A stretch of DNA of 52,893 nucleotides. Source: an uncultured Clostridiaceae bacterium (GTDB taxonomy: Bacteria > Bacillota > Clostridia > TANB77 > CAG-465). The stretch's first letter is position 1. Each line of letters opens with the position of its first letter. Below, one piece after another: positions 1-52,893 of the stretch. Under the pieces are notes generated by a model. The model ran no database searches, had not been told where the DNA came from, and saw only the letters and a program-made list of their open reading frames with translations. The stretch covers positions 1-52,893 of the forward strand of contig CANCXL010000012.1 of the NCBI GenBank assembly GCA_947381905.1. Direction: 5' to 3'. Position numbers and translations under genes: made by a program.

Positions 1-2500
1 TGTATAATCTATGTGATGATAGATTTATTACCTGAATTGTATACTCACTAGTTCTATTTTTTTCTCTCTCTGTACCTACTTTTTCAGGATCTGCATATAT
101 ACTAGCCAAAACATTATATTGAGTTCCATTACTTGCCTCTTCATCTATATGTGCATCAAAAATAATACTATCTATTGCCCTATTTACCGAACAGTTTTCT
201 ATATTAAAAATTAATGTTGTTGTATTGTCTGAATTGTTTATTATTTCTGGCTCACCATAATTACTAGAATTAGCCACATATGTTAATCCTTTTGGTAAAG
301 TTATTGTACTTTTTACATTAATATTTTCTATTTTTATTTTAGAACTACTAGTCAATGTAGGAGTTATTTTATATTTTGCATTATATTCATTTTTGCTAAA
401 ATCATAATTCTTCTTTGTCTCACCATTTTCATCTATAGTCGTAATTTGTATTCTTTGAGTTGCACCTATAACTTGAGCAGTATTTCCATAATATGTACCA
501 CCCGCATGTGTTCCATTAATTTGCACGCCTTGATTATCATATTCTGTTTTAACATAATTTCTATTAGTTAAATACACATAATCGGATGGCCATTCTACAT
601 TTGTATTAATTGCAGTATAATTATTTCTATCTAACTCATATGTATAGTATTGAATTTTTTGAGTCATACTATATGTTTGACCAATATTAGCTGTGTCTTT
701 TATTATAACTGGTGTATTTACAGAAATATCTCTTAATGTATGAACTCCTCCTTGAGATTCATAATATGTTCCAACACATAATCTATCTGCTGGTATATCA
801 TTTAAATCTTCATAAATATCAAGTTCATCTATAGTAGTAAGATTCATTTCTTCTTGAGAGCTCCAATTAGTGCCATCTTTTTTTACTACATACCACATTT
901 TGTATGTCATTATGGTAGGATTTGCATTAAAAAACTTATCCCCATTTGGTAATTTTACAACTTGAAAACAATCCGCGTCAAATTTTACTAAAGCATTAAT
1001 TGTTCTAGGATGACTTTCGTAATCATTATTAGAATTTTGATTAAAACATGTTCTAATATATATTTGTTGTCCTCTTACTAATCTAGCATCACCTGCATTC
1101 CAAGAACTATGTAACATGTAAGATAATGTATTTCCACTTCTTTGATAAAGATATATTAAACTATTATATGATCCAGGCATTAATTTTGTATATTGAACGC
1201 TAGTACTGTCATCATTTTTGTTTTGTTGTGTTTCTGTAGTATTACCACTTATTGAAGTGGCTTTGAAATTTTTATCAATAACATCAAGATAATAATCTGT
1301 ATCAGTGTCATATTCATCCCAATCTGGAACTAAAATTTGAAGATATATAGAACCAAAACATCCTATATTGTCTGTATACACTCTAGCACTTGTAGCAGTA
1401 TATCCCCTATTATATATAGGAAACACACCATCAAATTCATATTCTGATAATTTAGTTTTAAGAATGTTTCCATTTTGGGTTATAACTATTTTTCCTGAAT
1501 TTAGTACACTTGATTTTCTATCACCTTTTATTCCTTGTGGAAAACATTGATCTCCATAATATGAAAAACTGCTACTACCTGTGAACATATTTCTATTGAT
1601 TATTTCACCCTTTGTTCCAGTACATGCTAATTGATAGTTCCATAATATAGGTGTAACCTCATCTGTTATGTTTGTATATCCTCCACCTTGTGCGTTTTTC
1701 TTTTTTAATATCATTTCCAAGTCAAAAGTTATATCTCCTGTAGGATACTCTACACCTTTTAACCCTTTCGATACAGCTTGATTATATAATTGATATACTA
1801 ATGCATATCCATACATTCTTCCCGTTACATCTTTTTCATCAATTTTTACAGTAGTTCTTTGAGCACAATTAGTGTTTCTAATAAGCCTAATATTGTAATT
1901 TGGTGCAGCACTTACAATTACCTTTTCTGGTATTATCTCTATTTTTTCTTCTGTATTTCCATTTAGCCAAAACTTTAGATTTGGTTGAAATTCTGTACCA
2001 TTTTTTTCACCTAAAATTTTAGTTACAAAAATTAAACTTTGTTTTCCTGGTACTGTAACTTCATCTTTTGCCATTGAATAGTAACCAGTTATAGTTAATC
2101 CATCAGTAGATACTTTTGCATTTTCAATCCATCCCATAGAATCTAAATCCCATTTTGCTGTTTCTGATGTAAATACATCTGGTAAAGTCGCTTCAAAATA
2201 TATTCTACCTCCAGTATAACTTGTTGATGTATCTCCATTTAACACCATTGTATTTTCAACAGTCCATGTAACTTGATCAAAAGAACGAACAATATTATTG
2301 TCTTCACTTGAATCATTACCTGGTTCATCATTATCATCAAATGGACCTGTTCCTGTTTTGGTTTGAATAATTTGAGCAGAGGATATTCTTGCACCATTAT
2401 CTGGTAATTCCTCTGCTGCATTTACGCTGTTTGCACTTATTAGAATTATCGTAAATAAAACAAGTGCAACTATTATTTTTGTTATTTTTTGTCTTCTCAT
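1..2500 (-). CDS. Large secreted surface/adhesin-like protein, 3' end outside window
   Basis: An open frame of about 833 codons starts at the ATG at 2500, with a GAGGAAG ribosome site 5 bases upstream, and runs off the left edge without a stop. Residues 1-29 are a signal peptide: RRQK, a hydrophobic stretch (IIVALVLFTIILISANS), then a VNA-AEE cleavage site. The rest is Thr/Asn/Ser/Tyr-rich beta-type sequence with an acidic linker near residues 52-70. A segment near residues 735-800 resembles DUF11-type repeats of clostridial surface proteins: a 'TLPKGLTYVANSS' strand, then 'NNSDNTTTLIFNIEN'. A cell-wall anchor or membrane segment would lie in the missing C-terminus. Surface location is inferred; ligand and function are unknown. 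Confidence 0.8.
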   Translation of the reverse strand, partial: MRRQKITKIIVALVLFTIILISANSVNAAEELPDNGARISSAQIIQTKTGTGPFDDNDEPGNDSSEDNNIVRSFDQVTWTVENTMVLNGDTSTSYTGGRIYFEATLPDVFTSETAKWDLDSMGWIENAKVSTDGLTITGYYSMAKDEVTVPGKQSLIFVTKILGEKNGTEFQPNLKFWLNGNTEEKIEIIPEKVIVSAAPNYNIRLIRNTNCAQRTTVKIDEKDVTGRMYGYALVYQLYNQAVSKGLKGVEYPTGDITFDLEMILKKKNAQGGGYTNITDEVTPILWNYQLACTGTKGEIINRNMFTGSSSFSYYGDQCFPQGIKGDRKSSVLNSGKIVITQNGNILKTKLSEYEFDGVFPIYNRGYTATSARVYTDNIGCFGSIYLQILVPDWDEYDTDTDYYLDVIDKNFKATSISGNTTETQQNKNDDSTSVQYTKLMPGSYNSLIYLYQRSGNTLSYMLHSSWNAGDARLVRGQQIYIRTCFNQNSNNDYESHPRTINALVKFDADCFQVVKLPNGDKFFNANPTIMTYKMWYVVKKDGTNWSSQEEMNLTTIDELDIYEDLNDIPADRLCVGTYYESQGGVHTLRDISVNTPVIIKDTANIGQTYSMTQKIQYYTYELDRNNYTAINTNVEWPSDYVYLTNRNYVKTEYDNQGVQINGTHAGGTYYGNTAQVIGATQRIQITTIDENGETKKNYDFSKNEYNAKYKITPTLTSSSKIKIENINVKSTITLPKGLTYVANSSNYGEPEIINNSDNTTTLIFNIENCSVNRAIDSIIFDAHIDEEASNGTQYNVLASIYADPEKVGTEREKNRTSEYTIQVINLSSHRLY

Positions 2501-2694
2501 ATATCTTCCTCTAAACTTTCTTATGTTTTTATTTTATAACAAAATTGAAATAATTTAAATCATATAGAATTTTATTGACTCTTTTATATATTATTATTCG
2601 ATTAAAGTCTCTTTAATATTACATTTAAATTACAAAGACGACAAAAATTTAGAGTGTTATATTTAATACTAAATTTTACAATTTAAATATATTT

Positions 2695-2732
2695 TATTAT
2701 AAAAAAATAGTAGAATTTCTTCTACTATTTTT
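2695..2732 (-). terminator. Intrinsic terminator after pgsA
   Basis: Arms AATAGTAGAA (2706-2715) and TTCTACTATT (2720-2729) form a perfect 10-bp stem, followed on the minus strand by a run of T, just past the pgsA stop. Confidence 0.85.
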
Positions 2733-2734
2733 AA

Positions 2735-3379
2735 TTAATGTTCAACATCTATATCTTCCTTAAATCTTAAGAAATAATCTACAAAAGACCATAATGTTGC
2801 AACTATTACTCCAAGTACAACTACACTTAATGAGATATTTGTTATTAGTTCAAGCATATTCATTTTTACTGAATTTTCTATAAATGTAAATAACCCATCA
2901 GTTGGAGCATATGCAAAGCTAAATAATCCTATTGTAATTGCAAGCATTTGAAATACTGTTTTTATTTTTCCACTAATTCCTGCTGCAACATCTTTAGAAT
3001 TATCTGATCCAAACATTCTTAATGCATTTACAAAGAAATCTCTAAATACAACAATAGCTGTAACATATGCCGGAATAACTCCCAGTCCTGTTAACATGAT
3101 AAATCCTGTTGATACAAGTAATTTATCTGCAAGTGGATCCATGATTTTTCCAAATTTTGTTACAATGTTATTTTTTCTAGATATTCTTCCATCTAATGTA
3201 TCCGTAATTGCTGCAATAATAAATATCACTAATGCAACATATCCCATATAGTTATGAACATCTGGACATTTTATTAATTCAAAAAATTCTTTTGGTATAC
3301 ATAGGAATAATACAAATACAGGTACAAGTATTATTCTTAACATAGTTAGTTTATTTGGTAAGTTCATTTTTTTTAGCAT
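2735..3379 (-). CDS. pgsA: CDP-diacylglycerol--glycerol-3-phosphate 3-phosphatidyltransferase
   Basis: This membrane enzyme makes phosphatidylglycerol phosphate from CDP-diacylglycerol and glycerol-3-phosphate, the committed step to phosphatidylglycerol and cardiolipin. The CDP-alcohol phosphotransferase signature is complete in spacing: D60-x2-D63-G64-x2-S67-R68-x8-G77-x3-D81-x3-D85. The usual Ala before Arg is Ser67, a mild variation. Several hydrophobic segments (about 12-27, 44-59, 86-110, 125-160, 178-200) fit a six-helix fold, and 214 residues is near family length. It is the last gene after addA and pgeF, with a strong terminator behind it. Confidence 0.9.
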   Translation of the reverse strand: MLKKMNLPNKLTMLRIILVPVFVLFLCIPKEFFELIKCPDVHNYMGYVALVIFIIAAITDTLDGRISRKNNIVTKFGKIMDPLADKLLVSTGFIMLTGLGVIPAYVTAIVVFRDFFVNALRMFGSDNSKDVAAGISGKIKTVFQMLAITIGLFSFAYAPTDGLFTFIENSVKMNMLELITNISLSVVVLGVIVATLWSFVDYFLRFKEDIDVEH

Positions 3380-3464
3380 TAATTATACCTCCTATTCAAT
3401 TGTAAATTATAGCATTGTAAAATATTATAGTCAATAACTTGTAGTTATTTCACCACAATTTCAC

Positions 3465-4313
3465 TTAAGAGTTTAGCTCTACAATTGTTGCCATTGTAGC
3501 ATAATCTTTCTTTCCATTTTGAACAGCATATCTATACGAATAAAAATCTTTAGTATTACATCTTGTACAAATATCTGCTACATGTATATTTTCTGGATTT
3601 ATTCCAGCTTTTTTTAGCTCTTGCTTTAAAATATAAATTAAATCAATATGAAAGGTTTCTTTATCTTCATCATATGTCAAATATTTTTCTTCATTTTCAA
3701 AAACAGATGTAAATTTCTCTTTAAAAGAGTCTTCTTTACTTGTAAAGCAACATTTTCTAATAGATGGTCCAATACATACAACTATATCATTAACATTTGA
3801 ATTATATTTTTTTATCATTATATCTAAAGCATTTATATAAATTTTATTAATTACGCCCTTCCATCCAGCATGAACATTTGCTACAACATTATTTTTAGTA
3901 TCATAAATTATTATTGGGTTACAATCTGCTGTTGTAATTAGTGTTGCAATATCTTTTTGTGATACTATATATCCGTCAACTAATTCTTGATTTTGTAATG
4001 AAAATTCATATTCTTTATAGTTTTCTTCATTTATCTCTATTACTTTATCTGTATGATCTTGTCTTGCTTTGCATATTGTTCCAAAATTTAGCTTTTCTTT
4101 AATTATGTTTAAATTTTCAAGTACGTTTTTTATGTTATCATTTCCTAAAGTTCTAAAATTTAAACTTGAATATTCTTCTGTGCTTTTTCCACCATGCCTT
4201 AAAGTTATACAATGCTTTACATTATATTTATTTAGTACTTTAAACTGAATATACTCTACTCCATCACTATGTTTTATATGAACTATTTCATCACTATCAA
4301 ATTTATTTTTCAT
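3465..4313 (-). CDS. pgeF: Peptidoglycan editing factor / multicopper-oxidase-like (YfiH family)
   Basis: Family members (PgeF, also called laccase-domain or DUF152) remove misincorporated residues from peptidoglycan precursors and also act on purine nucleosides. The hallmark zinc-site motifs are present: 'TTADCNPI' near residue 127 and 'NVHAGWKG' near 146, followed by Cys-rich 'GPSIRKCCF'. The ATG at 4313 (MKNKFDSD) is chosen because GGAGG lies 7 bases upstream; a longer frame from 4328 would put that ribosome site inside the coding region. With this start the protein is 282 aa and overlaps the end of addA by 11 bases, implying translational coupling. Confidence 0.88.
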   Translation of the reverse strand: MKNKFDSDEIVHIKHSDGVEYIQFKVLNKYNVKHCITLRHGGKSTEEYSSLNFRTLGNDNIKNVLENLNIIKEKLNFGTICKARQDHTDKVIEINEENYKEYEFSLQNQELVDGYIVSQKDIATLITTADCNPIIIYDTKNNVVANVHAGWKGVINKIYINALDIMIKKYNSNVNDIVVCIGPSIRKCCFTSKEDSFKEKFTSVFENEEKYLTYDEDKETFHIDLIYILKQELKKAGINPENIHVADICTRCNTKDFYSYRYAVQNGKKDYATMATIVELNS

Positions 4314-7300
4314 ATTGTTCCTCCACAATCTCTATTTCTTTATTTAAGTTAAATGAATATATATATACATTGTCTACTGTATAATCTGTAAGTTTATTTA
4401 TCGCCTCTTTATATATATCCAGTTGTATTTTATACCTTTTAATATACTCTTCATCAATATCTAATTTATCTGTTTTAAAATCTACAAGTACAACTCTTCC
4501 ATCATCTGTAACATAAAAAAGGTCAATTATTCCTTGAATTAGACTATTGGATATATTTTTATCTTCTAGTATAAATTCATATTCTCTGTAAATTTTTTGT
4601 GCGTTTTTTAATTCTTTTCCAATTTTGGAATTTAAGAAACTATATATTCGATTTGCACTTATATATTTTTTATCTTTAGAACTAATAACCTCATTTTCTT
4701 CTAGTTTTTGAATATAATCTTTAAGTTCGTTTTTAGTATTAATATTTTTAAAGTCTAAATTTTGCAATATAAAATGAATCAATAATCCTTTTCTTACTGC
4801 TGTATAATTATTTTCTTCATTGCACATAAATGATGGAGCTTTAAACTTTTCTTCTGACTCTTTTTCTATTTTATCATCTAAAATATAATTTTCTTCATCC
4901 TCTATTTTTTTACTTACAATCATACTATCTTCTTGAGCTTTACTTTTCTTTAAATTGCTAACACTTATTCTAGATGGAGATATAGCATCTTCATTATATA
5001 AATATGTACCATTTAAGTTTTCATTTAACGCATTTATTATATCATAACTTTCTTTAGCTTTTTTGTCACAAATTAATTCTTCTATTAACTCATTTGCACT
5101 CTTTCTTATCTTTTCATCATCTTCTTGAATCATCATCTTTTTAAGTTCATCGTCTGTAGTAGTAGATTTTATCTCTATTCTCTTTATATCTAATTCTTTT
5201 TTATCTCCTTCATATTCATTATAATATTTAATTACAGGAAGAATCAATTTATAATAACTTGTTGCGTTTGCTATTAATGTCTCATTAAACTTCCCATTTT
5301 TTATATTTAAAAGTTGTGTAGTTAGGTCTTTTTCATAATCTTTTGTAGTTGCAAAAATGTATAATTTTTCTTTAGCACGAGTAAGTGCAACATAAAGAAG
5401 CCTTATTTCTTCGGATTTAGTTTCTTTAGTTATAACAGAGCTAATGGCTTGTTTTATTAATGATGGATATGTAACTCCTAAATCTGAATTTACTATATCA
5501 ATACCCATACCATAACTATAATGTGATATTAACTTTTTGCTTTGAGCATCCTTCAAATTGTATTTTTTTGCCGTGTCTGCAATAATTACTATTGGAAATT
5601 CTAAGCCTTTAGATTTATGAATGCTCATAATTCTTACTACATTTTCATTTTCTCCAATTATTTTTGCTCCTGATGTTGAACTATCCTGTTTATCTTTTAA
5701 ATTGTCTATATATCTAATATATGCATTTAATGTATTACCAATATTTGAATAGAATGTTGTTGCAAGTTCTATTAAATAATTTAGATTAGCCTTTTTAGAT
5801 TCTGCATTCTCCTCCAATGCAAATTGATAGTATATATTTGTATCTTTATATAATCTAATTAAAAGATCTGATATGCTATAAATTTTAGAATATGTAATAT
5901 AGTTTTTAATTAAAGCTAAAAAGTCCTCTATCTTTTCATATATTATACTATTTTCTTCTTTAAATTTTTTGTCTTCTAAAATATAATTTAGAGTATCATA
6001 TACATATGAAGAACTATCATACAGTCTAATTTTAGTTATCTCATCTAAAGTAAAGTTTCCAATTATACTATACATTATACTAATTAAAAATATATCTTGG
6101 TATGGATTATCTAGTATTTTTAAAAATGAAAGAACAAGTTTTACCTCGTCTCCTTCAAATATGCTACTTGATGTATCGCAAAATACAGGAATATCATTTT
6201 TTTTTAGTGCTTTTTCTATAATATCTGCTTTATTCTTTACACTTCTTAAAAGAATTACAATATCTTTGTATGTTGCTTTTCTTAAAGTACCATCTTTTTG
6301 TGATACTTTCATATTATTTACTATTTCTTTAATCTTAAAAGCAATACACTTTGCCTCTATTTGTATTGAAGATAAATCTTCATCTATTTCGTAATCTTCT
6401 TCGTCTTTAACATTAAACATATCTATTTTTTGATCTTTTAAATCTATTATATTTATCTGTGTTGTATAATCTACATTATTATCTTCTAGATAAGATGTAT
6501 TTCCACATTTTAAAGACTCATCAGTTCCATATTCACATTGACCATTTTTCATAGTCATTATTTTCTCAAAAATATAGTTAATTGAATCTATAACCTCGTG
6601 TCTACTTCTAAAGTTTTTAGAAAGAATTATCTTACAAGATTCTTCATCTTCAGTACTCTCTTCATCTATTTTATAATTAATATATTTATCATTAAAGATA
6701 TCTGGTCTTGCTTGTCTAAATCCATATATGCTTTGCTTGATATCTCCTACCATAAATCTATTATTTTTATTTGATACTGCATCAAGTATTCTTTCTTGTA
6801 CATAGCTTGTATCTTGATATTCATCTGTATATACTTCTTTATATTTACTCTTTAATGCATATGCTATATCTGTTAAATTATCTTCCTCATCTATTAATAG
6901 ACTTAGTGCATAATGCATTATGTCATTAAATTCTGCAACTCCTACTCTCTTTTTTTCTTCCTTAAATGCATTATCAAAAGAAACTATAAAATCATATAAA
7001 TAAGTAATATATTTATACGCAATCTTATTATCACTCAATATTTCTTTACTTGTTGCATATATTTTTTTATTTATCTTCTTTATAACATCTTTTACTTCCT
7101 TATCTCTAAAGTTTGCAATTTCTTCTTTTAGCTGTTCATCTGATACTTTACCAATACTAAATCTTGCAAATTCAATTTCACCTAAATTAGAAAATAGCCT
7201 ATCCCAAGATGGACTATCTATATTTATACATTGCCTTATCATATCTCTATCTTTTTCTAAAAGCATTGCGCATTTATCAAACTCATCTATACCTAGTATT

Positions 7301-8025
7301 TTAGAAAGTTTTTCATCGTATTTAGATACACATAACTCAAGCTCTGATATTATATCGTTATAAATATCTCGACCAAAGTCTGTTTCATATAAATCTAAAT
7401 TATCATCTATATTATACTTTTCAATTTGTTCTTTTAGCCATGAAAGTGGATGAGGAAAAGCTTGTATAAAATTGTATATTTTTAGTATTCCATCTAAAAA
7501 ATCGTCTTCTTTTCCATTAAATAATTCTAATATATTATATAGTCCAAAAACATTCTTCTCATCTACATATGACTCATATTTTTCTTCAAGCAAGTCTTCT
7601 AATACTTTTGTTTTAATTAATATGCTTTGTGATTCTTCACAAATTCTAATATTAGGATCAACATTTAAAATGTTAAAGTTCTCCTTTACTAATTTAAAAC
7701 AGAAAGCATCAATAGTAGTTATACTAGCTCTATTTATATATATAAGTTGATTTCTTAGATGATTTACTTTTTTAGGGTCTTTTTCTTTTTCTAAAGCATT
7801 ATATATTGCTGTTAGAATTTTTTCTTTAAGTTCTTGCGCTGCAGCATTAGTGAATGTAACAACCATTATTTTATCTACATCTAAATATTCATTTAGTATC
7901 TTTTGTATTATTCGCTCTACAAGTACTGCAGTTTTACCACTTCCTGCTGATGCACTTACTAGAATATTTTTGTCTCTTCTTTCAATAGCTTTTAATTGAT
8001 CTTTAGTCCAGTTATTTGTTGCCAT
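4303..8025 (-). CDS. addA: ATP-dependent helicase/nuclease subunit A
   Basis: AddA is the UvrD-type helicase and one of the two nucleases of AddAB, the Gram-positive counterpart of RecBCD that resects double-strand breaks to Chi sites. At 1240 aa it has the expected length. Visible motifs are Walker A 'SASAGSGKTAVL' (about 24-35), 'YTDEYQDTS' (motif II, about 400), 'GDIKQSIYGFRQA' (motif III), 'IMSIHKSKGLEFP' and 'RLLYVALTRAKEKLY' (motifs V and VI), and a C-terminal RecB-like nuclease with 'VVLVDFKTDKLD'. AAAGGAG precedes the ATG. The partner addB, often adjacent, is not in this window; the next genes are pgeF and pgsA. Confidence 0.95.
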   Translation of the reverse strand: MATNNWTKDQLKAIERRDKNILVSASAGSGKTAVLVERIIQKILNEYLDVDKIMVVTFTNAAAQELKEKILTAIYNALEKEKDPKKVNHLRNQLIYINRASITTIDAFCFKLVKENFNILNVDPNIRICEESQSILIKTKVLEDLLEEKYESYVDEKNVFGLYNILELFNGKEDDFLDGILKIYNFIQAFPHPLSWLKEQIEKYNIDDNLDLYETDFGRDIYNDIISELELCVSKYDEKLSKILGIDEFDKCAMLLEKDRDMIRQCINIDSPSWDRLFSNLGEIEFARFSIGKVSDEQLKEEIANFRDKEVKDVIKKINKKIYATSKEILSDNKIAYKYITYLYDFIVSFDNAFKEEKKRVGVAEFNDIMHYALSLLIDEEDNLTDIAYALKSKYKEVYTDEYQDTSYVQERILDAVSNKNNRFMVGDIKQSIYGFRQARPDIFNDKYINYKIDEESTEDEESCKIILSKNFRSRHEVIDSINYIFEKIMTMKNGQCEYGTDESLKCGNTSYLEDNNVDYTTQINIIDLKDQKIDMFNVKDEEDYEIDEDLSSIQIEAKCIAFKIKEIVNNMKVSQKDGTLRKATYKDIVILLRSVKNKADIIEKALKKNDIPVFCDTSSSIFEGDEVKLVLSFLKILDNPYQDIFLISIMYSIIGNFTLDEITKIRLYDSSSYVYDTLNYILEDKKFKEENSIIYEKIEDFLALIKNYITYSKIYSISDLLIRLYKDTNIYYQFALEENAESKKANLNYLIELATTFYSNIGNTLNAYIRYIDNLKDKQDSSTSGAKIIGENENVVRIMSIHKSKGLEFPIVIIADTAKKYNLKDAQSKKLISHYSYGMGIDIVNSDLGVTYPSLIKQAISSVITKETKSEEIRLLYVALTRAKEKLYIFATTKDYEKDLTTQLLNIKNGKFNETLIANATSYYKLILPVIKYYNEYEGDKKELDIKRIEIKSTTTDDELKKMMIQEDDEKIRKSANELIEELICDKKAKESYDIINALNENLNGTYLYNEDAISPSRISVSNLKKSKAQEDSMIVSKKIEDEENYILDDKIEKESEEKFKAPSFMCNEENNYTAVRKGLLIHFILQNLDFKNINTKNELKDYIQKLEENEVISSKDKKYISANRIYSFLNSKIGKELKNAQKIYREYEFILEDKNISNSLIQGIIDLFYVTDDGRVVLVDFKTDKLDIDEEYIKRYKIQLDIYKEAINKLTDYTVDNVYIYSFNLNKEIEIVEEQYEK

Positions 8026-8046
8026 TTATATTCTCCTTTTTTATAT

Positions 8047-8075
8047 ATTTTATATTCTATATCTAAATTTTGCAA
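8047..8075 (-). promoter_or_regulatory. Sigma-A-type promoter for addA
   Basis: On the minus strand TTGCAA (8075-8070) and TAAAAT (8052-8047) are separated by 17 bases, 22 bases before the addA start codon. Confidence 0.5.
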
Positions 8076-8122
8076 GGATTAATTTTATGCAAATATTATT
8101 TATGTAATTTAATATTTAAAGT

Positions 8123-8151
8123 TTGCTATTTTCTAGTTAATTTGGTATAAT
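8123..8151 (+). promoter_or_regulatory. Sigma-A-type promoter for tsaE-tsaB-rimI
   Basis: TTGCTA (8123-8128), 17-base spacer, TATAAT (8146-8151). The expected transcription start is about 8157-8160, on or next to the first possible start codon (GTG 8159), so the leader is nearly absent. Confidence 0.6.
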
Positions 8152-8158
8152 TGTATAG

Positions 8159-8653
8159 GTGATTTTTTTGAATAAATTAACATTAGAAAATGTAAAAAAT
8201 ATATTTGACAATAATGATTCTTTTGAATATGAATATAACTCAAACTCAGAAAGTGATACAAAAAAATTAGGAAATGAATTTGCAAAATATATAAAAAAAG
8301 GTGATGTTATAACATTAAATGGCGAACTAGGTTCAGGAAAAACTGTATTTCTTATGGGTATTGCAAGTCACTTTGGAATAGAAAATGATGTTTGTAGCCC
8401 AACTTTTACTATAGTAAATGAGTATACTACAAATATGGACTATCCTATCTACCATTTTGATGTTTATCGTCTTGAAGATAGTGATGAGTTTTTAGAGGGT
8501 GTAGGAACTGACTATTTTTATAACGGTGTCTGCCTTATTGAATGGGGCGACGCTGTAATATTAGATATACTACCAAAAAACACAATTCATATTGACATAC
8601 AAAAAGATGATAATAATTTAAATGTACGTAAATTTAAAATTTGGAGGAAATAA
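8159..8653 (+). CDS. tsaE: tRNA threonylcarbamoyladenosine biosynthesis ATPase TsaE
   Basis: TsaE is the P-loop ATPase that works with TsaB and TsaD in forming t6A37 on ANN-decoding tRNAs. Visible motifs are Walker A 'LNGELGSGKTVFL' (about 55-67), 'CSPTFTIVNEY' and 'YHFDVYRLED', then 'LIEWGDAV'. The first 30 residues are an Asn/Glu-rich extension before the usual 'SDTKKLG' start. Start choice is uncertain: GTG at 8159 gives 164 aa, while TTG at 8168 has AGGTGA 5 bases upstream. The promoter places the transcript start at about 8158, which would delete that ribosome site, so leaderless initiation at GTG is possible. Only 1 base separates its stop from the tsaB ATG. Confidence 0.92.
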   Translation: MIFLNKLTLENVKNIFDNNDSFEYEYNSNSESDTKKLGNEFAKYIKKGDVITLNGELGSGKTVFLMGIASHFGIENDVCSPTFTIVNEYTTNMDYPIYHFDVYRLEDSDEFLEGVGTDYFYNGVCLIEWGDAVILDILPKNTIHIDIQKDDNNLNVRKFKIWRK

Positions 8654-8654
8654 A

Positions 8655-9347
8655 ATGAAAATATTAGGAATAGATACAACTACAAAATCTGCTAGTTGTA
8701 CTATATTAAATGATGACAAATACTATACAAAAAATATAACAAATGAGATTACTCATTCTGAAAAACTATTGCCAATAATCCATGAGACTTTAAAAGAAAA
8801 TAAATTAACTTTAGATGATATAAATATTATGGCTGCAATAAATGGTCCAGGCTCTTTTACTGGTATTAGAATTGGACTTGCTACTATAAAAGCGTTTGCG
8901 CAAGTAAAAGACATAGACATATTCTCTATTTCTTCTATTGACTTAATTAGTTATGTTGCATTTAAAAAGTTAAATGTAGATAAAGCAAGAATATTGTCTT
9001 TAATTGATGCCAGAAATAATAGAGTATATTATTCAATAAATACTGTATATAAAAATGAAGAAGGTAAAATCATAATAGAAAAAGAAACAGAAGTTGGAAA
9101 TGATTTAATAGATGATGTTATATCTACTAACAATTTAGAAAATATCACTATTGCAGGTAACTGTGTTGATATATTTAAAGATAAACTTTCTTCTATTTCT
9201 AACACATTATACGATTTATATCCAACAACAGAAGAACTAATTGATTGTTATTTAAATATTAATAACCCTAAAGACTACATATATAACGCATATTCATTAG
9301 ATGCGCTTTACGCAAGACCTTCTCAAGCAGAAAGAATGAGTAAATAA
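8655..9347 (+). CDS. tsaB: tRNA t6A biosynthesis protein TsaB
   Basis: TsaB is the non-catalytic ASKHA-fold partner of TsaD, needed for the threonylcarbamoyl transfer complex. The N-terminus shows the 'ILGIDTTTKSASC' phosphate-loop strand and the family signature 'NGPGSFTGIRIGLATIKA' (about 68-85). The ATG at 8655 is chosen because GGAGG (8643-8647) precedes it; 33 more upstream bases are open but carry no better site. The protein is 230 aa, normal for TsaB. It sits between tsaE and rimI, the common firmicute order, while tsaD is not in this window. Confidence 0.93.
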   Translation: MKILGIDTTTKSASCTILNDDKYYTKNITNEITHSEKLLPIIHETLKENKLTLDDINIMAAINGPGSFTGIRIGLATIKAFAQVKDIDIFSISSIDLISYVAFKKLNVDKARILSLIDARNNRVYYSINTVYKNEEGKIIIEKETEVGNDLIDDVISTNNLENITIAGNCVDIFKDKLSSISNTLYDLYPTTEELIDCYLNINNPKDYIYNAYSLDALYARPSQAERMSK

Positions 9348-9348
9348 T

Positions 9349-9789
9349 ATGGAGAACATAGTTATTGAAAAAATGAATGAAAAAGATGTTGAGTTATCTA
9401 TATTAACAGAAAAAACTCATAATATCCATATATTAAATGAAAACATTTTAAAAGAAGACTTAAAAAAAGAAAATTACATATATTTAGTTGCCAAAAATAA
9501 TGGAAATATTTTGGGATACATTGGTATATCTTTTGTGCTAGATAGTGCAGATATTATTTCCGTGGTAGTATCAAAAGAACACACAAATAAAGGAATAGCC
9601 TCTTTACTTCTTGAAAACGTTTTTAAAGTTTGTAAAGAGAAAAACATTACAAATATTATTCTAGAAGTTAGAAAATCTAATATTCCTGCTCAAAAATTAT
9701 ACGAAAAATTTGGATTTTCCAATATTTCAATAAGAAAGAACTATTATGATGGAATTGAAGATGCTTATATATACAAAAAGGAACTATAA
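9349..9789 (+). CDS. rimI: Ribosomal-protein-alanine N-acetyltransferase (GNAT)
   Basis: A 146-aa GNAT-fold acetyltransferase. The acetyl-CoA binding motif is visible as 'SVVVSKEHTNKGIASLLLENV' (about 70-90, the Q/RxxGxG/A loop being HTNKGIA), followed by 'LEVRKSNIPAQKLYEKFGF', characteristic of RimI, which acetylates the N-terminal Ala of ribosomal protein S18. The ATG lies one base after the tsaB stop, so the three genes form one unit. RimI assignment rests on this context and the C-terminal motif; another protein substrate is possible. Confidence 0.85.
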   Translation: MENIVIEKMNEKDVELSILTEKTHNIHILNENILKEDLKKENYIYLVAKNNGNILGYIGISFVLDSADIISVVVSKEHTNKGIASLLLENVFKVCKEKNITNIILEVRKSNIPAQKLYEKFGFSNISIRKNYYDGIEDAYIYKKEL

Positions 9790-9804
9790 ATTATAGTTCC
9801 TTTT
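9776..9804. terminator. Bidirectional terminator between rimI and the PH-domain gene
   Basis: AAAAGGAACTATAA (9776-9789) and TTATAGTTCCTTTT (9791-9804) form a near-palindrome with A/T flanks on both sides. It overlaps the rimI stop and serves both convergent genes. Confidence 0.8.
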
Positions 9805-9805
9805 A

Positions 9806-10180
9806 CTATTCTTCTATGTGATCATCATCTGCAAATATTTCTCTTGAACTTACCCTATTTTCTTTTCTTTCTCTGAAAACCTCACTAGATAACAATTCTT
9901 TTACTTCTTTTGAATTTTTTATGTTCTTAATATCAAATTCTGGTGTTGTTTTATCTGATGAGCAAATGTGTATAGTTCCAAGTCCAAATATTCTTTGTGT
10001 AAATCTTCTTTCAAGTGTAATATCAGTAATTCTAAATAGCATAATTTCCTCTTCATGTTTATTTAGAAATCCTGTATCAATAAGCAATTTCTCTCCATTT
10101 AAAGTATATACTGTAAATGACAATGGTAGGCCTAATAATGTTCTTTTTCTATCTTTCCAGATAATATCCTTCTTATTCAT
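9806..10180 (-). CDS. Bacterial PH-domain protein
   Basis: A 124-aa soluble protein. The pattern 'IIWKDRKRTLLGLPLSFTVYTLNGEKLLIDTGFLNKHEEEIMLFRITDITL' followed by 'RIFGLGTIHICSSD' matches the short bacterial PH-like proteins related to the YdbS/YdbT domain: beta strands carrying a 'tGflnk..eEi.L.ri.Di' motif, then a 'G.GtI' strand. Residues 95-124 are a charged tail. There is no membrane segment, unlike the membrane-tethered relatives. Its role is unknown. It is monocistronic, divergent from the gene at 10952, with its own terminator. Confidence 0.65.
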   Translation of the reverse strand: MNKKDIIWKDRKRTLLGLPLSFTVYTLNGEKLLIDTGFLNKHEEEIMLFRITDITLERRFTQRIFGLGTIHICSSDKTTPEFDIKNIKNSKEVKELLSSEVFRERKENRVSSREIFADDDHIEE

Positions 10181-10280
10181 AGAAAAACCTCCTTTAAAAA
10201 TTTATTATGCTAAAACATTATAACATATTTATAGCTAAAAATAAATAGTTTAAAGGAGATTTAATTACATAATTTTTACT

Positions 10281-10952
10281 TTATAACTCTATATTAGTTT
10301 TTTGAACCATATCATTATATGTATCAATAAAAGTTTGAGATTTAGATTTTAGCGTATTATTTTCAATAAACCACTCATTACCATTCTCTTTCATATAATT
10401 AAGCACTGCAATTAGAGAATCGTTATATGCATCATATTTTGCATCCATTTCTTTTAGTGCATTTATTCCTTCTTCTACTTTTATATCTTTTAATATATTT
10501 TTATACATATTTGCATATCTTGACTCAAGTCCATTAGAAGATATTCTCTCTTCTATTTTACTTTCATTTACAAGTGAATTTAAAGTGTCAAATATCTGCT
10601 TATTTTCTTCTTTTATACCATTTAAAGTTCCTAGAGATTCTGTAAATTCTGGTCCATCATTTTGGTAATTTTCTAAATTTATAACTTTAATTTGTGTTAA
10701 TTTCTCATAGTTTTCTCTTAATTTATTTACAGATTCAATATATAGTTTATAGTCCTCTTTTACAAGTTTTTCAACTACTCCATATTGCCCCTCTGCTTTA
10801 ACATCTGTATTAACATTACTCTCAGATAATGCATTAATTTCACTAATTAATAAATCATTTTGAGATTTATCTTTAAATACCATAACAGCAACAACTGCAA
10901 CTACAGCTATTGCAACAAGTGCAAGTATTAATACTAACCATCTTTTCTTCAT
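10281..10952 (-). CDS. Membrane-anchored helical protein of unknown function
   Basis: A 223-aa protein I do not recognise. Residues 1-4 are basic (MKKR), 5-27 are a strong hydrophobic segment (WLVLILALVAIAVVAVVAVMVF), and the remainder is a hydrophilic, mostly helical domain with heptad-like Leu/Ile spacing. The arrangement suggests an N-terminal anchor with an extracytoplasmic helical domain. There is no lipobox Cys. It lies divergent from the Lon-like protease gene, with 199 bases between their starts. Confidence 0.6.
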   Translation of the reverse strand: MKKRWLVLILALVAIAVVAVVAVMVFKDKSQNDLLISEINALSESNVNTDVKAEGQYGVVEKLVKEDYKLYIESVNKLRENYEKLTQIKVINLENYQNDGPEFTESLGTLNGIKEENKQIFDTLNSLVNESKIEERISSNGLESRYANMYKNILKDIKVEEGINALKEMDAKYDAYNDSLIAVLNYMKENGNEWFIENNTLKSKSQTFIDTYNDMVQKTNIEL

Positions 10953-11151
10953 ACTTTTCCTCCTAATTTAATCTATATAAATTATACAACTAAACAAATT
11001 TAAAGTAAATACTTTTCATATTTTTTACAAATTTAGAATTAACTCTACATAATTACAATTTTTTCAGCTATTTTATTGAATATTTTTTGCATATACTATA
11101 CAATGAAAGTATAGTTTAGACAAAAGACAAATCATGGAGGTAATTATATAT

Positions 11152-13566
11152 ATGAAGAAGGTAAAAGAGCTAAAATCTAGCAATTTAAAGAACTCATTTA
11201 ATGTTGATTCTTTAAAATTTAATACAACAGATGAGGTTGAACCATTTAATGGTATTATCGGTCAAGAAAGAGCGCTTAATGCAATAAAATCTGCAATGCA
11301 AATACCACAAAAAGGATTTAACTTATATATTTCTGGTACTCTTGGTATAGGAAAAACTGCATACGCACTATCTGTTGTTAATTCTTTAAGTGAAAAAATG
11401 CCAGTACCTCAAGATTATTGCTATATTAATAATTTTGAGAATCCATTAGAACCTGTCGCTGTTGCACTTGCTCCTGGTGAAGGAATGGAATTTAAACAAG
11501 ATATGAATAGATTTATTAATTCCATTACTACTAGAATAAATAAAGAGCTAACTGGCGATATGTATGAAAAAGAAAAGAAAACAATTGTTGATAGATATAA
11601 AAGAGCTAAAGAAAATTTAATGCGCGAATTTGATAAATCTACTTATGAAAAAGGATTTAAAGTTAGAAATACAGAAAATGGTATATACTTCTCTCCTGTT
11701 CATAATGGTGTGGTACTAGATGAAAAATCTTTTAAAGTATTAGATGAAAAAACTAAAAAATACTTTGAAGAAAAAAGTCCAGAAATACAAGAACAAACAT
11801 TACAAGTTTTAAAAGAAATTGACGCTTTAGATAAAAAATGTGAACAAGTTCTAAAAGAATGGGAAAATAACCTAGCAACATTTGCTGTTACTCAGTGCAT
11901 GAGTGATTTAAAAATAAAATATAAGAAAAATCTAAAAATACAAAACTTCTTATACTCTATTCAAAGTGATGTTGTAAAAAATGTAGAATATTTTAAAAGA
12001 GATACATTAGAAAAAGATATGAAATCTATATCTAATCCAATTATGATGCAACAAATGATGGCAAAAAGAGCGCAAAAGCCATGGGAAAATTATAGGGTAA
12101 ATCTAGTTATAAATAATGATAGATTACAACACGCTCCTGTAATACTATGTAAAAATCCAAATTATTTTGATTTATTTGGTAAACTTGAATTTGAGACTAC
12201 ACCACAAGGTACAAAAACAAATTACAACATGTTAAAGCCTGGTCTTGTTCATAAAGCAAATGGTGGTTATTTAATAATAAATGTACGTGACTTACTTGTA
12301 AATGCTCCAACATGGGAAGCTTTTAAAAGAGTATTAAGAAACCAAGAATTAGCTATTGATAGTTCTCGTGATATAAATCAACCAATTACAATAGTATCTT
12401 TAAAACCAGAGCCTATTCCTATTAATATGCAAGTAGTTTTAATTGGTTCAGAACTACATTACCAACAACTATGTCAAATGGATGCAGATTTTAAGAAACT
12501 ATTTAAAATAAAAGCAGACTTTGATGATAACTATGAAAGAAATAAAGAAAATATTAAAAAATTTGTACAATTTATCTCATACGTTGTTAAAAAGCATTCT
12601 CTTCTACCTTTTAATCGTGAAGGTGTAAAAGAAGTTATAGAATATAGCTCTAAATGTGCTGGAAATCAAAATAAACTTACAGCAATAATGCAAGATATCT
12701 CTGACCTTTTAGTTGAATCTAGCTTTATAGCATCAAGTAATAGAAAAAAAGTTGTATCAGATGTTGAAGTAAAAAAAGCATTAGAATCAAAATCTAAAAG
12801 ATTCTCAAAATATAATGATGCATATAACAAAATGATAAAACAAGGTGATATGATAATATCTACTAATGGTTCAAAAGTTGGACAAATTAATGGTTTAACA
12901 ATTGCTGTTGCTGGAGATTGTTCTTTTGGTCAACCAGTAAGAATTACTGCAAATACATATATAGGAAAATCTGGAGTTGTAAATATTGAAAGAGAAATTG
13001 CAATGAGTGGATCTTCTCATTCAAAAGGTGTATTTATTCTTTCTGCTTATATTGGTGAAAAGTTTGCACAAGAAGTTCCTTTATCTCTTACAGCAAGTAT
13101 ATGTTTTGAGCAATTGTACAATCCTGTAGATGGTGATAGTGCTTCATCAACAGAACTTTATGCGATACTATCTTCTCTATCTGGTGTACCAATTAATCAA
13201 AGTTTAGCTGTAACTGGATCTGTTAACCAAAAAGGTGAAATACAACCTATAGGTGGTGTTACAGATAAAATTGAAGGATTTTTCAAAGTATGTAAAGAAA
13301 AAGGACTAAATGGACAAAACGGTGTTTTGATTCCATATCAAAATGTTAAAAACTTGACATTAAGTAATGAAATATTAGAAGCAGTAAATGAAGGTAAATT
13401 CCATGTATACCCTGTTTCATCAGTTGATGAAGGAATAGAAATACTAACAGGAGTTGAAGCTGGAGACGCTGATCAAGATGGAAATTATCCAGAAGGAACT
13501 ATAAACTATCTAGTTTCTGAAAAACTAAAAAAATATGCACAAAACAGTGCTAAATATAATAGATAA
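11152..13566 (+). CDS. Lon-family (S16) ATP-dependent protease with N-terminal AAA domain
   Basis: An AAA+ serine protease of the LonB/YcbZ-like group that degrades unfolded or specific proteins. Walker A is 'GTLGIGKTAYAL' near residue 66. The C-terminal S16 domain carries 'DGDSASS' with catalytic Ser663 and 'GGVTDKIEG' with Lys706; the 43-residue spacing equals that of the Ser679-Lys722 dyad of E. coli Lon. 'LVHKANGGYLIINVRDLL' (about 366) is the Walker-B-proximal motif of this group. The ATG at 11152 is used because the upstream in-frame ATG (11134) lies inside the ribosome-site sequence atGGAGG. The protein is 804 aa, and the membrane gene at 13581 follows by 14 bases. Confidence 0.88.
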   Translation: MKKVKELKSSNLKNSFNVDSLKFNTTDEVEPFNGIIGQERALNAIKSAMQIPQKGFNLYISGTLGIGKTAYALSVVNSLSEKMPVPQDYCYINNFENPLEPVAVALAPGEGMEFKQDMNRFINSITTRINKELTGDMYEKEKKTIVDRYKRAKENLMREFDKSTYEKGFKVRNTENGIYFSPVHNGVVLDEKSFKVLDEKTKKYFEEKSPEIQEQTLQVLKEIDALDKKCEQVLKEWENNLATFAVTQCMSDLKIKYKKNLKIQNFLYSIQSDVVKNVEYFKRDTLEKDMKSISNPIMMQQMMAKRAQKPWENYRVNLVINNDRLQHAPVILCKNPNYFDLFGKLEFETTPQGTKTNYNMLKPGLVHKANGGYLIINVRDLLVNAPTWEAFKRVLRNQELAIDSSRDINQPITIVSLKPEPIPINMQVVLIGSELHYQQLCQMDADFKKLFKIKADFDDNYERNKENIKKFVQFISYVVKKHSLLPFNREGVKEVIEYSSKCAGNQNKLTAIMQDISDLLVESSFIASSNRKKVVSDVEVKKALESKSKRFSKYNDAYNKMIKQGDMIISTNGSKVGQINGLTIAVAGDCSFGQPVRITANTYIGKSGVVNIEREIAMSGSSHSKGVFILSAYIGEKFAQEVPLSLTASICFEQLYNPVDGDSASSTELYAILSSLSGVPINQSLAVTGSVNQKGEIQPIGGVTDKIEGFFKVCKEKGLNGQNGVLIPYQNVKNLTLSNEILEAVNEGKFHVYPVSSVDEGIEILTGVEAGDADQDGNYPEGTINYLVSEKLKKYAQNSAKYNR

Positions 13567-13580
13567 TAAGGAGAAAAATT

Positions 13581-14165
13581 ATGAAAAATAAAATTGCATT
13601 GATTTTACTTTTAGTTTTAGTTATAGTATTAACTATCTTAACTATATTTTTAGGTTGTAAATTTTTGAACAATAAAAATGCTCTATCAAATATGACATCA
13701 CAAACTGAAGAATTAAATGCTCAAATTACTAAGTTAAGTGAAGAAAATATAGAACTTAATAATAAAATTGAATCACTTTCAAAATTAGAAGAAGAAATAA
13801 ATAATGAAAAAACAAGTAACATAAATGTTAAAGCTTATTATAATGATAGTAACACTATTACATTATATTTACTAGAAAATACAGATGTTCAAAAAGTGGC
13901 TAATGCAAAAACTGGAAATGTCGATCACAACTACATTTTTATCTATCGAGAAAGAGATGGCTTATTTGCAGTGGATACTGGTTTTTATTACGAGCAAGAT
14001 GGTAAAATAAAATTTGATATACTTAATCACAATACCAGCTCTCTTTTAATAATGTCATTTAAGCCAACAATTGAAGAAAACGAAAAAAATGGTACTACTC
14101 ATATGATAGGTACATATGATGGTGATAAAATTTTGTTTGGTACTCAAACACTTATTGAAAAATAA
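13581..14165 (+). CDS. Membrane-anchored coiled-coil protein of unknown function
   Basis: A 194-aa protein not recognised. Residues 5-27 form a single membrane helix (ALILLLVLVIVLTILTIFLGC), residues 34-78 a leucine/isoleucine heptad coiled coil, and residues 85-194 a beta-rich domain with 'FIYRERDGLFAVDTGFYYE'. AAGGAG lies 7 bases before the ATG. It is co-transcribed with the Lon-like protease, which suggests, but does not show, a role as a membrane partner or substrate. Confidence 0.65.
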   Translation: MKNKIALILLLVLVIVLTILTIFLGCKFLNNKNALSNMTSQTEELNAQITKLSEENIELNNKIESLSKLEEEINNEKTSNINVKAYYNDSNTITLYLLENTDVQKVANAKTGNVDHNYIFIYRERDGLFAVDTGFYYEQDGKIKFDILNHNTSSLLIMSFKPTIEENEKNGTTHMIGTYDGDKILFGTQTLIEK

Positions 14166-14171
14166 AAAACT

Positions 14172-14199
14172 AAAAAGGGACTATAAAAGTCCCTTTTAT
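14172..14199. terminator. Bidirectional terminator
   Basis: AAAAGGGACT (14173-14182) and AGTCCCTTTT (14188-14197) with an ATAAA loop lie between two convergent genes. Confidence 0.85.
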
Positions 14200-14200
14200 T

Positions 14201-15070
14201 TTATATATTATTTATCAAACTTTTTAAAATAGTCTTAGCTATATTTTTAGTTTTATTATCTATGTCTCTTAGCGGATTATATTCTACTAAATCCAAAGAT
14301 TTTACTTTTGATTTATTCTTTATTATAGTATCTACTGCATCATATGCCTCTTTAATATTAATTCCATCCTTTGCAGGAACAGAAACCCCTGGGCACAATA
14401 TAGGATCAATCACATCTAAATCATAACTTATATGAACACCATTTGTTCCATCACAAGCAATTTTTATTGCTTGTTCCATTATTTCATTCATACCCATATT
14501 ATGAACATCCTCAGTAGTAAATATAGTAACTCCTGCATCCTTTAAGTTTTCAAGCTCTAATGGATCAATATCTCTCCCTCCAACTATTACTGTATTTTTA
14601 GGATTATATGTTTTACCACTATGAAACTCACTTAAATATTTCTTTTCATATCCATCAATTACGGCAAGAGGAAGTCCATGAATATTTCCTGTTATTGTTG
14701 TTTCAAATGTATTATAATCTCCATGTGCATCAATCCATATTATTCCTATATTTCCATTTTTGCTAATTGATGCAAGTGCTGATGCTATAACTAAACTATG
14801 ATCTCCCCCTAGTGTTAGAGGAAAATGCTTATTATCTATAACTTCTTGGACAATCTCATATAATTTTTCATTGAAAATATTTAGATTATCTAAATTTTTC
14901 ATTTTATTGTCTTTTTCTTTCTCTTTATTTTCTTTATTTGCGTATAATTTGTATATTTCTTTAACATTTTCTGCACGTAAATATTTAGTAAGTTCATCTG
15001 GTCCTAAACAAGTACCATCTACTGCCACTCCTAAATCAGTATTTGCATTAATTATGTCTATCTCTCTCAT
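14201..15070 (-). CDS. rocF: Arginase-family ureohydrolase (probable arginase)
   Basis: A 289-aa binuclear manganese ureohydrolase. Metal-binding motifs are all present: 'LGGDHSL' (about 94), 'WIDAHGDYNT' (about 117) and 'ISYDLDVIDP' (about 210). The C-terminal 'SLDLVEYNPLRD' resembles the arginase 'SLD(L/V)VEVNP' motif more than agmatinase. The reaction would be L-arginine to L-ornithine plus urea. It starts 14 bases after the MurE-like gene ends and is likely co-transcribed with it, an uncommon pairing discussed in the findings. Agmatinase or another guanidino substrate is the main alternative. Confidence 0.78.
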   Translation of the reverse strand: MREIDIINANTDLGVAVDGTCLGPDELTKYLRAENVKEIYKLYANKENKEKEKDNKMKNLDNLNIFNEKLYEIVQEVIDNKHFPLTLGGDHSLVIASALASISKNGNIGIIWIDAHGDYNTFETTITGNIHGLPLAVIDGYEKKYLSEFHSGKTYNPKNTVIVGGRDIDPLELENLKDAGVTIFTTEDVHNMGMNEIMEQAIKIACDGTNGVHISYDLDVIDPILCPGVSVPAKDGINIKEAYDAVDTIIKNKSKVKSLDLVEYNPLRDIDNKTKNIAKTILKSLINNI

Positions 15071-15084
15071 TTGTACAATCCTTT

Positions 15085-16617
15085 CTAATCATTTGAATGT
15101 CTACTATCGTATTCTGCAAGATATTTTTCTGTATACTCAACATCTGATATACAAGGTAAATATTCTGTTCCATATTTTTGTCTTGTTTCTCTTCCCTTAC
15201 CAGTTAAAAGAATAATTGTAGGTTTAGTCTCTTTTTCTGCTTTTAAAACAGCATCAAGAATAGCTTCTCCTCTTTCTTCTATTAAAGCATAATTTTGTGT
15301 ATATTTTTTTACATATTGAGCAATATCATTAGATATATCTATTACTGGTTCTGCCCCAGGGTCTTCTGCTACTAAATATACATAGTCTGAGTACATTCCT
15401 GCAACTGTACCTAAATCTTTTCTTCTTAGTAGAGCTTTTTTACCAGGGCATCCAAATATAGAAACAATTCTTCTATCTGGATACTCTTCTTTTACAGAAG
15501 AAAATAATTTTTCAAAGCTTAACTTGTTATGTGCATAATCTACAAGAATTATTATCTTCATGTCTTTAGTGTGAAAGACTTCCATTCTACCACTAGATCT
15601 TGCAATTTCTAATCCATGTTTAATATATTTTACAGGTATATCCATAATATATGCTGTTGCAATTGAAGCAAGTGCATTTTCTACGTTAAATAGCCCTGGC
15701 ATTGTTAATATAAATTCTTCTTCATATGAAGGAGTATGAACTTTAAATAATGTATTAAACCCATCTTTTCTTATATCATATGCATAAAAATCTGTATCTT
15801 TAGTTTTCATTGAAAATGTAAATACTCTTGCACTATCTCTTCTTGCTACAGCTAAAGTATTTAATGCAAGGTCTGCATCCATATTAACAATAGCATTTTT
15901 AGTATTTTTAAACATCTTTAATTTAGACTCGTAGTAATCTTGAAAATCTGGATGTTCTATTGGACTAATATGATCTTCACTGATATTCATAAATATTCCT
16001 ATGTCAAAAAATACATCTGGTACTCTTTCTATTTTTAGAGCTTGTGATGATACTTCCATTACAACATTTTCCATTCCAGAATTAAGTGCATTAAAGAAAT
16101 GTTTATGTATATCATAAGATTCTGGTGTTGTAATATGTGATTCGAAATTCTCAACTCCATCATATGTATCAATAGATGAAATAACAGCTGTATCCTTTTT
16201 ATTCATAGCCTTTGAATATTCATCAAGAATTGATTTAATATAGTATGTTGTAGTAGATTTACCTTTTGTTCCACCAACACCTACTACATTTATACTTTCT
16301 CCAGGATAATTAAAGTACATAGCTGCCATACAAGATAATGCTTTTCTTATATCTGATACTAAAATGCAAGGAATATCTACATCAAATTTACTTTCTGCTA
16401 CATATGCAAATACTCCACTCTCTATTGCCTCTTTAAGATATTCATTTTTAAATGTAACACCTTTTACAATAAATAATGTATCATCTTCTACCTCTTTTGA
16501 ATTATATGATACAAGATTTACTTTTCTCTCCATTATATTTTCACAATCTATTAGTTGTGTTAAAAGATTTTCATTTTTTAATAGTTCAATATAATCTTTA
16601 ACTGTATATTTTTCCAT
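15085..16617 (-). CDS. murE: MurE-like UDP-MurNAc-tripeptide ligase (non-DAP type)
   Basis: This Mur ligase adds the third residue to UDP-MurNAc-L-Ala-D-Glu. At 510 aa it has the full MurE architecture: N-terminal UDP-binding domain, ATP loop 'VGVGGTKGKSTTTYYI' (about 110), 'ITTPESYDIHK', 'MEVSSQAL', 'DYAHN' and the C-terminal 'TGKGRETRQ'. The DAP-recognition motif DNPR is absent; the equivalent stretch reads 'LVAEDPGAEPV', preceded by 'GCPGKKALLRRKDLG', which resembles the lysine-adding MurE of cocci more than the DAP-adding enzymes. L-Lys or L-Orn is therefore the likelier substrate. GGAGAG precedes the ATG. Confidence 0.82.
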   Translation of the reverse strand: MEKYTVKDYIELLKNENLLTQLIDCENIMERKVNLVSYNSKEVEDDTLFIVKGVTFKNEYLKEAIESGVFAYVAESKFDVDIPCILVSDIRKALSCMAAMYFNYPGESINVVGVGGTKGKSTTTYYIKSILDEYSKAMNKKDTAVISSIDTYDGVENFESHITTPESYDIHKHFFNALNSGMENVVMEVSSQALKIERVPDVFFDIGIFMNISEDHISPIEHPDFQDYYESKLKMFKNTKNAIVNMDADLALNTLAVARRDSARVFTFSMKTKDTDFYAYDIRKDGFNTLFKVHTPSYEEEFILTMPGLFNVENALASIATAYIMDIPVKYIKHGLEIARSSGRMEVFHTKDMKIIILVDYAHNKLSFEKLFSSVKEEYPDRRIVSIFGCPGKKALLRRKDLGTVAGMYSDYVYLVAEDPGAEPVIDISNDIAQYVKKYTQNYALIEERGEAILDAVLKAEKETKPTIILLTGKGRETRQKYGTEYLPCISDVEYTEKYLAEYDSRHSND

Positions 16618-16738
16618 TATATTATCTCTCCTTTTTTACACTAAAATTATATACTATGATTTAGTGAAAATCAAGAGATAAAAAGTCCACACAAATCCAC
16701 AAAAACCGCAATTAAAAACACATAAATTCACACAGAAC

Positions 16739-16768
16739 AAAAGTAACCATTAATAAAATGGTTACTTT
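16739..16768 (-). terminator. Terminator after PHP gene 1
   Basis: AAAGTAACCAT and ATGGTTACTTT (16740-16750, 16758-16768) form an 11-bp stem with a short T stretch on the minus side. Confidence 0.7.
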
Positions 16769-16774
16769 CTTAAT

Positions 16775-17659
16775 TTAGCTTTGACTATTGTTTTTAACAG
16801 CTTTCTCTTTAATCCTTTCAATAATAGAGTAATCCGATATACATAGATTTTCTCCTATTCCTTTACCAATTTCTATAACTGGTTTTCTTTTACCACCATG
16901 ATAATCACTACCCACAGTAGGAATAAGATTATATTTATTACAATATTCTAAAAAATCTTGTCTTCTTTTTTCTCCATTATTAGGATTATACACTTCTATT
17001 CCACATAGTCCTGCATCTACAAGTTCTTTAATGAACTTTTCTTCTTCTTCATTTGTAAATCTTAAACTTTTTGGATGAGCTAAAACTGGTACTCCACCAT
17101 ACTCACATATTTTTCTTACAAGTTCTGTCGGAGTAAGCTTATTTCTTTTGACATAGCTCTTACCTCCATGATCTAGGTATTTTCCGTATGCTTCACTTGT
17201 TGACTTTACGTATCCTAGTTTTTTAAGAGTTCTTGCTATATCAAACCTACCAATACTTTTCTTATCCTTTGCATTATCAATTACATCTGTAAGTGTAATT
17301 TTTATGCCTTGATTTCCAAGTAATTTAATAGTTTTCTTTACACATTCATATCTGTCCATCTCATATAGATCTAATAACTTGCAAATATCTTTAGATATAT
17401 AGTAACCAAGTATATGACATACATGCTTCTTATCTTTAGAATAAGCTGACATATCTGCACCTATTTCAATTCCTGGTATAACTTCTATATCTTCTCCTGC
17501 AATCTCTGTTGCAATCTTATATGATGATACATTGTAATGCTCTGCAAGGCATATAACACCAACATTATTTTTTTTTGCCTTTTTTATTACATTTTCAATT
17601 GTATCGAAGCCGTCAGAATAATTAGAATGAACGTGTAGATCAATAAATTTATCATCCAT
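16775..17659 (-). CDS. PHP-domain phosphoesterase, copy 1
   Basis: A 294-aa PHP (polymerase and histidinol phosphatase) protein of the TrpH/YciV type, whose members hydrolyse 3',5'-phosphate nucleotides or degrade RNA 5'-3'. Metal-site motifs: 'FIDLHVHSNYSDG' (5-17), 'LAEHYN' (about 38), 'VIPGIEIGAD' (about 62), 'VLAHPKS' (about 195) and 'VGSDYHGG' (about 255). The ATG at 17659 is preferred over GTG at 17668, because AAGGAG lies 9 bases before the ATG but only 1 base before the GTG. It aligns end to end with the gene at 19254. The precise substrate is unknown. Confidence 0.82.
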   Translation of the reverse strand: MDDKFIDLHVHSNYSDGFDTIENVIKKAKKNNVGVICLAEHYNVSSYKIATEIAGEDIEVIPGIEIGADMSAYSKDKKHVCHILGYYISKDICKLLDLYEMDRYECVKKTIKLLGNQGIKITLTDVIDNAKDKKSIGRFDIARTLKKLGYVKSTSEAYGKYLDHGGKSYVKRNKLTPTELVRKICEYGGVPVLAHPKSLRFTNEEEEKFIKELVDAGLCGIEVYNPNNGEKRRQDFLEYCNKYNLIPTVGSDYHGGKRKPVIEIGKGIGENLCISDYSIIERIKEKAVKNNSQS

Positions 17660-17816
17660 ATTAATCACACTCCTTAATTAATCGGTGAAACAAAAATTTA
17701 ATAATCCAACGTCATATTATCATATAGAAAAATAAATGTCAATATAAAAATATGTGTAATCAATATAATACTTTTGAACAAACTATAATAAAACAGAACA
17801 GTAGGAGGTAAAAAAT

Positions 17817-18638
17817 ATGTTTTTCATTAAGTCAAATGATAATACAAAAATAGCTGTATATGAATTAAATAAAAATGGAACTAAAACAATTATATTAGTG
17901 CATGGTTGGCCTCTATCTCATAAGATGTTTGAATATCAGATTCCTAGCCTATTAAACGAAAATTATAGAATTGTTACAATAGATTTAAGAGGATTTGGAA
18001 ATTCAGATGTAACATATACAGGATACAATTATAATCAATTTGCAACTGATTTATACCATGTTATATATTCATTAAATTTATGCAATTTCGATTTACTGGG
18101 CTTTTTTATGGGTGGAGCTATTGTTACAAAATATATGAAATTATATAAAGGATATGGTGTTAGAAAACTATGCTTATTAGACGCAGCAGTTCCTTCTTAT
18201 TGTAAAACACCTTCTAATCCATACGGACAATCGGTAGAAGATACTAATAAACTAATTAGACTAGGAATTAAAGACAGACCCGCACTAAATGAATATTTTG
18301 GTAGTATATTCTTTCATAAAGAACAATCAAAGCCGTTTAAAGATTGGTTTCAAAATTTAAATAATAGTGCCTCTGGATTAGGAGAAATAAATTCATTACT
18401 TGCCTTACGAGATGAAAACATTTTTAATGATTTAAAGTATATTAACACACAAACTGGAATATTTCATGCAAAAGAAGACAAAATTTGCCCTTTTGGTATG
18501 GCAGAATTAATGCATAAGCATATTAAAAGCTCTATTTTATATGCTTTCGAAGATGCAGGTCATGGAGCCTTTTATGAGGCTAAAGATAAGGTAAATAAAT
18601 CTTTACTACAATTTTTAAATAGTAATAAAAGATTTTAA
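17817..18638 (+). CDS. Alpha/beta hydrolase lacking the nucleophile serine
   Basis: A 273-aa alpha/beta-hydrolase fold protein: oxyanion strand 'ILVHGWPLSHKMF' (26-38), 'TIDLRGFGNSD' (54-64), and C-terminal acid and base positions 'AKEDKICP' and 'DAGHGAFYE'. The nucleophile elbow, normally GFSMGG in close relatives, reads G95-F96-F97-M98-G99-G100: the serine codon is TTT (18105-18107) where TCT or TCC is expected. Asp and His remain, so the enzyme is probably inactive or recently mutated. AGGAGG precedes the ATG and the frame is otherwise intact. It lies between the two PHP paralogs, on the opposite strand. Confidence 0.8.
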   Translation: MFFIKSNDNTKIAVYELNKNGTKTIILVHGWPLSHKMFEYQIPSLLNENYRIVTIDLRGFGNSDVTYTGYNYNQFATDLYHVIYSLNLCNFDLLGFFMGGAIVTKYMKLYKGYGVRKLCLLDAAVPSYCKTPSNPYGQSVEDTNKLIRLGIKDRPALNEYFGSIFFHKEQSKPFKDWFQNLNNSASGLGEINSLLALRDENIFNDLKYINTQTGIFHAKEDKICPFGMAELMHKHIKSSILYAFEDAGHGAFYEAKDKVNKSLLQFLNSNKRF

Positions 18639-18660
18639 TAAAATGGTTGTAGATAGAAAC

Positions 18661-18690
18661 AAGACGAAAATTAATTCGTCTTGTTTTTAT
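18661..18690 (+). terminator. Terminator after the alpha/beta hydrolase
   Basis: AAGACGAA (18661-18668) and TTCGTCTT (18675-18682) are followed by GTTTTTAT. Confidence 0.85.
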
Positions 18691-18749
18691 TAGCACATCA
18701 CATCAATCCATATGTTATATATGTAAAGGTAGTAGTTTCTTATATAACA

Positions 18750-18956
18750 TTAAGGGTTTTTATCTATAATATCTTTTATATCAAGAATTGTATCTTCTAT
18801 AGCATATATAAATAGTTCTTTTTCTCTATTTGATCTTGTAAGAGAAATTCTTTCTCCTAAGTGAACTATAGAATTTAAACAATTCATAATTTTCTCTAAA
18901 TCATTGATGTTCATGTTTGCGATAACACTAGCATCAAAATTAGTAGAATACATCAT
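18750..18956 (-). CDS. Small 68-aa protein with occluded ribosome site
   Basis: A soluble, acidic, helical small protein that I do not recognise (starts MMYSTNFDASV). A strong AAGGGGGTG site lies 5-8 bases before ATG 18956 (a second ATG follows at 18953). The message can fold so that both ribosome site and start lie in the loop of an 11-bp stem formed by 18979-18989 and 18926-18936; the inner arm encodes residues 8-11 (DASV). An upstream CCTCC can also pair with the GGGGG. Expression therefore looks post-transcriptionally gated. It has two upstream promoters and a terminator-like hairpin in its leader. Confidence 0.6.
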   Translation of the reverse strand: MMYSTNFDASVIANMNINDLEKIMNCLNSIVHLGERISLTRSNREKELFIYAIEDTILDIKDIIDKNP

Positions 18957-18989
18957 ATTTTCACCCCCTTAGGAGGACTGATGCTAGTG
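18926..18989 (-). promoter_or_regulatory. 11-bp hairpin enclosing the ribosome site and start of the 68-aa gene
   Basis: On the mRNA, CACTAGCATCA (18989-18979) pairs perfectly with TGATGCTAGTG (18936-18926). The 42-base loop contains CCTCC, the AAGGGGGTG ribosome site and both ATGs. CCTCC and GGGGG could form an extra inner helix. Confidence 0.55.
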
Positions 18990-19005
18990 CACGGTTTAAT
19001 ATATA

Positions 19006-19043
19006 CAAAAAAGGTATAATTACTTTCTTAGTAATTATACCTC
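19006..19043 (-). terminator. Terminator/attenuator in the leader of the 68-aa gene
   Basis: Arms AGGTATAATTAC (19012-19023) and GTAATTATACCT (19031-19042) form a 12-bp perfect stem with a 7-base loop. On the minus strand it is followed by six T, between promoter P2 and the gene. Confidence 0.7.
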
Positions 19044-19070
19044 AAATAAAATATGATATATTATACTTTA

Positions 19071-19099
19071 ATTATACCACTTTTTAAGGAAAAATACAA
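19071..19099 (-). promoter_or_regulatory. Promoter P2 upstream of the 68-aa gene
   Basis: On the minus strand TTGTAT (19099-19094), 17-base spacer, TATAAT (19076-19071). The transcript would start near 19064 and meet the leader terminator within about 60 bases. Confidence 0.5.
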
Positions 19100-19173
19100 A
19101 TAGGAGCAGATTTCTCCGCTCCATGAAATATTCTACTAGTATATAGGTCTATAAAATCGCAATCCCTATATAC
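19088..19173 (-). ncRNA. Candidate small RNA (about 85 nt)
   Basis: Promoter P1 predicts a start at about 19173, exactly the first base of a 9-bp hairpin GTATATAGG / CCTATATAC (19173-19165, 19147-19139). A second hairpin, GGAGCGGA-GAAA-TCTGCTCC (19122-19103, 8 bp with one G-T pair and a GAAA tetraloop), is followed by a T-rich tract and could terminate it. Between the hairpins lies TAGTAGAATATTTCAT (19138-19123), which can pair with the start region of the downstream 68-aa message (15 of 16 positions including one G-U). No coding potential. This is prediction only. Confidence 0.35.
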
Positions 19174-19179
19174 ATTTAT

Positions 19180-19208
19180 ATTATACCATATTTTTGTTTT
19201 TTATTCAA
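19180..19208 (-). promoter_or_regulatory. Promoter P1 for the candidate small RNA
   Basis: On the minus strand TTGAAT (19208-19203), exact 17-base spacer, TATAAT (19185-19180), preceded by GG. It lies just past the terminator of the PHP gene. Confidence 0.55.
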
Positions 19209-19221
19209 ATTAAACATATTT

Positions 19222-19251
19222 AAAAAGGAGGTACACTTGTACCTCCCTTTT
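19222..19251 (-). terminator. Terminator after PHP gene 2
   Basis: GGAGGTAC (19227-19234) and GTACCTCC (19239-19246) with A/T runs on both sides; on the minus strand it is followed by TTTTTAAA. Confidence 0.85.
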
Positions 19252-19253
19252 CA

Positions 19254-20150
19254 CTACTTACCCTTGCCCTGTTGCTTATCTAGTTTTGCTTTTTCTAGTT
19301 TAAGCTTTTTGACAATACTATCGTCTGTCACACATAAATTGTTGTTTATACCTGTACCGATATTTACTTGCGGCTTACGTGTAAGACTATGATAGTCACT
19401 ACCAACAGTAGGTATTAAGTCAAATTTTTCGCAAAGGTTAAGATAAAATGTGCGTTGGTCATCGTTGTTAAATGGTGTATATACCTCTATTCCCTTTAAA
19501 CCAGCCTCTGTAAGTTCTTCAATGAACCGCTTTGTAGTCTCTGTATCCAAATGAATACTTTTAGGGTGTGCTAGCACGGGTACTCCACCAAACTCGATGA
19601 TTTTTTTTACTAACTCCTTTGGAGATAGCTTTTTTCTCTTCACATAAGATTTGCCCTTATGGTCTAAATACATACCATATGCTTCTTGCGCTGTCATTGC
19701 ATAGCCTAAATATGCTAACGTAATTGCTACATCAAACCGTCCAATACTTTTCTTGTCTCTTGCATTTTGTATAACATCGTCTAATGTTATATTAATTCTA
19801 CGTTTCTGTAGCCATTTGATTGTTTCGACAACACATTCATATCTGTTCATCTCATATTCGTCTAGTACTGTACAAATACCATTAGATACAAAATATCCCA
19901 AAATATGACATATGTGTCTTTTCTCTTTTCCATATTTAGACATATCTGCTCCGATTTCTATGCCAGGAATGACCTCTATATCTGCTTTAGCGCAACGTTT
20001 AGCTTCTCTGTATGAAGATAAATTGTAATGTTCTGTTAGTGCTATGATACCAACATTATTCCGTTTAGCCCTTTCCATGACTAAATACACACTATCTAAA
20101 CCATCCGAATGGTCCGTATGAACATGTAGATCAATAAATTTACCATCCAT
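19254..20150 (-). CDS. PHP-domain phosphoesterase, copy 2
   Basis: A 298-aa paralog of the gene at 16775, alignable over its whole length: 'FIDLHVHTDHSDG', 'LTEHYNLSSYREA', 'VIPGIEIGADMS', 'VLAHPKS' and 'VGSDYHS' are conserved, so the metal site is intact. ATG 20150 is chosen over GTG 20157 on ribosome-site spacing. The DNA is visibly richer in G and C than its neighbours (codons such as CGT, CGC, ACG, GGC), although the upstream 20 bases resemble those of copy 1. Either an ancient duplication or acquisition of a homolog would fit. The C-terminus adds a basic KQQGKGK tail. Confidence 0.82.
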   Translation of the reverse strand: MDGKFIDLHVHTDHSDGLDSVYLVMERAKRNNVGIIALTEHYNLSSYREAKRCAKADIEVIPGIEIGADMSKYGKEKRHICHILGYFVSNGICTVLDEYEMNRYECVVETIKWLQKRRINITLDDVIQNARDKKSIGRFDVAITLAYLGYAMTAQEAYGMYLDHKGKSYVKRKKLSPKELVKKIIEFGGVPVLAHPKSIHLDTETTKRFIEELTEAGLKGIEVYTPFNNDDQRTFYLNLCEKFDLIPTVGSDYHSLTRKPQVNIGTGINNNLCVTDDSIVKKLKLEKAKLDKQQGKGK

Positions 20151-20249
20151 ATTTATCACTCTCCTTAATTAAATAGTGAACTTAAAATTTAAAAACCTTG
20201 TCGTTATATTACCATAATAGTCGATATTTGTCAACCATCCAACTTGACA

Positions 20250-20285
20250 TAAAATAAAAAAACTTGAAATATAAATTTCAAGTCC
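20250..20285 (-). terminator. Terminator after carD
   Basis: ACTTGAAAT (20262-20270) and ATTTCAAGT (20275-20283), followed on the minus strand by a T7 run. Confidence 0.85.
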
Positions 20286-20320
20286 TTTTATATGTTTAAA
20301 ATATTATTTGTTCGAGCAAA

Positions 20321-20863
20321 TTATAATATTACATCTTCACTCGCATTAGAAGCTTCATCCATTATTCCTGCTGCATATGATTCTTTAATAATACTATCAA
20401 TTTTATTTTCAAGTAATTCTTTATCTTGATTTTCTGCAAGAACCATTTCACTTAAAAGAATATTTTTAGATGTTGCAAGCATTTTTTTCTCGCCAATAGA
20501 AAGTCCTCTTTCCATATGTCTATGAGATAATTCTCTTACAACTTCTGCAACTTCTAATATGTTACCTGATTTAATCTTTTCAACATTAAGATTATATCTC
20601 TTACTCCAATTCACATCGTGAATGTAAGGATCTTTAGGTTTTTCTAGAACATCAAATACTTTTTCTGCCTCTGATCTTTCTGATACTTCTCTAACACCTA
20701 TATCATCAACCTTATTTGTTGGAACCATTAATTTCATTCCTCCAATAGGCATTTTGATTATGTAGTAATCATCAACGTTACCAAGCATTTCTTTTTCTTC
20801 GATTGATTCGATTGTACCTGCTCCATGCATTGGATAAACAACTTTATCTCCTACACTAAACAC
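20321..20863 (-). CDS. carD: CarD/CdnL-family transcriptional regulator
   Basis: CarD-family proteins bind the RNA polymerase beta subunit through an N-terminal Tudor-like domain and stabilise open complexes, notably at rRNA promoters. The N-terminus 'FSVGDKVVYPMHGAGTIESIEE' (2-23) and 'YYIIKMPIGGMKLMVPTNKVDDIGVREV' (about 33-60) are typical. Residues 75-180 form the helical DNA-binding domain with 'RHMERGLSIGEKKML'. The start is GTG at 20863, 8 bases after AAGGGGG. At 180 aa it is slightly longer than most CarD_CdnL proteins. It is monocistronic. Confidence 0.9.
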   Translation of the reverse strand: MFSVGDKVVYPMHGAGTIESIEEKEMLGNVDDYYIIKMPIGGMKLMVPTNKVDDIGVREVSERSEAEKVFDVLEKPKDPYIHDVNWSKRYNLNVEKIKSGNILEVAEVVRELSHRHMERGLSIGEKKMLATSKNILLSEMVLAENQDKELLENKIDSIIKESYAAGIMDEASNASEDVIL

Positions 20864-20904
20864 TTAACATTCCCCCTTTTCTTAATCTCATGTAATACAC
20901 TTAT

Positions 20905-20933
20905 ATTATACCACATTTTCATGAAAAAGTAAA
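20905..20933 (-). promoter_or_regulatory. Promoter of carD
   Basis: On the minus strand TTTACT (20933-20928), 17-base spacer, TATAAT (20910-20905) with an extended TGG before it. Confidence 0.55.
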
Positions 20934-20964
20934 GGAAATGGAATGGTTTTTTATGTCAAAAAGG

Positions 20965-21678
20965 TTAATTTCCACCAAATCTCCTGTTTCTTTTTATGTA
21001 TTCTTCTATAGCCTTATCGAATTCATTTTGGCTAAAGTCAGGCCACATCACGTCTTTAGGAAAATATAATTCTGAATATGTTGACTGCCATGTAAGAAAA
21101 TTACTAAGCCTATATTCATTACTAGTCCTAATTATAAAATCTGGATCTGGTATATCTTTAGTATATAGATGATTTGATATCATTTTATCATCAATTTCAT
21201 CTTCAGATATTTCACCATTTTTAAGCTTAATTGCAATTTCTTTTACTGCTTTTACAAGCTCATTTCTTCCACCATAATTTAGACAAATGCCAAATACCAT
21301 TTTTTCGTTTTTTTCTGTTTTTTTCTCAAGCTTTAATATCTTATCTTGAAGCTTTTTATCTAATGCAGAAATGTCACCATATACTTTAATCTTTACTTCT
21401 CTTTTTTCATCACTTTCTAATAATTCTGTTGTAAATTTATCTAAAAGTCTCATAAGTAATGAAACTTCAGCTTTATCTCTTTTCCAATTTTCAGTAGAAA
21501 ACGCATATACTGTTAAATATTTTAAGCCACAATCATATGCATATTTAACAATATTCTTTACTGCCTCTGCTCCTGCTTTATGCCCTTCTGTAGGTTTTAA
21601 TCCACGAGCTTTAGCCCATCTTCTATTACCATCTAGTATTATACCAATATGTTTTGGACCTCTTTCATCTATAATCAT
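20965..21678 (-). CDS. uppS: Isoprenyl transferase (undecaprenyl diphosphate synthase)
   Basis: This cis-prenyltransferase condenses isopentenyl diphosphate onto an allylic primer to give the C55 lipid carrier for cell-wall synthesis. Motifs: 'HIGIILDGNRRWAKARGL' (about 10-27) with catalytic Asp, 'YAFSTENWKRDKAEV' (about 63-78) and C-terminal 'PDPDFIIRTSNEYRLSNFLTWQSTYSELYF'. ATG 21678 is preferred because AAGGAG lies 6 bases upstream; an in-frame ATG at 21699 would overlap the preceding gene. The resulting 237 aa match the family. It is the last gene of an isoprenoid operon with ispH and a prenyl diphosphate synthase. Confidence 0.93.
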   Translation of the reverse strand: MIIDERGPKHIGIILDGNRRWAKARGLKPTEGHKAGAEAVKNIVKYAYDCGLKYLTVYAFSTENWKRDKAEVSLLMRLLDKFTTELLESDEKREVKIKVYGDISALDKKLQDKILKLEKKTEKNEKMVFGICLNYGGRNELVKAVKEIAIKLKNGEISEDEIDDKMISNHLYTKDIPDPDFIIRTSNEYRLSNFLTWQSTYSELYFPKDVMWPDFSQNEFDKAIEEYIKRNRRFGGN

Positions 21679-21688
21679 AAATATCTCC

Positions 21689-22246
21689 TTATATATCATA
21701 AAAATATGTAGCTTCTAAATCTGCTTCATGTAATAATAATGCTAATGGATATTTTTTAAAAGCTATACTTAAAGTGTTATATTGCTCTTTAGGTTCTGTA
21801 AATCCCATATGCCAACGAATAGCATATTTTTCTTCACTTGTTAATTTAATATATTCTGTTAGCATCATAACAGACTTTTCACCATGTCCATACGGTATTA
21901 AATCATCTACTGTATAATATGGTACTTTCTCCCATACCCCTTGCTCATTCTTAGCATTTCTATAATCTACTTTGTAAAAATTTACTTTACAAATATCGTG
22001 AAGTAAAGCAACAATTTTTAGAGTATCTTCTGAGACATTTATATCTATTACTGTATTTGCAACTTTGTGTTTTAATATTTCATATACTTTCACACTATGC
22101 TCAAGTAGTCCACCCTCATAACTTCCATGAAATCTCGTACTAGCAGGAGCTGTATAAAAATCTGTTTTCTCTATAAAATTAATTAAGTTATCTATTCCTT
22201 CTCTATTAATACTATTTAATAGAGTTCTAAATTCTTCTATCATCAT
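21689..22246 (-). CDS. HD-domain phosphohydrolase
   Basis: A 185-aa HD-superfamily protein. 'RFHGSYEGGLLEHSVKVYEILKHK' (about 38-61) supplies the first His, 'IVALLHDICKVNFYK' (about 78) the HD pair, and 'IRWHMGF' and 'LLHEADLEATY' the later ligands. The 'H-x-GGLxEHS' form resembles the HD domain of YhaM-type 3'-5' exonucleases, but the OB-fold of YhaM is absent. The substrate is unknown. It lies between the prenyl synthase (8-base gap) and uppS (10-base gap), so it is co-expressed with isoprenoid genes without an evident link. Confidence 0.75.
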   Translation of the reverse strand: MMIEEFRTLLNSINREGIDNLINFIEKTDFYTAPASTRFHGSYEGGLLEHSVKVYEILKHKVANTVIDINVSEDTLKIVALLHDICKVNFYKVDYRNAKNEQGVWEKVPYYTVDDLIPYGHGEKSVMMLTEYIKLTSEEKYAIRWHMGFTEPKEQYNTLSIAFKKYPLALLLHEADLEATYFYDI

Positions 22247-22254
22247 ATTCTCCT

Positions 22255-23145
22255 TTATTTTTCTCTATCTTTAATATATAATGCAAGATCTAGTAAAAAT
22301 TCAGACTTGTCTCCAAATATACGTATTCCAGTCATCGATTCATTTATTACATCATCTAACATTTCTTGAGCTCTTTCAAGTCCATATTTTGTAACATATG
22401 TAGCCTTATTCATTTCTCTATCATTTCCTACTGGTTTACCTGTCTTTTTACTGTCTCCAATTTCAGACAAGATATCATCTTTAATTTGAAAAGCAAGACC
22501 TATATTTTCAGCAAAAGTAGTAAGTACTTGTAGCTCTTGTGAACTACATCCAGCAAGTAAAGCTCCTATTCTTACAGACTCTTTTATTAATTCGCCAGTT
22601 TTATTTCTGTGCATATATTCAAGTTGATCTAGAGTTAATATCTCCCCTTCACTTACAGTATCGTAATACTCACCAGCTATCATTCTATCTTTAGCTTTAA
22701 CAAATTCATTTAGCGCCATTATTTTCATACTGATTTGTTTTATATCTAATTCGTCTCTTAAATCATCTGTAATTACAATATTAGAATAATTAAATAATGC
22801 ATCTCCTGCAAGAAGTGCTGTACATTCATCATACATCTTATGATTAGTTGGCTTACCATGTCTGAAATCATCATTATCTATACAAGGCATGTCATCATGA
22901 ATTAAGCTTGCATTATGTACCATCTCCATAGCAATAGCATATGGTAAACATTTTTCATAATCTTCTTTAAATAATCTATATGTAGCAAACATTAAAATAG
23001 GTCTTATTCTTTTTCCTCCTGCAAGTAAGCTATATCTCATAGATTCTCTAAGTCTTTTTTCATATGTATTATCATCTTTAAAGTATTTATCTAATTCATC
23101 ATCTATATAATTTTGATATTTTTTTAATTCATCTTTAAAAACCAT
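22255..23145 (-). CDS. ispA: Polyprenyl (farnesyl/geranylgeranyl) diphosphate synthase
   Basis: A 296-aa trans-prenyltransferase supplying the allylic primer for UppS. The first aspartate-rich motif is 'LIHDDMPCIDNDDFRHG' with the two-residue insertion of bacterial farnesyl synthases; the second is 'FQIKDDILSEIGD'. 'GGKRIRP' (about 43) and 'KTGELI' are also conserved. The residue five before the first motif, Tyr in Geobacillus and E. coli farnesyl synthases, is Ala here (HNASLIHDD), which may permit products longer than C15. It is preceded by ispH (9-base gap). Symbol ispA is by family; product length is uncertain. Confidence 0.88.
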   Translation of the reverse strand: MVFKDELKKYQNYIDDELDKYFKDDNTYEKRLRESMRYSLLAGGKRIRPILMFATYRLFKEDYEKCLPYAIAMEMVHNASLIHDDMPCIDNDDFRHGKPTNHKMYDECTALLAGDALFNYSNIVITDDLRDELDIKQISMKIMALNEFVKAKDRMIAGEYYDTVSEGEILTLDQLEYMHRNKTGELIKESVRIGALLAGCSSQELQVLTTFAENIGLAFQIKDDILSEIGDSKKTGKPVGNDREMNKATYVTKYGLERAQEMLDDVINESMTGIRIFGDKSEFLLDLALYIKDREK

Positions 23146-23154
23146 TGCTTCCTC

Positions 23155-23988
23155 CTAATTCAAGTTACAGATTCTATCTGCAACTTTTTGTATAGTATTT
23201 ATCGGTGTAGATGCTCCCGACATTATACCTATTATACCATATTTTTTACATTCTTCAATTTTTTTGTCATATTCATCTTGTATAATTATGCAGTTTTCAC
23301 AATTTAAACACGCAACTTCATATAATTTTTTAGTATTAGAGCTATTTTTACCTCCAATTATTATCATAAACTCTACTTTGCTTGCAATCTGTGCACATTC
23401 TTCTTGTCTACTTTTAGTACTAAGGCAAATACTATCAACAAACTCTATATTATTATATTTTAATTTAAGCTTTTCTTTTATCTCTTTATATTTTTTCATT
23501 GAAAATGTTGTCTGCACAATAGAAAAAACTTTACCTAGTTCTGGTAAAGACTCAATCTCTTCTATTTCCTCTATTAAATATACTTTTTTTGCATAACTTT
23601 TTGATCCGATAACCTCTGGATGACTTTTCTTTCCAATTAAAATAATATCATACCCACTCTCTTGTGCCTCTTTAATTTGTTCATGTATCTTAACCACCTT
23701 AGGACAAGTATAGTCTCTTATCTTCAAATTCTTGCTTCTTGCAATATCATATATATCTTTTTCTACACCATGAGCCCTAATTGCCAATATATCGTTATCA
23801 TTTACATCATCTATACTATCAACAAATGTTACTCCTTTACCTTCTAAAGATTCGACTACAGTTTCATTATGTACGATTTCTCCCAAGCATTTTATCTTTC
23901 CATATGTTTTACAATCATTTTCTATCCCATCTACGGCTCTTTTTACTCCAAAGCAAAAACCAGAGTTTTTTCCAATTATTAACTCCAT
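23155..23988 (-). CDS. ispH: 4-hydroxy-3-methylbut-2-enyl diphosphate reductase
   Basis: IspH is the last enzyme of the MEP pathway, a [4Fe-4S] reductase giving isopentenyl and dimethylallyl diphosphate. The three iron-sulfur cysteines are in 'NSGFCFGVKRAVDG' (about residue 12), 'DYTCPKVVKIHEQ' (about 95) and 'DSICLSTKSRQEE' (about 188). 'RAHGVEKDIY' and 'GKKSHPEVIGS' are conserved as well. ATG 23988 follows GGAGG at the right spacing; an upstream open extension is non-homologous and hydrophobic. Unlike many clostridial IspH proteins it has no fused S1 domain and ends at 277 aa. It is first in the operon ispH-ispA-HD-uppS. Confidence 0.95.
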   Translation of the reverse strand: MELIIGKNSGFCFGVKRAVDGIENDCKTYGKIKCLGEIVHNETVVESLEGKGVTFVDSIDDVNDNDILAIRAHGVEKDIYDIARSKNLKIRDYTCPKVVKIHEQIKEAQESGYDIILIGKKSHPEVIGSKSYAKKVYLIEEIEEIESLPELGKVFSIVQTTFSMKKYKEIKEKLKLKYNNIEFVDSICLSTKSRQEECAQIASKVEFMIIIGGKNSSNTKKLYEVACLNCENCIIIQDEYDKKIEECKKYGIIGIMSGASTPINTIQKVADRICNLN

Positions 23989-24040
23989 ATTACCTCCAAC
24001 TTTAATAATATATATTATATTGTAATTTAGAATAAAAGTC

Positions 24041-24070
24041 AAAAAAAGAGGTAGATTTAATCTACCCCTC
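24041..24070 (-). terminator. Terminator after the SpaA-like gene
   Basis: GAGGTAGATT and AATCTACC(C)CTC (24048-24070) form a hairpin followed on the minus strand by a T7 run. It overlaps the last codons of the gene at 24062. Confidence 0.75.
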
Positions 24071-25027
24071 TTCAATCTCATTATATCGTTTTTCTATATT
24101 ATCTGCTATTACTTCTTTAAAAGTTAAATTTAATCTTTTTCTTTTCTTATCTTCATCATTTTCATCATCTCTTGGTACATTAGCTATTGCTTTAAGAATT
24201 GTATCCATTGGATTATCTATTGTTGCTATAGCATCTTTTATTGCATCTACAAATTTATATGATTTAAAGTTTTTTAGCATATCCATTTTTCTTCTTTCTC
24301 TCTTTTCTTTTAGAGTTTCATTCATTGTATCAGATACTCCATCTAGTGTTTTTTTATTATCTTTTTCTTCATAGATTTCTTTAGTAATAGTATTGATATT
24401 AGTATTAATTATTTCCTTTTCATAGGTTACTTCTTCTTTGTCTTCATATGAGTAATCTGGTACTATTTCATTTTCTATATTATCCTCTTTTTCTACAGGC
24501 TCTATATATACTTCTGGTGGTATTTGAGTACTAGGTACTTTTTCATCTTGAGTTATATCCTCTTTTTTATCTTCTTTTTCTATTGTTCCTTCTGCCATAT
24601 CTACTTTTTTAGTTAAAGTTTCATCTAGAGTAAGATAATTATTTAAAATGTCTATTATAATTATTTTAGATTCTTGATCAAATTCATATCCTTCAGGCGC
24701 TGATACTATTTTATACTCATACATACCATATGGTAAGTTATTTAATACTATTGTGCCATTATAGTCACTAGATAAATCTATATATGTGTCTTTCATTTCT
24801 TCTAAATCATTTATATTTATCCATTCACCATTGTTATCATATAAAAGATCTATAGTAACATTTTCTACTGGACTATTTTTTTGACTTGTGTCCACTACAG
24901 AAAAATTAATTACTAACATTGCCTCGTTAACTGGTTCATATATATCTACACTATCTTTAGCATATACAAAATTACCAAGTAATAATGTAACTAATATGCT
25001 TGATAATATAATAGTCCATCTTTTCAT
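24062..25027 (-). CDS. Secreted SpaA/Cna-B-like (prealbumin-fold) protein
   Basis: A 321-aa exported protein. Residues 1-23 are a signal peptide (KRWTIILSSILVTLLLGNFVYA). Residues 30-140 resemble a prealbumin-like SpaA/Cna-B domain: 'VTIDLLYDNNGEW', then 'NGTIVLNNLPYGMYEYKIVSAPEGYEFD', the characteristic 'G.i.l.nLp.G.Y.~.E..aP.GY' strand. The C-terminal half (about 150-321) is highly charged, Lys/Glu/Asp-rich and probably extended or coiled. No LPxTG or membrane anchor is seen. ATG 25027 follows GAGGTGAG; an upstream ATG at 25045 lies at the predicted transcript start. Role in the cell surface is inferred. Confidence 0.75.
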   Translation of the reverse strand: MKRWTIILSSILVTLLLGNFVYAKDSVDIYEPVNEAMLVINFSVVDTSQKNSPVENVTIDLLYDNNGEWININDLEEMKDTYIDLSSDYNGTIVLNNLPYGMYEYKIVSAPEGYEFDQESKIIIIDILNNYLTLDETLTKKVDMAEGTIEKEDKKEDITQDEKVPSTQIPPEVYIEPVEKEDNIENEIVPDYSYEDKEEVTYEKEIINTNINTITKEIYEEKDNKKTLDGVSDTMNETLKEKRERRKMDMLKNFKSYKFVDAIKDAIATIDNPMDTILKAIANVPRDDENDEDKKRKRLNLTFKEVIADNIEKRYNEIEEG

Positions 25028-25051
25028 CTTACTCACCTCTTTCATACTTAT

Positions 25052-25080
25052 ATTATACCACATTTTCGACTTTATGTTAA
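25052..25080 (-). promoter_or_regulatory. Promoter of the SpaA-like gene
   Basis: On the minus strand TTAACA (25080-25075), 17-base spacer, TATAAT (25057-25052). The transcript start falls near 25045, leaving a leader of about 18 bases. Confidence 0.55.
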
Positions 25081-25220
25081 GTTTTTACGTGAATATATAG
25101 TCTTAAAACTACTTATTTTCGAGTATTTCTAGTATAATAGTCATAAAAAGTAAAGTAATGCTATTATAAAATATTATGTATTCTTAGATACAATTACACA
25201 TCTAAATTTCAGCACAAATA

Positions 25221-25260
25221 AAAAAAGCAAGGTATTATTTTGAGTACGCCTTGCCTTTTG
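25221..25260 (-). terminator. Terminator after disA
   Basis: GGCAAGGCGTA and TACCTTGC (around 25227-25256) form the stem; on the minus strand it is followed by TTTTTTTATTTG. Confidence 0.75.
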
Positions 25261-25306
25261 TTTATTACGAATATGTTACATTTTTCAATTTTAAGTAAAC
25301 AAAATA

Positions 25307-26389
25307 TTAAATATTGTATAGTTTTAGTATATTTTGTTCTTGTAATCTCTTTAAGGATTGATTAATTATCTTTGCTCTTCTTTCTCCTATGCCATCAACA
25401 TCGTCAAGTTGGGTAACCGTTGCATTACATACAATTTGAAGGCTTCCAAAAGCCTCAATTATTTTATCTATTACACTTTGTGGCATTTTAGGAATTTTAT
25501 TTAATACCCTATATCCTCTTGGAGATACATTATAGTCTAATAATTCTGCTGAATTATCTGCTTCATATCCTAATATCTTAATTATTTTTTCTGAATCCTT
25601 TAATCCTTTTCTATCTAATCTTCTTATTTCATCAAGTATTGCATCAGCAGACTTTTTAGTCTTCTTTTTATTTATTAGCATATAATCTTGTATTATTTGC
25701 TTTTCCTCTTGTTCAACGTTATCTATTAATTCAAGTAATTGGATATTAATTAACCTACCTTCATTTCCAAGTTCAATTATTGTTCTTTCAACTTCAGTCT
25801 TCATTCTCATTACATTTTCGCTTCTATAAATAGCATTAGCAACAAGTTCAAGATAAACTATATCGTCAAATTCATGCTCTGTTAAAATATTTAGAGTATG
25901 GTCAAATACTTTTTTATACTTTTCTAAAGTTTCAAGCATTTGATTTGCCTCAATATTTACAGCATTTATTTCCTTTATTACATATCTAAAATCTCCTTTA
26001 AAAATTGTAATAATTCCTCTTCTTTGAGATATACATATAACCATTTCGTTAGTTTGCTTTGCAACACGTTCTGCAGTTCTATGCCTTGTTCCTGTTTCCA
26101 CAGTCTTAATTTTTGAATCTGGTACAAGTTGCACATTTGCTCTTAATATCTTCTTTATATCGCTACTTACAACTATTGCACCATCCATTTTACATAGCTC
26201 ATAAATATTTGCTGGCGTAAAATCTAAATCTAGTTTAAAGCCACCATCAACTACATTCATTACACTATCACTTTCAGATAATACTATTAAAGCACCTGTT
26301 TTTGCTTTTAAAATATTATCTAATCCAGCTCTTAATGTTGTGCCTGGTGCAATTTTTTTTAATATCTCTAGAATTTCTTCTTGTTTCAA
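25307..26389 (-). CDS. disA: DNA integrity scanning diadenylate cyclase
   Basis: DisA makes c-di-AMP from two ATP, scans DNA and stalls at branched structures. The N-terminal DAC domain shows 'GALIVLSESD' (about 32), 'DGGFKLDLDFTP', the catalytic 'KMDGAIVVSSD' (about 88) and 'ETGTRHRTAERVAKQTN' (about 121). A helical linker follows, then C-terminal helix-hairpin-helix elements 'DVDGIGERRAKIINQSL'. The length of 360 aa matches the family. The start codon is TTG at 26389, 7 bases after GGAGG. It follows radA by 20 bases, the conserved firmicute arrangement, and the pair is probably co-regulated for DNA repair. Confidence 0.96.
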   Translation of the reverse strand: MKQEEILEILKKIAPGTTLRAGLDNILKAKTGALIVLSESDSVMNVVDGGFKLDLDFTPANIYELCKMDGAIVVSSDIKKILRANVQLVPDSKIKTVETGTRHRTAERVAKQTNEMVICISQRRGIITIFKGDFRYVIKEINAVNIEANQMLETLEKYKKVFDHTLNILTEHEFDDIVYLELVANAIYRSENVMRMKTEVERTIIELGNEGRLINIQLLELIDNVEQEEKQIIQDYMLINKKKTKKSADAILDEIRRLDRKGLKDSEKIIKILGYEADNSAELLDYNVSPRGYRVLNKIPKMPQSVIDKIIEAFGSLQIVCNATVTQLDDVDGIGERRAKIINQSLKRLQEQNILKLYNI

Positions 26390-26409
26390 TTTATTTCCTC
26401 CTGCTTTTT

Positions 26410-27777
26410 TTACACTAATTTACTTATAACTTCATCAATTGTAGATACTCCAATAAGCTGTGCATCTACCTTTTCTTTTAAGCTATCAATTTGCTTCTTA
26501 TTTGTATATATTCTGTTATATCCAAGTTTAGATATTTCTTTTATTCTTTTTTCAAAATTTGTTATGTTTCTAATTTCACCAGTAAGGCCAATCTCACCTA
26601 AAAAAACTGTTTTTGGATCTATAACAATATTTTTATAGCTTGATACTATTGCAACTGCAACACTTAAGTCTACAGCTGGTTCATCTACCTTCATTCCTCC
26701 TATTACATTAACATATATATCTTGTGTACTTAAGCTTAAATTGCATCTTTTCTCAAGTACTGCTATTAACATATTTAATCTATTTAAATCAATTCCATTT
26801 GGTACTCGTCTAGGATTATTATAATATGAATGAGTAGTAAGTGCTTGAACCTCCATAAGAATAGTAGATGTTCCTTCCACTGTAGCGACTACTGCAGTTC
26901 CTGGTAGATTTTTTTCAGATTTAGACAAAAATATATCTGCTGCATTTTTTACCTCAACCATTCCAACATCATTCATATCAAAAATACCAATTTCATTTGT
27001 TGAACCAAATCTGTTTTTTACACCTCTTACAATTCTATGAGATAAAAATCTTTCTCCTTCTATATATATTACTGTGTCAACCATATGTTCAAGAATTCTT
27101 GGTCCAGCAATGACCCCATCTTTAGTAACATGTCCAATTACTATAGTTGTTATTGCTTTTCTTTTAGCAAGATACATAAGTCTTGCTGTTACCTCTTTTA
27201 CTTGCGAAATACTTCCCGGTGTAGATGATATTTGTTCATCATACATTGTTTGAATAGAATCTACTATAACAAATTTTGGACTAATTTCATCTATCTTATT
27301 TTCAATTGTTTCTATACTTGTTTCATTATAAAATAGGATATTTTCAGATGACACTTTTAGTCTATCTGCTCTAAGTTTTACTTGTGTTTCAGATTCTTCT
27401 CCAGAAATATATAAAACCTCTCCAATTTTTGAAAGATTTGAACATACTTGCATTATTAAAGTAGATTTTCCTATACCAGGTTCTCCACCAATTAAATTTA
27501 GAGATCCTTCTACAATTCCACCACCAAATACTCTATTTAACTCTTCATATCCAGTGTCTAGTCTTACCTCTTTTGTAACTACTATATCTTTTAATTTTTT
27601 AACTGTACTATTTCCACTAAATGTAGCGCTATAACCTGTACTTGACTTTGTATTGCTTTTTTTATTTACCTTTTCTTCTACAAAGCTATTCCAACTATTA
27701 CACCCTGGACATTTTCCAAGCCATTTAGCAGATTCATATCCACATTCCTTACAAAAAAATACTGTATTTGATGCCAT
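26410..27777 (-). CDS. radA: DNA repair protein RadA
   Basis: RadA/Sms is a RecA-like branch-migration helicase promoting recombination intermediates. The N-terminal zinc finger is 'CKECGYESAKWLGKCPGC' (10-27). Walker A 'GGEPGIGKSTLIMQ' (about 96), the RadA-specific 'KNRFGS' motif (about 255) and the C-terminal Lon-protease-like domain ('PNGIDLNRLNMLIAVLEKRCN', 'DEPAVDLSVAVAI') are all present. Length 455 aa is normal. It lies directly upstream of disA. No clpC or ctsR is visible before it, unlike in Bacillus. Confidence 0.97.
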   Translation of the reverse strand: MASNTVFFCKECGYESAKWLGKCPGCNSWNSFVEEKVNKKSNTKSSTGYSATFSGNSTVKKLKDIVVTKEVRLDTGYEELNRVFGGGIVEGSLNLIGGEPGIGKSTLIMQVCSNLSKIGEVLYISGEESETQVKLRADRLKVSSENILFYNETSIETIENKIDEISPKFVIVDSIQTMYDEQISSTPGSISQVKEVTARLMYLAKRKAITTIVIGHVTKDGVIAGPRILEHMVDTVIYIEGERFLSHRIVRGVKNRFGSTNEIGIFDMNDVGMVEVKNAADIFLSKSEKNLPGTAVVATVEGTSTILMEVQALTTHSYYNNPRRVPNGIDLNRLNMLIAVLEKRCNLSLSTQDIYVNVIGGMKVDEPAVDLSVAVAIVSSYKNIVIDPKTVFLGEIGLTGEIRNITNFEKRIKEISKLGYNRIYTNKKQIDSLKEKVDAQLIGVSTIDEVISKLV

Positions 27778-27862
27778 ATCTTCCTCCTATTTTATGCACA
27801 CTATACTATAAAATATGCTTAATTATTATATCATTTTTAATATGCTTTCTCAACCGAAAAAA

Positions 27863-27960
27863 GAAAAAAACTAGGATATAATCCTAGTTTAGTTTTATAT
27901 AAAAAGTAAAAAATAATAGTTACTACTAAAATAATAACATATGATATTATTTTACTTTTT
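27863..27960 (-). terminator. Two hairpins after the gene at 27979
   Basis: A long-range stem AAAAAGTAAAA / TTTTACTTTTT (27901-27957) lies immediately after the stop. A strong terminator, AAACTAGGAT / ATCCTAGTTT (27868-27890), then ends in a T7 run and separates this gene from radA. Confidence 0.75.
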
Positions 27961-27978
27961 TCATATTGTATTCTAATC

Positions 27979-28833
27979 TTATTCATAAATAACAATTCCA
28001 TCGAGATTGCATATATATGCGTCAGGAAGAATTCTTTTTATTTCTTTTAATCTTTCTTCATCCTTTTCGTAATTTCTACCTACAAGAATTCCTTCTATAA
28101 ATACCGATGGTATTCCAAAAAGAATTGCACTTTCTCTATCTGTGAAAAAATCATTCATATTTTTTCTATCGGTTAAAAATCTTTCATAATATCCAGGATT
28201 TACAAACGGCTTAACATCTTCATCATTAAAATTTTCAGAAGATAATACATCTCCCTTTTTTAATAGTTCAATATATTCATTATTTCCATTAAATATAATA
28301 CCAATTTGTATAGAATCTTGAACAAGACTTGGAAGAAATCTTGATTCCTTTGTCTGTTCAAATAACCACATATGATATTCTTTTTGTTTGATACGATTTA
28401 TAATATTTGCTAAATTAGATAACCTGCTATATGGTACTACCTCTGATATACATACATTAGTAAGCTTATTTTCATAATATCCAAAAGTTCCACCACTATA
28501 AAAATCAATATATTCATCTAAATAGTAGTCTTTATTTAAATTCCATACACCAACAGAACTTGGATATTTAGATTTTCTACCTGATACAAACCAACTAGAT
28601 ATAAGACCGTTTTTAACAATATATTTTAATCCCATAATATTTTTATATGTGCCATGCATTAGAGTTCCTTTTTCTAAAAATACTCTATCTCCAACTTTAT
28701 ATTTACTTTGTTTCATTTTATATTCATTTAACGCTTTATAATATGCCTCTATTTGATTTAATAATGTATTTCTTGCTTTTTCATTATCATTTAGTCTATT
28801 ATTAATTATATTAACATATTCTTCTTTTTTCAC
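27979..28833 (-). CDS. Unknown protein with weak ADP-ribosyltransferase-like features
   Basis: A 284-aa soluble protein with GTG start at 28833, after GAGGTG. I cannot assign it firmly. Residues 1-45 are helical. 'FLEKGTLMHGTYKNIMGLKYIVKNGLISSWF' (about 52-82) resembles the first strand-helix of ADP-ribosyltransferase folds (xLxHGTxxxxLxxIxxxGL), with 'IDFYSGGTFGYYE' further on. 'LFGIPSVFIEGILVGR', near the C-terminus, resembles the late strand region of such proteins. The catalytic triad cannot be identified with confidence. A terminator precedes it (after the HIT gene), so it is probably transcribed alone. Confidence 0.5.
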   Translation of the reverse strand: MKKEEYVNIINNRLNDNEKARNTLLNQIEAYYKALNEYKMKQSKYKVGDRVFLEKGTLMHGTYKNIMGLKYIVKNGLISSWFVSGRKSKYPSSVGVWNLNKDYYLDEYIDFYSGGTFGYYENKLTNVCISEVVPYSRLSNLANIINRIKQKEYHMWLFEQTKESRFLPSLVQDSIQIGIIFNGNNEYIELLKKGDVLSSENFNDEDVKPFVNPGYYERFLTDRKNMNDFFTDRESAILFGIPSVFIEGILVGRNYEKDEERLKEIKRILPDAYICNLDGIVIYE

Positions 28834-28871
28834 AACTTTTACACCTCAAAAAAATTATACAATATAGCAGA

Positions 28872-28908
28872 AAAATATACCAGAAAAATTTACTTTTTCT
28901 GATATATT
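28872..28908 (-). terminator. Terminator after the HIT-family gene
   Basis: AATATAcCAGAAAAA and TTTTTCTGaTATATT form a long stem with one mismatch, with T residues following on the minus strand. Confidence 0.65.
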
Positions 28909-28912
28909 TTTA

Positions 28913-29425
28913 TTACTTATTATATTCGACTTTAATCTTTTCAATTGTATTAATAATTTCTCTCTTTTCATCTTCTGTTGTATTTTTTCTTGCATATTCA
29001 CATATATCCCTTACATACGCTACGCCTTTTCCAAATTTTTCTGTCATCCATTCTTGATTTGGAAAAATCCACATATGAAAATGTTTTGATCTTTCTTCTT
29101 GGACAAGAGTTAACTCATTAGTAATCCCTAATTTTTTTAATACCATAATAGATTTATTAACAATATCTATTAGATTATGTTGCTCATTAGCTGTAAATTC
29201 AATAAGCGAGTTTTTATGTTGTTTTGCACTTATTATTAAGAAACCCTTTAAAGGTATTTCAGGATCTCCGGCAAGTACAAAGCTTTCATCTTCATATACT
29301 ATTCCACCAGGTGGTATGATGTTTTTCTTACCAATTTCACAGCCTAAACAATCATAATAATATGTGTTTCCCATAAAATCTTTCATGCTTTTTGAATTTC
29401 CAATTAAATTATCTACATTTTCCAT
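28913..29425 (-). CDS. HIT-like hydrolase/transferase
   Basis: A 170-aa histidine-triad-family protein. The triad region is 'ERSKHFHMWIFPNQEWM' (about 113-129), an HxHxW variant typical of divergent HIT or GalT-like proteins; the central histidine is retained. Upstream, 'YYYDCLGCEIG' has a CxxC that may bind zinc, and 'EDESFVLAGDPEIPLKGFLIISAKQHKNSL' is the usual strand-loop before the active site. HIT proteins hydrolyse nucleotide-phosphoramidates or dinucleoside polyphosphates; the substrate here is unknown. It follows the Nudix gene by 17 bases. Confidence 0.8.
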   Translation of the reverse strand: MENVDNLIGNSKSMKDFMGNTYYYDCLGCEIGKKNIIPPGGIVYEDESFVLAGDPEIPLKGFLIISAKQHKNSLIEFTANEQHNLIDIVNKSIMVLKKLGITNELTLVQEERSKHFHMWIFPNQEWMTEKFGKGVAYVRDICEYARKNTTEDEKREIINTIEKIKVEYNK

Positions 29426-29442
29426 TTTAATCCTCCATTGAA

Positions 29443-29931
29443 TTATATTATTATATCTTCTGCATCTATATATTGTATATTATATTTATTTTTTGCAATA
29501 TTTATAGCAGCATCAATTTGCATATTACCACATTCTCCCCAATTTAAATATTTTTTAGTTTTTTGAGGAGATACAAGTACTCTTTTATATATTTTACCAT
29601 TATCTAAATCCGGCCTATTTTCATACACCTTATCTATTAATGCACACATTCTAACTTGTGCATATGGCTTAATACCATTTTCTTCATCTACATATTGATA
29701 TCCTAAATACAAAATATTTTTTAATGTAATATTTACTTCCTCTAAAAATTCTCTTTTTAATGTTTCTTCCATATTCTTATCTTTAGGCTCTGGCTTTCCT
29801 CCAGTCATTGTATATTTTCCATCATCTATATGAAGAAATACTCTTCCATCTAAATCAAAGGCAATGCCATACACCTGCTTAATCTCTAAATCTTTTGGTA
29901 CTTTTTCTTCAATCCATTTATATATTGCCAT
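29443..29931 (-). CDS. Nudix hydrolase (copy 1)
   Basis: A 162-aa Nudix pyrophosphohydrolase. The Nudix box is complete: 'GGKPEPKDKNMEETLKREFLEEVNI' (about 44-68) with the RExxEE core. The N-terminal 'VYGIAFDLDGRVFLHIDDGKYTMTGGKPE' is the usual strand and loop before the box. The nucleotide substrate cannot be read from the sequence. AGGAG lies before the ATG. It sits between the DUF2442 gene (55-base gap) and the HIT gene (17-base gap), both on the same strand. Confidence 0.85.
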   Translation of the reverse strand: MAIYKWIEEKVPKDLEIKQVYGIAFDLDGRVFLHIDDGKYTMTGGKPEPKDKNMEETLKREFLEEVNITLKNILYLGYQYVDEENGIKPYAQVRMCALIDKVYENRPDLDNGKIYKRVLVSPQKTKKYLNWGECGNMQIDAAINIAKNKYNIQYIDAEDIII

Positions 29932-29986
29932 ATTTTTCTCCTAAAATTTATTAAAGTATATCACACTTTATATACATCATAATATA

Positions 29987-30421
29987 TTATTTATTTTTTG
30001 GAATTCCATATTCTCTTTCCATTGCTTTAATTGAAACTACCCATTGTTTTCCATATTTACATACATCAATTCCATTTATTAATTTTCCATATGCTATTGC
30101 TTTTCTAAGTGTGCTTTCATTTAATCCCCAAATTAAAGTTGCATCACTAAATGCCATTAATCCATCAAATGGTGTTTTTATAGTTTTACCATTTTCAAAT
30201 AACTCATCACAAGAAATATCTATATCATCATTCCATACTATTCCATATCCTCCAACATCAACTTCAACATTATAAAATAATTCTTCATTTTCTAATTTTT
30301 TAAACATTGGATTTCTTCTAATTAATTCTTTTACATTATAAATTTTAGTAATACCTTCAGAAAATTGAATTGATATTTTATAATCAGGAAGTGCAGTTAC
30401 ATTTTTTATTTTATGAAACAT
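29987..30421 (-). CDS. DUF2442-domain protein with C-terminal helix-turn-helix-like region
   Basis: A 144-aa protein. Residues 1-85 match DUF2442: 'IKNVTALPDYKISIQFSEGITKIYNVKELI' and 'VDVGGYGIVWNDDIDISCDELFENGK'. Residues 95-144 ('ATLIWGLNESTLRKAIAYGKLINGIDVCKYGKQWVVSI') look like a helix-turn-helix that could bind DNA. DUF2442 commonly pairs with DUF4160, and a DUF4160 gene does lie 13 bases upstream but is broken. The pair is often suggested to be toxin-antitoxin-like, which is not established. A GGAGGG site precedes the ATG. Confidence 0.75.
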   Translation of the reverse strand: MFHKIKNVTALPDYKISIQFSEGITKIYNVKELIRRNPMFKKLENEELFYNVEVDVGGYGIVWNDDIDISCDELFENGKTIKTPFDGLMAFSDATLIWGLNESTLRKAIAYGKLINGIDVCKYGKQWVVSIKAMEREYGIPKNK

Positions 30422-30434
30422 AAATATCCCTCCT

Positions 30435-30689
30435 TTACTCTAATGGTTCTATGCTTTTAAAGCTTTGAGTATCCCATATATCTTTTAATTCTTTTTCATG
30501 AATTGAAACCCATTCCATTACTAATTCCAAAGCTTTTTTAGGTAATTCTCCTTCAATTACTCTCTTTTCTTTAAAATCTATTGCTGCAACATGTTAACCA
30601 TAAATTGTATGAATATGTGGTGGATTATGCTCGCTCTGCTGAAAATACATTCTTATTATGATTCCGTAAAATCTTGATAATACTGGCAT
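30435..30689 (-). pseudogene. DUF4160-domain gene with an in-frame stop
   Basis: Reading from ATG 30689 (GGAG upstream) gives 'MPVLSRFYGIIIRMYFQQSEHNPPHIHTIYG', the typical DUF4160 start. Codon 32 (30596-30594) is TAA, where family members usually have Glu (YGEY/HVAAID). After it the frame continues intact for 52 codons ('HVAAIDFKEKRVIEGELPKKALELVMEWV...') to a stop at 30435. One substitution GAA to TAA explains it. The remaining reading frame is undamaged, so the mutation is recent, or it is a sequencing error. It is first of a minus-strand unit with the DUF2442 gene. Confidence 0.8.
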
Positions 30690-30785
30690 ATTTTTTTTCT
30701 CCTTGTTATGTATATTATATCACGATATAGTGATATAGTCAATACTTATATTTATTATATGTAATAGTTATATATAATATATAAT

Positions 30786-30823
30786 AAAATGTTAGATATT
30801 ATAATAAATACCTAACATTTTAA
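30786..30823 (-). terminator. Terminator after ssrA
   Basis: AAAATGTTAG (30786-30795) and CTAACATTTT (30812-30821) form a stem immediately after the tmRNA 3' end. Confidence 0.75.
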
Positions 30824-30834
30824 AACTCTTATTT

Positions 30835-31185
30835 TGGTGGAGATGGTGAGAGTCGAACTCACGTCCGAAAATTCATCTATATTAATTTCTCCGAGTGCAG
30901 TAAATGTTTAATTAATATTATCCCACTAAAACATTTACAAAAAAATGAAATAATATGATTGTAATTACCCTCTATCATACAATCTTTTGATAGATTTGTT
31001 AGCTAGATAAATGAAGCCTGTATATGTCCTCTAGCAAAACTTATACAAACTGCTGCTTTTAATTAAGCAGCCATTGCAAATTCTTTATCTGCGTTTAATT
31101 TTAATTTCTCGTTTTTATAGTGGCCAACGAGAATCCACTACTCGCTTATAATATGTCAAAAAATCCGTCGAAACCTTACATCCCC
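30835..31185 (-). ncRNA. ssrA: Transfer-messenger RNA (tmRNA)
   Basis: tmRNA rescues stalled ribosomes and tags the nascent protein for proteolysis. The 5' GGGGATG (31185-31179) pairs with 3' CATCTCC, and ACCA is encoded at 30838-30835. The T-arm reads GAGTTCGACTCTC and the 5' side has the conserved 'GGTTTCGAC'. The tag frame, read at 31092-31066, is GCA GAT AAA GAA TTT GCA ATG GCT GCT then TAA, giving ADKEFAMAA. The stop sits in the usual hairpin GGCTGCTTAATTAAAAGCAGC-type. The RNA is 351 nt. Confidence 0.95.
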
Positions 31186-31197
31186 AGACATAATAAT

Positions 31198-31226
31198 ATT
31201 ATACCATATAAATTGATAAATATAAA
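31198..31226 (-). promoter_or_regulatory. Promoter of ssrA
   Basis: On the minus strand an extended -10, TGGTATAAT (TATAAT at 31203-31198), with a weak -35 TTTATA (31226-31221) 17 bases upstream. Confidence 0.5.
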
Positions 31227-31233
31227 GGAATTA

Positions 31234-31262
31234 TTGACAAAATGTTATCTGTGATATATAAT
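31234..31262 (+). promoter_or_regulatory. Consensus sigma-A promoter for the gene at 31316
   Basis: TTGACA (31234-31239), 17-base spacer, TATAAT (31257-31262): a perfect match, divergent from the ssrA promoter. The expected start is near 31269, giving a leader of about 47 bases. Confidence 0.7.
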
Positions 31263-31315
31263 ATTTATGTATTATGTAAACATTATATACCAAAATTAAT
31301 ATTTAGGAGGTTTTT

Positions 31316-31726
31316 ATGGTTGAAAAAGAACTATTAGAAAAACAAGAAAGCATAGATTTATGTCTATGGAAATTTTTAACTTATATTTTAAACAAGTATG
31401 AAGGTGTATTACGTAGGATGCATAACTGCTATAGTGACAAAGAAAAGAGAACTTTTTTATATAATTGTGCAATAAATACAATTGATGAATTCCTTGAATA
31501 TAAAGAAAAGACTCTTCCACCTGCAATATCTTCAGAAGTAATAATTAATACTTTTAAAGAAAATATTAAACTTGAGCATTATGAGCCTATAAAATTAGAT
31601 AAGAAAGTATCTAAAAAAACTGAACTAATCTTATTTAATTTTAAATTCTTAAAATATGAGTTATCTCATAAAGATAGAACTGAGCTTATTAATCATGTAG
31701 AATCAATTTTAACAAGTACTTTTTAG
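31316..31726 (+). CDS. Unknown 136-aa helical protein
   Basis: A soluble, all-helical 136-aa protein that I do not recognise. AGGAGG lies 6 bases before the ATG and a perfect-consensus promoter lies upstream, so it is probably well expressed. Charged residues are mixed, with no signal peptide or membrane segment and two Cys near residues 20 and 49. Its own terminator follows. It sits between divergent ssrA and the convergent ribosomal operon, with the gene at 31815 as its only same-strand neighbour. Confidence 0.6.
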   Translation: MVEKELLEKQESIDLCLWKFLTYILNKYEGVLRRMHNCYSDKEKRTFLYNCAINTIDEFLEYKEKTLPPAISSEVIINTFKENIKLEHYEPIKLDKKVSKKTELILFNFKFLKYELSHKDRTELINHVESILTSTF

Positions 31727-31742
31727 TACTTGTTTTTCTTTC
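31708..31742 (+). terminator. Terminator after the gene at 31316
   Basis: AACAAGTAC / GTACTTGTT stem with TTTTTA loop and TTTCTTTC tail, starting within the last codons and overlapping the stop. Confidence 0.85.
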
Positions 31743-31758
31743 TATATTATTATATAAT
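31730..31758 (+). promoter_or_regulatory. Promoter of the gene at 31815
   Basis: TTGTTT (31730-31735), 17-base spacer, TATAAT (31753-31758). The -35 overlaps the tail of the preceding terminator. Confidence 0.45.
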
Positions 31759-31814
31759 CTAGAAAACAATATATATTTTACTTGCTAAATTAATATTTAA
31801 AAGGAGGTAATATT

Positions 31815-32342
31815 ATGAATGATATGCATTTTAGAAAAGAAGTTTTAATTGAAGCTTTAAAAAAAGCCATTGCAAATGTATCTATTTCAATTGAAAAGGG
31901 ATGCAAAGATCCAGATAGACTAAAAAACTATACTGAATATTATATTGCTATATCTCTTAAAGCATACTATAACTATTATAACATGTATAAAAATTATACC
32001 AAATGTGAAATGGCACTTAAAGAATATAATATGCTATATGTTGAAGCTTTTAGAGAAGCACTAGAATCTAGTGACAATATAGCAAGATATTTAGATCCTG
32101 CCCTATACACTGATACAGAATCTGAGGATGAACGCTTTATTATTATTGCTATGCTTAATCTTTCAAGCTTTATTACAAGCAATAATATAAATAAAACTAA
32201 GCATTTATTTAATACTTATATTCCAAAGATTAGAAGCTCTTTAAGAAATTCAGACAAATATGTTACTTTCTTTAGTGCTTCTAAACATACTACTATGGCT
32301 ATAAAAACTGCATTATTTAGATTTTTAGTTGAAAATAGTTAA
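31815..32342 (+). CDS. Unknown 175-aa helical protein
   Basis: A soluble, helical protein not recognised. GGAGG precedes the ATG at good spacing. It is Tyr/Asn-rich near residues 45-75 ('YTEYYIAISLKAYYNYYNMYKNY'), with an acidic stretch near 98-105 and Lys/Arg-rich helices at the end. There is no membrane segment. It has its own promoter and ends at a terminator shared with rplL. Similarity to the preceding gene is not evident beyond overall helical character. Confidence 0.55.
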   Translation: MNDMHFRKEVLIEALKKAIANVSISIEKGCKDPDRLKNYTEYYIAISLKAYYNYYNMYKNYTKCEMALKEYNMLYVEAFREALESSDNIARYLDPALYTDTESEDERFIIIAMLNLSSFITSNNINKTKHLFNTYIPKIRSSLRNSDKYVTFFSASKHTTMAIKTALFRFLVENS

Positions 32343-32375
32343 AAAAAGACGACTTAAAAAAGTCGTCTCTTATTT
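32341..32375. terminator. Bidirectional terminator between the gene at 31815 and rplL
   Basis: AGACGACTT / AAGTCGTCT stem; T7 run on the minus side, TCTTATTTT on the plus side. It marks the end of the ribosomal-protein operon. Confidence 0.9.
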
Positions 32376-32387
32376 TACAATGCTAAA

Positions 32388-32756
32388 TTATTGTAATTCA
32401 ACAACAGCACCAGCAGCTTTTAAATCTTCAGCAAGTTTTTCAGCATCAGCTTTTGGCATGTTTTCTTTAACTGTTTTAGGAGCTCCGTCAACTAATTCTT
32501 TAGCTTCTTTAAGTCCTAGTCCAGTAGCTTCTTTAACTACTTTGATTACTGCAATTTTAGTTGCACCAGCGTCTTTTAATACAACGTTGAATTCTGTTTT
32601 TTCTTCTGCAGCAGCAGCTCCAGCAGCAGGTCCAGCAGCTACAACAGCAGCAGCAGCACTTACTCCAAATTTTTCTTCGATAGCTTTAACTAAGTCAGCT
32701 AATTCGATAACTGTTAATTTTTCAATTTCTTCTACTAATTTTTCTATTTTTTCCAT
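32388..32756 (-). CDS. rplL: Ribosomal protein bL12 (L7/L12)
   Basis: The stalk protein of the 50S subunit that recruits translation GTPases. It has all three parts: N-terminal dimerisation helices (1-35, '[22 protein letters not shown]'), an Ala/Gly hinge (36-55, '[17 protein letters not shown]'), and the C-terminal domain with '[25 protein letters not shown]' and '[20 protein letters not shown]'. Length 122 aa is standard. It is last in the operon; a strong terminator follows, and rpoB is not behind it as in most bacteria. Confidence 0.98.
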
Positions 32757-32809
32757 TTTAAATTCCTCCCTAAATATATTTAAATTTATTTTTATCTAAT
32801 AGAAATTAA

Positions 32810-33310
32810 TTAAGCATTTTCAGCTTGTTTTTCTCTTGCTTGATCAAGAACAACTGCAAGATTACGGATATTTCCAAGTAATGCAGAAGCAAGCATAGAG
32901 TATAATGTTTCTTTTGATGGTAGATTTGCAAGTTTTTTAACTTCAGCAACATCTATCATTTTACCGTCCATAACACCAGCCTTGATGCTATAGAAATCAT
33001 GATCTTTTGCAAAATCATTTACTACTTTAGCAGGAGCTACGTAATCTTCATATCCAATTACAACAGCTGTTGGTCCTTCTAGAGTTTCAAGTCCTTCAAT
33101 TCCAGCTTCTTTAGCTGCATATGAAATAGTTGAATTTTTAACAACAACATATTCGTTGCCATCAGCTCTAACTTGAGCACGTAATTTTGTATCATCTTCA
33201 ACTGTAATACCTCTGTATTCAGTTAAAACGATCATTTTAGCTTTTTTAAATTTTTCAGAAAGTTCTTCAACTTTTGCTTTCTTTTGATTTAATATTTTTT
33301 CGCTTGGCAC
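32810..33310 (-). CDS. rplJ: Ribosomal protein uL10
   Basis: L10 anchors L7/L12 dimers at the stalk base. 'KAKVEELSEKFKKAKMIVLTEYRGITVED' (10-38) and 'YVVVKNSTISYAAKEAG' (about 53) are typical, as is the C-terminal helix that binds L12 ('LGNIRNLAVVLDQAREKQ'). Length 166 aa fits. The start is GTG at 33310 with AAGGAGG about 10 bases upstream. It is preceded by an L10 leader for autogenous control by the L10-L12 complex and followed by rplL after 53 bases. Confidence 0.97.
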   Translation of the reverse strand: MPSEKILNQKKAKVEELSEKFKKAKMIVLTEYRGITVEDDTKLRAQVRADGNEYVVVKNSTISYAAKEAGIEGLETLEGPTAVVIGYEDYVAPAKVVNDFAKDHDFYSIKAGVMDGKMIDVAEVKKLANLPSKETLYSMLASALLGNIRNLAVVLDQAREKQAENA

Positions 33311-33337
33311 TTTTTTGACACCTCCTTAAATTCAAAA

Positions 33338-33431
33338 AAAGTTTTTGCCAGACACCTACGAGATTTTTAAGTGTCTAACAAAAACTTTAGTTCCGTTATC
33401 CTATTTAAAAACCTCGGTAAGATTTATGGTT
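33338..33431 (-). promoter_or_regulatory. Ribosomal protein L10 leader
   Basis: On the minus strand the region starts near CCGAGG, contains GGATAACGGAACTAAAG, and forms a long stem GTTTTTG(TT)AGACAC ... GTGTCT(GG)CAAAAAC around a TCTCGTAG loop. This matches the bacterial L10 leader, where L10-(L12)4 binds its own message to repress rplJ-rplL. It lies between rplA and rplJ, directly before the rplJ ribosome site. Confidence 0.85.
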
Positions 33432-33442
33432 TATTTTACCAC

Positions 33443-34123
33443 TTACTGTCTTGGGTTAATTTTAATACCTACGCCCATTGTTGTTGATATAGCAATAGAT
33501 CTTAAATAAGTTCCTTTTGCTGCAGCAGGTTTTGCTTTAACAATAGCGTTTAGTAATGTTTCATAGTTTTCCATTAATTTTTCGGCACCAAATGAAACTT
33601 TACCAATTGGGCAGTGAATTATATTAGTTTTATCTAATCTATATTCGATTTTACCAGCTTTAATTTCAGCTACTGCTTTAGTTACATCCATAGTTACTGT
33701 ACCAGATTTAGGGTTTGGCATTAAACCTTTTGGTCCAAGTAATCTAGCGATTTTTCCTAAAGAACCCATCATATCAGGTGTAGCTACAACTACGTCAAAG
33801 TCAAACCAGTTTTCTCTTTGGATTTTTTCGATCATGTCGTCATCTCCAACGAAATCAGCTCCGGCTTCTCTAGCAGCATCAGCTTTTTCACCTTTAGCTA
33901 TAACTAAAACTTTTTTAGATTTACCAGTACCATTTGGTAGTACGATAACTCCTCTAACTTGTTGATCTGCTTGTTTAGAATCTACTCCTAATTTAATGTG
34001 CATTTCAACAGTTTCATCGAATTTAGCTTTAGGCATTTTTAAAGCAAGATCCATAGCTTCTTTAGCGTCATATAGTTTTCCTGCTTCAACTAATTTACTA
34101 GCTTCGTCCATTCTTTTACTCAT
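33443..34123 (-). CDS. rplA: Ribosomal protein uL1
   Basis: L1 forms the mobile stalk at the E-site and can repress its own operon. Motifs '[41 protein letters not shown]' (about 55-95), '[31 protein letters not shown]' and 'NLD-like [15 protein letters not shown]' are standard. Length 226 aa. AAAGGAGG precedes ATG 34123. It follows rplK by 49 bases. Confidence 0.98.
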
Positions 34124-34172
34124 TTCTTTTTCCCTCCTTTGGTCTTAGCGAACAAATAATGTTCTCCCATTT

Positions 34173-34604
34173 TTAGTCTTCAACGACGATCCCCATTGAT
34201 CTGGCTGTACCTTTAACCATAGATACTGCAGAATCTAGTGATGATGCGTTAAGATCTTTCATTTTAATATTTGCGATTTCTTCAGCTTGTGCTCTAGTAA
34301 TTTTTGCAACTTTATCTTTATGAGGTTTTGCTGAACCTTTTTCGATTTTAGCTGCTTGTTTTAGTAGAACTGCTGCTGGTGGAGTTTTTAAAACATAATC
34401 AAATGTTTTATCTGCATAAACTGTTAATATTACTGGGAATATCATTCCAGCGTCTTTTGCAGTTTTCTCGTTGAAATCTTTACAAAATTGCATTATGTTT
34501 ATTCCAGTTGGTCCTAATGCTGGTCCTACTGGTGGTGCTGGATTAGCTTTACCAGCTTGAATTTGTAGTTTTACAACATGTGTAACTTTCTTGTCTGCCA
34601 TCAT
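34173..34604 (-). CDS. rplK: Ribosomal protein uL11
   Basis: L11 binds the GTPase-associated centre of 23S rRNA. '[36 protein letters not shown]' (about 8-43) and '[27 protein letters not shown]' are typical; length about 143 aa. Two adjacent ATGs (34604, 34601) follow AAGGGGGTG; the second gives the usual MADKK start. A longer in-frame start at 34622 would include the ribosome site. Confidence 0.97.
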
Positions 34605-34673
34605 TTTCACCCCCTTAAGCATAGGTTATTTTTATATAAATATATTGTAAAATATACTTACTAACAATTTTTA

Positions 34674-35207
34674 TTATATTTTTTGGATTTGGTTAAATTC
34701 CAAATCTACTGTTGTTTCTCTACCAAACATAGAGACTTTTACTTTTACTCTCTTCTTTTCTTTGAAGATTTCTTCGATAACAGCTGGATAATTGTAGAAA
34801 GGTTCTGTTGTTATTCTAACACTGTCCCCAACTTCGAAATCTAAGTTTATTATATCTTCTATTCCAAGAGATTGCATATCTTTTTCTGTAAGTGGTAAAG
34901 GTTTATCTCCAACACCTACAAAGTTGAAAACTCCTTTTATGTTTTTAACAACATACCATGTTTCATCAGTCATTATCATTTTTACAAGAACATATCCTGG
35001 AAATACTTTTTTAATAGAAGATTTTTGTTTACCATCTTTTATCTCAATTTCTTCTTCCATAGGAATTATTATTTCTTGTATTTTTTCTTGTATGCCTTTA
35101 TTTTCAACAATTTTCTCTAGAGTTGCTTTTACTTTATTCTCATAACCAGAATAAGTGTATACAACATACCAACGTGCTGATGAATCTGTACCTAAATCAT
35201 TCTCCAC
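34674..35207 (-). CDS. nusG: Transcription termination/antitermination protein NusG
   Basis: NusG binds RNA polymerase and couples transcription to translation or termination. The NGN domain is 'ARWYVVYTYSGYENKVKATLEKIVENK' through 'KVFPGYVLVKMIMTDETWYVVKNIKGVFNFVG' (about 12-105), and the KOW domain is 'FYNYPAVIEEIFKEKKRVKVKVSMFGRETTVDLEF' (about 135-170). GTG at 35207 is preferred: AAGGAG lies 9 bases upstream, whereas TTG at 35216 abuts the ribosome site. The protein is 177 aa. Confidence 0.95.
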   Translation of the reverse strand: MENDLGTDSSARWYVVYTYSGYENKVKATLEKIVENKGIQEKIQEIIIPMEEEIEIKDGKQKSSIKKVFPGYVLVKMIMTDETWYVVKNIKGVFNFVGVGDKPLPLTEKDMQSLGIEDIINLDFEVGDSVRITTEPFYNYPAVIEEIFKEKKRVKVKVSMFGRETTVDLEFNQIQKI

Positions 35208-35263
35208 AACATTCAACTCCTTCTCTTAAAATTATCTTTATAAATAAAAGAACTATATCAATA

Positions 35264-35461
35264 TTAGCCTATTTTAGTTTGTATGAAATTCCAGATGTTT
35301 GTATCTGCAAATTCAAGTATCATATCAAAGCCTAATATTATTGCAGCAAATACAACTACTAGTAATACTACCATAGTTGTGCTTTTAATAAGTTGTTCTT
35401 TTGTTGGCCATACTACTTTTTTTAATTCGCCTTTTACGCCTTTAACAAATCCCTTTGCCAT
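35264..35461 (-). CDS. secE: Preprotein translocase subunit SecE
   Basis: A 65-aa single-pass SecE. It has an amphipathic N-terminus 'FVKGVKGELKKVVWPTKEQLIKSTTMVVLLVVVFAAIILGFDMIL': the conserved 'EL(K)KV(V)WPt' motif (residues 12-20), then the membrane helix (about 28-50). GAGGAG precedes ATG 35461. It sits between rpmG and nusG, the canonical order. Confidence 0.97.
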   Translation of the reverse strand: MAKGFVKGVKGELKKVVWPTKEQLIKSTTMVVLLVVVFAAIILGFDMILEFADTNIWNFIQTKIG

Positions 35462-35482
35462 AACAATTCACTCCTCAATAAA

Positions 35483-35632
35483 CTATTTTGTTTCTTTGTG
35501 TACTGTATGTTTTCCACAGAATTTACAGAATTTTCTTTCTTCAATTCTATCAGGATTGTTTCTTTTATTTTTTTGTGTTTCGTAGTTTCTTTGTTTACAA
35601 TCTGTACACGCCATTGTTATATTTTCTCTCAT
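35483..35632 (-). CDS. rpmG: Ribosomal protein bL33
   Basis: A 49-aa ribosomal protein starting [12 protein letters not shown] and ending KHTVHKETK. The four zinc-ligand cysteines are present as CTDC and CKFC, so it is a zinc-containing (C+) paralog type. GGAGGTG lies 11 bases before the ATG. It is the first gene of the rpmG-secE-nusG-rplKAJL operon. Confidence 0.97.
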
Positions 35633-35677
35633 TTATAAATACACCTCCACGCTTCTTTAACTCATGTATGCTTGACT

Positions 35678-35706
35678 ATTTTATCATATTTAGTTTTTAA
35701 AGTCAA
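35678..35706 (-). promoter_or_regulatory. Promoter of the rpmG-rplL operon
   Basis: On the minus strand TTGACT (35706-35701), 17-base spacer, TAAAAT (35683-35678), about 45 bases before the rpmG start. Confidence 0.6.
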
Positions 35707-35779
35707 CACAAATCTACTTTTTTTCTAAAAAAACATTATGTTTCCTTTTATGTAATAAAATTAACTTTGTCACAATAAA

Positions 35780-35811
35780 TAAAAGGTTAAACAAATAACC
35801 TTTTATTTTTA
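35780..35811 (-). terminator. Terminator after the small export-protein gene
   Basis: AAAAGGTTA (35781-35789) and TAACCTTTT (35796-35804) with flanking A/T tracts, just after the stop of the gene at 35820. Confidence 0.75.
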
Positions 35812-35819
35812 AACTATTT

Positions 35820-36386
35820 CTATTTTTTACTTTTTTTCTTATTTAATATAATAGATACTATTATTGCTACTACTATTACTGCAATTATAGCTATAAGTCC
35901 TGGCCAACCAAGTATTGATACTACCTTACTTCCAAGTGACATTATAATTCCTGCAAGTATTACTCCAAGCATTATTGCTGTAACACTTGTTTTAAAATCT
36001 ATCTTCAAAAAGCTTGCTGCAAGGGTTCCAGTCCAAGCACCAGTGCCAGGAAGTGGAATTCCTACAAATATAAGTAATGCCCAAAACAATCCTCTATTTC
36101 CAGCAGTTTCTTTTAATTTTTGTCCGCCTTTTTCACCTTTTTGTAAACACCAAGTGAAAAACTTTCCTATTATTTTTTTGTCTTTTCCCCATTCTAAAAA
36201 TTTTCTTGCAAATAAATATATAAATGGAACTGGTATCATATTACATATTATAGCAATTGGATAATATAATAGTATATTAAGTCCTAATCCTTCTGCTATA
36301 GGAATTGCTCCTCTTAATTCTACAATAGGTACCATACTTATTATTCCTATTATTATATATTTAACAAAAATTGGTAAACTTGACAT
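35820..36386 (-). CDS. Small multidrug-export-type membrane protein (COG2426 family)
   Basis: A 188-aa integral membrane protein with about four to five hydrophobic helices (9-25, 36-58, 97-125, 133-155, 158-181). 'VELRGAIPIAEGLGLN' (about 21-36) and 'GRNRGLFWALLIFVGIPLPGTGAWTGTLAA'-type sequence (about 95-125) are the signature of the putative small multidrug-export family. The function name is by homology only and largely untested in the family. It is monocistronic with its own terminator. Confidence 0.8.
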   Translation of the reverse strand: MSSLPIFVKYIIIGIISMVPIVELRGAIPIAEGLGLNILLYYPIAIICNMIPVPFIYLFARKFLEWGKDKKIIGKFFTWCLQKGEKGGQKLKETAGNRGLFWALLIFVGIPLPGTGAWTGTLAASFLKIDFKTSVTAIMLGVILAGIIMSLGSKVVSILGWPGLIAIIAVIVVAIIVSIILNKKKSKK

Positions 36387-36455
36387 TATTTCCTCCTCAA
36401 ATTAATCACATGAAATATATTATAACTTAATTCTATCATTTTAGCAAGCTTAATA

Positions 36456-37301
36456 TTAAATCATATTTTCTCTTATATTGTAAAATAAATGTTGCTGTAT
36501 TATTCCTGCATCTTTTCCGAAATTTTCATCTGCATAGTTTAATATTTCTTTTTTACTTGCCTCTTTATCTTCAAAATAAAGTTTTTTCATAACTCTTTCT
36601 ACCCATACGTCTATTGGAAATACTTCTTGTCTAGAACATGAAAAAAGCAATATACAATCTGCAACTTTTGGACCTATTCCCATTAAAGTTAATAGTAGTG
36701 TTCTTAATTCTTTAGTAGACATTTTTTGCATATCATCTAAATTTATTTCTCCACTATTTATTTTCTTTACAGTATTATATATATATTTATCTCTAAATCC
36801 AACTCCACATTGTCTATACTCATCTACTGTTACATTTGCAAGCTCTTCTGGTCTTGGAAATAAATAGTATTTTTCTCCATCAAACTCAATTTCTTTCCCA
36901 AATCTTCTAGATATTTCATTTACAGATTTAGATATTCTTGGAATATTATTATTTGCAGATATTATATATGAAATAATTGTTTCAAAAAAATCTTGTTTTA
37001 TATGTCTAAGACCTGTTGTGTTTTTTACAGCTTCTTTAACATACTTATCTACTTTTGAAATTCTTTCCTCTATTTCTTTATAATCTTTATTTAATTCAAA
37101 ATATTCTTTTACAATATTTTCTAAATTTTCTTCATTATTACTTCTTACATATATTGTATTTCCATCTTGTCTAATTTTTATTGCTCTATCTCTAATTATA
37201 CCAACATAATAGTCATCTATTAATTTCCATCTAAAACATTGTCCACATTCTAATGTATATTTTAGATTAAAATACTTAGTATCAATTGCTAATTCTTTCA
37301 A
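36456..37301 (-). CDS. ogg: 8-oxoguanine DNA glycosylase/AP lyase
   Basis: A 281-aa OGG1-type glycosylase that removes 8-oxoguanine and cleaves the strand. The N-terminal 'ECGQCFRWKLIDDYYVGII' matches the family's first domain. The helix-hairpin-helix is 'LLTLMGIGPKVADCILLFSCSRQEVFPIDVWVERVMKKLY', with catalytic Lys in GIGPKVADC and Asp in FPIDVWVER. The start is TTG at 37301 with GGGGAG upstream, one base after the stop of the preceding Nudix gene, so the two are co-translated. Confidence 0.92.
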   Translation of the reverse strand: MKELAIDTKYFNLKYTLECGQCFRWKLIDDYYVGIIRDRAIKIRQDGNTIYVRSNNEENLENIVKEYFELNKDYKEIEERISKVDKYVKEAVKNTTGLRHIKQDFFETIISYIISANNNIPRISKSVNEISRRFGKEIEFDGEKYYLFPRPEELANVTVDEYRQCGVGFRDKYIYNTVKKINSGEINLDDMQKMSTKELRTLLLTLMGIGPKVADCILLFSCSRQEVFPIDVWVERVMKKLYFEDKEASKKEILNYADENFGKDAGIIQQHLFYNIRENMI

Positions 37302-37302
37302 T

Positions 37303-37749
37303 TTATATCTCCCCTTCTTTATAGAAAATGTTCTCTTTATATCTATTTATTATTTCAAGACTAGAATTACATGTATTTTGAGGTAAATTATTTATATCTG
37401 TCCACATATATGACACATGTTCTTGTGTTTTACCAAGATCTATATTGCCACTAAAATTATCACAGACTAAACCTATAGTTGCATAATGTGCATATTCATT
37501 ATAATCATTTATAAGACATATAACTTTTGCATTCTTTATGTCTAAATTAGTTTCTTGCTTTACTTTTCTTATTGCAGCACTTTCAAACTCTTCTCCAAAT
37601 TTCACCTTACCTGCTGGCAAAGTATATTGCCCTTCATATCTCATATTGCTATCTGCAACTTCACTATCACTATTTCGTAAGAGTAAAAGTATTTGTTTCT
37701 TGTCATTTAGTAAAATTACTCCTATGCCTATTCCCATTATCTTATCCAT
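37303..37749 (-). CDS. Nudix-fold protein with a degenerate Nudix box (copy 2)
   Basis: A 148-aa MutT-like protein upstream of ogg. The box reads 'GKVKFGEEFESAAIRKVKQETNL': the consensus REUxEE is R-K-V-K-Q-E, so two of three catalytic glutamates are Lys and Gln. The first strand 'GIGIGVILLNDKKQILLLLRNSD' and 'GQYTLPAGKVKFGE' are otherwise normal. It may be inactive on nucleotides or use another mechanism. Together with ogg it forms a two-gene unit that, if active, would handle oxidised purines in both pool and DNA. Confidence 0.8.
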   Translation of the reverse strand: MDKIMGIGIGVILLNDKKQILLLLRNSDSEVADSNMRYEGQYTLPAGKVKFGEEFESAAIRKVKQETNLDIKNAKVICLINDYNEYAHYATIGLVCDNFSGNIDLGKTQEHVSYMWTDINNLPQNTCNSSLEIINRYKENIFYKEGEI

Positions 37750-37834
37750 GTTCTACCTCTAAATTTCTTGTAAATTATATCATTATTTACAAATTAAGAC
37801 AATATATATGTATTATAATTAAATAATATATAGC

Positions 37835-37863
37835 TTTACAGAATTACATTTTTATTGTATAAT
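37835..37863 (+). promoter_or_regulatory. Promoter of the plsC-like gene
   Basis: TTTACA (37835-37840), 17-base spacer, TATAAT (37858-37863). The expected start is near 37870, about 30 bases before ATG 37901. Confidence 0.65.
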
Positions 37864-37900
37864 GATTTTTATAAGAGCTATAAAACTCAAGGGGGATATT

Positions 37901-38554
37901 ATGGGTAAAGCTTTAAAAGTAATAGGTAAGTTTATAATAGGAAATTTATATAGAGTTAAAGAATATAACAAACCAGATTTGTCTAATGGTTCATATATTC
38001 TTTGTCCAAATCATGTAAGTGATGCTGATGGTCCAGTAATGTGGACTCATAACAATAATATAAGAATACTTGCAAAAAAAGAATGTTTTCAGCACAAATT
38101 TATGGCAGTATTTCTTAATATGATTGATGTTGTAAAAATAGATAGAGACAGACACAATGGTGTTGAACTTTTAGAAGCCATAGACTATTTCAAAGATGGA
38201 AAAAACAAATTATTTATGCTATTTCCACAAGGGACAATATCTGATTTGAATAAAAACAAATTATCTAGAATAAAGTCTGGTGCATTCTTTATTTCTGCTA
38301 AAGCAAATGTACCAATTGTTCCAGTATTTTTAGAACAACCTAGACCATTTAAAAAGACAAGAGTTGTATACGGCTCACCTATTTATATGGAAGGTGCAGT
38401 TGTAGATGGGAAAGTAGATAAAAAAGTATTAGAAAAATATAGAGCTCAGTGGCAACAAGAAGTATTTAAACTACAAGATATGGCAACAAAATTTGAAAGC
38501 AGACCTATTAGAAAATTAAAATTAAAACCAAAACATCAAAATAATAATGAATAA
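37901..38554 (+). CDS. plsC: PlsC-type lysophospholipid acyltransferase
   Basis: A 217-aa glycerolipid acyltransferase-family protein that would acylate lysophosphatidic acid to phosphatidic acid. Motif I is 'CPNHVSDADGP' (H-x4-D intact). Motif III is 'LFPQGTISD' instead of FPEGTRS, so the conserved Glu is Gln and the Arg is Ile. 'IKSGAFFISAKANVPIVPVFLE' is the motif IV region. ATG 37901 follows a GGGGGA site; an earlier in-frame ATG at 37862 lies on the -10 box. Its substrate may differ from standard PlsC. Confidence 0.78.
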   Translation: MGKALKVIGKFIIGNLYRVKEYNKPDLSNGSYILCPNHVSDADGPVMWTHNNNIRILAKKECFQHKFMAVFLNMIDVVKIDRDRHNGVELLEAIDYFKDGKNKLFMLFPQGTISDLNKNKLSRIKSGAFFISAKANVPIVPVFLEQPRPFKKTRVVYGSPIYMEGAVVDGKVDKKVLEKYRAQWQQEVFKLQDMATKFESRPIRKLKLKPKHQNNNE

Positions 38555-38563
38555 AAAAAGTCA

Positions 38564-38592
38564 AAGGGAATGATATACTCATTCCCTTATTA
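38564..38592. terminator. Bidirectional terminator
   Basis: AAGGGAATGA (38564-38573) and TCATTCCCTT (38579-38588), between the convergent plsC-like and Nudix genes. Confidence 0.85.
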
Positions 38593-38594
38593 TT

Positions 38595-39071
38595 TTAGTC
38601 TCTTACAACAAAAGTTTCAAATTTTGTACTTTTTACTATATCTTTTATCACATATGGCTTTATTGCTTCATCATCTATTTTATCTAAATCTATAAACTCA
38701 TAGTATCTATCTTTTGAATCATAATTTATAAATTCTTCTTTTTTTCTATGAACAAGCTCATCATTTTCATCTAGTTTTATTCTATATACAAAGTATAATT
38801 CATGAAATTTAGCATTATTATTTGTAAAAAAGTTTTCTATTATATCTTGAAGCACAATCTCCTTTTTAGATATATCAAAATGCATTTCTTCTTGTATCTC
38901 ACGTATTAATGCACTTTTAATATCTTCTAATGTTTTTATTCTACCTCCTGGCAAAACTCCATGTGTAGGTTTATATCCTTTTTCAATTATAACCGAATTG
39001 TTATACTCAAATATAGCTCCTACTCTAAAATTAAATTTTACATCATTAATTAATATAGATATATCTTCCAT
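38595..39071 (-). CDS. Nudix hydrolase (copy 3)
   Basis: A 158-aa Nudix protein with an intact box 'GGRIKTLEDIKSALIREIQEEMHF' (about 39-62; RExxEE present). The preceding 'VRVGAIFEYNNSVIIEKGYKPTHGVLPGG'-type strand and loop are normal. ATG 39071 follows AAGGAGAG; a start at 39089 would overlap the ribosome site. The substrate cannot be assigned. It is divergent from the hydrolase at 39234. Confidence 0.83.
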   Translation of the reverse strand: MEDISILINDVKFNFRVGAIFEYNNSVIIEKGYKPTHGVLPGGRIKTLEDIKSALIREIQEEMHFDISKKEIVLQDIIENFFTNNNAKFHELYFVYRIKLDENDELVHRKKEEFINYDSKDRYYEFIDLDKIDDEAIKPYVIKDIVKSTKFETFVVRD

Positions 39072-39233
39072 TTTCTCTCTCCTTAACAACTTTAATAATT
39101 ATAGCACACAAGATTTAATATAACAATATAAGTAATAATGTATATAGATAAAATATATGTTAATTTAATATTTAATATAGATTATTAAACAAATTTGTAG
39201 TATAACTTTAGTAAAATGAATTAGGAGGACATT

Positions 39234-39788
39234 ATGAATAACAATTATTTATTATTACATGGAAGCTTTGGTAGTCCATTTTCTAACTGGTTACCATATT
39301 TAAGAAACACTTTAGAAAAAGATAACAATATAGTTTATACGCCAGACTTTCCTACAGGTGTTGGATACCAAAATTATGAAAGTTGGTCTAAACTATTAAA
39401 AGTATATTTAGATTTAAACATAATAAATGAAAACACAATAATTTTTGCACACTCTATTGCACCAGTATTTATCTGCAAATTTTTAGTAGAAAATAAAATC
39501 AAAGTAAAAAGATTAGTACTTGTATGTGGTTTTAACAATTATTTTGGAATAGATAAAGACTATGATACTGTAAATGGTAGCATGTATTTTGATAACCTAG
39601 AAGACATCAAAAATTATTGTAACGATATTACTTGCTTCTATTCAGACAATGATCCATATGTAAAATATGAAGCAGAAAAAGAATTTGCAGATACAATAAC
39701 AAATAAACAAATTCTTATACCAAATGGTGGACATCTAAACTCTGAATCTGGATATACAGAATTTAAAGAATTACTTAAATTTATATAA
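39234..39788 (+). CDS. RBBP9/YdeN-type alpha/beta hydrolase
   Basis: A 184-aa compact serine-hydrolase-fold protein. 'NYLLLHGSFGSPFSNWLPYLRNTL' is the first strand and oxyanion loop, 'IIFAHSIAPVFICKFLV' the nucleophile elbow (A-H-S-I-A with Ser present), 'YSDNDPYV' the acid and 'IPNGGHLNSESGY' the catalytic His. It resembles the RBBP9/YdeN group of small hydrolases of unknown physiological substrate. AGGAGG precedes the ATG, and the histidine-phosphatase gene follows by 22 bases in the same direction. Confidence 0.8.
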   Translation: MNNNYLLLHGSFGSPFSNWLPYLRNTLEKDNNIVYTPDFPTGVGYQNYESWSKLLKVYLDLNIINENTIIFAHSIAPVFICKFLVENKIKVKRLVLVCGFNNYFGIDKDYDTVNGSMYFDNLEDIKNYCNDITCFYSDNDPYVKYEAEKEFADTITNKQILIPNGGHLNSESGYTEFKELLKFI

Positions 39789-39810
39789 CTACAATTAAGG
39801 AGTAACTATA

Positions 39811-40353
39811 ATGTCAGTAAAAATAACTTATTTTGTTCATGGAACAACAACAGATAACATAGAACATAAAGCTACAGGTTGGTTGCCTGGTGAATTATCT
39901 CCTAAAGGAATTTTGCAAAGTACTGAGTTAAAAAATTTAATAAATATAGATGATTTTGATATTGTATTTTGTTCAGATTTAAAAAGAGCTGTTGACTCTG
40001 CCAAAAACATTTTTGAAAATTCTAAAAAAATTATTCAAGATCAAAGATTAAGAGAATGTAACTATGGAGAACTAAACGGAAAAGATAGTAGTCTTGTAAA
40101 ATACGAAAATCATATTACAGAAAAATTCCCAAATGGCGAGAATATGTTAGATATCGAAAAAAGAATAAAAGAATTCTGTGATTATCTTTTAAAGAATTGT
40201 AACAATCAACATGTAGCAATTGTTGCTCATAAAGCTCCTCAACTTGCACTTCAAGTTATTACTGAAGGAAAAACTTGGGAACAAGCAATACAGGAAGACT
40301 GGAGAAAAACAAAATCTTGGCAACCTGGTTGGACCTATATAATAAAAGATTAA
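39811..40353 (+). CDS. Histidine-phosphatase-family protein with a variant RHG motif
   Basis: A 180-aa phosphoglycerate-mutase-like protein. The catalytic motif, normally RHG(E/Q)T, reads F-V-H-G-T-T; the phospho-accepting His stays but the preceding Arg is Val. 'VFCSDLKRAVDSAKNIF' and 'RLRECNYGELNGKD' supply the next Arg and Glu, and 'VAIVAHKAPQLALQVI' the second His. 'ATGWLPGELSPKG' is typical of a divergent subgroup. It probably has an organophosphate substrate, not identified. AAGGAG precedes the ATG; it is co-transcribed with the hydrolase at 39234. Confidence 0.78.
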   Translation: MSVKITYFVHGTTTDNIEHKATGWLPGELSPKGILQSTELKNLINIDDFDIVFCSDLKRAVDSAKNIFENSKKIIQDQRLRECNYGELNGKDSSLVKYENHITEKFPNGENMLDIEKRIKEFCDYLLKNCNNQHVAIVAHKAPQLALQVITEGKTWEQAIQEDWRKTKSWQPGWTYIIKD

Positions 40354-40442
40354 AATACATACTGCTCTAAACAAAAATACTTTAGGGTGGTTTATTTTTT
40401 ATTATATTAGATATTTTTATATCATTTACAGAAATTAAAAAA

Positions 40443-40470
40443 ATCAGCCTTAAAAGACTGATAAAAAAAA
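40443..40470 (+). terminator. Weak terminator after the histidine-phosphatase gene
   Basis: ATCAG(CCTTAAAAGA)CTGAT followed by an A-rich stretch. The stem is short. Confidence 0.35.
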
Positions 40471-40481
40471 TTGGAGCGGGT
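40471..40481. repeat. Partial copy of the tRNA-Gly 3' end (candidate att site)
   Basis: TTGGAGCGGGT at 40471-40481 is identical to 42182-42192, where it is the complement of the tRNA-Gly acceptor 3' strand plus CCA. Flanking bases differ, so this is not a second tRNA gene. It is placed as expected for the distal boundary of an element integrated at the tRNA. Confidence 0.5.
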
Positions 40482-40553
40482 CACATACAAGTTACGAACT
40501 TTGTTCTCTTTCTATATTAATTAGAATAAATCTTCTACAATAATTCAATATTT

Positions 40554-41390
40554 TTATTCTTCTAAACCAATTATGCAACTTAATTTTTCCATAGCACTTA
40601 TTACTTCTTCAAATTTTACTTCATTTGCATATGGATAATGATTAGAATAGTTTATCCACATTTCTTTAATAAAGTCTGCGTTCTTTATATCATTTAACAC
40701 ACTATTAACATTACTAATATCTGTTTTTCTCTTTTCAAATGTTTTATTTATAGCTGTTTTTAATATTTCTTCTGAAAACTCTTTATTTTTAATTAAATAA
40801 TATAAATCATAATAATCTTTCATTCTACTATTTAATACACCTCTTGATATTAATGTTTGAAACTTTTCTGCAATTATACTCTCTATGTTATATGCCATAA
40901 TTTTCAAATTTCTATCTTCAAATAACATTTTATAATTGTATTCTATTTCTCTTGGTGTAATTAAGTCTCCAGTCGCTATATCTATACTTAGATTAACTTT
41001 CAAATGGTCAAACATAGCTAATATATTATATCTTAAGCCGCTATATTCATCCTCTTCTTTTATCGGCTTTGAGTTCTTAATGCTAAATTCTACTCCATCT
41101 TCTAAATTTATATCTAATATTTCTTTTAACACAGAATACAACTCTTGATCTGTTAGCGTAATTCCTCTAATACATGTATCCATATCCATTGTTGTTCTTG
41201 TGTCTATACCCATAATTGATGATAACAACAAGCCACCTTTTAATATAAAATTATATTTATATTTTGAAACAGATAATCTTTCTAATATCCTTTCAAACAT
41301 ATAATTTTGTAGTACTTCATTTACATTTATATTATTTTCTTTAGCTAAATTCTTTGATTTATCTATCAATCCTTTAGCACTTTTTATCAT
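40554..41390 (-). CDS. abiEii: AbiEii-type nucleotidyltransferase toxin
   Basis: A 278-aa DUF1814 (AbiEii/AbiGii) toxin of type IV toxin-antitoxin systems; family members stall growth by nucleotidyl transfer, giving phage abortive infection. The motif 'FILKGGLLLSSIMGIDTRTTMDMDTCIRG' (about 46-74) carries the KGG and D-x-D metal site. 'DIATGDLITPREIEY' (about 140) and 'YNIESIIAEKFQTLISRGVLNSRMKDYYDLYYL' (about 162-195) are the other conserved blocks. The start ATGA overlaps the antitoxin stop by 4 bases. All motifs look intact. Confidence 0.9.
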   Translation of the reverse strand: MIKSAKGLIDKSKNLAKENNINVNEVLQNYMFERILERLSVSKYKYNFILKGGLLLSSIMGIDTRTTMDMDTCIRGITLTDQELYSVLKEILDINLEDGVEFSIKNSKPIKEEDEYSGLRYNILAMFDHLKVNLSIDIATGDLITPREIEYNYKMLFEDRNLKIMAYNIESIIAEKFQTLISRGVLNSRMKDYYDLYYLIKNKEFSEEILKTAINKTFEKRKTDISNVNSVLNDIKNADFIKEMWINYSNHYPYANEVKFEEVISAMEKLSCIIGLEE

Positions 41391-41971
41391 ATAATCGCCT
41401 CCATATAATTTTTTACTTTATCATATATCTTCATCTTTTTAGCATATTCAAACATTACACTAGCATTAAATTCTTTACTTTTTATACAGTTTTTAATTAC
41501 TTTATTTCTAATTTCTATATCCATACTATCTTTATTTTTTATAAGGTCGCACACTGTTCTTTCTAAATTATATACTCTTACTTTGGTTCCTAATGGTGTT
41601 TCTTTATAACTTACTCCTAGTTCAAATACCTCTTCCTTTATTCTATATACATTAACAAAATCTTTAAACAAATATGGATTATAGTTTTTAGGAATTGATA
41701 CATCCATATTTATTGGTGTTCTTTCAGTCATTTCATATAGATACAATGCTGTATTATATGAAAATATTGTTTTAGGATATCTTAATTGGAATACATAGTA
41801 TTCATCATATTTATAGTCTTTAGTAACATAGATTCCCCTAGCTATTTTCTCTATTATTCCTTTCTTCTCAATTTTTGATAAATATATTCTAGATATCCCA
41901 TAACTCTCTAGTACAGATGGTGTTATTATATTGTTATTTTCTTTCATAATACTCAAAACTTTCTCTATCAT
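41387..41971 (-). CDS. abiEi: AbiEi-type antitoxin/repressor
   Basis: A 194-aa antitoxin of the AbiEi family: an N-terminal winged helix-turn-helix ('ITPSVLESYGISRIYLSKIEKKGIIEKIARGIYV', about 18-51), followed by the antitoxin domain. Known AbiEi proteins bind inverted repeats in their own promoter and repress the operon. ATG 41971 has GAGGA at the right distance; the in-frame ATG at 41977 abuts it. A perfect 7-bp inverted repeat straddles the promoter just upstream. It is first of the two-gene operon. Confidence 0.88.
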   Translation of the reverse strand: MIEKVLSIMKENNNIITPSVLESYGISRIYLSKIEKKGIIEKIARGIYVTKDYKYDEYYVFQLRYPKTIFSYNTALYLYEMTERTPINMDVSIPKNYNPYLFKDFVNVYRIKEEVFELGVSYKETPLGTKVRVYNLERTVCDLIKNKDSMDIEIRNKVIKNCIKSKEFNASVMFEYAKKMKIYDKVKNYMEAII

Positions 41972-41994
41972 ATCCATTCCTCGCTTTTACATTC

Positions 41995-42031
41995 ATGCCA
42001 CTATTTTACCATTCTGTGGCATATTTGTAAA
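41995..42031 (-). promoter_or_regulatory. abiE promoter with overlapping inverted-repeat operator
   Basis: On the minus strand TTTACA (42031-42026), 17-base spacer, TAAAAT (42008-42003). The inverted repeat ATGCCAC (41995-42001) and GTGGCAT (42016-42022), 14 bases apart, spans the spacer and -10, as expected for an AbiEi operator. Confidence 0.65.
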
Positions 42032-42065
42032 TATATTTTGTGCGATTTTATTTAGTTTATACGAA

Positions 42066-42099
42066 AATAACTGAAATAGTAAATTCTATTTCAGTTATT
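42066..42099. repeat. 14-bp perfect inverted repeat
   Basis: AATAACTGAAATAG (42066-42079) and CTATTTCAGTTATT (42086-42099) with a 6-base loop. It could be a terminator or element-end structure; T-runs are weak on both sides. Confidence 0.5.
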
Positions 42100-42157
42100 T
42101 GGGTAATCCTTATCACATATTTTAGTTTTTTCATGTATCTTATTATATACAAAAATA

Positions 42158-42178
42158 AATACTCCCATATGGGAGTAC
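42158..42178 (-). terminator. Terminator of tRNA-Gly
   Basis: TACTCCCATATGGGAGTA palindrome (42160-42177) five bases past the tRNA 3' end, followed on the minus strand by TTTATTTTTG. Confidence 0.7.
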
Positions 42179-42182
42179 ATGT

Positions 42183-42256
42183 TGGAGCGGGTGATGAGAA
42201 TCGGACTCACGTATTCAGCTTGGAAGGCTGACGTTCTACCATTGAACTACACCCGC
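42183..42256 (-). tRNA. tRNA-Gly (anticodon UCC)
   Basis: Acceptor GCGGGTG / CACCCGC, discriminator T, encoded CCA. The anticodon loop CTTCCAA gives UCC, and the T-arm is GAGTCCGATTCTC. 74 nt. The 3' end is the candidate integration site of the AbiE cassette. Confidence 0.96.
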
Positions 42257-42417
42257 AATCAACTTACATTAATTATTATACTCACTTGTACCCATTTTGT
42301 CAACACTTTTTTAATATTTTTTTAAACTTTTTTTATTCTTATTATATATTATGTTTTCTTTTTAACTTTTATTCATCTATTTAAGTAGAAATTTCAAAAT
42401 ATATATTTTTATAAAAA

Positions 42418-42445
42418 AATAAGGTAGTTTATCACTACCCTATTT
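42418..42445 (-). terminator. Terminator after the YitT-family gene
   Basis: AGGTAGT / ACTACCCT hairpin (42421-42441) overlapping the last codons, with TTATTTTTTTAT following on the minus strand. Confidence 0.65.
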
Positions 42446-43292
42446 CTGGTTTCTTTTTTATATGTGCTCCTATTATCTCTGAGACATCTATTACTGTTAC
42501 AAACGCTTGAACGTCATCTGCATTTACTATATTTCTAAGTTCTGTAAGTTCAAGTCTTGTTATTACAGAATATAGTATCATTGTTTCTCCATTAATCATA
42601 CCTTTTCCTTCAAAAGATGTAACAGTTCTTCCAAGTTTTTCGTAAATGTCTTGTGCAACCTTTGCACTTTGATTTGTTATAATTAAAACTGCTTTTCCCT
42701 GTTCTAATCCTTCAGATACAAAGTCTATTACTTTAAAGGTAATAAAATATGTAAGCAATGAATATAGTGCTCTATCAAATCCAAATATAAATCCTGCTGT
42801 ACCATATATAAATACATTGCATATTAGAACTATCTGTCCAACAGAAAAATTAGTTTTTTTACTAACAATTAATGCGGCAATTTCTGTTCCATCTAAACAT
42901 CCACCATATCTAATTATTATTCCAACACCAAATCCTAATACAAGACCACCATATATTGTTGCAAGTAATTTATCTTGGATATGTATATCAATTGTTTCTG
43001 TATAGTAAAGCATCCCAGAAAATACAAGCATTGCAAATAATGCCTTAAATACAAATTCTTTTCCTAAACTCTTATATCCAAGAACTATAAATGGAATATT
43101 TAATAATACAATATATATACTTGTTTTAATACTCGTTACTTGAGCAAGCATAATAGAAATACCATTTATTCCTCCATCAAGTATTAAATTTGGTATCAAA
43201 ATTGCACCTATTGAAAAAGATGCTAGAGCACAACCTATAACTATCAGTACAATAGATAAAATACTATTTGCTATTCCTTTTTTCTTTTTCAT
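42435..43292 (-). CDS. YitT-family membrane protein
   Basis: A 285-aa protein with five membrane helices in the first 200 residues and a cytoplasmic C-terminal DUF2179 domain. 'LDGGINGISIMLAQ' (about 37), 'FGVGIIIRYGGCLDGTEIAALIVSKKT' (about 119) and the C-terminal 'NADDVQAFVTVIDVSEIIGAHIKKK' are the family markers. Members are widespread in Bacillota with unsettled function. AGGAGG precedes the ATG; the Ppx/GppA-like gene lies 19 bases upstream on the same strand, so they are co-transcribed. Confidence 0.85.
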   Translation of the reverse strand: MKKKKGIANSILSIVLIVIGCALASFSIGAILIPNLILDGGINGISIMLAQVTSIKTSIYIVLLNIPFIVLGYKSLGKEFVFKALFAMLVFSGMLYYTETIDIHIQDKLLATIYGGLVLGFGVGIIIRYGGCLDGTEIAALIVSKKTNFSVGQIVLICNVFIYGTAGFIFGFDRALYSLLTYFITFKVIDFVSEGLEQGKAVLIITNQSAKVAQDIYEKLGRTVTSFEGKGMINGETMILYSVITRLELTELRNIVNADDVQAFVTVIDVSEIIGAHIKKKPEIG

Positions 43293-43311
43293 TTAAACCT
43301 CCTATTATAAT

Positions 43312-44166
43312 CTATATTAATCCATATATCATAGAAATATTAGTAGGAACTATATATTTTGCTCCAACTTTTTTTGCTACTACAAGTACAAAGGCACACA
43401 TTGCACGTGTAGCATACCACCAATTTGGATCATCTACTCTGTTTCTAATTTCATCTAAAGATATTTTAGTATAATATTTTTTAGTATCTTCAATTCTTGT
43501 TTGTATGTCCATCATTATTTCTTCATTCTTATCTTTATATAAGGTATTAGTTTCATATCTTACTCCTGAATTTCTTGCAAAATATTCATGTCCGCCACCT
43601 GACAAAATTAAGATATCTGTTTTTACATCTGGTACAACAATTCTCTCTTCAATATATTTCATTACTTCTTCAAGAGAAGTTGATGCCAAGTCTTCTCCTA
43701 AATCTGGATATAAGTTCATAATGTCCATTACACCAAATTTATTGTTTTTCATATCCTTTATACCATTATTCCAATATGATATTTCAGTAGAGCCTCCTCC
43801 ACCTACAAATACCAAAGCTTCATCTACATTTTTAGTTGAGCCTTTAACTGTTAATACATTTTCATCTTCTTGAGATATTATATTAAATTCTAAACCAGTT
43901 TTATCTTTAAATAAATGTAAGAAGCGTTCCTTTTCCTCTCCTTCTAATTGTCTAAATACACTAGTACCACATACATATATATTTTCTTTATCTAAAGAAT
44001 TGACAAGTTCTATTAATTTTTTAACATCATCTTCATTTAATCTATTATTTTCTTTATAATTTTTCTTAAATTGAATTGTTACAGTATTTATGTGAGTTAT
44101 ATTTTCTCCATCATATTTATCTACTTTTGTACATGTAGAACCTACCTCTACTACTATTTTTTCCAT
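43312..44166 (-). CDS. Ppx/GppA-like ASKHA-fold phosphatase
   Basis: A 284-aa protein of the acetate/sugar-kinase-actin superfamily. The phosphate-1 loop reads 'VEVGSTCTKVDKYDG' (6-20), and phosphate-2 is 'ALVFVGGGGSTEISYW' (about 118-133), like the 'GGGSTE' of exopolyphosphatase/GppA proteins. 'DILILSGGGHEYFAR' is the adenosine motif. It is shorter than true Ppx (about 300-500 aa) and lacks an HD domain, so substrate (polyphosphate or pppGpp) is only a suggestion. It is first of a two-gene unit with YitT. Confidence 0.72.
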   Translation of the reverse strand: MEKIVVEVGSTCTKVDKYDGENITHINTVTIQFKKNYKENNRLNEDDVKKLIELVNSLDKENIYVCGTSVFRQLEGEEKERFLHLFKDKTGLEFNIISQEDENVLTVKGSTKNVDEALVFVGGGGSTEISYWNNGIKDMKNNKFGVMDIMNLYPDLGEDLASTSLEEVMKYIEERIVVPDVKTDILILSGGGHEYFARNSGVRYETNTLYKDKNEEIMMDIQTRIEDTKKYYTKISLDEIRNRVDDPNWWYATRAMCAFVLVVAKKVGAKYIVPTNISMIYGLI

Positions 44167-44309
44167 ATTAACTCCCCCGTTTTTGTAATAATTTTTTACT
44201 TACTTATTATATCATTTATGCAAAAATATATAAAGAAAAAGTTCCCTTTCTAACTAAAAATTATAACTTTTTTAGTTTTAACGTAAATAAACTTTTCCTC
44301 AAACTATAG

Positions 44310-44338
44310 AAAAAATCAACCCTAAAAAGAGTTGATTA
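44310..44338 (-). terminator. Terminator of tRNA-Leu
   Basis: ATCAAC (44315-44320) and GTTGAT (44331-44336), followed on the minus strand by TTTTTTC. Confidence 0.65.
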
Positions 44339-44344
44339 CTATTT

Positions 44345-44429
44345 TGGTACCGATGGTGGGGCTCGAACCCACACGTCATATGACAATGGTGTTTGAGACC
44401 ATCCTGTCTGCCAGTTCCAGCACATCGGC
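44345..44429 (-). tRNA. tRNA-Leu (anticodon CAA)
   Basis: Acceptor GCCGATG pairs with CATCGGT-side 3' strand, ACCA encoded. The anticodon loop CTCAAAC gives CAA (UUG codon). It has a long variable arm (TTGTCATATGACG) as in class II tRNAs, and T-arm GTGGGTTCGAGCCCCAC. 85 nt. Confidence 0.96.
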
Positions 44430-44436
44430 AAAAATA

Positions 44437-44462
44437 AGGAACAAACATATTGTTTGCTCCTC
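44437..44462 (-). terminator. Terminator after the TPR gene
   Basis: GGAACAAACA (44438-44447) and TGTTTGcTCC (44451-44460), followed on the minus strand by TTATTTTTG, lying before tRNA-Leu. Confidence 0.75.
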
Positions 44463-44499
44463 TATTATACAATATTTAATTTTTAATTGCAACTAATTA

Positions 44500-45723
44500 T
44501 TATTGATTTTTTATATCTTCTGCTCTAAATCCTGTTCTTGTCATATCTATATCTGTATATAATACTGATTCTTGTGTATTTTGTGTTTCTTCTTTTTCTC
44601 TTCCAAACCAATTTTTTCTATTTTTCTTTAAAGCGTCTATTTCTTCTTGTTGCTTTATTATTATTTGTTGGTCAGCTTGCTTTATATTTCTAATTAAAAC
44701 ATCTATTTTTGAACGCATAGCATTAAATACAAATTCATTTTCTATCATATCTATATAATTTCTATCTTCATTAATTAGATACTCAATAACACTAATTGCT
44801 TTATCAAACTCATTTTTAGTTACATATATTATTGCAATTTTATAATATGCCTTTAATCCATAAGTTTCAGATTTTGTTATTTCACTATATAAACTTAAAG
44901 CTTCATTATAGTTTCCTTTTAATAACTTAATGTTACCTAAACTATAAATTGCTTCTGGTATATCTGGATTAATTACTAAAGTAAATTCAAGATTTTTTTC
45001 TGCCTCTTCTGTTTTTCCAAGTTCAAGTTGAATCATTGCTAAATTATACAAAAGCTCATATGATTCTGCATGGAATTCTACAGCTTTTTTATATAATTTT
45101 TCTGCATCACTATATTTTCCTTGATCTGCAAGTAGAATTCCTAGTGCCTCATATGCGTCATAACATGTTGGTTCCATATCTAATGCTTTTTGGTACATAT
45201 CTATTGCTGAATCAATATCCTTTTCATCTTCTAGTATATTTCCAAGTAAGAAATATGCATTAAAATCATATTCATCTTTGTCTATAACTTCATACAAATA
45301 TTCTTTAGCTTGTGTATGTTCTTTTATTGCATAGTAACATTTTGCAAGTAAAAAAAGTACCTTACTATTTCTGCCTTCTTTTACCATTAATTTTTGTAAA
45401 TAATTGATGCATTTTGTATATTTTTGGTCATTATAGCATTTTTCTGCTCTTTTGAATAATAAATTCTTTCCAAACGTAATATTATTATATTGTAAAATAG
45501 CAAAAACACTTGGTAAAACAAAAAGTCCAATTCCTAAAGGAATTTGGTATCTTATTCTTAAATATACATTATAAAAAACAACTGGTAAATATATTCCTAA
45601 CGAAAAAGCACATATTGCAATTAGAAATAAATTTACTGGTGCATATTTTTTAACATAATTGATTGATAAATATGTTATTAAGATTATTGCTACGGTTATT
45701 ACTATTATATTATCAATTATCAT
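44500..45723 (-). CDS. Membrane-anchored TPR protein
   Basis: A 407-aa protein. The N-terminus has two to three membrane helices (about 4-24, 31-52, 63-80), after which about six tetratricopeptide repeats run from residue 95 to 320. Repeats include 'AYFLLGNILEDEKDIDSAIDMYQKALDMEP', 'AYEALGILLADQGKYSDAEKLYKKAVE' and 'LLYNLAMIQLELGKTEEAEKNLEFTLVINP'. The C-terminal 80 residues are charged, with a Gln-rich coiled stretch (QADQQIIIKQQEEIDALKK). TPR arrays mediate protein binding; the partner is unknown. It lies divergent from murC. Confidence 0.8.
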   Translation of the reverse strand: MIIDNIIVITVAIILITYLSINYVKKYAPVNLFLIAICAFSLGIYLPVVFYNVYLRIRYQIPLGIGLFVLPSVFAILQYNNITFGKNLLFKRAEKCYNDQKYTKCINYLQKLMVKEGRNSKVLFLLAKCYYAIKEHTQAKEYLYEVIDKDEYDFNAYFLLGNILEDEKDIDSAIDMYQKALDMEPTCYDAYEALGILLADQGKYSDAEKLYKKAVEFHAESYELLYNLAMIQLELGKTEEAEKNLEFTLVINPDIPEAIYSLGNIKLLKGNYNEALSLYSEITKSETYGLKAYYKIAIIYVTKNEFDKAISVIEYLINEDRNYIDMIENEFVFNAMRSKIDVLIRNIKQADQQIIIKQQEEIDALKKNRKNWFGREKEETQNTQESVLYTDIDMTRTGFRAEDIKNQ

Positions 45724-45813
45724 TTTATCTGCCCCTCCGCATTGGTATTATATAACATTTTTTGTCAACTTTCAAGCTTATAATACATATTATATCTAAT
45801 TTTTTCTTTCTAA

Positions 45814-45842
45814 TTGACTAATTTACTTTAGTAATGTATAAT
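45814..45842 (+). promoter_or_regulatory. Promoter of murC
   Basis: TTGACT (45814-45819), 17-base spacer, TATAAT (45837-45842), about 30 bases before the start codon. Confidence 0.65.
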
Positions 45843-45870
45843 AAAAGTTGTAAAAAAGGATGTGACAATA

Positions 45871-47313
45871 ATGACTAAAGACTTTGACGCTTTAAAAAAT
45901 ATACACAAAATACATATGATAGGTATAGGCGGAGTAAGTATGAGTGGTATCGCAATGATACTAAAAAAAGATGGCTTTGAAGTTACTGGTTCAGATAAAA
46001 ATTATGGGGATATGATCGATACATTAGAAAAAAATGGTATTCCTGTTTATATAGGCTCAAATGCAGATCTTGTTAAAGATGCAGACGTTGTTGTTTATAC
46101 TTCTGCTATCAATCAACATGATCCTGAATTTGTTAGAGCTAAAAGTTTAGGAATTCCAACATATGAAAGAGCTAAATTTTTAGGTTTACTTTTAACTAGC
46201 TATGCAAAGCCAATTTGTATAAGTGGTACACATGGAAAAACCACTACTACATCAATGGTATCTTCAATATTTATTGATGCTAAAATGGATCCTAATGTAC
46301 AAGTAGGTTCAAGATATGCAAAATTAAATAATACAAATTATAGACTAGGTAACTCTGAATACTTTATATTGGAAGCATGTGAATATGTTGATAGTTTCTT
46401 AAACTTTCCACACCACTGTGCTACAATATTAAACATCGAGGCAGAACATTTAGACTATTTTTCAGACATTGAAGATATAAAGAAATCATTTAAAAAATTT
46501 ATTTTAATGTTACCAGAAAATGGTATGCTTGTAATAAATCAAGATGATACTCATTGTATGGAAGTTCTAGATGATGTAAAAGATGAACTTCAAAGAAGAA
46601 ATGTTAGAATATTCAAGTTTTCACTTAGTGATCCAGATGCATATATCTATGCTAAAAACTTTTCTTGTAATATGAAAGGGTTCTACTCTTTTGATGTTAC
46701 AGATCCAAGAGACGGAAAAACATACAATTTCTATTTAACTGTACCTGGAATTCACAATGTATATGATGCACTTGCTGCTATTACTACTTCTCTTGCATAT
46801 GGAATAGATTTTAAACATATGCAAAAAAGTTTAAGTAAATTCTGTGGTGCAAGCAGAAGATTTGAATATAAGAAGACAATTGCAAAAGATGTTGAACTAT
46901 TTGATGACTATGCTCATCACCCAACTGAAATAAAAGCAACTCTTGCTGCAGCAAAACAAAAAGAACACAATAGAGTAATTGCAGTATTTCAACCACACAC
47001 TTACTCTAGAACAAAAGAATTACTACAAGATTTTGCTCATGCTTTTGTTGATGCAGATATAGTTTATTTAATGGATATATATGCTGCAAGAGAAATTGAT
47101 GATGGAACAATATCTTCTAAAGATGTTGCAGATTTAGTAAATAAGAATGGTACTAAAGCATACTACATTCCTACTTTAGAAAAAATATCTGAAGAAGTAA
47201 AAAAAGTTATTCAACCAGGAGACATTGTACTGTCTATTGGTGCAGGAACCGTTACTCATCTTGCAGACTATTTTGAAGATGTAAAAAAAGAAAAGAAAAG
47301 TGATAATAAATAA
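45871..47313 (+). CDS. murC: UDP-N-acetylmuramate--L-alanine ligase
   Basis: MurC adds the first L-Ala to UDP-MurNAc in peptidoglycan synthesis. 'KIHMIGIGGVSMSGIAMIL' (12-30) is the N-terminal Rossmann motif, 'ISGTHGKTTTTSMV' the ATP loop (about 112-125), 'EACEYVDSFL' the Mg site, and 'DDYAHHPTEIKATL' and 'FQPHTYSRTKELL' the C-terminal hallmarks. Length 480 aa. ATG 45871 is preferred to GTG 45862: AAGGA lies 9-11 bases upstream of it. A terminator follows. Confidence 0.97.
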   Translation: MTKDFDALKNIHKIHMIGIGGVSMSGIAMILKKDGFEVTGSDKNYGDMIDTLEKNGIPVYIGSNADLVKDADVVVYTSAINQHDPEFVRAKSLGIPTYERAKFLGLLLTSYAKPICISGTHGKTTTTSMVSSIFIDAKMDPNVQVGSRYAKLNNTNYRLGNSEYFILEACEYVDSFLNFPHHCATILNIEAEHLDYFSDIEDIKKSFKKFILMLPENGMLVINQDDTHCMEVLDDVKDELQRRNVRIFKFSLSDPDAYIYAKNFSCNMKGFYSFDVTDPRDGKTYNFYLTVPGIHNVYDALAAITTSLAYGIDFKHMQKSLSKFCGASRRFEYKKTIAKDVELFDDYAHHPTEIKATLAAAKQKEHNRVIAVFQPHTYSRTKELLQDFAHAFVDADIVYLMDIYAAREIDDGTISSKDVADLVNKNGTKAYYIPTLEKISEEVKKVIQPGDIVLSIGAGTVTHLADYFEDVKKEKKSDNK

Positions 47314-47319
47314 TACAAG

Positions 47320-47347
47320 TAAAATCCCCTAATTGGGGATTTTTTAT
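47320..47347. terminator. Terminator between murC and PHP gene 3
   Basis: AAATCCCC (47322-47329) and GGGGATTT (47335-47342) with TTTTTT following; it serves both convergent genes. Confidence 0.9.
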
Positions 47348-47359
47348 TGTTTATAATAT

Positions 47360-48238
47360 TTATTTTATCCATTCTCTAATATATTCTTCTCCTATACTTA
47401 AATTTCCTTTACCTATTGCTATCTCTACATCAGGCTTTTTCTTTCCATGATAATCACTTCCACCACTAATGTACAAATTATTTTTTCTTGCATATTCTAG
47501 CAACATATTCATTTCTTTTTCACTGGCAGAAGGATGAAAGCATTCTATTCCGTCTAATTCTTTTTGTTTTCTTAATTTCTCTATAAAATCAATTGTATCA
47601 TTAAATCTATACTCAAAAGGGTGAGCTAGAAATGCTAAACCACCAGCTTCATGTATTATATTTATAACATCTTTATAATTTGGCTTTAGAATATCATCAC
47701 TGCCTGTATAATATTCGCTCTCTGGATTCATAAGACCTTTTCTTATAAATAGATTTAATGAATTTGCAAATTCACCAAGAATTTTATAATTTTCTTCGTG
47801 TCTTATTAATTCCTTATAAATATATATTGTTATATAATCTGTTAAAGGAATATCTTTTTTTATTGCACTTTCATCATAAATAAGTCCCTTTCTATCACAT
47901 ATACGTAATAACTTATTTTTTGAATCTTCTTGTTGCTTTCTTAACACTTCATCTGAAAAAAATCTTTTAGACCAATCTTCTATAATTTTAGGTCTATTTA
48001 TATTATAACCCAAAATCTCTATATTTTTATTTTCAAATGTTGCATTCATCTCAACGCCTTTTATTATTTTTCCACTAAAAATATTATTATTTAATATATT
48101 TTTATCTTCATACGCAGCACATGTATTATGGTCAGTTATTGAAATATATTCTAATTTTTTATCTTCACACATCTTTAGTATTTCTTCTACAGTTTTATCT
48201 CCATCTGAATATACCGAATGCATATGCAAATCTATCAT
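47360..48238 (-). CDS. PHP-domain phosphoesterase, copy 3
   Basis: A 292-aa PHP protein, more distant from the two copies at 16.8-20.2 kb. Metal motifs are 'MIDLHMHSVYSDGDKTVEE' (1-19), 'ISITDHNTCAAYED' (about 37), 'IIKGVEMNATF' (about 58), 'LAFLAHPFEYRF' (about 200) and 'ISGGSDYHGKKKP' (about 255). It has a longer helical insert between residues 90 and 180. AAGGAG precedes the ATG. It may act on nucleotides or RNA ends like its relatives; the substrate is unknown. Confidence 0.82.
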   Translation of the reverse strand: MIDLHMHSVYSDGDKTVEEILKMCEDKKLEYISITDHNTCAAYEDKNILNNNIFSGKIIKGVEMNATFENKNIEILGYNINRPKIIEDWSKRFFSDEVLRKQQEDSKNKLLRICDRKGLIYDESAIKKDIPLTDYITIYIYKELIRHEENYKILGEFANSLNLFIRKGLMNPESEYYTGSDDILKPNYKDVINIIHEAGGLAFLAHPFEYRFNDTIDFIEKLRKQKELDGIECFHPSASEKEMNMLLEYARKNNLYISGGSDYHGKKKPDVEIAIGKGNLSIGEEYIREWIK

Positions 48239-48277
48239 AAATCACATCTCCTTTTGGATATATTCATTATACCAAAA

Positions 48278-48312
48278 AGGAGTATTTTTGGCAAACAATA
48301 ACTACTCCTAGT
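48278..48312 (-). terminator. Weak terminator after dinD
   Basis: AGGAGTA (48278-48284) and TACTCCT (48303-48309); on the minus strand it is followed by TTTTTGG. Loop 18 bases. Confidence 0.45.
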
Positions 48313-48357
48313 TACTGCTTGCCATCTATCATTTTACTAGTTTACATATAAGTTAAT

Positions 48358-49212
48358 TTAATATTCATCTTCTATATCACTAATAGTATTAATTTCACTA
48401 TTAATTTTATTTTCTTTCTCTAGTTGTTTTATACTTTTTTCTGGTGTTGGTAAATCTTCAGGCATAGTTCCACCTAATTCTTTTATTGTTTCTCTTATTT
48501 TACTACCAACCTCATAATGAGTATCATTTGCATCTTTTTCTGTTTTTACATTATCTCTTTTTAATTTTTGTTCTGTTTGCGAAATTCTAAACAAATTAGC
48601 AATCAATTCCTCGCTTCCCATATTGTCTAAAATATCTTCTCTATATCTTAATTTCTTTCTTTTTGCTATATCGTCTGCAGTTTCTCCGTTATATAGTCCT
48701 TTATACCCAGAATTATGGAACTTATCAAAATTTTTAACTCCTGCATCCTTAGCAGCTTTGTTTAGAGAATAATTTCCTTTTTTAGTTAAGCTTCTTTGAT
48801 ATAATCTTTTTTCATCTTCAGTTAACATATTATAATCTTTTTGACTTATTTCTTGTCTTCTAGTTTGAATAGCAAAGTAAGTTTGCCCTAGTGCTACTAC
48901 TTCTTTTCTTGGGTCTGAATTTTGTACAATTAAATAACAAGCATAACGAGATAATTTATAATCTAGTATTCTTCTTTTAGCTCCTTTGGCCACTTCTATC
49001 AATTTACCCACTTGGGTAAAATGATCATCAATCAAATTCTCGCTTTTCTCACAAGCTATTTTGGATGCATTTATTACATTTATAAACTTTTGCCATTTTC
49101 TATATTCCAAAATTGTCATTAATTCTCTCGCTTCCCAATACTCATTTCCATATTCATCAATATGTTTAATATCTTCAAATATTTTCTCATTATACTTTTC
49201 TAATTCTTCCAT
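48358..49212 (-). CDS. dinD: DNA-damage-inducible protein D
   Basis: A 284-aa DinD with an N-terminal BRO-N-like domain ('DEYGNEYWEARELMTILEYRKWQKFINVINASKIACE', about 19-55), 'YKLSRYACYLIVQNSDPRKEVVALGQTYFAIQTRRQE' (about 85-121), and the C-terminal 'VGSKIRETIKELGGTMPEDLPTPEKSIKQL', all typical of E. coli DinD. DinD is an SOS-induced protein that inhibits RecA strand exchange. GGAGG precedes the ATG. A CGAACGTTTGTTTA sequence about 290 bases upstream resembles a LexA site. Confidence 0.92.
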   Translation of the reverse strand: MEELEKYNEKIFEDIKHIDEYGNEYWEARELMTILEYRKWQKFINVINASKIACEKSENLIDDHFTQVGKLIEVAKGAKRRILDYKLSRYACYLIVQNSDPRKEVVALGQTYFAIQTRRQEISQKDYNMLTEDEKRLYQRSLTKKGNYSLNKAAKDAGVKNFDKFHNSGYKGLYNGETADDIAKRKKLRYREDILDNMGSEELIANLFRISQTEQKLKRDNVKTEKDANDTHYEVGSKIRETIKELGGTMPEDLPTPEKSIKQLEKENKINSEINTISDIEDEY

Positions 49213-49361
49213 TAAAAACTACCTCCTTCTCTAATTAATTATTTAACTTTATGATTTTATTTATATACCACCTCCTTAAAAGTATTTTCCTCATTTAGTA
49301 GCATTTGCTATACTAATCTATCTAGAAGAAATCATAGTAAACGATTGATTTTCTAAATCAT

Positions 49362-49393
49362 TTTTAAACTCACGAGATTTCGATAGTTTAAAA
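49362..49393 (-). promoter_or_regulatory. Inverted repeat in the dinD leader
   Basis: TTTTAAACT (49362-49370) and AGTTTAAAA (49385-49393), perfect 9-bp arms and a 14-base loop containing ATCGAAATCTCGTG. No T-run follows, so not a terminator; role unknown. Confidence 0.35.
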
Positions 49394-49500
49394 TCTTCAT
49401 TAAAAAATTAAATTTAAAATGATTACTTTTTTCATTATTTATACTATCTTCTAATATAACCTTTCTACATCACTATTTTGTACACAAATATCATATATGT

Positions 49501-49514
49501 TAAACAAACGTTCG
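49501..49514 (-). promoter_or_regulatory. Candidate LexA (SOS) box for dinD
   Basis: On the minus strand CGAACGTTTGTTTA matches the firmicute CGAACnnnnGTTCG consensus at 8 of 10 fixed positions; the first half-site is perfect. Confidence 0.4.
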
Positions 49515-49592
49515 TATATAGTTTTTCTTTAATTTCTGGCACTTTTCATCGCATTTTTCGACAAAAAAATAATTAAAACAACATAGAAAAAA

Positions 49593-49617
49593 AGTGGTAT
49601 GTAAAACACATACCACT
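49593..49617 (-). terminator. Terminator after the amidase-like gene
   Basis: AGTGGTATGT (49593-49602) and ACATACCACT (49608-49617), followed on the minus strand by a T7 run. Confidence 0.9.
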
Positions 49618-49632
49618 AATAAATAAATAATT

Positions 49633-50103
49633 CTATTCTTCTATCATATCAAATAAAAGTACAGGTTCATCAACTAATGTTTTAGGTCTTCTAGAATTAT
49701 TTACATCTTTTTCTAATAAAATATTATCTTCTTTTATTTTGTACTTTTTAATTAATTTATTTAATATTCTTTTAAAAGAAAACAGTTCTTCTTTTGTATA
49801 TTCACCATTTTTATCTACACAAAGCATAATGCTTATTGTATTATCATCATCAACGCCTCTAGTTGGAAAAGATATTTCATCTTCTGGAATTATATTAATT
49901 ATTTCTCCCTTTAATCCTACTATGTAATGACAAGAAAATTCTTCTTCGTCTTTATATTTTCCCATCTCTATTATGTTTCTATTTTTTAGTGCAGGAAATC
50001 CATTATATTTAGAAGATGTAATTAATATTTTATCTATATATTCCATCTTTTCCATTCTTCTTGTATTTAAGCTTTTTGTTAAGTAATACTTTTTTATGTT
50101 CAT
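49633..50103 (-). CDS. Degenerate N-acetylmuramoyl-L-alanine amidase (Amidase_2) homolog
   Basis: A 156-aa protein with the outline of a small Amidase_2/PGRP amidase: N-terminal 'MNIKKYYLTKS', 'CHYIVGLKGEIINIIPEDE' (about 63-81), 'SIMLCVDKNGEYTKEELFSFKRILNKLIKKYKI'. The zinc ligands appear lost: the first strand reads 'ILITSSKYNG' where active enzymes have H(H/S)(T), the position of the second His reads 'SFPTRG', and the C-terminal H-x-D site reads 'LLEKDVNNSRRP'. No signal peptide. ATG 50103 follows GGTGG. It is probably not catalytic; peptidoglycan binding or another role is possible. Confidence 0.65.
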   Translation of the reverse strand: MNIKKYYLTKSLNTRRMEKMEYIDKILITSSKYNGFPALKNRNIIEMGKYKDEEEFSCHYIVGLKGEIINIIPEDEISFPTRGVDDDNTISIMLCVDKNGEYTKEELFSFKRILNKLIKKYKIKEDNILLEKDVNNSRRPKTLVDEPVLLFDMIEE

Positions 50104-50149
50104 AATTACCACCAATATATATTATGTAACATATTTCTTTTTGTTAATC

Positions 50150-50177
50150 TTGACAACAAATTTATCTTTGGTATAAT
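50150..50177 (+). promoter_or_regulatory. Strong promoter of ychF
   Basis: Perfect TTGACA (50150-50155) and TATAAT (50172-50177) with a 16-base spacer. Confidence 0.7.
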
Positions 50178-50209
50178 ATAAGTTGTATAATAAAGGGAGT
50201 GTAAAAATA

Positions 50210-51304
50210 ATGAAAATAGGAATAGTTGGTTTACCAAATGTTGGAAAATCTACACTTTTTAATGCTATCACAAAAGCTGGTGCTGAAAGTGCAAATTATC
50301 CATTTTGTACAATAGAACCAAATGTTGGTATGGTATGTGTACCAGATAAAAGAATTGATGTGTTATCTAAAATGTATGATACAGATAAATCTACTTATGC
50401 AACTATAGAATTTGTAGATATTGCAGGTCTAGTTAAAGGCGCATCTAAAGGTGAAGGTCTTGGAAATAAATTTTTATCTCATATTCGTGAGACAGATGCT
50501 ATCGCTCATGTTGTAAGATGCTTTGAAGATGATAATATAGTTCATGTAGATGGAAAAATAGATCCAATAAGTGATATAGAAACAATTTCTTTAGAGCTAG
50601 TTTTTGCAGATGTTGAAACTATAGTAAAAAGAATGGACAGAGTTGGAAAAATGACTAAATCTGGAGATAAAAAAGCTATAGCTGAAATGGAACTATTAAG
50701 AAGAATTAAAGATCATCTAGAAGATGGAAATCCAGTAAGAACAATGGAACTTACTGATGAAGAAAGAGAAACAATAAAGGATGCCTTCTTCTTAACAGAT
50801 AAAAAAGTAATCTATGTTGCAAACGTAAATGAAGATCAAATTGCAACACTTGATACAGATCCCAATGTTCAAAAAGTTAGAGAATATGCTAAAGCTGAAG
50901 GTGCTGAAGTTATTGCTCTTTGTGCAAAACTTGAAGAAGAATTATCTGAACTTGAAGATGAAGATAAAGAAATGTTAATGGCAGACTATGGTATTGAAGA
51001 ATCTGGTCTTGATAAATTAATAAAAGCAAGTTATTCTTTACTAGGTCTTATCTCTTATCTTACTGCTGGGAAACAAGAATGTAGAGCTTGGACAATTACA
51101 AAAGGAACAAAAGCTCCTCAAGCTGCTGGTAAAATTCACTCTGATTTTGAAAGAGGGTTTATTAAAGCTGAAGTTGTATCATATGAAGATTTAATAAAAT
51201 ATGGTAGTATGACAGCTACAAAAGAAAAAGGTCTTGTAAGACTTGAAGGAAAAGAATATGTAGTTCAAGATGGAGATATAATTTTATTTAGATTTAACGT
51301 ATAA
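50210..51304 (+). CDS. ychF: Ribosome-binding ATPase YchF
   Basis: YchF (Ola1) is a conserved Obg-related P-loop protein that prefers ATP and binds ribosomes. 'IGIVGLPNVGKSTLFNAIT' (3-21) is the P-loop, 'ANYPFCTIEPNVG' (about 31-43) switch I, 'FVDIAGLVKGASKGEGLGNKFLSHIRETDAI' (about 67-97) switch II, and the C-terminal TGS domain is 'CRAWTITKGTKAPQAAGKIHSDFERGFIKAEVV'. 364 aa is the exact family length. ATG 50210 is preceded by AAAGGGAG; an in-frame start at 50183 precedes the ribosome site. Confidence 0.98.
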   Translation: MKIGIVGLPNVGKSTLFNAITKAGAESANYPFCTIEPNVGMVCVPDKRIDVLSKMYDTDKSTYATIEFVDIAGLVKGASKGEGLGNKFLSHIRETDAIAHVVRCFEDDNIVHVDGKIDPISDIETISLELVFADVETIVKRMDRVGKMTKSGDKKAIAEMELLRRIKDHLEDGNPVRTMELTDEERETIKDAFFLTDKKVIYVANVNEDQIATLDTDPNVQKVREYAKAEGAEVIALCAKLEEELSELEDEDKEMLMADYGIEESGLDKLIKASYSLLGLISYLTAGKQECRAWTITKGTKAPQAAGKIHSDFERGFIKAEVVSYEDLIKYGSMTATKEKGLVRLEGKEYVVQDGDIILFRFNV

Positions 51305-51334
51305 AGCATGATAAACTCATGCTTTATCTTTTTA
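51301..51334 (+). terminator. Terminator after ychF
   Basis: ATAAAGCATGA (51301-51311) and TCATGCTTTAT (51317-51327), then CTTTTTAT; it begins within the ychF stop. Confidence 0.9.
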
Positions 51335-51481
51335 TATGCACTTACTCAAAGTTCGCTTTACATAAGGATTTTACTTAATTTTACACAAAAAAAGAAATTT
51401 CATTTTTTAAGTATTTTTTTACAAAAAACGCTTGACTTTTACTACTAAGTAGATTATAATAATAACTGTCCAAAGACATGT

Positions 51482-51558
51482 GGGCCTTTAGCTCAGTTGG
51501 TCAGAGCACTCGGCTCATAACCGAATGGTCCGGGGTTCGAATCCCTGAAGGCCCACCA
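51482..51558 (+). tRNA. tRNA-Met (anticodon CAU)
   Basis: Acceptor GGGCCTT / AAGGCCC with encoded ACCA; loop CTCATAA gives CAU; T-arm GGGTTCGAATCCC. 77 nt. It is probably elongator Met; an Ile2 (lysidine) tRNA with CAU cannot be excluded from sequence alone. Confidence 0.93.
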
Positions 51559-51572
51559 TTTAAATTATCTTT

Positions 51573-51658
51573 GGGTAGGTGCCCGAGTGGCTAAAGGGGG
51601 CAGACTGTAAATCTGTTGGCTTACGCCTACGATGGTTCGAATCCATCCCTGCCCACCA
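51573..51658 (+). tRNA. tRNA-Tyr (anticodon GUA)
   Basis: Acceptor GGGTAGG / CCTGCCC with encoded ACCA, anticodon loop CTGTAAA, and a long variable arm, as expected for class II bacterial tRNA-Tyr. 86 nt, 14 bases after tRNA-Met and in the same transcript. Confidence 0.96.
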
Positions 51659-51673
51659 TAAATAAATGGTTAA

Positions 51674-51702
51674 ATATCAACACAGTGTGTTGATATTTTT
51701 TT
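51674..51702 (+). terminator. Terminator of the tRNA-Met/tRNA-Tyr unit
   Basis: ATATCAACAC (51674-51683) and GTGTTGATAT (51687-51696), then TTTTTTTAT. Confidence 0.9.
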
Positions 51703-51715
51703 ATGCCAAAAAAAT

Positions 51716-51748
51716 AAAGGAGAACTTAATTTAAAAGTTCTCCTCTAC
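51716..51748 (-). terminator. Terminator after the small gene at 51745
   Basis: AGGAGAACTT (51718-51727) and AAGTTCTCCT (51735-51744), with flanking A/T; on the minus strand a T-rich tract follows. Confidence 0.75.
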
Positions 51749-51933
51749 TTTTTATCTTTCTTTATATTAGTAATATTTGTTAACTCCTCTACTTTTACTT
51801 TTTGTTCATCAAGAGAAGTTAGATGACTTAATGGAAATATAAAATCGTATTTTTCCATATTGGGATTTTGAGCCATTTTTCTTTCTATGTCTAATTGGTA
51901 CTCTATATTTTTCTTTTTATCAATTTTTGACAC
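51745..51933 (-). CDS. Small charged protein of unknown function
   Basis: A 62-aa hydrophilic protein (MSKIDKKKNIEYQLDIER...). The start taken is GTG 51933, with GAGGTG about 6 bases upstream; another GTG at 51942 lies inside that ribosome site. Lys-rich, with one stretch 'YDFIFPLSHLTSL'. No recognised domain. It follows the gene at 51971 by 37 bases and may be co-transcribed. Confidence 0.5.
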   Translation of the reverse strand: MSKIDKKKNIEYQLDIERKMAQNPNMEKYDFIFPLSHLTSLDEQKVKVEELTNITNIKKDKK

Positions 51934-51970
51934 AATATTCACCTCAAAAATATCATTCCCAATAATAATA

Positions 51971-52768
51971 CTATTTATTCTCTAAATATTCTTCCATATT
52001 TACAGGAATTTTTTCTCCTTCTTCTGTAATGATACAATTACTATCTTTGTCAAATTTTTTAAAACCATATTTTAAGTTTAAAGAAGCAAATAATTTTCCT
52101 TCTTTTTCTTCAAGACTTACAAGATATTCTTCTCCAACAACAGGTCTTGAAATTGACATACCAGTGTTATAATTTAGATATACATTATTGTATTCATTTA
52201 AATCTTCTAGATTAGTTAAGTTATAATTTTCTAATTTATCTTTTACATCCTCAACTTTAAATCTTCCACCAGGAACATATATATATTCTTCTTTTAAATC
52301 TCCTAAATAATTTTCTTGAACAGATACTTTTACTTTAGTGTATGGAACATCATCAACAAATGTTGTTTCTAAAATCTCGTCTACTTTAAGTGAAGAAATC
52401 GAAAAACATCTATATTTTCCATATAACAGACTTGATTTTATCTCGACAATCTTTTCATCTAATTTATTATTTTCTTCTACTCCTGCTTGAACATTATCCT
52501 TTTCATTAGGTTTTCCTGCAGTAATGCTTCCCTTAAGCATAAATCCCACTAAAGTTCCCACAGATATAAATACAATTACATATAATGCTGCAATACTTGC
52601 AACTTTAATCTTGCGTTTTGTAATCATTGAAGGGTCTAGCTTACTTGTGTCAAACATCTCTTTAGGCACTTCAACATTTTCATATTCTTGTCTTAATTTT
52701 TCGAAAAATTCATCACCATATTGATCTAGATCATCGTCCAAATCGTCATTAAAATCCTCATTTTTCAT
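51971..52768 (-). CDS. Single-pass membrane protein of unknown function
   Basis: A 265-aa protein. Residues 1-52 are strongly acidic ('DFNDDLDDDLDQYGDEFFEKLRQEYENVEVP'), 54-77 form one membrane helix ('VASIAALYVIVFISVGTLVGFML') after a basic KRKIK, and 80-265 are a beta-rich outer domain. The layout (acidic cytoplasmic tail, one helix, outer domain) resembles anti-sigma or sensor-type proteins, but no such motif is identified. AGGAGG precedes the ATG. Confidence 0.6.
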   Translation of the reverse strand: MKNEDFNDDLDDDLDQYGDEFFEKLRQEYENVEVPKEMFDTSKLDPSMITKRKIKVASIAALYVIVFISVGTLVGFMLKGSITAGKPNEKDNVQAGVEENNKLDEKIVEIKSSLLYGKYRCFSISSLKVDEILETTFVDDVPYTKVKVSVQENYLGDLKEEYIYVPGGRFKVEDVKDKLENYNLTNLEDLNEYNNVYLNYNTGMSISRPVVGEEYLVSLEEKEGKLFASLNLKYGFKKFDKDSNCIITEEGEKIPVNMEEYLENK

Positions 52769-52893
52769 AATAATTACCTCCTAAATTGTATAAAAAACAC
52801 TATATATTTTTATCACTGGTAATATTATATCACAAAAATTAATTATATAAATAGTTTATTGTATCTTGATCACATTGTTGTACTGTTGTAACA

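Follow-up and report, generated by a model that had tools for sequence, protein, structure and literature searches.

Toxin mRNAs in which the ribosome-binding site (RBS) is masked and the 5' and 3' ends are closed upon each other are known (PMC6733600). The aapA/IsoA systems of Helicobacter pylori (PMC6733600) share with the locus described here the presence of several chromosomal paralogs, local hairpins masking the Shine-Dalgarno (SD) sequence, antisense RNA control and a long-distance 5'-3' interaction in the full-length mRNA. The SD-masking hairpins of aapA3 are replaced by the 5'-3' interaction (PMC6733600), and the same appears to hold here, but the predicted folds leave either state as the possible open form. 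AapA is a small toxic peptide and its antitoxin gene is antisense, whereas here the small RNAs (sRNAs) derive from separate, often tandem units on the same strand, the complement covers ~16 nt over codons 1-6, and the protein is predicted to be soluble, with a putative role as a toxin.

Antitoxin sRNAs that are not encoded opposite their target and that use a short pairing, as here, are those of Zor/Orz, TisB/IstR-1, ShoB/OhsC and DinQ/AgrB (PMC3919570, PMC4147584). Zor/Orz pairs over 18 nt, with a variable region giving the locus-specific recognition that the present loci also seem to have, and for OrzO 15 continuous pairs sufficed (PMC3919570), a need (~15 continuous) that appears similar to the pairing described below. 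These four systems differ in that their sRNAs are divergent and pair in a long 5'UTR, not at the start codon, and in their hydrophobic toxins; an RBS-enclosing stem reaching into the coding region is found here. In SymE/SymR and RalR/RalA (PMC4147584), both of type I, the protein is something other than a hydrophobic membrane peptide, and SymE and RalR are precedents for toxins of another kind (PMC4147584). RalA pairs in the coding region and SymR covers the start, but the proteins are nucleases and address arrays are lacking. In type III ToxIN (PMC8167048), too, a small gene is preceded by RNA units in tandem and by a terminator. The ToxI repeats, however, form one processed transcript that binds the protein, whereas the present units are separately promoted and terminated, each with an address complementary to an mRNA.

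The usual type I antitoxin gene lies opposite to or divergent from its target; the present units are on the same strand, in tandem, upstream or downstream. The copies of LhrC, an sRNA of Listeria, have common target-binding motifs and distant genes as targets. The likeness to LhrC (PMC4132741) is that of a multicopy sRNA gene family; the difference is that here every locus has a private address for the adjacent gene. The module is absent from Rfam, Pfam, NCBIfam and PHROGs. It looks as if it works like a type I system in an undescribed layout, and is a candidate member of that class.

The window, that is, the whole stretch of 52,893 nt that was analysed, comes from a gut bacterium and carries one such locus. 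A base-by-base re-reading agrees with the preliminary description for all motifs of the P1-P2 region, and the features are as follows.

19180..19208, minus strand: promoter P1 of the sRNA unit, TTGAAT-N17-TATAAT (TTGAAT 19208-19203; TATAAT 19185-19180), from the window sequence.
19139..19173, minus strand: sRNA 5' hairpin, GTATATAGG/CCTATATAC, conserved in 46 units.
19123..19138, minus strand: sRNA address (seed), TAGTAGAATATTTCAT, complementary to the start of the 68-aa gene.
19088..19122, minus strand: GAAA-loop hairpin (19122-19103) and T-rich tail, the intrinsic terminator of the sRNA, from the window sequence and the unit survey.
19071..19099, minus strand: promoter P2 of the small gene, TTGTAT-N17-TATAAT (TTGTAT 19099-19094; TATAAT 19076-19071), from the window sequence.
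19007..19042, minus strand: 12-bp leader hairpin with T6, attenuator-like or a 5' stabiliser.
18979..18989, minus strand: leader arm of the 11-bp stem enclosing the RBS and ATG, CACTAGCATCA/TGATGCTAGTG, which covaries across 18 genes.
18964..18976, minus strand: anti-SD/SD hairpin, CCTCC-TAA-GGGGG, within the loop of the enclosing stem; most of the 18 genes have a largely paired SD, E1 and B4 being exceptions.
18941..18956, minus strand: address target, ATGATGTATTCTACTA, codons 1-6 of the 68-aa gene, from its pairing with the linker.
18926..18936, minus strand: codon arm of the 11-bp enclosing stem, from stem covariation.
18750..18956, minus strand: 68-aa small gene (family A), stop codon included, a predicted helical hairpin, from translation, paralogs and predicted structure.
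18693..18709, minus strand: 3'UTR element complementary to the leader arm (5'-3' switch), pairing with 18990-18975 in the full-length fold, with leader-UTR complementarity throughout the family.
18656..18685, minus strand: terminator of the small-gene mRNA, from sequence analysis.

P1 begins past the stop codon and terminator of a PHP-domain gene on the minus strand, the -35 element of P2 sits inside the T-rich tail of the sRNA terminator, and the loop of the 11-bp stem contains the RBS and both ATGs. Counterparts of the 12-bp leader hairpin are seen by eye in the leaders of families A, F and G. On either side of the small gene lies a PHP-domain phosphoesterase gene (16775-17668 and 19254-20159 of the window, minus strand); the two are paralogs and resemble, below the cutoff, 3',5'-nucleoside bisphosphate phosphatase and RNase RNM.

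The complementarity between TAGTAGAATATTTCAT and ATGATGTATTCTACTA had been given as 14 Watson-Crick pairs and one G-U of 16 positions, and this is exact, the remaining position being a mismatch. The pairing energy of -17.6 kcal/mol is matched by one of 500 dinucleotide shuffles and by none of the 44 linkers of other loci, and the arrangement recurs at 16 other genes, so the complementarity goes beyond chance. The comparison used 45 linkers, whose limits were set by hand ahead of scoring, and 17 small genes with leaders of the same kind; gene B4 was added later, making 18. For every gene with a local unit (17/17), none of the ~43 non-local linkers pairs with codons 1-7 as well as the best local one, and the cognate energies are -12.2 to -21.8 kcal/mol, from 10-20 Watson-Crick and 0-2 G-U pairs. 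Permutation of the gene labels gave a mean of -7.03 (sd 0.47) and a best value, in 20,000 trials, of -9.66, against an observed mean of -11.96. The matching holds across at least three protein families without detectable similarity. An RNA complementary to and specific for the mRNA of the small gene, as expected of a type I system, is therefore present at the sequence level in 17/17 genes.

The strongest single observation comes from aligned paralogs. A1 and A2 are identical at 96% of leader, 90% of body and 94% of 3'UTR positions but at only 50% of the 18-nt address; the corresponding values for B1 and B2 are 83%, 91%, 89% and 53%. In both pairs the neighbouring sRNA has changed along with the address of its gene. 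Compensatory change of this kind had been set beforehand as a test, and seed and gene start do co-vary, at 17 loci. Because each paralog has a different address, regulation would be private to the locus.

The message itself carries further conserved structure. A stem between the leader and codons 8-11 occurs in all 18 genes, with 91.3% of cells paired and 12 of 14 pairs changed on both sides. Its covariation score is 0.649 against 0.257 (sd 0.028) in shuffles and at most 0.146 in slid versions; the arms were picked by eye, a bias that these controls reduce but do not remove. Together with the 5' hairpin of the sRNA, in which seven of eight pairs are changed on both sides, this stem supplies the compensatory changes that the preliminary description had proposed to look for. 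The SD is predicted to lie within its own small hairpin in most genes, and the masked SD and covarying stem together predict a primary mRNA that cannot be translated, as in type I systems. The leader is also complementary to an element of the 3'UTR just before the terminator (-20.4 versus -12.9 kcal/mol, sd 0.86; 0/5000 permutations), and this, with the window fold, corresponds to the 5'-3' long-distance pairing of full-length hok and aapA mRNAs. In about 11 of 18 genes the full-length folds have the leader paired with the 3'UTR in place of the codon arm, a count affected by some mis-assigned start sites in that fold set. For the window mRNA the forced local state is predicted to lie 11.4 kcal/mol above the 5'-3' state, in which the leader arm pairs with 18709-18693 and the SD with a CCC at the end of the ORF. 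A general 3'UTR anti-SD was significant in only 5/18 genes and is therefore not claimed. Downstream of the B-family genes there is a conserved segment, GATTCTAAGGCGCCCTAGAGATAATTCTTG...GGCTACTTCGTAGTC, maybe a further structured RNA (L041:4360-4060, L050:2820-2740, L087:1380-1480), and its part GATTCTAA complements the leader.

More than 45 sRNA units were found, many in tandem, all in one uncultured clostridial genus. Each has the same layout of promoter, 5' hairpin, exposed linker of 14-20 nt and intrinsic terminator. A TATAAT and a -35-like hexamer are present in nearly all of 48 units, spaced mostly by 17 nt, and automatic detection finds a terminator-like hairpin in most; having its own promoter and terminator-like hairpin, the unit is a minimal sRNA gene. 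In the 5' hairpin 98.6% of cells are paired, with a covariation score of 0.219, where shuffles give 0.129 (sd 0.008). In the predicted sRNA fold a hairpin stands on each side of the address, whose median unpaired fraction is 0.68 over 46 units; that of the window is about half unpaired. DNA searches of the genome itself and 37 relatives returned many copies, several as head-to-tail arrays of ~110 nt, the window unit being one of more than 20 in its own genome. A covariance model of the 5' hairpin (R1) matched 21 places there and further places in nine other genomes, all of the same genus, and a wider model from 46 sequences (R2) matched 15 of 28 genomes of the genus at E <= 0.1, though its weakest matches could be due to chance. 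Across the order, 8 of 287 genomes had hairpin matches, all within this genus, one of 45. The named carriers are metagenome assemblies, from the gut or uncultured: rabbit bin Lapin-033 bin11 (G003), sheep duodenum RGIG5622 (G040) and SRR8387714 bin.65 (G016).

A search for the hairpin pattern across GTDB genomes gave three true genomes of this genus; matches to T-box-like terminators upstream of metG-like genes in Clostridium proved on reading not to be units, and two more were rejected as unrelated chance matches. Rfam gave no relevant match for the window at gathering scores or for four related loci at E up to 5, the only matches at gathering or permissive thresholds being to tmRNA, tRNA, the L10 leader and the neighbouring T-box. 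Units without a matching small gene adjoin a gene that looks by eye like yabG in two genomes (L095:2578, L087:1618); a linker resembling theirs occurs in a related unit in G017:C8 (L163/L167). In G016 and G040 (L091:3011, L093:2734) a unit with the common linker AAATTGGTTTTTTCTGG precedes a T-box-like leader and a gene resembling pheS, again by eye.

The explanation we regard as probable, with some reserve, is a module resembling type I toxin-antitoxin systems, with sRNA genes on the same strand and proteins predicted to be soluble helical hairpins. P1 would drive a constitutive sRNA of ~85 nt in which a 5' hairpin, probably protecting the RNA end, is followed by ~16 nt of exposed address and by a terminator. 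P2 would give a self-locking mRNA, the leader pairing with codons 8-11 so as to place the RBS, ATG and address target in the loop, and the small anti-SD hairpin masking the RBS. Once the 3' end is complete, the leader could re-pair with the 3'UTR, and the full-length message may then be inert. Whenever the gene start is exposed, the sRNA would pair in trans over the AUG and codons 1-6 and block initiation, the duplex possibly being cleaved. The protein, if left unguarded, would presumably be harmful. The preliminary description proposed layered RNA control in which the complementary segments let a P1 RNA act on the P2 message; this proposal gains support at the sequence level from the co-change at 17 loci and the covarying stems.

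Several observations count against such a module. A5 (G000:C8:53.5 kb) is without a local unit, and its best linker, C14_3833 at -12.3, is not convincing; ~15 local units mismatch their neighbour gene. Most type I toxins are hydrophobic, but these proteins are polar or charged and inspection by eye shows no hydrophobic membrane segment. For many array units there is no known gene that matches; such units may be orphan antitoxins or may regulate other genes. A search for targets of two orphan seeds in their own genome stayed at chance level, near a reversed-pattern control, and none of the closest candidates checked falls at a gene start.

The proteins also speak for a rival reading, less probable though deserving real weight, in which the same RNA circuit controls a non-toxic regulator, inhibitor or partner kept off except under some condition. 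Family A occurs in the genome of the window only (nine copies including a remnant, the 68-aa window gene having eight paralogous copies), family B in that genome and G003, and families C/D/E/G in that genome, G012 and G019. No relation among the A, B and C/D/E/G groups was detectable where they were compared, and a common ancestor is not demonstrable. In the predicted structure of the 68-aa window protein (mean pLDDT 86.9) the N-terminus is disordered and the rest forms a helical hairpin, and one B-family protein is likewise modelled as a helical hairpin (77.3); a floppy N-terminus would fit an address that changes freely without harm to the fold. Profile searches of the small proteins against Pfam, NCBIfam, PHROGs, PADLOC and PDB, the set of libraries varying by family, gave no credible match, weak EzrA/spectrin-like matches to one C-family protein looking like coiled-coil noise, and Foldseek gave none with the predicted fold at E <= 0.001. 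Neither a relative of the small protein nor a hairpin match was present in 2.9 million viral contigs, and a phage origin was rejected on these grounds. Soluble folds with no toxin, phage or defence match, the housekeeping chromosomal surroundings and the rule that type I toxins are hydrophobic (PMC4147584) all favour a non-toxic protein.

The family is patchily present in a single genus, its paralogs have multiplied, and truncated remnants and target-less orphan sRNAs occur; all this is more typical of toxin-antitoxin or selfish modules. The remnants take several forms. At G016:C2:97389, found via R2, the linker TATTTTGACTATATGG faces ATGAGTAATAGTCAAAATAAAGC with 12 pairs (-13.0); the gene ends after 10 codons, keeping the leader arm and SD hairpin, and the matching sRNA is intact. 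Truncated, inverted gene copies lie just upstream of sRNA arrays at G000:C43:1479-1655(-), G003:C28:3419-3589(+) and G012:C69:128435-128572(-), each lacking its 5' part, that is, the leader and first codons. In G017, two units in tandem share the seed core of its sister species G019 and pair at -21.0 with the G019 gene, of which no counterpart was found in G017 itself. A toxin-antitoxin pair would be expected to leave such a trace, the sRNA outlasting its gene. One apparent orphan, the unit at G003:C49, was later found by protein search to adjoin a B-family gene (B4), whose start matches. These loci of G016, G017 and G003 came to light only once the address rule had been formulated, and they agree with it.

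The preliminary description had allowed for action of the P1 RNA in trans or, on read-through, in cis. The segments in the window are closely spaced on the same strand and the T tail of the unit is imperfect, as would suit an attenuator or switch that pairs only within a long P1 transcript. The units, however, have their own promoters and terminators, lie upstream or downstream of the target gene and in some cases stand alone, which favours the first of these two modes, and for seeds 3' of the gene (B1-B4, F2, G1) a nascent leader would be out of reach in cis; pairing in cis only is thus improbable. We consider it equally doubtful that the sRNA is an activator whose binding to the loop opens the leader/codon stem. 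In D1, D2 and A4 the first 5-8 nt of the gene, AUG included, do stay outside the pairing, which extends to the codon arm in D2 and A4, but in most genes the duplex covers the AUG and would block initiation. Single short complementarities are common in an AT-rich genome, but the permutation, shuffle and covariation controls and the later-found loci leave chance or base composition a negligible explanation for the features as a whole.

More tentatively, the loci may represent an undescribed class of RNA-addressed modules. Autonomous sRNA genes of fixed scaffold and exchangeable address would each be private to one self-locking mRNA, unrelated predicted soluble proteins would share one RNA chassis, and orphan addresses would act as immunity against genes lost or yet unmet. 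The apparent sharing of one RNA chassis by at least three unrelated protein families suggests that the control is older or more mobile than its proteins. We know of no described system of this sort in the lineage, which here offers a natural set of orthogonal sRNA/target pairs of 14-20 nt on one scaffold. How RNA antitoxins stay specific as paralogs multiply, and whether orphan RNA antitoxins serve as immunity, are questions that can now be tested.
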